This document shows, piece by piece, positions 1-21,456 of a DNA stretch of 21,456 nt. Origin of the DNA: a virus; the IMG/VR virus record IMGVR_UViG_3300017824_000067, positions 1 to 21,456 of that record; one strand, 5' to 3'. The position numbers and the translations under genes are program-made. The notes beneath the pieces were generated by a model. That model did no database searches. It was not told the origin of the DNA and worked only from the letters and a program-made list of their open reading frames with translations. Position 1 is the first letter of the stretch, and each line of letters opens with the position of its first letter.

Positions 1-2774
1 GCGTCTACCGAATAAATTTTATCATTACCGACTAAGTCTTTTGTACAGTCCGTACCTTGTATATTTGTTTGTTCACCTTTAGGGTCTTCCTTTATAATAA
101 GTTTTCCATCGTCTACCCACTTTTGTAAAGACTTTTGATTTTCATCCATCAAGGGTAATAAATATTTTTTTACACTATCTATCCTTCTTTTAGATAAAGC
201 ATTATTATAAACCACCGAATTAGGTGATGAAGCTGAACCCTGTAGTAAAACTTGAACAGTTGCACCCGCGTTTAATGCTTCACCAACTTTTTTAACAAAT
301 AATTGTGTTTTATATAACACTCCCGAATCCGAACTTGTTAAAATATTATCTATAAAAAACTGGTTTACATTATCTTTTTCATCTGCATTTGCGGTATTAC
401 TATATTCTGTCTGTAAACCAATATAATTTTGTAAAGCAGTGTTGTAAACTTCAGATGTTGTTGTGTCTGTTGAAGTCTGTGGACCAGGAACATCATTATG
501 AAAATAATAAGCAAAATCGAAATCTGTACTCTCTACTTTATCTTCATATTCTTCAGTGGTTACATCTAAATCGCCAGGTACTTCCGCATCAATAATGTCA
601 AAATTTTCTTTTACTTCTTGTCCAACTGAAGAGTTTACAACTATCTCATAAATGTCGCTATAAGTAAATTGTGGGAATCTCAACGCTAATTCGTAAATAT
701 CATATTTACGACATCCAGCAAAAAATGAATCAACAATTCCTGTAACTTTACTATTGTTACTTTCATTAGCCAATTCTTTGTCAACTATAGCATTTAATAC
801 CGAGGGATGGTCAACAACAATTTTCCAACTTAAACTACCCTGTCTTGTGGTATTATTATATGTATAGATTGGTTCAGGTCGACCTAAGAATTCGTTTTGG
901 TTCCAATTTGCAGAGTTTTGTTCGTTTACCTTCATATCATATGGTGGGAACCACATAATTCTACCACCATTAGGTCCTCGTTCACAATGTGGCAAATCTT
1001 GATAGGTGAATCCTTTTTTTCTTGATGTTCTCCAAGCCAAATTTTCTATTGAGAACATATATTTTTTAACTCCTTCACTACTAAAATCATTTCCTGTTAA
1101 ATTAGTAGTATCTGTACCTCTCATAGGTGCAATATTTAAGTTATATGTGTTATCTAAAACCGAATATGTAAATCGTCTATTGTTGGTTGTTATACCTTCT
1201 GTTTTTTGTAAATCCGCCATAGAATAATACGGAGTGTCTTTTGTAAAGACTCTACAGTACTCTTTACCCACAATAGCACCTCCCTCATCTCTGTACGCGA
1301 TAACTCGTGAACCTTTAGTAAGTTCTCTTGTTCCGTCATGAAATACTTTAGAGATTTGGTCAATCGCATTACCTACGTGTTGTAATTTTCTAACACCAAC
1401 AACTTCGTCAGCGGAGTTTATTAATTTTTGAGTATTATCAAGTATGGACCCAGGTGTATAATTGTAATCACCTGTACCGTCTACTGATTGTGTGGCGGTA
1501 AATGTGTTTTGAACCCCCTGCTCGTTCCAATCAGTATCTATCGTACCAAAAAACTCTGCACCGACACCAACTTTTTGACCCGCCCTGTCTTTGTATTTAG
1601 GGGATACCCATGTAAAACCACCTTGTAATCCTCCGTCATCGTATGTGGATGTTTGGTTTAAACCGAACTTATAGGTATTATCTTTTTGTTCGTTTTCATA
1701 GATTTTAGCAATCTCATCATAACCATAAACGGGTGTTTGAACTTTATTTCCGTCTTGATTTAAAGGTAAGGATTCTGCAGGAGCAACAATATCTTTCATC
1801 TCCTGTTGAGAACTTCCTACATAATAATTTTGTTTTGGTACTTTAGTGAATAAATCGGTTAAGAAATTTCTATTATAATCTGGTATATATCTGTTTAGTG
1901 ATAGTCCTTTGAATAGTCTCGACCTTTGTCCTCCACCTGTATTTTCCAAGAATATCTGCATTCCTGTTTTTTCGGTAGGTAACGCCAATACTCCTCTTTT
2001 ATCAAATAATCCCGTAATAGAATTAGCAATTTGATTAAAATACATTTGTTTTGGTTGGTCACTAAAATAGTCCCCCGGTATCCAAGAGTATGGGGAATAT
2101 ACACCACTAATACGACTAATGAAATCTAATCCCTTACCGATTAATCCTTTTGGTACTGAGATTTTCCAATCTCTTTCGACTATAGACCTATTTCCTGTTG
2201 TTATTGCTAATAATTCAAATGGGTCAGATAGGGCATCTAACGCATTAACTCTACCAATTGTTTGTTGGTAGGTTTCTTCGGAAATCCTATACTGAAACTC
2301 TGTTTTAAGTGATTCCGCGGCTATTCTTGCTAAATCAGAATCTTGTGAAAGTGGTCCGTTATCTCCCTGTGGGTTAGAACTCGTTAATAAATTAAATGAA
2401 TTATATGAAGACGCAACAAAATTATAATAAGGACTTTTACCTATCAATGCCGGTACACCATTTGACATATTAAGGTTTAAAGTATTATTAAAACTCGTCA
2501 CCGAATTAATAAACCCTACATCATCTATAGATTTAGGTTCACCAAAACCACCTTCAGGACCATATTGATTTTTAACATAGAGAGAAGTGTTTTCGGTACT
2601 ACCAATAGTTTCCACTTCTTGTGAATCAATAACTCCAACATCGTTAATATCTATTTGACTCTGACCTGGTTGACTGGCAGGGGTAAAACCATCACTATTA
2701 TATGGTTCTAAGTTTTTTACTAATAACTTCTTTCTGAAGTTTTCAGTTGAGTCAAATGATAATGGACTTTGCAT
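1..2774 (-). CDS. Large virion structural protein with OmpA-like C-terminal segment (3' end outside window)
   Basis: I read this frame from the ATG at 2774 to the window edge without meeting a stop, giving 924 residues; the C-terminus lies beyond position 1. The protein starts MQSPLSFDSTENFRKKLLV. The middle (about residues 590-690) has aromatic-rich stretches such as RIMWFPPYDMKV and FLGRPEPIYTYNN, a style I associate with phage baseplate or tail proteins but cannot assign to a named family. Residues about 825-875 resemble an OmpA/MotB peptidoglycan-associated domain: VQVLLQGSAS followed by YNNALSKRRIDSVKKYL, matching the family pattern G-x-(TD/AS)...N..LS..R...V..YL. It is the gene after the tape measure in transcription order, which suits a baseplate or tail-tip part. 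A cell-wall-binding role during infection is inference. No Shine-Dalgarno is visible before the ATG. Confidence 0.75.
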   Translation of the reverse strand, partial: MQSPLSFDSTENFRKKLLVKNLEPYNSDGFTPASQPGQSQIDINDVGVIDSQEVETIGSTENTSLYVKNQYGPEGGFGEPKSIDDVGFINSVTSFNNTLNLNMSNGVPALIGKSPYYNFVASSYNSFNLLTSSNPQGDNGPLSQDSDLARIAAESLKTEFQYRISEETYQQTIGRVNALDALSDPFELLAITTGNRSIVERDWKISVPKGLIGKGLDFISRISGVYSPYSWIPGDYFSDQPKQMYFNQIANSITGLFDKRGVLALPTEKTGMQIFLENTGGGQRSRLFKGLSLNRYIPDYNRNFLTDLFTKVPKQNYYVGSSQQEMKDIVAPAESLPLNQDGNKVQTPVYGYDEIAKIYENEQKDNTYKFGLNQTSTYDDGGLQGGFTWVSPKYKDRAGQKVGVGAEFFGTIDTDWNEQGVQNTFTATQSVDGTGDYNYTPGSILDNTQKLINSADEVVGVRKLQHVGNAIDQISKVFHDGTRELTKGSRVIAYRDEGGAIVGKEYCRVFTKDTPYYSMADLQKTEGITTNNRRFTYSVLDNTYNLNIAPMRGTDTTNLTGNDFSSEGVKKYMFSIENLAWRTSRKKGFTYQDLPHCERGPNGGRIMWFPPYDMKVNEQNSANWNQNEFLGRPEPIYTYNNTTRQGSLSWKIVVDHPSVLNAIVDKELANESNNSKVTGIVDSFFAGCRKYDIYELALRFPQFTYSDIYEIVVNSSVGQEVKENFDIIDAEVPGDLDVTTEEYEDKVESTDFDFAYYFHNDVPGPQTSTDTTTSEVYNTALQNYIGLQTEYSNTANADEKDNVNQFFIDNILTSSDSGVLYKTQLFVKKVGEALNAGATVQVLLQGSASSPNSVVYNNALSKRRIDSVKKYLLPLMDENQKSLQKWVDDGKLIIKEDPKGEQTNIQGTDCTKDLVGNDKIYSVD

Positions 2775-2790
2775 CTATATATTCTTTTTA

Positions 2791-2798
2791 GATAAATA
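2791..2798 (-). promoter_or_regulatory. TATTTATC element ahead of the large structural gene
   Basis: Reads TATTTATC on the minus strand, 16 nt before the ATG at 2774 and followed by an A-rich stretch. It is one of eight similarly placed TATTTAT(A/C) elements in the window. A promoter role is inferred from recurrence only. Confidence 0.35.
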
Positions 2799-2800
2799 GA

Positions 2801-2824
2801 TGGTTATATTATTTTATATAACCA
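2801..2824 (-). terminator. AT-rich hairpin between tape measure and large structural gene
   Basis: A perfect 9-bp stem (TGGTTATAT paired with ATATAACCA) closes a 6-nt loop. It sits 12 nt after the stop of the tape-measure gene. The run that follows on the minus strand (TCTATTTATC) is only moderately T-rich, so this may be a weak terminator or an mRNA processing/stability hairpin. Confidence 0.4.
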
Positions 2825-2836
2825 CAGTTTATAGAT

Positions 2837-4804
2837 TTATCCGTATCCACCACCCATATTAAATTCTGTTAAGGTACCTAATCTATTTTCTAATTGAGAT
2901 TTTATTTTAAACATGGCGTCAGGATTATTAACTAATAGGGTGGCTAACTCTTCTTTAGTCATTGGTGAGTTTGTTGGTATTCCTTCTATGTTGAGATTAA
3001 CTTGTCCGTTTACCGCCAATTGTACTGGAGTATTATCTGTAGAATTAACATTAAGACTCGAAGTTTCTATATTGTTAACTGCCATATTACTTCTATCAAA
3101 TCTATCACTCACCTCAGTTGTATTGTTATTGGTCCTATCAAATCTATCATCACTTGTTACATTTACCGTATTATCTTCATTACTCCTATCAAATCTACCA
3201 CTACTAACATTCACAGTATTACCGATAATTTCAAGGAAAGGTATATCTTTTAAGGCATTAGTAAGATTATTCCATCCGTTTTTTAGTGGGTCGATTATTA
3301 ATGTTCCGTAATCGATATTCTCCAATGCGGGTACTAATTTACTATCTACCGCCTCACTAAACTTATTAAGCCCATCAACTATCGCATTTGCCATTTCATC
3401 AGCATCTGTTTTATCTAATTTAAGTTGTGTTGCAAGTGTCCCAAAAGTGGTAGTTACACTTTCAGGTAAAGCTACTTCACTTTCTCTTGCTAAAAAACTT
3501 TCAGTTAATAATGATTGTACTTTAGATATGTTTTCTCCGAAAGTTTCAAATCCGCCTGATTGAACTAAATTTAATGTTGTTAGTTTTACAAGTGTGTTTT
3601 GAGCTGCCTGTATTTCATTTAAGAAACCCATAGATTGTTTAGCAACGTCTAGTTCAGACATATTATTAACGTCTAACATACTTTGTAATTCTCCGTAATC
3701 ACTAGCAACTAACTCATTGAACCCTTCACCTATTTTTTTAATAGACCCATCAGGCATCGTTATTTCCATGGTTCCGTTAGCCCCAATTTTACCTAAACTT
3801 GCAATTAATTCTTTTTGTTCTTCAGGTACAGTATTAAACCCATCAAGTAATTTTAATTTTTCAGTTCTTTGGGCCGCGTTTATAGCCATTTCTGAGAATT
3901 CTTGGTAAGATTGTCCTGCTAAACTTGCAGCTTCTCTAAGACGATACATTTCAGTAACCGGAATATTAAACTCCCCGGTCTCTTTATTAAAATCTACTGA
4001 GGCTCCTGCCATATCTACAAGACTCGTTTGTAACCCTTCCATATCAGTCTGAGCCATATGTAGTAATTGGAATGGGTCTCCTAACGCTCCTACTGCCCCT
4101 CCTAACATCTGAAATCCTGCTGCGGTTTCAATGGCTTTATCTGGTGACATTAACTCATCCGCAAAACTAACAGTTTTACTCATATCGATTCTTAATGCCT
4201 GAGCCTGTGCAACCATTTTAGAAAGTCCTTCAACTCCATCTTTAAAATTATAAGTAACCATTAGTTTGAGGTTTTTATTAACCTCTCCCATGAAAGCTGA
4301 AACATTAACCCCATAGGCCCTTGCCTCATCGGTCATATCTGACATCATGTCTAAAGTTTGGTCAGTGGTATACCCTAAAGTATCAAAAGAGGTGGCCATC
4401 TCAGCTAATTGAGCTGAAGTCATATTAGCCATAGAACCTAATAACTGAAATCTACTAATTTGTTGGTCAGTAAAAAATGTATTTCTTTGCATGGATTCGT
4501 TCAATGCACCAAATAACTCTAAGTTTTTTGAAGCATCAACACCGATAAGTTCTGTTGTTTTTGCTGCCTGTGCTACAACCCTCTGAACTTGATTACTTAC
4601 AATTCTGGTTTGACCAAGAGTTGTCCTAACAGTATTGGCAGCTTTCGTATTAATTTCAGCGGCACCATTTATAACTTGTTGAACATTTGTAATACTAGTC
4701 CTCAAATTACCTGCAAAGGTTTTTAAGCTAACATCCGCCAATTTAATATTTTCGGATAAAGCCTTAGTATCACCAACTAACCCGTTACCATTTTCTTGAA
4801 ACAT
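2837..4804 (-). CDS. Putative tail tape-measure protein
   Basis: A 655-residue protein, mostly helical and rich in Ala, Met, Gln and Thr. Long amphipathic stretches fill about residues 1-330 and a small hydrophobic Gly/Ala segment (MLGGAVGALG) lies near residue 235. It follows the two chaperone-position ORFs, which is where tape-measure genes lie in many contractile and siphovirus tails. The length is close to T4 gp29 (590 residues), so it would fit a tail of about T4 length by the usual ruler rule. The C-terminal third changes character: residues about 535-570 carry three copies of a D/GRFDRS/TN motif in Asn/Thr-rich sequence, and the last residues are Gly-rich (GGGYG). No Shine-Dalgarno is seen. 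The role is inferred from composition, length and position, not from a diagnostic motif. Confidence 0.65.
   Translation of the reverse strand: MFQENGNGLVGDTKALSENIKLADVSLKTFAGNLRTSITNVQQVINGAAEINTKAANTVRTTLGQTRIVSNQVQRVVAQAAKTTELIGVDASKNLELFGALNESMQRNTFFTDQQISRFQLLGSMANMTSAQLAEMATSFDTLGYTTDQTLDMMSDMTDEARAYGVNVSAFMGEVNKNLKLMVTYNFKDGVEGLSKMVAQAQALRIDMSKTVSFADELMSPDKAIETAAGFQMLGGAVGALGDPFQLLHMAQTDMEGLQTSLVDMAGASVDFNKETGEFNIPVTEMYRLREAASLAGQSYQEFSEMAINAAQRTEKLKLLDGFNTVPEEQKELIASLGKIGANGTMEITMPDGSIKKIGEGFNELVASDYGELQSMLDVNNMSELDVAKQSMGFLNEIQAAQNTLVKLTTLNLVQSGGFETFGENISKVQSLLTESFLARESEVALPESVTTTFGTLATQLKLDKTDADEMANAIVDGLNKFSEAVDSKLVPALENIDYGTLIIDPLKNGWNNLTNALKDIPFLEIIGNTVNVSSGRFDRSNEDNTVNVTSDDRFDRTNNNTTEVSDRFDRSNMAVNNIETSSLNVNSTDNTPVQLAVNGQVNLNIEGIPTNSPMTKEELATLLVNNPDAMFKIKSQLENRLGTLTEFNMGGGYG
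3093..3200 (-). repeat. Three RFDRSN-coding repeats
   Basis: A 15-nt unit, CTATCAAATCTATCA on the plus strand, occurs at 3093-3107 and 3135-3149 and with one change (CTATCAAATCTACCA) at 3186-3200. The spacings are 42 and 51 nt, both multiples of three, so the tape-measure frame is kept and each copy encodes RFDRSN or RFDRTN. The sequence between copies is Asn/Thr-rich. Confidence 0.8.
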
Positions 4805-4817
4805 AAAATACTTTTAC

Positions 4818-4825
4818 TATAAATA
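4818..4825 (-). promoter_or_regulatory. TATTTATA element ahead of the tape-measure gene
   Basis: TATTTATA on the minus strand (TATAAATA on the plus strand), 13 nt before the ATG at 4804 and squeezed into the 25-nt gap after the small upstream ORF. A promoter role is inferred from its recurrence at other genes. Confidence 0.35.
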
Positions 4826-4829
4826 TTGA

Positions 4830-5051
4830 TTAACGAGATTTTTGTCTTTGTTTCTCAATTTCCTCATTTCTTTTTGCAAATTCGGATGATAGTTTGTCTA
4901 TAAAAAATTTTCTCTCGTAGGTAGGCATAGTTTGAAGGTCTGAGTAAGACATATTAACATGTTTACTCAGATAGTAGAACTCATCAAGCATAGTTTTCCT
5001 ATAATCAGAAGAAAGGACGAAAAAACTCTGCCCCAAAAGTGATACGCACAT
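4830..5051 (-). CDS. Small tail-assembly protein overlapping the gp26-like gene (possible frameshift partner)
   Basis: 73 residues if read from the ATG at 5051, overlapping the 3' end of the gp26-like gene by 47 nt in another frame. A second in-frame ATG at 4991 lies 13 nt after that gene's TGA and would give MLDEFYYLSKHVNM..., so the first 20 residues may not be made separately. The core, SYSDLQTMPTYERKFFIDKL, has a compact helical look with an M-P-x-x-x-R motif; the tail is highly charged. Lying between a hub/chaperone-type gene and the tape measure, it occupies the place of the second tail-assembly chaperone (the T part of lambda G/GT, or E' of P2). It may be translated by reinitiation or as a C-terminal extension through a +1 or -2 frameshift. 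The function is inferred from position. Confidence 0.55.
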   Translation of the reverse strand: MCVSLLGQSFFVLSSDYRKTMLDEFYYLSKHVNMSYSDLQTMPTYERKFFIDKLSSEFAKRNEEIEKQRQKSR

Positions 5052-5754
5052 TCACTTTTTCTCCTGACGGGGCTGTAACAGTTCTATTTAGGTCTAATTT
5101 AGGTTCACAATCTGACATTGTGTTCCTAATAAATTTAGAATCCATAATAGGTAGCGTATTTATAAAAGTTGATATTTTTTCTCGGCTTTCATCACCGTCA
5201 ATTGAAACAACATGTTTTTCTAATCTTTTTGTAACTATTGGAACTGTGACCCCTACCGGATAACTTTCATCTAATTTACTTAGTTCTGTAGTGTCTCCTA
5301 CATTTAAAAGTCGACAAACAACGTTAACCCCTGTTTTTGGTAAGTTAAACTCAAACAATCCTTTGTCGTTTGGTTTTATTTTAGGTTGTAGAATATTTAA
5401 CTCGTCTAACAAAATAGTCGCGTCAAAATCTTTTTTTGTTTTTGGGTCTTTTAATTTAAAGTTATAGTCAGGACCAAACGCAGTGTTTCTTAAAAATATA
5501 AGTATTGCTTCTGCGTCTCCATCAAGTATTTCATTGACATTGAAGTCAGGTTCATAAATTTTATTTTTTAATAGTGTCATCACTAAGTTTTTATCCCCAC
5601 CTGCCGATAATAATATATTTTCATCTTGAGCGGTTAGATAACCCACTTTAAGAGATTTCTTCTTATTTGAATAGAATAACCCTTGTGATGGTAATGGTAC
5701 CACGTCATGTGGTAAGTCCATATTCATTTGTCCGTATTGTTTTCCTTGGTCCAT
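5005..5754 (-). CDS. T4 gp26-like baseplate hub / tail-assembly protein
   Basis: 249 residues. The N-terminus VVPLPSQGLFYSNKKKSLKV, followed by GYLTAQDENILLSAG, fits the conserved P-S-x-G-x-(F)Y ... LT-x-x-(D/E)E-x-IL pattern that I recall from T4-type baseplate proteins annotated as gp26-like. These act in the cytoplasm during assembly of the baseplate hub and tail. The middle and end are beta-rich with a terminal aromatic segment (FGAEFFRPFF). The gene lies after the tail tube gene, behind a terminator, and before the tape measure, which is the usual chaperone slot. Its last 47 nt overlap the next ORF in a different frame. Family assignment is from remembered motifs, so the exact T4 counterpart (26 or 51) is uncertain. 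Confidence 0.6.
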   Translation of the reverse strand: MDQGKQYGQMNMDLPHDVVPLPSQGLFYSNKKKSLKVGYLTAQDENILLSAGGDKNLVMTLLKNKIYEPDFNVNEILDGDAEAILIFLRNTAFGPDYNFKLKDPKTKKDFDATILLDELNILQPKIKPNDKGLFEFNLPKTGVNVVCRLLNVGDTTELSKLDESYPVGVTVPIVTKRLEKHVVSIDGDESREKISTFINTLPIMDSKFIRNTMSDCEPKLDLNRTVTAPSGEKVNVRITFGAEFFRPFF

Positions 5755-5766
5755 AATTGTCTATAT

Positions 5767-5803
5767 AATAAAAAAACCATAGAAGTACAATGACTCCTAT
5801 GGT
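5767..5803 (-). terminator. Rho-independent terminator after the tail tube gene
   Basis: On the minus strand a 7-bp stem (ACCATAG with CTATGGT, 5776-5803) extends inward by a 3-bp AGT/ACT pairing past one mismatch, with a 6-nt loop. It is followed at once by seven T then ATTATA (5767-5775). It lies 45 nt past the tail tube stop, so it would end a highly expressed tube transcript before the gp26-like gene. The plus-strand side has no T run, which supports the orientation. Confidence 0.8.
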
Positions 5804-5847
5804 CTTAAATATATGATTGATTGATTTTTAATCAATACTATTTTATA

Positions 5848-6336
5848 TTAATATACCAAAATACATCTATCAGGACGTAATGTTGCTGTTATTGTAGCAA
5901 GAGCATCATCACTATAACCTAAACTATCGAAATTGACATCCGTTAAGAATGTTCCTTGTAGAATCCATTTTTCGACTGCGACTCCTGTTGGGTCTAACAT
6001 TTCCAAGTCTAAGTCCTTTTTGTATCCTGCAGCATAACCCATACGACCTGTTACGGACTCTGAGTGTAATCTAACCCACTCCATTAAAGCTTGTGAAGCT
6101 GATGGTCCAATTGGGTCACGGAATGTAACGTTTATCGTGTTCCACACGAATCTACCTGCCACATATGTGGATGTATTTAAAAAAGGAATTTCAGTTGACC
6201 CGATTTGGATGTTAGGTCTTGATGTAGACTCAACATACCAAGAATTAATACCCAATGAAGATGGAAACGATAGTATAAATCGATTCTTCCTTTTTGGTTC
6301 ATAGGGAACGGGCATTTTCATTAATAAGTCTGCCAT
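5848..6336 (-). CDS. Tail tube protein (T4 gp19 family)
   Basis: 162 residues, against 163 for T4 gp19. It polymerises into the inner tube of the contractile tail through which DNA passes. Features seen are the N-terminal PYEPKRKNRFILSFPS strand region, the PFLNTSTYVAGRFVWNTINV segment followed by FRDPIGPSASQALMEW (the strand-turn-helix typical of gp19-like tubes), the MGYAAGYKKDLDLEMLDPTG strand pair, and a beta-rich C-terminus TATLRPDRCILVY. It is flanked by the sheath gene upstream (with two small genes between) and a terminator downstream, consistent with separate high expression. No Shine-Dalgarno is present; the leader is A-rich. Confidence 0.88.
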   Translation of the reverse strand: MADLLMKMPVPYEPKRKNRFILSFPSSLGINSWYVESTSRPNIQIGSTEIPFLNTSTYVAGRFVWNTINVTFRDPIGPSASQALMEWVRLHSESVTGRMGYAAGYKKDLDLEMLDPTGVAVEKWILQGTFLTDVNFDSLGYSDDALATITATLRPDRCILVY

Positions 6337-6368
6337 TGTATTTTGGTTTTATATTTCTTTAGTTTATT

Positions 6369-6380
6369 TATTTATAAATA
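6369..6380 (-). promoter_or_regulatory. Palindromic TATTTATAAATA promoter candidate for the tail tube gene
   Basis: The 12-nt palindrome contains TATTTATA and the T4 late-promoter box TATAAATA on both strands. On the minus strand the TATAAATA copy (6369-6376) ends 32 nt before the tail tube ATG, a suitable distance for a late promoter with a short leader. Confidence 0.5.
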
Positions 6381-6457
6381 TCCAGTTAGAAAGTTTTTCT
6401 ATTTACTTTTATTTTTTTTTCAGTAATCTCTACTAGAGCAAATAAAATATTAATAAT

Positions 6458-7309
6458 TTAAACTTCTTTTTTATCTCCTCCTTTAGTTAAATACGTTTTA
6501 ACTGGTTTATCTTCATATTCTTTATCTAAAAATGCTTTAATCTTTTCTACATTGCCTGGGTCATCATCTGAAAACCCAATCATAGGTATAAAATTATTTT
6601 TTATATCATTCTTAAGAAAGGCTTTTTTACCGATTCTTTCACTCATTTCCTTAACATATGAAATAAATTCTCTTAACGCCTTTATTTTACCCTCTTCAGG
6701 GTCAGCAGCGTTACCCTCACCATATGTTACAGGATAATACTTGTTAAGGTCTAAATAATCGTTAATCATTATTGAAGAGTCTTTTTCCTCGTCACCCGAC
6801 ATATTACGATATTTCTTTAAATTGTCAATTAACATATCTTTGTCAATACCATTGTGGTTAGTTACTATCATATTATATATAGCATCACGTAATACTGATG
6901 GTGTGTGACCTCTTGCGGTTATTATTGAGAAAATTGAACCACCGTTTATTGCTTCAACAAAATCGTTCCATGAAGGACCTGGTTTTGCCATCATTGAATC
7001 AATTATAAATGCTTTATCTCCCTTTACACCGAAGTTTCTGTATGGGTCATCTGCATATCCCACAACCATTTCACCTTTATATTCGAAAGGTTCTTTACCT
7101 ATGAACCCTCGATAATCTGCAAAATCCTCGGTAGACATACCTATTTCTTTACCTTCATCAGACATAACAATAATCTGAGTTGGCATTGTAGCGATATTGT
7201 CGTCCCAATCAAAAGCATAGTATTTTAAATCAGGATTACCCTCAGGGTCAAACCCTTCACGTAATTGTTTTTCGTGATAAAACTCTCTAATAATCCTTTT
7301 TATACTCAT
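6458..7309 (-). CDS. HAD-superfamily phosphatase
   Basis: 283 residues. The haloacid dehalogenase-like signatures appear in order: motif I YYAFDWDDNIATMPT (nucleophile D34, acid/base D36), motif II SIITARGHTP (T131), a Lys-bearing motif III candidate GKIKALREF (K207/K209) and motif IV IGFSDDDPGNVEKI (D248-D250). Together these predict a Mg-dependent phosphohydrolase; the substrate cannot be read from sequence. The N-terminus MSIKRIIREFYHEKQLREGF is a basic helix ahead of the catalytic fold. The ATG overlaps the TAA of the 50-aa gene (TAATG), implying translational coupling. Its place between sheath and tube genes is unusual. Roles in nucleotide metabolism, removal of a modification, or as a virion-carried enzyme are all possible. 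Confidence 0.82.
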   Translation of the reverse strand: MSIKRIIREFYHEKQLREGFDPEGNPDLKYYAFDWDDNIATMPTQIIVMSDEGKEIGMSTEDFADYRGFIGKEPFEYKGEMVVGYADDPYRNFGVKGDKAFIIDSMMAKPGPSWNDFVEAINGGSIFSIITARGHTPSVLRDAIYNMIVTNHNGIDKDMLIDNLKKYRNMSGDEEKDSSIMINDYLDLNKYYPVTYGEGNAADPEEGKIKALREFISYVKEMSERIGKKAFLKNDIKNNFIPMIGFSDDDPGNVEKIKAFLDKEYEDKPVKTYLTKGGDKKEV

Positions 7310-7461
7310 TACTTCTTATCTTTATTAGTATTAAGTTTTTCAATTAATCTTTCTAACTGATTCTCAGAAATTACAATATTTTGAGGTTTTTCAGAGAAAG
7401 ACTTAGTTCCGTTAGCTTTAATAGATAACGCTTCGTTAAGTGCTTTTTTCTTAAATTCCAT
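7309..7461 (-). CDS. Small hypothetical protein (50 aa) coupled to the HAD gene
   Basis: Reads MEFKKKALNEALSIK... to ...NTNKDKK, 50 residues, highly charged and mostly helical (ENQLERLIEKL) with no Cys or membrane segment. The stop TAA shares its last base with the ATG of the HAD phosphatase, so the two are likely translated together. The ATG is preceded by AAAAAAAAGGAA, an A-rich leader. No family recognised; it could be a small partner of the phosphatase. Confidence 0.6.
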   Translation of the reverse strand: MEFKKKALNEALSIKANGTKSFSEKPQNIVISENQLERLIEKLNTNKDKK

Positions 7462-7495
7462 TTCCTTTTTTTTATTTAAACGTTTAATAGGCTAA

Positions 7496-7517
7496 GAGGA
7501 GGGAATTAACCCTCCTC
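7496..7517 (-). terminator. GC-rich hairpin after the tail sheath gene
   Basis: A perfect 8-bp stem GAGGAGGG/CCCTCCTC with a 6-nt AATTAA loop, 21 nt past the sheath stop. It is strikingly GC-rich for this genome. No T run follows on either strand (minus continues TTAGCCTATT), so it may protect the 3' end of the sheath mRNA or attenuate transcription into the 50-aa/HAD pair instead of terminating outright. Confidence 0.5.
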
Positions 7518-7538
7518 AATATAATAAATAGTCAGATA

Positions 7539-10500
7539 TTAAATATCTTCGAAAGAAGCTCCTGTAGGTGTAATCAAGAATTCAATATCGATGAATTCAA
7601 GTGCTCTTGTTGGTTTCAGATAAATTTTACCTGTTAACGTGTTTGAGTCTAAATCTTCAGGAGTTCCAGAAACTGTCACTCTAAAGTCAATTAAACCTCT
7701 ATCTCTTCTAATACTGTCTAAGATTGGATTAACTGAATCTAAGAATTCTTGTCTTACTTGTTCGTCATTTTGTTCGAACAATAACCTAACAGCTACTGCC
7801 GAAATTAATTTACGTGCTTGTAATAACAATCTTCTAACGTTTATTCTGTCAAGTGCAGATTCTTTAATCTGTGTAGTTTTATTACCCCATATAACAGTAC
7901 CTACATCTGAGAAGGTTGCGATTGGGTTTAATCTTCCTACATATAAAGTGTCTCTATCTTCTTGCGTTAACTTCTTACGTGCTTTAACCGAATTAACTAA
8001 ACCTCTTGTGTAACCCGCTGATGCGAACCAAGGGAAAGCTATATTATCTGTTAAAGCTAAGTTTCTAACAACTTCACCTGTTGGTGGAAGATAAATTTGT
8101 GTATTATTTACCGAATCTCTTGTTAATATCCATGGATAGTAAGTTGCGGTGTAGTTAGAATCAATTCCTGTGTCTTCTAAATTATCTACCGCCTCTTCAG
8201 GATAAATGAAATTAGTGTCGAAATCACCTAATGTTGGTGTAAACATTTGATAATCAGGTGTAGTACAGATATAGATTGAATCCGCTCTGTCTTGTTCTAC
8301 CATATCAATTGCTGACTCAACAAGATTAGAATTATTAACATAATCAATACCTGGTGTTGTGAATACATTTATATTAACCGCTTCAGGGTTATTAAATGTA
8401 TACTGACCCCATAGGTATGCGTAATAATCAGTATTTGCCCAAGTTAATTGGTCAGGACCTGTGATTTGTTTAAACGCTCCCCATCCTGTTGCGGTTGGGT
8501 AAGTTATAGAAGGTGCTGCACCTGCTCTAAATCCTGCTGCTCCTAATTGGTATCTGTCACCATTAGTTCTATATTCTCTATAGATATCCCATCCGTCAAA
8601 ACCTCCTGACGGTACTACAGTGAACTTACGAGAGTTTAGTCTATAATAAGGACTACTTTCATCAGGTTCCGAATCGAAACTTGCGTTACCCACTTCAAAT
8701 GCAGTTTCACCTGAAGTTACATAATTAGATGAAATTAAAATAACCGTTGCTCCTGAATCCATATGGTAACCTTTAGTAAGGTAAGCCCATGGTTGTGAAT
8801 CAGTAGCAGTTGCTAAATTGGTAGGATTTTGTTTTCCTTTATAAGATAAGAAGTCTGCGTCAATACCAGCGGTATTAGAAACACCTAAGAATGTTCTTCT
8901 TACTTTATCACCCGAACTTCTTGTTTCATTATCAGTTCCCGTAGCCGCTCCGAATGGTGGATTCCATATAACCTCACCTGGTGTGTCGTATTTAGTTTTA
9001 TACTCTAAGAATGGTGATTTAACTCCTGAATATTGTCTAGTTTGATAACCTTTAAATCCACAAGGTAGTGAACCTATAGGTGCATCTTCATTCATTTCTA
9101 ACATTATAAATCTTGACCTCAATTCAAAGTCTCCGTTCGATGTACCAATTTTCTTAGCAACAAAACTATTTTGATTCGGGTCCATAGTACAGTTAGTGAA
9201 TTTTTCTAATACTACTGGATTTGCGTCAGTATCAAAGAAGTCACGAACAACAACATCAAACGTTCCATTGTTAAATGAAATATTCATTATTGATATTTTA
9301 ACCTCTAAGTTTGCTGAATTACCATCAGATATAGTTAAGAACTTAAACATATCATAAACTTTGTTACCTCTAAGTTCGGAAACTAAATATGGTGTTTCAG
9401 GTGTTTGGTACCTATCTAAATACCAACCGATACTTGTATTAGAACCTAAGTCTTGTCTTGCACTTGGTAATGCCGTTAATGAACAATCAAGACCTCTCAC
9501 CCTACCAAGTCTATAACCTGTGTTTAGTAAGTTATAATATTCTTCTTCTAAGAATAATGGAACTTCAGATTTAGGTTTTGCAAAGTTAGATTTACCAAAT
9601 ACTTTTGATATGTAATTTGAATTTGCAATGTTAAATGAAGTTGTAAAATTAAATGTATCATTGTCTGCTGTAAGACCACTTATCGCAAATGTTGCAAAAG
9701 GATTAGTGGATATCGCAGAATACGCTCCTGTACAATCTATCATCACGTCAGTTAAACCTGATACCTCATAAACTGGACCATCATCCGTTGTGTATGTATC
9801 AATACCTCTTGAACGTAAGGTACCAACAACTACATCGTGATAATCAGAATAAGGAGTACCACTATAATCAGTAATGTAAACCTGAGCGGTACCACTAAAG
9901 TTTAGACCTCCTGTGTTAACTAATGTTGTTACACCAAATCCAAAACCTGTACCGTCATAAACACCACCACTAGCAGTGAATAATGCGTAATACCAAGGGT
10001 CGTTAACTGAAGAGTCTAAGTCACAATTTTCAAATTGTACACTATCAACTCCAAATACATTTGTATTACCTGTATAATTAGGTGTTGACCCTGTTATTAT
10101 ACTATTATATGTAGAAGCACTTACCGCTCCCCAAAAATATGATGTCTGACCTGATGAAGCTGAGTTAACAATTTCTTGATATAAATATTGTTCAATATCA
10201 CCTGAAATAGTAGACTCTCCTCCTGTATATGTTTCATAAGGATGATTTATCACACCTGAAATGTTAGCGGGTAATGCACCGTAGTTACTAACAACAACAC
10301 TTGTAGATGTTCCTGAAATACCTGAGAACTCAAGTATAATTGCACCTTGTGTACCTGTTACGGTTGTCCCTGTGCTATCTAAGTTACCGATAGTTTTTAT
10401 TGACCATGAAGGTCCTGCGTCATACCCCGATAAACCAAGTACTCTAGTCACAAACAATTGATTTGATTGTTGTAGATATGATTTAGCGATATACGCTGCT

Positions 10501-10727
10501 TCATACTTAGGTATCTGAGTATTCACAAATTTAGTTGGATTTGTACCACCGAAATAGGATTGGAACTCGTCAAAGTTAGTGATGAAAATCGGCTCGAATG
10601 CTGGTCCCGAAATTGTTTCACCCACTAAACCAAGAGTAGTTACACCTACACTTTGTGCTACAAAACTTAAATCTCTTTCTGATGTGTAAACACCCGGAGA
10701 TACGAATACTTTGTTAGATGTCGCCAT
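7539..10727 (-). CDS. Tail sheath protein (T4 gp18 family), enlarged
   Basis: 1062 residues. It forms the contractile outer tube. The N-terminus VFVSPGVYTSERDLSF followed by TLGLVGETISGPAFEPIFI and the LFVTRVLG strand is typical of contractile sheath proteins. The C-terminal 100 residues (RRLLLQARKLISAVAVRLLF, EQVRQEFLDSVNPIL, GLIDFRVTVSGTPED, IEFLITPTGASFEDI) match the sheath C-terminal domain that links subunits. T4 gp18 has 659 residues, so about 400 extra residues are present. Much of residues 105-700 is Gly/Ser/Thr/Asn-rich beta sequence, as expected for surface-exposed insertion domains. The gene has its own promoter candidate and a hairpin after its stop. There is no Shine-Dalgarno (leader AAGAAAAAATTTAAAC). 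Confidence 0.92.
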   Translation of the reverse strand: MATSNKVFVSPGVYTSERDLSFVAQSVGVTTLGLVGETISGPAFEPIFITNFDEFQSYFGGTNPTKFVNTQIPKYEAAYIAKSYLQQSNQLFVTRVLGLSGYDAGPSWSIKTIGNLDSTGTTVTGTQGAIILEFSGISGTSTSVVVSNYGALPANISGVINHPYETYTGGESTISGDIEQYLYQEIVNSASSGQTSYFWGAVSASTYNSIITGSTPNYTGNTNVFGVDSVQFENCDLDSSVNDPWYYALFTASGGVYDGTGFGFGVTTLVNTGGLNFSGTAQVYITDYSGTPYSDYHDVVVGTLRSRGIDTYTTDDGPVYEVSGLTDVMIDCTGAYSAISTNPFATFAISGLTADNDTFNFTTSFNIANSNYISKVFGKSNFAKPKSEVPLFLEEEYYNLLNTGYRLGRVRGLDCSLTALPSARQDLGSNTSIGWYLDRYQTPETPYLVSELRGNKVYDMFKFLTISDGNSANLEVKISIMNISFNNGTFDVVVRDFFDTDANPVVLEKFTNCTMDPNQNSFVAKKIGTSNGDFELRSRFIMLEMNEDAPIGSLPCGFKGYQTRQYSGVKSPFLEYKTKYDTPGEVIWNPPFGAATGTDNETRSSGDKVRRTFLGVSNTAGIDADFLSYKGKQNPTNLATATDSQPWAYLTKGYHMDSGATVILISSNYVTSGETAFEVGNASFDSEPDESSPYYRLNSRKFTVVPSGGFDGWDIYREYRTNGDRYQLGAAGFRAGAAPSITYPTATGWGAFKQITGPDQLTWANTDYYAYLWGQYTFNNPEAVNINVFTTPGIDYVNNSNLVESAIDMVEQDRADSIYICTTPDYQMFTPTLGDFDTNFIYPEEAVDNLEDTGIDSNYTATYYPWILTRDSVNNTQIYLPPTGEVVRNLALTDNIAFPWFASAGYTRGLVNSVKARKKLTQEDRDTLYVGRLNPIATFSDVGTVIWGNKTTQIKESALDRINVRRLLLQARKLISAVAVRLLFEQNDEQVRQEFLDSVNPILDSIRRDRGLIDFRVTVSGTPEDLDSNTLTGKIYLKPTRALEFIDIEFLITPTGASFEDI

Positions 10728-10749
10728 GTTTAAATTTTTTCTTAAGTTT

Positions 10750-10765
10750 TATTTATAGATAAATA
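10750..10765 (-). promoter_or_regulatory. Late-type promoter candidate for the tail sheath gene
   Basis: The minus strand reads TATTTATCTATAAATA, a TATTTATC element followed directly by the T4 late-promoter box TATAAATA. The box ends 22 nt before the sheath ATG. It shares a 132-nt divergent region with the element driving the RHH-like gene on the other strand. Confidence 0.5.
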
Positions 10766-10802
10766 TTAGTAAAAAGATGAAAAAACTATTAAGTAAAGAC
10801 TA

Positions 10803-10810
10803 TATTTATA
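10803..10810 (+). promoter_or_regulatory. TATTTATA element ahead of the RHH-like gene
   Basis: Plus-strand TATTTATAAAGA starting at 10803, 49 nt before the ATG at 10860 and just before the tandem 11-bp repeats. The same TATTTATAAAGA string precedes the gp13-like gene at 16554. Confidence 0.4.
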
Positions 10811-10825
10811 AAGAGTAGGAAAAAG

Positions 10826-10847
10826 TTCTACCTTTTTTCTACCTTTT
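10826..10847 (+). repeat. Tandem 11-bp repeat, possible operator
   Basis: TTCTACCTTTT occurs twice with no spacer (10826-10836 and 10837-10847), ending 12 nt before the start of a small ribbon-helix-helix-like gene and downstream of its TATTTATA element. RHH proteins typically bind tandem short sites and often repress their own genes, so an operator is a reasonable inference. A related inverted GTAGGAAAAAG lies at 10815-10825. Confidence 0.5.
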
Positions 10848-10859
10848 AAAAAAACACCG

Positions 10860-11009
10860 ATGAGTAAAATAAAAAACATAAAAATTTCACCTGAGTCACA
10901 CGAACTACTAAAAAGTTACTGTGAAAAACACGGATTTAAAATATATAAGTTCTTAGAAAAACTAATAGAGGAAAATTGTAAAGAAGTTAGGGATATATAC
11001 GGAGAATAA
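10860..11009 (+). CDS. Small ribbon-helix-helix-like DNA-binding protein (49 aa)
   Basis: Reads MSKIKNIKISPESHELLKSY... to ...VRDIYGE, 49 residues. The layout fits a ribbon-helix-helix (Arc/MetJ-type) fold: a short basic strand NIKIS, helix PESHELLKSYCEKHG, a turn with a Gly, then helix KIYKFLEKLIEENCK. These act as dimers that bind DNA in the cytoplasm. The gene stands alone on the plus strand between minus-strand genes: its TAA ends one base before the stop codon of the gp15-like gene on the opposite strand, and its promoter region is shared with the sheath. The tandem repeat just upstream suggests autoregulation, and it could also affect the sheath promoter about 60-100 nt away. Confidence 0.65.
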   Translation: MSKIKNIKISPESHELLKSYCEKHGFKIYKFLEKLIEENCKEVRDIYGE

Positions 11010-12050
11010 TTAAAGTAGTCTCGCTTTAGCTTTTAAAACTGAAGACTTAGTGTTATCATTTTTTATAACATCAATTTTAATTAAGTCATTAGTAGATACC
11101 TTTATAGTTGTAACATCATCCCCTATATAATTACCATTTATATAGACGGAATAACTGTCAACATTAGTTGACTCTAATATTGTTAAATCAACTTGATATC
11201 TATAAGTTTCACTTAATGATGTTATTCCACTTGTAAATAAAATATCTAAATCAAAGTTTTTAGGGTTAGACGGATATTTTTCCGCTCTCTTACTTTTATT
11301 AAATGTTTCAACTTCAAAAACGGTTGAGGTTCTTGATATTGCTGGTGACACTTCAAACTCTTCCTCATCTAATAAAAATCCCATCATTAAAAATTCATAA
11401 TTTTGAACATAGTATTTTCTTTTCTCCAATTCTAATACGGATTCATCAGAAGAAGAGTTTAGAATTAAAGGAATATAATGTCCTTTAATTTCAGTATAAG
11501 CCTGTCTTGAAGAAAAAGTTTGTAATACCTTTTTATTAAAATCATTTAATTGTCTCATCTTATTACAAAAGATTTTAACGTTATAAGTAATATCTACAGG
11601 AACAGGTTGAGGTATTTTGTAAATGTCCATACCCTTTCTTTGTCCGTCCCAAGTAGGTACTTTGGCATAATAAAATTGTTTTCTATTTGGTATTGTATAC
11701 TGTAATGATGGATTAGTTCCAAACTTTACATCAGGGTTTCTTACTGTCGCAACAAAAGGGGGTTTTATATTTTTATCTAAATCTTGAAAATTCCAAGTCT
11801 CAGTAAATTGAGCCCAATTCTGTGTTGTAATAATTAAATCGACTGTGTTAATTTTTTTACCACTAACTGAAATACCTAAATCTTCTTTTACAAAATCTAA
11901 CATACCTCTATCTAAATCTGCATGTAATATAGATTTAGGTAAATATGTTCCGTCCTCTTGAATTTGTTCAAGAAGTTCTTCTCTCCTTTGTAGTAAAATT
12001 TTATCAGGAGTTAAGGGTAAATGTTTTTTTACGTTCTTAGGTAGTGCCAT
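11010..12050 (-). CDS. T4 gp15-like tail completion / sheath-stabiliser candidate
   Basis: 346 residues. T4 gp15 caps the tail and joins it to the neck. The central part, PVPVDITYNVKIFCNKMRQL followed by NDFNKKVLQTFSS and GHYIPLIL, parallels the gp15 layout of a beta strand, a long helix and a second strand. A further strand/loop segment, YYVQNYEFLMMGFLLDEEEF, then EVSPAISR, corresponds to gp15's closing strand region. The last 70 residues (SYSVYINGNYIGDDVTTIKV...) look like an extra beta-sandwich domain absent from the smaller T4 protein. Its place after the gp14-like and zinc-ribbon genes and before the sheath matches T4 order 14-15-18-19. The start overlaps the upstream stop (TAATG). The assignment rests on layout and synteny. 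Confidence 0.5.
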   Translation of the reverse strand: MALPKNVKKHLPLTPDKILLQRREELLEQIQEDGTYLPKSILHADLDRGMLDFVKEDLGISVSGKKINTVDLIITTQNWAQFTETWNFQDLDKNIKPPFVATVRNPDVKFGTNPSLQYTIPNRKQFYYAKVPTWDGQRKGMDIYKIPQPVPVDITYNVKIFCNKMRQLNDFNKKVLQTFSSRQAYTEIKGHYIPLILNSSSDESVLELEKRKYYVQNYEFLMMGFLLDEEEFEVSPAISRTSTVFEVETFNKSKRAEKYPSNPKNFDLDILFTSGITSLSETYRYQVDLTILESTNVDSYSVYINGNYIGDDVTTIKVSTNDLIKIDVIKNDNTKSSVLKAKARLL

Positions 12051-12610
12051 TATTTTTTTGTTTCACTAATAAAAAAGACTTTATCTTTTGAGTTAATCAT
12101 CTCAACTTCATTTGCATTAAATATAGGTTCTTCACTATCTTTTCTTACAAATGAATCATATTTGTAAGGATTGTAAGTTATAATTTTATCGTTTGGTGGT
12201 TCAGGTAAATTTTCACAAGGGTAAGTACAATAATCTAAAAGAGTACCAATGACAAATGCGTGAACATTTTTTCTCATTTCATCTCTAACTCTTTCTTTAC
12301 CACCTTGTCTTACTCTAAATTCAACATCACTCAACTTAACGTAATCGGCATATATAACAATCTTATTCTTATAAGAAACTGAAAAAGTGTGTTTGTGTAA
12401 GTTATAGTAAACCATAACTTTTTTACCTATATAATTAATTTCTTCATTATCATTACCACATTCATGACATACGTAAGGGTCATCACCACCTTTACTTAGT
12501 TCCCATGACCACCCACAATCATCACAAACGACTTTTTCTCCAACGACCTCCTCACATAAATGAGACATCCTATTTTTAATAAAATTTATTTCGTTAATTA
12601 ATTTTTTCAT
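12050..12610 (-). CDS. Zinc-ribbon protein with conserved phage C-terminal domain
   Basis: 186 residues in two parts. The N-terminus (about 25-55) is a zinc ribbon with two CxxC knuckles, VVCDDCGW and YVCHECGN (C29, C32, C48, C51), around a GGDDP turn. The rest starts IGKKVMVYYNLHKHTFSV and contains RVRQGGKERVRDEMRKNVHAF, which I recognise as the style of a conserved phage protein of unknown function. The ATG overlaps the stop of the gp14-like reading frame when that is read past its TAG (ATGA), and its TAA overlaps the gp15-like ATG, so it sits inside a translationally coupled neck operon. A nucleic-acid-binding or structural zinc role is possible. Confidence 0.65.
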   Translation of the reverse strand: MKKLINEINFIKNRMSHLCEEVVGEKVVCDDCGWSWELSKGGDDPYVCHECGNDNEEINYIGKKVMVYYNLHKHTFSVSYKNKIVIYADYVKLSDVEFRVRQGGKERVRDEMRKNVHAFVIGTLLDYCTYPCENLPEPPNDKIITYNPYKYDSFVRKDSEEPIFNANEVEMINSKDKVFFISETKK

Positions 12611-12756
12611 ATTCCTCTAAATTCTCCATCATTTACAGGTGCGGCTATAATACTCCTATAAAATGGTTTATACCCACCATAAGTATGTTTATTATCACTC
12701 ACAACACGACCATCATTAACTACTGAGTAATACCTTACCCTATCTTCAGTTTCCTA
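12607..12756 (-). other. In-frame coding extension after the TAG of the gp14-like gene
   Basis: Directly after the TAG at 12754-12756 the same frame stays open for 48 codons: ETEDRVRYYSVVNDGRVV, then DNKHTYGGYKPFYRSIIAAP, ending DGEFRGI and TGA at 12607-12609. The sequence is protein-like, with aromatic strands and a PFY motif comparable to the PFY near the C-terminal half of T4 gp14. The TGA overlaps the ATG of the next gene as ATGA, the same tight coupling seen at the next junction. This argues that the ancestral gene ended here, and that TAG is either a nonsense mutation, a sequencing error or a read-through codon. Confidence 0.8.
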
Positions 12757-13122
12757 GTAACCAATGTAATCTCCATAATCTATGTCAATCTGTAGTTCAT
12801 CTAAAGTATCTTGATATACACCAACTTTTAAATTACCTGGCTCCATCTGTGATAAATTAGAATTAGCATAATTTTGATTGTCAGGTGTTTCAATAGTAAC
12901 ATAACCCCTGAATTCTACAGGAGGTAAGAATTGAATTCCGTCTTCTTCTGTCTCACCATAAACATCATCAGTTTTAGTTTTTTGTCTATCAACTCGATAT
13001 AATACTAATGTAAAATTCATATCACCTTCAAGCCATTCTCGACCCATATTTTGTTCTAAACCAAAATCTTCGGACCCAAAAAACTTCTCTAATCTCGTTA
13101 TAGGTATCTTTCTGTTACTCAT
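12754..13122 (-). CDS. T4 gp14-like neck protein candidate, interrupted by in-frame TAG
   Basis: 122 residues to the TAG; 171 codons if read through to the TGA at 12607. The pattern TLVLYRVDRQKTKTDDVYGE then GVYQDTLDELQIDIDYGDYI can be laid against T4 gp14 (Y-V-x-R ... D-x-x-GE ... strand ... GD-I-Y), although the similarity is remote. gp14 forms part of the neck joining head to tail. The gene is first in a minus-strand chain with the zinc-ribbon and gp15-like genes, matching T4 order. It starts at ATG 13122, five nt after a TATTTATC element, and diverges from the helicase gene. The product truncated at TAG would lack the conserved RYY...PFY segment, so it may not work unless the codon is read through. 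Confidence 0.6.
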   Translation of the reverse strand: MSNRKIPITRLEKFFGSEDFGLEQNMGREWLEGDMNFTLVLYRVDRQKTKTDDVYGETEEDGIQFLPPVEFRGYVTIETPDNQNYANSNLSQMEPGNLKVGVYQDTLDELQIDIDYGDYIGY

Positions 13123-13127
13123 ATATT

Positions 13128-13135
13128 GATAAATA
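13128..13135 (-). promoter_or_regulatory. TATTTATC element ahead of the gp14-like gene
   Basis: Minus-strand TATTTATC ending 5 nt before the ATG at 13122. As a -10-type element it would give an almost leaderless mRNA. It shares a 46-nt divergent gap with the helicase start, where the plus strand carries TATAAATA at 13154-13161. Confidence 0.3.
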
Positions 13136-13168
13136 CTTAGTTTATTGTTATATTATAAATATTTCGTT

Positions 13169-14932
13169 ATGGAAAGTAAGAAAGATAAGTTATCAAAAAT
13201 ACCCGAAGTTAGAGCGCAACGTATTTTAGAAGAATACGATGGGTTTAACAATTATATTATATCCATACAAAAAAAATTAAAAGAACAAAAACACTTTAAA
13301 CTAACAAGGGCACAGGCGGACTATATTAACACTTATCACGGTAGGGTACCTAAGATAGCAAGAAAATGGGTTGATTTAGATAGTTATTTTGGTAAAAAAA
13401 TGATGGAAGATAAACTTCTCACAAAAGTCCCTGAAAAAATATACATAGAAAAACTTTTAGTCGAGAAAGATAAATCTTTCCATATATGGGGTAGAATTTT
13501 TGAAAGTGAAAAACTTCACTCGTTTTGGTTACCTCGTGTAGCGCTTATAAAATCTCAAGAAGTTAAAGAGGTTAAAATTGACTATTCTAAATATAAACAT
13601 AGACCTCCTCTACAACATCAAACAGAAGCCATAGAAAAGTTAGCTTCTCACAATAAATATATTTTAGCAGATGATATGGGTCTTGGTAAAACGACTTCAA
13701 CGGTAATTGCAGCTTTAGAGTCAGGGGCAGAGAGAGTCCTGATTGTATGTCCAGCTTCTTTAAAAATAAATTGGAAACGAGAAATTGAAAATTACACAGA
13801 TAAAACCATATCAATTATTGAAGGTAAGAAATGGGAAAGTGCAGATTTTGTTATTATTAATTATGATATTTTAAAAAACTTCCACGATTTAAAAAACAAA
13901 GAAGAGTCCATTATTCTACAAGAAGGGTTTGATTTAGTAGTTGTAGATGAGGCTCATTACATACAAAATGTACAAGCTAAACGAACTAAATTAATTAACG
14001 ACATTATAAATTCAATAGGTAAAGTATGGTTACTTACGGGTACACCCATGACCTCAAGACCAATAAATTATTATAATCTTTTAAATTTAGTGGAATCTCC
14101 TGTTGCATATAATTGGATGGCATATGTTATCAGATATTGTGAAGGGTACCAATTTAATGTGGGTAATAGAAAAGTTTGGAACGTAAATGGTTCATCTAAC
14201 CTTTTGGAGTTAAGGGATAGAACTAAAACACATGTATTAAGGAGATTAAAACAAGACATACTAGACCTACCTGAAAAAATTATTACTCCCGTATACCTTA
14301 ATTTAAAGTCTAAAGACTACGAGGCACTTATGGGTGAATACTATGATTGGATGGAAGATGACCGAGAAAAAAAATCGTTAACTGTCCAATTCTCAATGTT
14401 GATGAAAGTTAGACAAGTTATTGCAGAAAACAAAATAAAAGAAACTTGTGAAATCGTTGAAAATATAATCGAACAAGGTAAAAAGGTTATTGTGTTTACT
14501 AACTTTACAGATACGTTAAATAGAATTGTAGACCACTTTGGTAAAAAAGCTGTAAAATTGGACGGGAAAATGACTAAAACTGCGAGACAATATTCGGTTG
14601 ACCAATTTCAAGAAAACGATAAAATAAAAGTTTTTGTTGGTAATTTAAAAGCGGCAGGTGTAGGTATAACACTTACTAAAGCAGAAGCTGTTGTTATGAA
14701 TGATTTATCCTTTGTACCTTCTGACCATTCACAAGCAGAAGATAGAGCATATAGATACGGACAGAAATCAAACGTATCAGTATTCTACCCTATTTTTGAA
14801 AACTCAATAGAGGGAATTATATATGATATTTTGTCACAAAAAAAGAATATTTTTGAGACAGTAATGGGGGATAATGAAGGTAAGGGAGACATTATGGAAC
14901 AAATTATAAACGAAATATCGGTCAGAAGATAA
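13169..14932 (+). CDS. SNF2-family DNA helicase/translocase
   Basis: 587 residues from the ATG at 13169. A TTG eight codons upstream would also be in frame, but those codons coincide with the TATAAATA element, so ATG is preferred. Superfamily 2 motifs are all present: Q-type PPLQHQTEAI, motif I DDMGLGKT (168-175), Ia VLIVCPASLK, II DEAH (260-263), III LTGTP (289-293), IV VIVFTNF, V GNLKAAGVGITLT and VI QAEDRAYRYGQ (522-532). The last is typical of SNF2 proteins and distinguishes it from UvsW. It is expected to be an ATP-driven dsDNA translocase acting in replication-fork repair or recombination, in the role UvsW fills in T4. The 150-residue N-terminal part (LTRAQADYINTYHGRVPKIA) is not a known catalytic region. 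It is followed after 39 nt by the SOD fusion gene. Confidence 0.88.
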   Translation: MESKKDKLSKIPEVRAQRILEEYDGFNNYIISIQKKLKEQKHFKLTRAQADYINTYHGRVPKIARKWVDLDSYFGKKMMEDKLLTKVPEKIYIEKLLVEKDKSFHIWGRIFESEKLHSFWLPRVALIKSQEVKEVKIDYSKYKHRPPLQHQTEAIEKLASHNKYILADDMGLGKTTSTVIAALESGAERVLIVCPASLKINWKREIENYTDKTISIIEGKKWESADFVIINYDILKNFHDLKNKEESIILQEGFDLVVVDEAHYIQNVQAKRTKLINDIINSIGKVWLLTGTPMTSRPINYYNLLNLVESPVAYNWMAYVIRYCEGYQFNVGNRKVWNVNGSSNLLELRDRTKTHVLRRLKQDILDLPEKIITPVYLNLKSKDYEALMGEYYDWMEDDREKKSLTVQFSMLMKVRQVIAENKIKETCEIVENIIEQGKKVIVFTNFTDTLNRIVDHFGKKAVKLDGKMTKTARQYSVDQFQENDKIKVFVGNLKAAGVGITLTKAEAVVMNDLSFVPSDHSQAEDRAYRYGQKSNVSVFYPIFENSIEGIIYDILSQKKNIFETVMGDNEGKGDIMEQIINEISVRR

Positions 14933-14950
14933 ATTTTTATTGTTCACTAT

Positions 14951-14958
14951 TATTTATA
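14951..14958 (+). promoter_or_regulatory. TATTTATA element ahead of the SOD fusion gene
   Basis: Plus-strand TATTTATAATA starting at 14951, with the element ending 13 nt before the ATG at 14972, in the 39-nt gap after the helicase. It could let the SOD fusion and the downstream neck gene be expressed independently of the helicase. Confidence 0.35.
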
Positions 14959-14971
14959 ATAAAAAAGACAA

Positions 14972-16534
14972 ATGAAGTTCAAAAGATTAAAAAACAAAAT
15001 CTCAGAGATTGAACATAAATTAAAAAGCCGAGAACATTTAACAGAAGTTAAATCTACTGTCTCGCAAAAATCACCACAAATTTTAACAGAAATGAAAAAA
15101 ATAGGTATTGAAAAATTACCATACTCTTATTCTGCCTTAGAGAGATTTATAGACTCTGAAACTATGGATACTCACTATAATAAACATTATAAAGGGTATG
15201 TAAAAAAATTAAATAACGCACTATCAAATAGAATAGACGGTAATATTGAATTAGAACAATTAATAAAAGGAATATCCAGATACAATAAAACAATTAGAGA
15301 TAATGCTGGTGGGGTATTTAATCACTCATTATTTTGGAAAATGTTGTCCCCAAAAAAACAAAGAGCACAAGGAGAGGTTTATGAAAAAATTATTAAAGAT
15401 TTTGGAGACTTTTCTAAATTTAAAAGAATATTTAGTAATGAATCATTAAAAAACTTTGGTTCAGGATGGACATGGTTAGTAGTTACTAAATCAGGTAAAT
15501 TAAAAGTGATGTCCACACCTAATCAAGACAACCCTCTAATGAATGTAGTTAAAAATGGAGGATATCCAATTTTAGGGATAGACACTTGGGAACACGCATA
15601 TTATTTAAAATATCGCAATAAGAGAGATGAATATATTAGAAATTTTTGGTCAGTTATTAATTGGGATTATGTGAATGAACTTTATAATAGTCAAGTTAAT
15701 AAAAAAATTAATGAAACTAATCAAGTTAAAAGTATAATCTCTGAAGGTTCAAGTCCGGGATGTAATAGAAATCAAGTACAAACATATAGAAGGTTGTTTA
15801 ATACCAATCCAGAAATAAAAAAGAGATTTATGTACACTATAATGGATATCCTTAAAGAAGTATTTTCAGATTATTGGTATGAAAAAAATAAATATTCTAA
15901 AGGACAAATGTCCGGCGTTTATGATTATGAACAAAAAGGTCGTTCAGTTATAAATAAATTAAACACAAATTACACAGCATTTTGTACTTTGGTGACGGAT
16001 ACAAATAACTACTTAAAAAAATATGGTATAGATGTTATTAATTTTAATAATAAAAACCATAAGGAACAATTGGTAGAAGTTGATAGACTTAACAAATACC
16101 TTATAGAACTAAGATACAGTATGTTTGACTCTAACTCTGAAACTTTTAAAACTATAATGTCAGGTCTTGATAAGACCAATAAATTTGGAGATAAGAGAGA
16201 GGTGGACGCAGTAGTAAACTTAAAAAATATCTTTAAAACCGATAACGTTAAAAAAGTTGGAGAACTTGGAGATGTAGACGATATGATTGGAGGGATTGAC
16301 GCCACAGTTAAATTAAATGAGGAAACTAAAACAATGCAAATTAAACCATTTAATCGTATAACAAAACAAAATGGTAAAGTAACCGTTTATGGTACAGGTA
16401 ATGTAAAACCTTATAAAACTGACTTTTTAGTTTTTCATAGTAATAAATTAGGAACAGTAGTTTTTGAAAATAAAAATACAAAAATTATTAACGGTAGATA
16501 CGTCTTTACAGAGTCATCTGAATATAATATTTAA
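14972..16534 (+). CDS. Mn/Fe superoxide dismutase fused to a PD-(D/E)XK-like C-terminal domain
   Basis: 520 residues. Residues 47-240 are a full iron/manganese superoxide dismutase, which converts superoxide to peroxide and oxygen: LPYSYSALERFID, MDTHYNKHYKGYV (ligand H68, H72, Y76), FNHSLFW (ligand H118), NFGSGWTWLVV, STPNQDNPL (Q185) and LGIDTWEHAYYLKY (ligands D204, H208). All four metal ligands are present, and Gly114 with Gln185 is the Mn-type pattern. Residues 1-46 are a charged leader ending ILTEMKKIGIEK. Residues 250-520 do not belong to SOD: a helical stretch, then GELGDVDDMIGGIDATV and TMQIKPF (D443...Q456-x-K458), resembling the D...QxK core of Mrr-type PD-(D/E)XK nucleases. The gene lies between helicase and gp13-like neck genes. 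The SOD call is firm, the nuclease call tentative; a catalytically dead or structural role is possible. Confidence 0.85.
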   Translation: MKFKRLKNKISEIEHKLKSREHLTEVKSTVSQKSPQILTEMKKIGIEKLPYSYSALERFIDSETMDTHYNKHYKGYVKKLNNALSNRIDGNIELEQLIKGISRYNKTIRDNAGGVFNHSLFWKMLSPKKQRAQGEVYEKIIKDFGDFSKFKRIFSNESLKNFGSGWTWLVVTKSGKLKVMSTPNQDNPLMNVVKNGGYPILGIDTWEHAYYLKYRNKRDEYIRNFWSVINWDYVNELYNSQVNKKINETNQVKSIISEGSSPGCNRNQVQTYRRLFNTNPEIKKRFMYTIMDILKEVFSDYWYEKNKYSKGQMSGVYDYEQKGRSVINKLNTNYTAFCTLVTDTNNYLKKYGIDVINFNNKNHKEQLVEVDRLNKYLIELRYSMFDSNSETFKTIMSGLDKTNKFGDKREVDAVVNLKNIFKTDNVKKVGELGDVDDMIGGIDATVKLNEETKTMQIKPFNRITKQNGKVTVYGTGNVKPYKTDFLVFHSNKLGTVVFENKNTKIINGRYVFTESSEYNI

Positions 16535-16553
16535 AGAAATATACTTTTCTTAA

Positions 16554-16561
16554 TATTTATA
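16554..16561 (+). promoter_or_regulatory. TATTTATA element ahead of the gp13-like gene
   Basis: Plus-strand TATTTATAAAGA from 16554, the element ending 14 nt before the ATG at 16576. The 12-nt string is identical to that ahead of the RHH-like gene at 10803. Confidence 0.4.
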
Positions 16562-16575
16562 AAGAAAACGTATAT

Positions 16576-17688
16576 ATGTCAATAATCAACGAACCACAAA
16601 GAAGTAAATTATATACTCGTGTAAAACACCTCTTAGGTGCACCTATACGTAGTATTGAAGTCGAAGATGAAATGATGGACTCATTACTTGAGTTATCAAT
16701 TCAAGATTACGCACAATATGTTAACGATTGGCTAATTGAATCTCAATGGACATCACTATATGGGATGAACCTAGATGAACAATCAGTTACAAGAGCATTT
16801 ACTACACGTTCATTAGATTGGGAAACCCAATATACTTATTCATATTCTAAAATTGTGGGTCTACAAGCTGGTGGAGATTATGTACTTAAAAAAGACTATA
16901 TAACATTAGTACCTAACCAACAAATATACGAAATACCCGCAGGAAGAGAATTAAACGAACTTTTATGGTTTACACGAGCAGAATTAGACGCCGCGTTTTT
17001 TGACCCATTTATGGGTGGATTCGGAGGTATGGGAGGTGTAGGTCTTGGTGGTGGTGCCGGTTTCGCACAAATGGGTCAAACAGGTAACTACATGATTACA
17101 CCTGCATTTGATATACTACTAAGAATGCAAGATATAAACGTTAAAAGAAGACTAATTGCCGGTGAATTAACATACAGAGTAACTGCATTACCTGAAGGTA
17201 AAAAGGCACTTCATTTATATAATGTTCCAGGAGGTAAATTTGATTTTGGTAATATTGAATTTAATGAATACAGAGTATGGTATTGGTACTATGAAACTGA
17301 TGACAGAGAAGATTGTTTAGCAAAAAACCCTGACATCGTAAGACTACCATCAGATATACCAATAGATGAAATGAAATGGGATGAATTAAATAATCCCGCA
17401 CAGGCTTGGGTTAGAAAATGGTTTGTTGCGTATGTTAAGGAAACATTAGGTAGAGTTAGGGGTAAATTTAGTGGTAACTTAAAAACACCTGACTCAGAAG
17501 TTACTATGGATTACGATTCGTTATTAACTGAAGCCAAAGACGAAAAAAGTAAATTAATGGAAGAGTTAATGGCTAGATTAGAAAGACTAAGACCAGACAA
17601 GATGATGGAAAGAGAAGCTAATTTAGCTGAAAACTTAAACAAATCATTACAATATAGAGCACTGCCTCGACAGATGTATATAATATAA
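16576..17688 (+). CDS. T4 gp13-like neck protein candidate
   Basis: 370 residues (T4 gp13 has 309). The N-terminus YTRVKHLLGAPIRSIEVEDE followed by a helix with SIQDYAQYVNDWLIESQW is the layout I associate with gp13-type neck/connector proteins, which form the ring that closes the portal after packaging and receives the tail. A Gly-rich loop fills residues 147-170 (MGGFGGMGGVGLGGG), probably a flexible insertion. The C-terminal part is helical, with WVRKWFVAYVKETLGRVRGK and a heptad-like stretch up to residue 350. It follows the SOD fusion by 41 nt on the plus strand, while the gp14- and gp15-like genes lie 3.5 kb away on the opposite strand, so the T4 13-14-15 cluster has been split. Assignment from pattern; moderate confidence. 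Confidence 0.55.
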   Translation: MSIINEPQRSKLYTRVKHLLGAPIRSIEVEDEMMDSLLELSIQDYAQYVNDWLIESQWTSLYGMNLDEQSVTRAFTTRSLDWETQYTYSYSKIVGLQAGGDYVLKKDYITLVPNQQIYEIPAGRELNELLWFTRAELDAAFFDPFMGGFGGMGGVGLGGGAGFAQMGQTGNYMITPAFDILLRMQDINVKRRLIAGELTYRVTALPEGKKALHLYNVPGGKFDFGNIEFNEYRVWYWYYETDDREDCLAKNPDIVRLPSDIPIDEMKWDELNNPAQAWVRKWFVAYVKETLGRVRGKFSGNLKTPDSEVTMDYDSLLTEAKDEKSKLMEELMARLERLRPDKMMEREANLAENLNKSLQYRALPRQMYII

Positions 17689-17695
17689 AATAATT

Positions 17696-18040
17696 ATGGG
17701 AATAATTAAATCATACCCCATAAAAAAGGTTATATATGGGGAGGTAAAATCAGTATCAGAAACTATTTTAATTAAAAACACTACTCATTACACTACTAAA
17801 GGTGAGGGTTCTATTATAGTTAAAAACGATATTGCTGAAAAAAAATGTACGATTAACTTAGACGAAAAAACAACAGAACATATTACTATTAAATCTATGA
17901 GTTATACTGTTATAAAAACAAACAAACTCATCGATGAACAATATGAACAAATTGAACTCGATAAGTTTGCATCGGTAGAACTAAGATTTATTAATGATAG
18001 TTGGTATGTTATGTCGTCTGATGGGTTAAAGAACTCATAA
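17696..18040 (+). CDS. Hypothetical beta-rich protein (114 aa)
   Basis: Not recognised. 114 residues, predicted mostly beta strands with alternating Thr/Ile (ETILIKNTTHYTTKGEGSII, EHITIKSMSYTVIK) and ending VELRFINDSWYVMSSDGLK, a W-Y-V-x-S-S-D-G end seen in small phage virion proteins of the parallel or jelly-roll sort. It starts 7 nt after the gp13-like stop, so it is probably co-transcribed and may be a decoration, neck-fibre or other structural part. Its last 32 nt overlap the 3' end of the convergent DNA polymerase gene. One Cys, no membrane segment. Confidence 0.6.
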   Translation: MGIIKSYPIKKVIYGEVKSVSETILIKNTTHYTTKGEGSIIVKNDIAEKKCTINLDEKTTEHITIKSMSYTVIKTNKLIDEQYEQIELDKFASVELRFINDSWYVMSSDGLKNS

Positions 18041-20840
18041 TTCCAAGATTTTTTTCTACGTATTCATCGTTTACTAAATTCATAGTATTTTCTAAGTACA
18101 TATAATAGGGGTTGATATTAACATCATTCCAAAACCTAACTTCAGTGTCTGATAATGTCAAAACCTCATCTAACGTATCTTGGTCACCTTCTCTACGAGG
18201 ATATCCTCTAACTAACTTTGTTTGAGATTTAGTAAAAAACGGTCTATCCTCAGGATTTTCAACAAGGATTTCGTCTCTTATATCTGTAGAAAAAACAACC
18301 AATAAAGGTTCAATTCTTTTATTAAATGCCGCCAGATATCTTGGAACGTTATATTCACCTAATTTATCAGGTGTCTCACTTATATATTTATCGCTAATTA
18401 AATAACAGTTAAGTACAACTTCAACATCATCGGCAGGCATTGTTACACCATGTTCAGCTTTATATTTTCTCTTTTCTGCTGCGGTTGCGTTCCATATATT
18501 TTTCTTTTGAACATCACCGTGAGATTTTCTTTCACCATTATTAACATAATAGATTGTATCACCAAGACCAACAGGTATATTATGTTTTATAGCCAATTCC
18601 ATATGTGCTTGTCTTGACATTAATGACCCTGACTTAGTTTTTTTAGTGATGTGTACCTTATATTCTTTTATTGTTTGCTTAACTCTTGCTTTATTTGCAA
18701 TCTTTGAAATTGGTATTTGTTTATCATAAATCTTTTGAACATATTCATAATAATACTCTAAAAACTCATGACCCTTACCGTCTAATAGTAATCTTAGTCC
18801 TTTATCCAAAAACTCAGCAACATAGGTTGGTAGTTTTTTAGATTTAATACTATTACCTGTGAGTTTGACTTTTCCTGTATCAGTTAGAAGGGCGTAGTTT
18901 TTTCTGGCAACATTAATGGTTGACGGCCAAACACCATCAGTATCTAACCCCATCTCTCCTCTCATAAAAATATCATTATATTCCGCAACATCTGCCTCAG
19001 TACCGACATACGTCTTACCTTCAACTACCAAGTCATTCAGACCTTTACCAACATAAGTATGGGTCTCACGACCTTCAGGAGAGGAAAAGTTAACACCGTC
19101 AGTATCCATAACTAAAGGTTTATATCCTCTATTCATAAACCACATAATCATTTGTCTCAAATACTGTCTACCCGTACACGTAATCTGTTCACCCATATCC
19201 ATATCACCCCACGGAAATACATGTGGTGCGGATAATGAACCAAAAAATGCATTAATAAAGATTTTAATTGGTAATTGTTTACGGTTGTATTTTTTTGATT
19301 GTTCAGGGTCACTAACATATAAATCGGCAGCTAATTGTTTATAGTTAATACGAGTATCTCTAAAGTACTTTAACATACTTTTCATTGCTCCTGTAACGTC
19401 ACATTTAGGGAACACATCGTGAACTAACTGAATTGATGGGTAAAGTGAGGAGTAATCGAGTTTTAAAACGTCTGTAGAATACCCTACCGCCATTAATCTA
19501 GATAATCCACCTGTAAAAGGTCTTTTTTCCCCTCTTTTAGGGATTGCCAAATTATGTTTATATGACCATGCCGCCATAATCATTTTCCATAATGTGGCGG
19601 TACCCATAGTAGAAAGTCTTTCATATGTTGTTGGTACTAATTTAGAAAGTAAGAAGTTTGCTTGATTGTACTCTCCGTCAACAACCATAGTTTCCCATAT
19701 ATCATCATATAGATAACGTTCAATAATGTAATTACCATTAACTTTTTGATAGTGACCCGGAAATCTCTCCATCAAATTCTCAGTACCTACACTACCCACT
19801 TCTTTATATTTACCTGTTTTAGGGTTGAGGTAATAGTCTTTATTATCAAAATAAATTTTACCAATTTTATCTCCCTCAACATATACACGGTTTTCTTTTT
19901 CTGCACCAATAAATTGGGTAATATATTTAAGACCCCAGCTTTTAATATCTGAATTGATTGCTTGCGCTCTACGTACAGCATGGGCAATATCTACAATGTT
20001 ATAACCCCACATCATTGTTTGAGTGTATGGTTCCATTTCGTTGGCTAATTTCAACATACCTTCTTTTTGTCTCAAACTTTGTTTTGGATTAAGAGTTTTA
20101 GAAATCTTTTTAATATCTAATCCTAATATTTCTGCCCTACGAATAATAAAAGGAAAATCAAAGAAAGCAGAGTTGTAACCTCCAATCAACGTTGGTTTTA
20201 GATATGCGATGGTATCAAAAAAATCTATAATAACCTTACGTTCTTCTTCGTCATTTTCACACGCAATAACTTTCTCAAAACCCTTATTGTCTTTCATTCC
20301 AATAAGAAATATACGACTATCTTCAGGGGAAAGTCCTGTAGTCTCAATATCGAAAACAAATCTATGTACTTCATCATACTCGTCAAAACCTTTAAATAGT
20401 CTTTTACTTTTTTGTATTAGATATTGCTCAGTAGGTGGTAATATCATAATATTATCCGAATTACCTCGACCCCACGGGTCTAATCCTCCGCCTTTAAAAA
20501 AGTTAACTAAGTTACTATACGACTTTGTAGTTTTAACCAAAAACTTTAGACCACCCTCTAACCGTTCATCTCCGTGAGTTTCTAACTTATCGATAATAAT
20601 TCCATGAGTGGACATCGCCTGTTTTTGTGCAGATTTTGACCCACCATAGAAATTAACTCCATGTAAGTTACCTACCCAAGCAAATGGAATAAATGTGTCT
20701 GATTTGATTACTTTACCCTGAACCGGGTGTTGAATTATCTTGAATATTTTTCCTGAAGCGTAATCATATTCTAACGCTACTATGTATTTTTCAGGGTCCT
20801 CTCCGTTGAGGAATTGTTCAATTTCTTCTTGTGATACCAT
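18009..20840 (-). CDS. Family B DNA polymerase (T4 gp43-like)
   Basis: 943 residues (T4 gp43 has 898). It copies the phage genome with proofreading. The exonuclease domain shows Exo I FVFDIETTGL (D164, E166) and Exo II GGYNSAFFDFP (N223, D228). The polymerase domain shows motif A LKLDYSSLYPS (D462), motif B KKYNRKQLP...FINAFFGSLS (N530) and motif C LVMDTDGVNF (D579, D581); DTDG replaces the commoner DTDS. All catalytic acids are present. The C-terminus ends about 30 residues past a YMYLENTMNLV stretch and may carry the sliding-clamp contact, though no clear clamp motif was seen. It is transcribed from a dedicated promoter with a hairpin in its leader, and its 3' end overlaps the convergent beta-rich gene by 32 nt. 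Confidence 0.95.
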   Translation of the reverse strand: MVSQEEIEQFLNGEDPEKYIVALEYDYASGKIFKIIQHPVQGKVIKSDTFIPFAWVGNLHGVNFYGGSKSAQKQAMSTHGIIIDKLETHGDERLEGGLKFLVKTTKSYSNLVNFFKGGGLDPWGRGNSDNIMILPPTEQYLIQKSKRLFKGFDEYDEVHRFVFDIETTGLSPEDSRIFLIGMKDNKGFEKVIACENDEEERKVIIDFFDTIAYLKPTLIGGYNSAFFDFPFIIRRAEILGLDIKKISKTLNPKQSLRQKEGMLKLANEMEPYTQTMMWGYNIVDIAHAVRRAQAINSDIKSWGLKYITQFIGAEKENRVYVEGDKIGKIYFDNKDYYLNPKTGKYKEVGSVGTENLMERFPGHYQKVNGNYIIERYLYDDIWETMVVDGEYNQANFLLSKLVPTTYERLSTMGTATLWKMIMAAWSYKHNLAIPKRGEKRPFTGGLSRLMAVGYSTDVLKLDYSSLYPSIQLVHDVFPKCDVTGAMKSMLKYFRDTRINYKQLAADLYVSDPEQSKKYNRKQLPIKIFINAFFGSLSAPHVFPWGDMDMGEQITCTGRQYLRQMIMWFMNRGYKPLVMDTDGVNFSSPEGRETHTYVGKGLNDLVVEGKTYVGTEADVAEYNDIFMRGEMGLDTDGVWPSTINVARKNYALLTDTGKVKLTGNSIKSKKLPTYVAEFLDKGLRLLLDGKGHEFLEYYYEYVQKIYDKQIPISKIANKARVKQTIKEYKVHITKKTKSGSLMSRQAHMELAIKHNIPVGLGDTIYYVNNGERKSHGDVQKKNIWNATAAEKRKYKAEHGVTMPADDVEVVLNCYLISDKYISETPDKLGEYNVPRYLAAFNKRIEPLLVVFSTDIRDEILVENPEDRPFFTKSQTKLVRGYPRREGDQDTLDEVLTLSDTEVRFWNDVNINPYYMYLENTMNLVNDEYVEKNLGIMSSLTHQTT

Positions 20841-20870
20841 AATATTTGTTTTTCGTTTGAGACATTTTGC

Positions 20871-20889
20871 TCACATCGTACTGATGTGA
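20871..20889 (-). promoter_or_regulatory. Hairpin in the DNA polymerase mRNA leader
   Basis: A perfect 7-bp stem TCACATC/GATGTGA with a 5-nt loop (AGTAC in the mRNA sense), lying between the promoter and the polymerase ATG, 30 nt before the start. T4 gp43 represses its own translation by binding a leader hairpin, so an autoregulatory operator is conceivable. No T run follows, so it is not a terminator. Confidence 0.5.
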
Positions 20890-20910
20890 TTACTCTTAAC
20901 ATTTAAACAA

Positions 20911-20939
20911 ATAATAAGTAACTATTTTAGTTTTGTCAA
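20911..20939 (-). promoter_or_regulatory. Promoter of the DNA polymerase gene
   Basis: On the minus strand TTGACA (20934-20939), a 17-nt spacer and TATTAT (20911-20916): a perfect -35 box and a one-mismatch -10 box. The same stretch read as TTG...TATTATTTG is also near the Bacteroidota TTG/TAnnTTTG pattern. It starts right after the stop of the cysteine-rich gene and lacks the TATTTATA element, consistent with early expression by host RNA polymerase. Confidence 0.6.
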
Positions 20940-20940
20940 A

Positions 20941-21396
20941 CTATTTTGTATTTCTTTCTTGCCACTCGTAAGATACTGAATCCTCGTCAATAGGACCACC
21001 TTTCGCCCATGTATAGCAAGTTCTCGCAGAATGACATTTAAAATTATGCATCCAACAATATCCTAACCTACCATCCTTATCGGATGTCACTCCAGGCATA
21101 CACTCATCCATTCTGTTTGAGATGTCAAACGCGACACAATTACCACAAAGTGATTTTTTAGCGGCCACCTCTGTGGTGTCCCAATGTTCGGCTAAATCTT
21201 TCCAATAATCTCCAGGTTCATCAACATTTAATGGTCCGTATTTTATGTGTTCAGATTTAATTGACGAATCCCTATTTTTAGTATTTAACTCTAAATCTTG
21301 AGTCGCATTTGGACAGTCCATTTCAGACTCACCAAGTAACCTACGATTAAGTCTTTCGATGACTAAACTCTTTTTTCTTCTTATATTATTACTCAT
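20941..21396 (-). CDS. Cysteine-rich conserved phage protein, probable metal binding
   Basis: 151 residues. The second half has six Cys in the order LCGNCVAF (C84, C87), DECMPG (C99), LGYCWMHNFKC (C114, C121) and ARTCYTWAKGGPI (C127), a pattern I know from hypothetical proteins of marine tailed phages and one that would suit a zinc site or a small iron-sulfur cluster. The first 45 residues are basic and polar with a LNRRLLGESEMDCP stretch; residues 52-75 (YGPLNVDEPGDYWKDLAEHW) form a linker. It lies just upstream of the polymerase on the same strand and ends in TAG directly before the polymerase promoter. Function unknown. Confidence 0.65.
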   Translation of the reverse strand: MSNNIRRKKSLVIERLNRRLLGESEMDCPNATQDLELNTKNRDSSIKSEHIKYGPLNVDEPGDYWKDLAEHWDTTEVAAKKSLCGNCVAFDISNRMDECMPGVTSDKDGRLGYCWMHNFKCHSARTCYTWAKGGPIDEDSVSYEWQERNTK

Positions 21397-21456
21397 ATCT
21401 TAAATTATATTAATATATAAATTTTCTCTTATTGGCGCGATTAATTGACCCATAGA
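21397..21456 (-). other. Leader of the cysteine-rich gene and possible tail of an upstream gene
   Basis: AT-rich leader with no Shine-Dalgarno. Two minus-strand frames are open from the window edge for 14-18 codons (ending at 21410 and 21400), either of which could be the end of an upstream gene; the stretch is too short to choose. Confidence 0.25.

Follow-up and report, generated by a model that had tools for sequence, protein, structure and literature searches.

What does a T4-like phage do with a superoxide dismutase (SOD) that is joined in one reading frame to a second folded domain? The window (the whole stretch of DNA analysed, a single contig of 21,456 bases) carries an open frame of 520 amino acids at 14972-16534 (+). 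The frame begins with ATG and encodes, in order, a leader, a complete Mn/Fe SOD, a linker, and a C-terminal domain of about 260 residues. A sequence-only reading of the same DNA had described one uninterrupted 520-residue frame located between a helicase and a neck gene, and our analysis agrees on both counts. Immediately upstream is a gene for a SNF2-type helicase (13145-14932), and downstream is a gene matching phrog_211, a 'head-tail adaptor' (16576-17688). Genes for the tail sheath, tail tube, and a DNA polymerase are also near the SOD gene in the window. To judge from the sequences collected here, the T4-like viruses that encode an SOD joined to a nuclease-like domain form a large family and infect aquatic bacteria.

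A fusion gene at a conserved phage locus

Scans of viral contigs, with the complete protein, its C-terminal half, or an alignment of the SOD domain as query, supplied the related loci; the SOD-domain scan contributed the best 80 of 561 related stretches. The resulting set comprises at least 111 usable loci and at least 85 unique proteins. Because the SOD fusion recurs in most of the approximately 85 unique related proteins, it is neither a chance product nor an assembly join. Homologous fusions, which the sequence-only reading had proposed to look for, were thus found in dozens of unique proteins, and a frameshift or assembly join between the two domains in related genomes, which by that reading would have removed the fusion, did not occur. 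All 18 of the diverse relatives inspected keep the gene order as far as their loci extend, with the sheath, tail, and helicase genes followed by SOD, neck, a small gene, and polymerase. Homologues sit at this helicase-SOD-neck position in the phage loci examined, both marine and freshwater.

An assembly join or chance frame, for which the sole argument is that the window is a metagenomic contig, has a negligible chance of being correct and is already refuted by the related loci, since homologues from many samples share the same gene order and dN/dS is about 0.1 or less in both domains. The individual dN/dS values, which are approximate given partly saturated synonymous sites and a short leader, are 0.07-0.11 for the SOD, 0.04-0.09 for the C-terminal domain, and 0.5-1.6 for the leader. 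The SOD and the C-terminal domain are under strong purifying selection.

The same fusion has already been deposited as UniProt entry A0A6J5L953 (501 amino acids, uncultured Caudovirales phage), which is 44% identical over 504 alignment columns. Its name, 'superoxide dismutase', covers the SOD alone; the second domain and the sites described below are absent from the name. Among annotated phage records, no match covers the fusion. The matches are either free-standing phage SODs or bacterial-type SODs, the latter being short, unannotated, or bacterial-named entries.

The leader, the linkers, and predicted cleavage sites

The leader (residues 1-40; 14972..15091, +) is predicted to form a helix at residues 2-18 and to be disordered thereafter. 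Values of pLDDT fall below 50 at residues 17-41, and this segment and a second linker at residues 246-261 are both predicted to be disordered. Three L/I-x-E tripeptides on these segments, all on the plus strand, are predicted prohead-protease sites. Site A (L38-T39-E40, followed by M41; 15083..15091) lies before the SOD in an aligned column where E is present in 28 and L or I in 29 of 31 divergent members, with a variable middle residue (H = 2.9 bits). Site B (I246-N247-E248, followed by T249; 15707..15715) is the first site after the SOD, and its column reads [LIV]xE in 29 of 30 divergent members, with E248 invariant within the disordered linker. Site C (I256-S257-E258, followed by G259; 15737..15745) is the second, and [LIV]xE followed by G, S, A, Q, T, or E (mostly G or S) is found in 26 of 30; in all of these site counts the members are related and so are not independent events.

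In phage T4, the gp21 protease cleaves after the E of L/I-X-E, and internal proteins carry short N-terminal capsid-targeting propeptides that gp21 removes (PMC9026906). The SOD protein matches this propeptide pattern: its site A comes after 40 residues, and the site is present in 28 of 31 divergent members.

Since L/I-x-E is short, the flanks are rich in E, and the tripeptide is therefore frequent by chance, the column pattern is the better evidence. The tripeptide occurs 7.7 and 5.0 times per 100 residues in the two flanks versus 0.8 in the SOD and 1.4 in the C-terminal domain, and is thus 6 to 10 times denser in the SOD flanks than in the SOD. Relative to the expectation from composition, these frequencies are 1.8 and 2.9 times in the flanks and 1.0 times in the SOD. 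Shuffled pre-SOD flanks hold L/I-x-E in 20 of 33 cases on average versus 32 of 33 observed.

The residue directly after site A is usually Met, which we counted against the cleavage reading. This Met resembles the former start codon of a free-standing ancestral SOD to which a leader was later fused, in which case cutting would restore it. The joined leader is missing in a few lineages, namely L093 and L094 (frameshift) and L156 (deletion). In L093 and L094, and also in L032-L034, contigs from several samples have a frameshift close to five consecutive C nucleotides; it parts the leader from the SOD, which restarts at MENIGIEK. L156 lacks the leader, its SOD beginning with MKKIGIEK, whereas the near relative L150 has the leader; this is either a natural deletion or an assembly slip.

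Exchangeable modules around a constant SOD

The SOD is the constant part of these proteins, and the module behind it varies between phages, with the PD-(D/E)XK type present in most. The 900-amino-acid proteins L043 and L044 carry two or more modules after the SOD, and the middle portions of the two show a distant relationship, which extends to a PD-(D/E)XK-like relative encoded by G001, a 198,834-bp relative. Other C-terminal sequences, belonging to no known family, are found in L048, L053, and L105, and nothing lies behind the SOD in L109 and L117. Ahead of the SOD, a domain of about 165 amino acids with an HExxH motif is present in at least 15 unique proteins (carriers include L105, L109, L111, L117, L118, L123, L126-L128, L142, and L148). 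This putative zinc peptidase gave only a weak SprT-like match. L/I-x-E is also present between the HExxH domain and the SOD, and at the joins of the further modules in L043 and L044.

Some of these modules occur apart from the SOD. In L119 (3896-5433), a frame of its own, downstream of the SOD, encodes the C-terminal module. G001 encodes a stand-alone relative of the HExxH domain with its own leader-like N-terminus (82913-83584), as well as a second, SOD-less gene related to the C-terminal domain (117906-118982, -) that has a leader-like N-terminus and TATTTATA upstream.

Late-promoter-like motif and prohead protease

A late-promoter-like motif, TATTTATA, is located 21 bp before the SOD start codon (14951..14958, +), and it also precedes neck, sheath, tube, and further virion genes. 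Within G001, TATTTAT[AC] is found within 60 bp of 42 of the 244 starts versus 6.7 in mononucleotide shuffles; among 24 divergent relatives, 16 have it ahead of the SOD gene. The association between leader and promoter motif in G001 is not significant (Fisher p = 0.13). The T4 late promoter TATAAATA is absent from the coding strand before the SOD, where the motif is TATTTATA.

The window is a 21-kb fragment that has neither a protease nor a capsid gene, and so the link to the protease runs through relatives. Peptidase_S77 (the gp21 type) is present in G001, G002, G003, G012, G016, and G018, and the long relatives that bear it include contigs of 322, 199, 162, and 139 kb. No S77 protease was found in the 223-kb relative G017 or in several shorter contigs scanned. 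The T4-type capsid protein of G001, G003, and G012 carries LINE, followed by A, at residues 57-60, near the 65-residue propeptide of T4.

Many genes of G001 (L060-L070) open with similar leader-like N-termini, such as KLTESDLENIIKRVLNEQ, and these genes possibly represent a large set of capsid-targeted proteins. Across the proteins of this genome, N-terminal L/I-x-E (residues 2-14) is enriched 2-fold; the control tripeptide L/I-x-K is enriched almost equally (1.8-fold), and therefore the leader signal in other G001 genes is suggestive only. In the window, a frame at 12050-12610 (-) carries a domain like that of mycobacteriophage L5 gp82 (PF25735) after a leader-like N-terminus and a zinc-ribbon-like segment. 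An incomplete frame of 924 amino acids (3-2774, -) adjoins the tail genes and has a weak OmpA-like match near its C-terminal end.

A candidate capsid-targeted precursor

The L/I-x-E bracket, the leader, the late-promoter-like motif, the swapping of modules, and the single core locus together favor a capsid-targeted precursor over a cytosolic bifunctional enzyme. In our best reading, to which we give an even chance, the precursor is cut during head maturation and delivers an SOD and a nuclease-like effector. The T4-like phage would synthesize it late, and the N-terminal leader would take it into the prohead. There, a gp21-type S77 prohead protease would cut after the Glu of the L/I-x-E sites that flank the SOD, and this cutting would release the Mn/Fe-type SOD in active form, apart from the PD-(D/E)XK nuclease-like module. 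Both products might remain inside the head and accompany the DNA into the next cell, where the injected SOD may blunt superoxide at the start of infection and the nuclease-like module may act on host or rival nucleic acid. Packaging, cleavage, ejection, the two activities in vivo, and their targets are what we infer. No virion proteomics was found for these phages. In favor of this reading, a T4-like Campylobacter phage is reported, in independent work, to plate at 0.30 on a sodB mutant (PMC6024767).

A polyprotein is implied, because such sites lie behind the SOD as well and part several folded domains from one another. We propose more tentatively, and with somewhat less than an even chance, that one clade of T4-like phages loads its capsids with a cleavable polyprotein in which SOD is the fixed cargo and the effectors (PD-(D/E)XK nuclease, HExxH putative peptidase, and others) are exchangeable. 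Through prohead-protease processing, these phages would have built a system against oxidative defence that is injected.

The strongest rival is an uncut, bifunctional cytosolic enzyme for defence against reactive oxygen species (ROS). Its SOD would protect the cell or new virions late in infection, its PD-(D/E)XK domain would process DNA, and the leader and linkers would serve as flexible joints. This arrangement fits with the proposal that phage SODs are ROS-defence genes in freshwater phages (PMC6802176), with the free-standing SODs that jumbo phages carry at other loci, and with the helicase gene adjoining the SOD gene. However, it leaves unexplained why L/I and E are fixed around a free middle residue in fast-evolving disordered flanks, and why L/I-x-E is present at other module joins. 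We therefore consider the cytosolic enzyme unlikely.

The C-terminal PD-(D/E)XK module

The C-terminal module spans residues 259-520 (15746..16531, +), with a predicted PD-(D/E)XK core at about 390-500. Sequence comparisons of this domain with Pfam, PHROG, and the PDB gave no match that stands out, and a PDB sequence search with its profile gave chance matches only. An AF2 model built from an alignment of 40 homologues has a pLDDT of 89.8 and a pTM of 0.83. When this model was compared by Foldseek with PDB structures, the leading matches were nearly all PD-(D/E)XK enzymes, including I-Ssp6803I, archaeal Hjc resolvases, and NhoI, with tRNA-splicing endonucleases ranking lower. The best match has a modest E-value (6.3e-3) and a probability of 1.00. 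The domain is likely to adopt the PD-(D/E)XK fold, and its nuclease activity is a prediction.

The predicted active site consists of the helix glutamate E410 (16199..16201, +), the catalytic aspartate D443 (16298..16300, +), and the catalytic QxK at Q456-I-K458 (16337..16345, +). All four residues (E410, D443, Q456, and K458) are unchanged across 40 divergent C-terminal domains, down to 33% identity. The sequence-only reading had called this region nuclease-like on account of a D443...Q456-x-K458 signature and compared it with Mrr. The fold and the core stand, including a structural match to PD-(D/E)XK enzymes, the absence of which would have removed the nuclease part; membership in the Mrr family does not, given that neither the window protein nor any of the 40 family members scanned matched the Pfam Mrr profile. 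The conserved E410, which that reading did not include, joins the D...QxK core. I-Ssp6803I, the Hjc Holliday junction resolvases, and NhoI share the predicted fold, with an E helix, a D strand, and QxK. The phage module differs from them in having no detectable sequence similarity, an extra helical N-terminal half, and a position behind an SOD.

The C-terminal module might instead be a binding or exclusion factor, such that the virion carries SOD and a non-catalytic partner. The module matches no sequence family, Gln replaces the second acidic residue of the motif, and a nuclease within a filled head would endanger the phage's own DNA. Nevertheless, a non-catalytic role would have to accommodate the invariance of E, D, Q, and K in 40 sequences, and the Q-x-K variant is known from active PD-(D/E)XK enzymes (Mrr-like nucleases). 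We regard this alternative as improbable.

The SOD domain

The Mn/Fe SOD domain occupies residues 41-245 (15092..15706, +). Pfam Sod_Fe_N matches residues 47-126 (E 3.8e-21; 75.8 bits versus a cut-off of 27) and Sod_Fe_C matches residues 133-236 (E 7.2e-39; 132.4 bits versus a cut-off of 20.9). The best solved relative is the superoxide dismutase 6gsc (1.3e-59, residues 48-239). H68, H118, D204, and H208, together with Q185 and Y76, are invariant in a 16-sequence family alignment, so that the complete Mn-type SOD proposed earlier with these four ligands and Q185 is confirmed by Pfam and by alignment, and the assignment as an SOD is well supported. The domain resembles other Mn/Fe SODs (6gsc, 5a9g, and 1d5n) in both Pfam domains, the four ligands, the Mn-type Gln in the C-terminal half, and the full-length alignment of residues 48-239, whereas the leader and second domain are additions of the phage protein.

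Mn/Fe SODs form dimers or tetramers, and some phage proteins reuse enzyme folds. An idea raised earlier, that the SOD has no role as a dismutase and instead gives the nuclease a structural scaffold or a means of dimerisation, would draw on these precedents. It is very improbable because the metal ligands never change: the ligands and second-sphere residues (H68, H72, Y76, H118, Q185, D204, E207, and H208) are all invariant. Furthermore, the SOD is found without the nuclease module in L050, L109, L117, and L121.

In a tree, the family's SOD domains group together, and the branch between them and the sampled bacterial SODs is 0.98 long and has 100/100 support; formal monophyly is nevertheless blurred by the midpoint root and by two phage SODs on long branches. 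A single bacterial SOD donor is not indicated by this tree, with its midpoint root and long branches. A scan of bacterial genomes for an origin of the fusion gave matches to the SOD domain only, at 37-51% identity.

Relation to known systems

Taken singly, phage SODs, giant-virus SODs, PD-(D/E)XK nucleases, and capsid-targeted proteins of T4 are already known. The proposed precursor resembles the T4 internal proteins and Alt in its short N-terminal leader ending with L/I-x-E, its candidate late-type expression signal, the S77 protease (here in the genomes of long relatives), and the variable effector domains behind a common type of leader. It differs in having further sites after the SOD that divide several folded domains, and in that SOD is not among the T4 internal proteins.

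Free-standing Mn/Fe SODs are encoded by phage PA5oct (EST35_0261) and Vibrio phage 2.275.O (NVP2275O_049), but these are only 25-29% identical, are found at other loci, and have neither such a leader nor a nuclease module. The Mn/Fe SODs among the ROS-defence genes of freshwater phages (PMC6802176) likewise have neither and lie at other loci. The Pseudomonas phage PA5oct protein (L215), a distant free-standing SOD named 'hypothetical protein', is noted as detected by ESI-MS/MS. We rejected this note as proof of packaging because metabolic enzymes (RNR and thymidylate synthase) carry the same note. SODs of giant viruses are packaged in virions (PMC9405923). Our search of the open-access literature, a scope that excludes subscription papers and preprints, returned phage ROS-defence genes and giant-virus SODs, and no description of the SOD-nuclease fusion, the bracketing sites, or the modular family.

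Even without packaging, an SOD-nuclease fusion at a core locus of marine and freshwater phages is undescribed in the literature searched. If the SOD is packaged and injected, then superoxide would be a threat to phages as soon as infection begins, and the host's oxidative response would become a testable antiphage barrier. T4-type capsid targeting would then extend from single internal proteins to polyproteins with swappable effectors, and the L/I-x-E leader signature could help predict ejected proteins in the genomes of uncultured phages.
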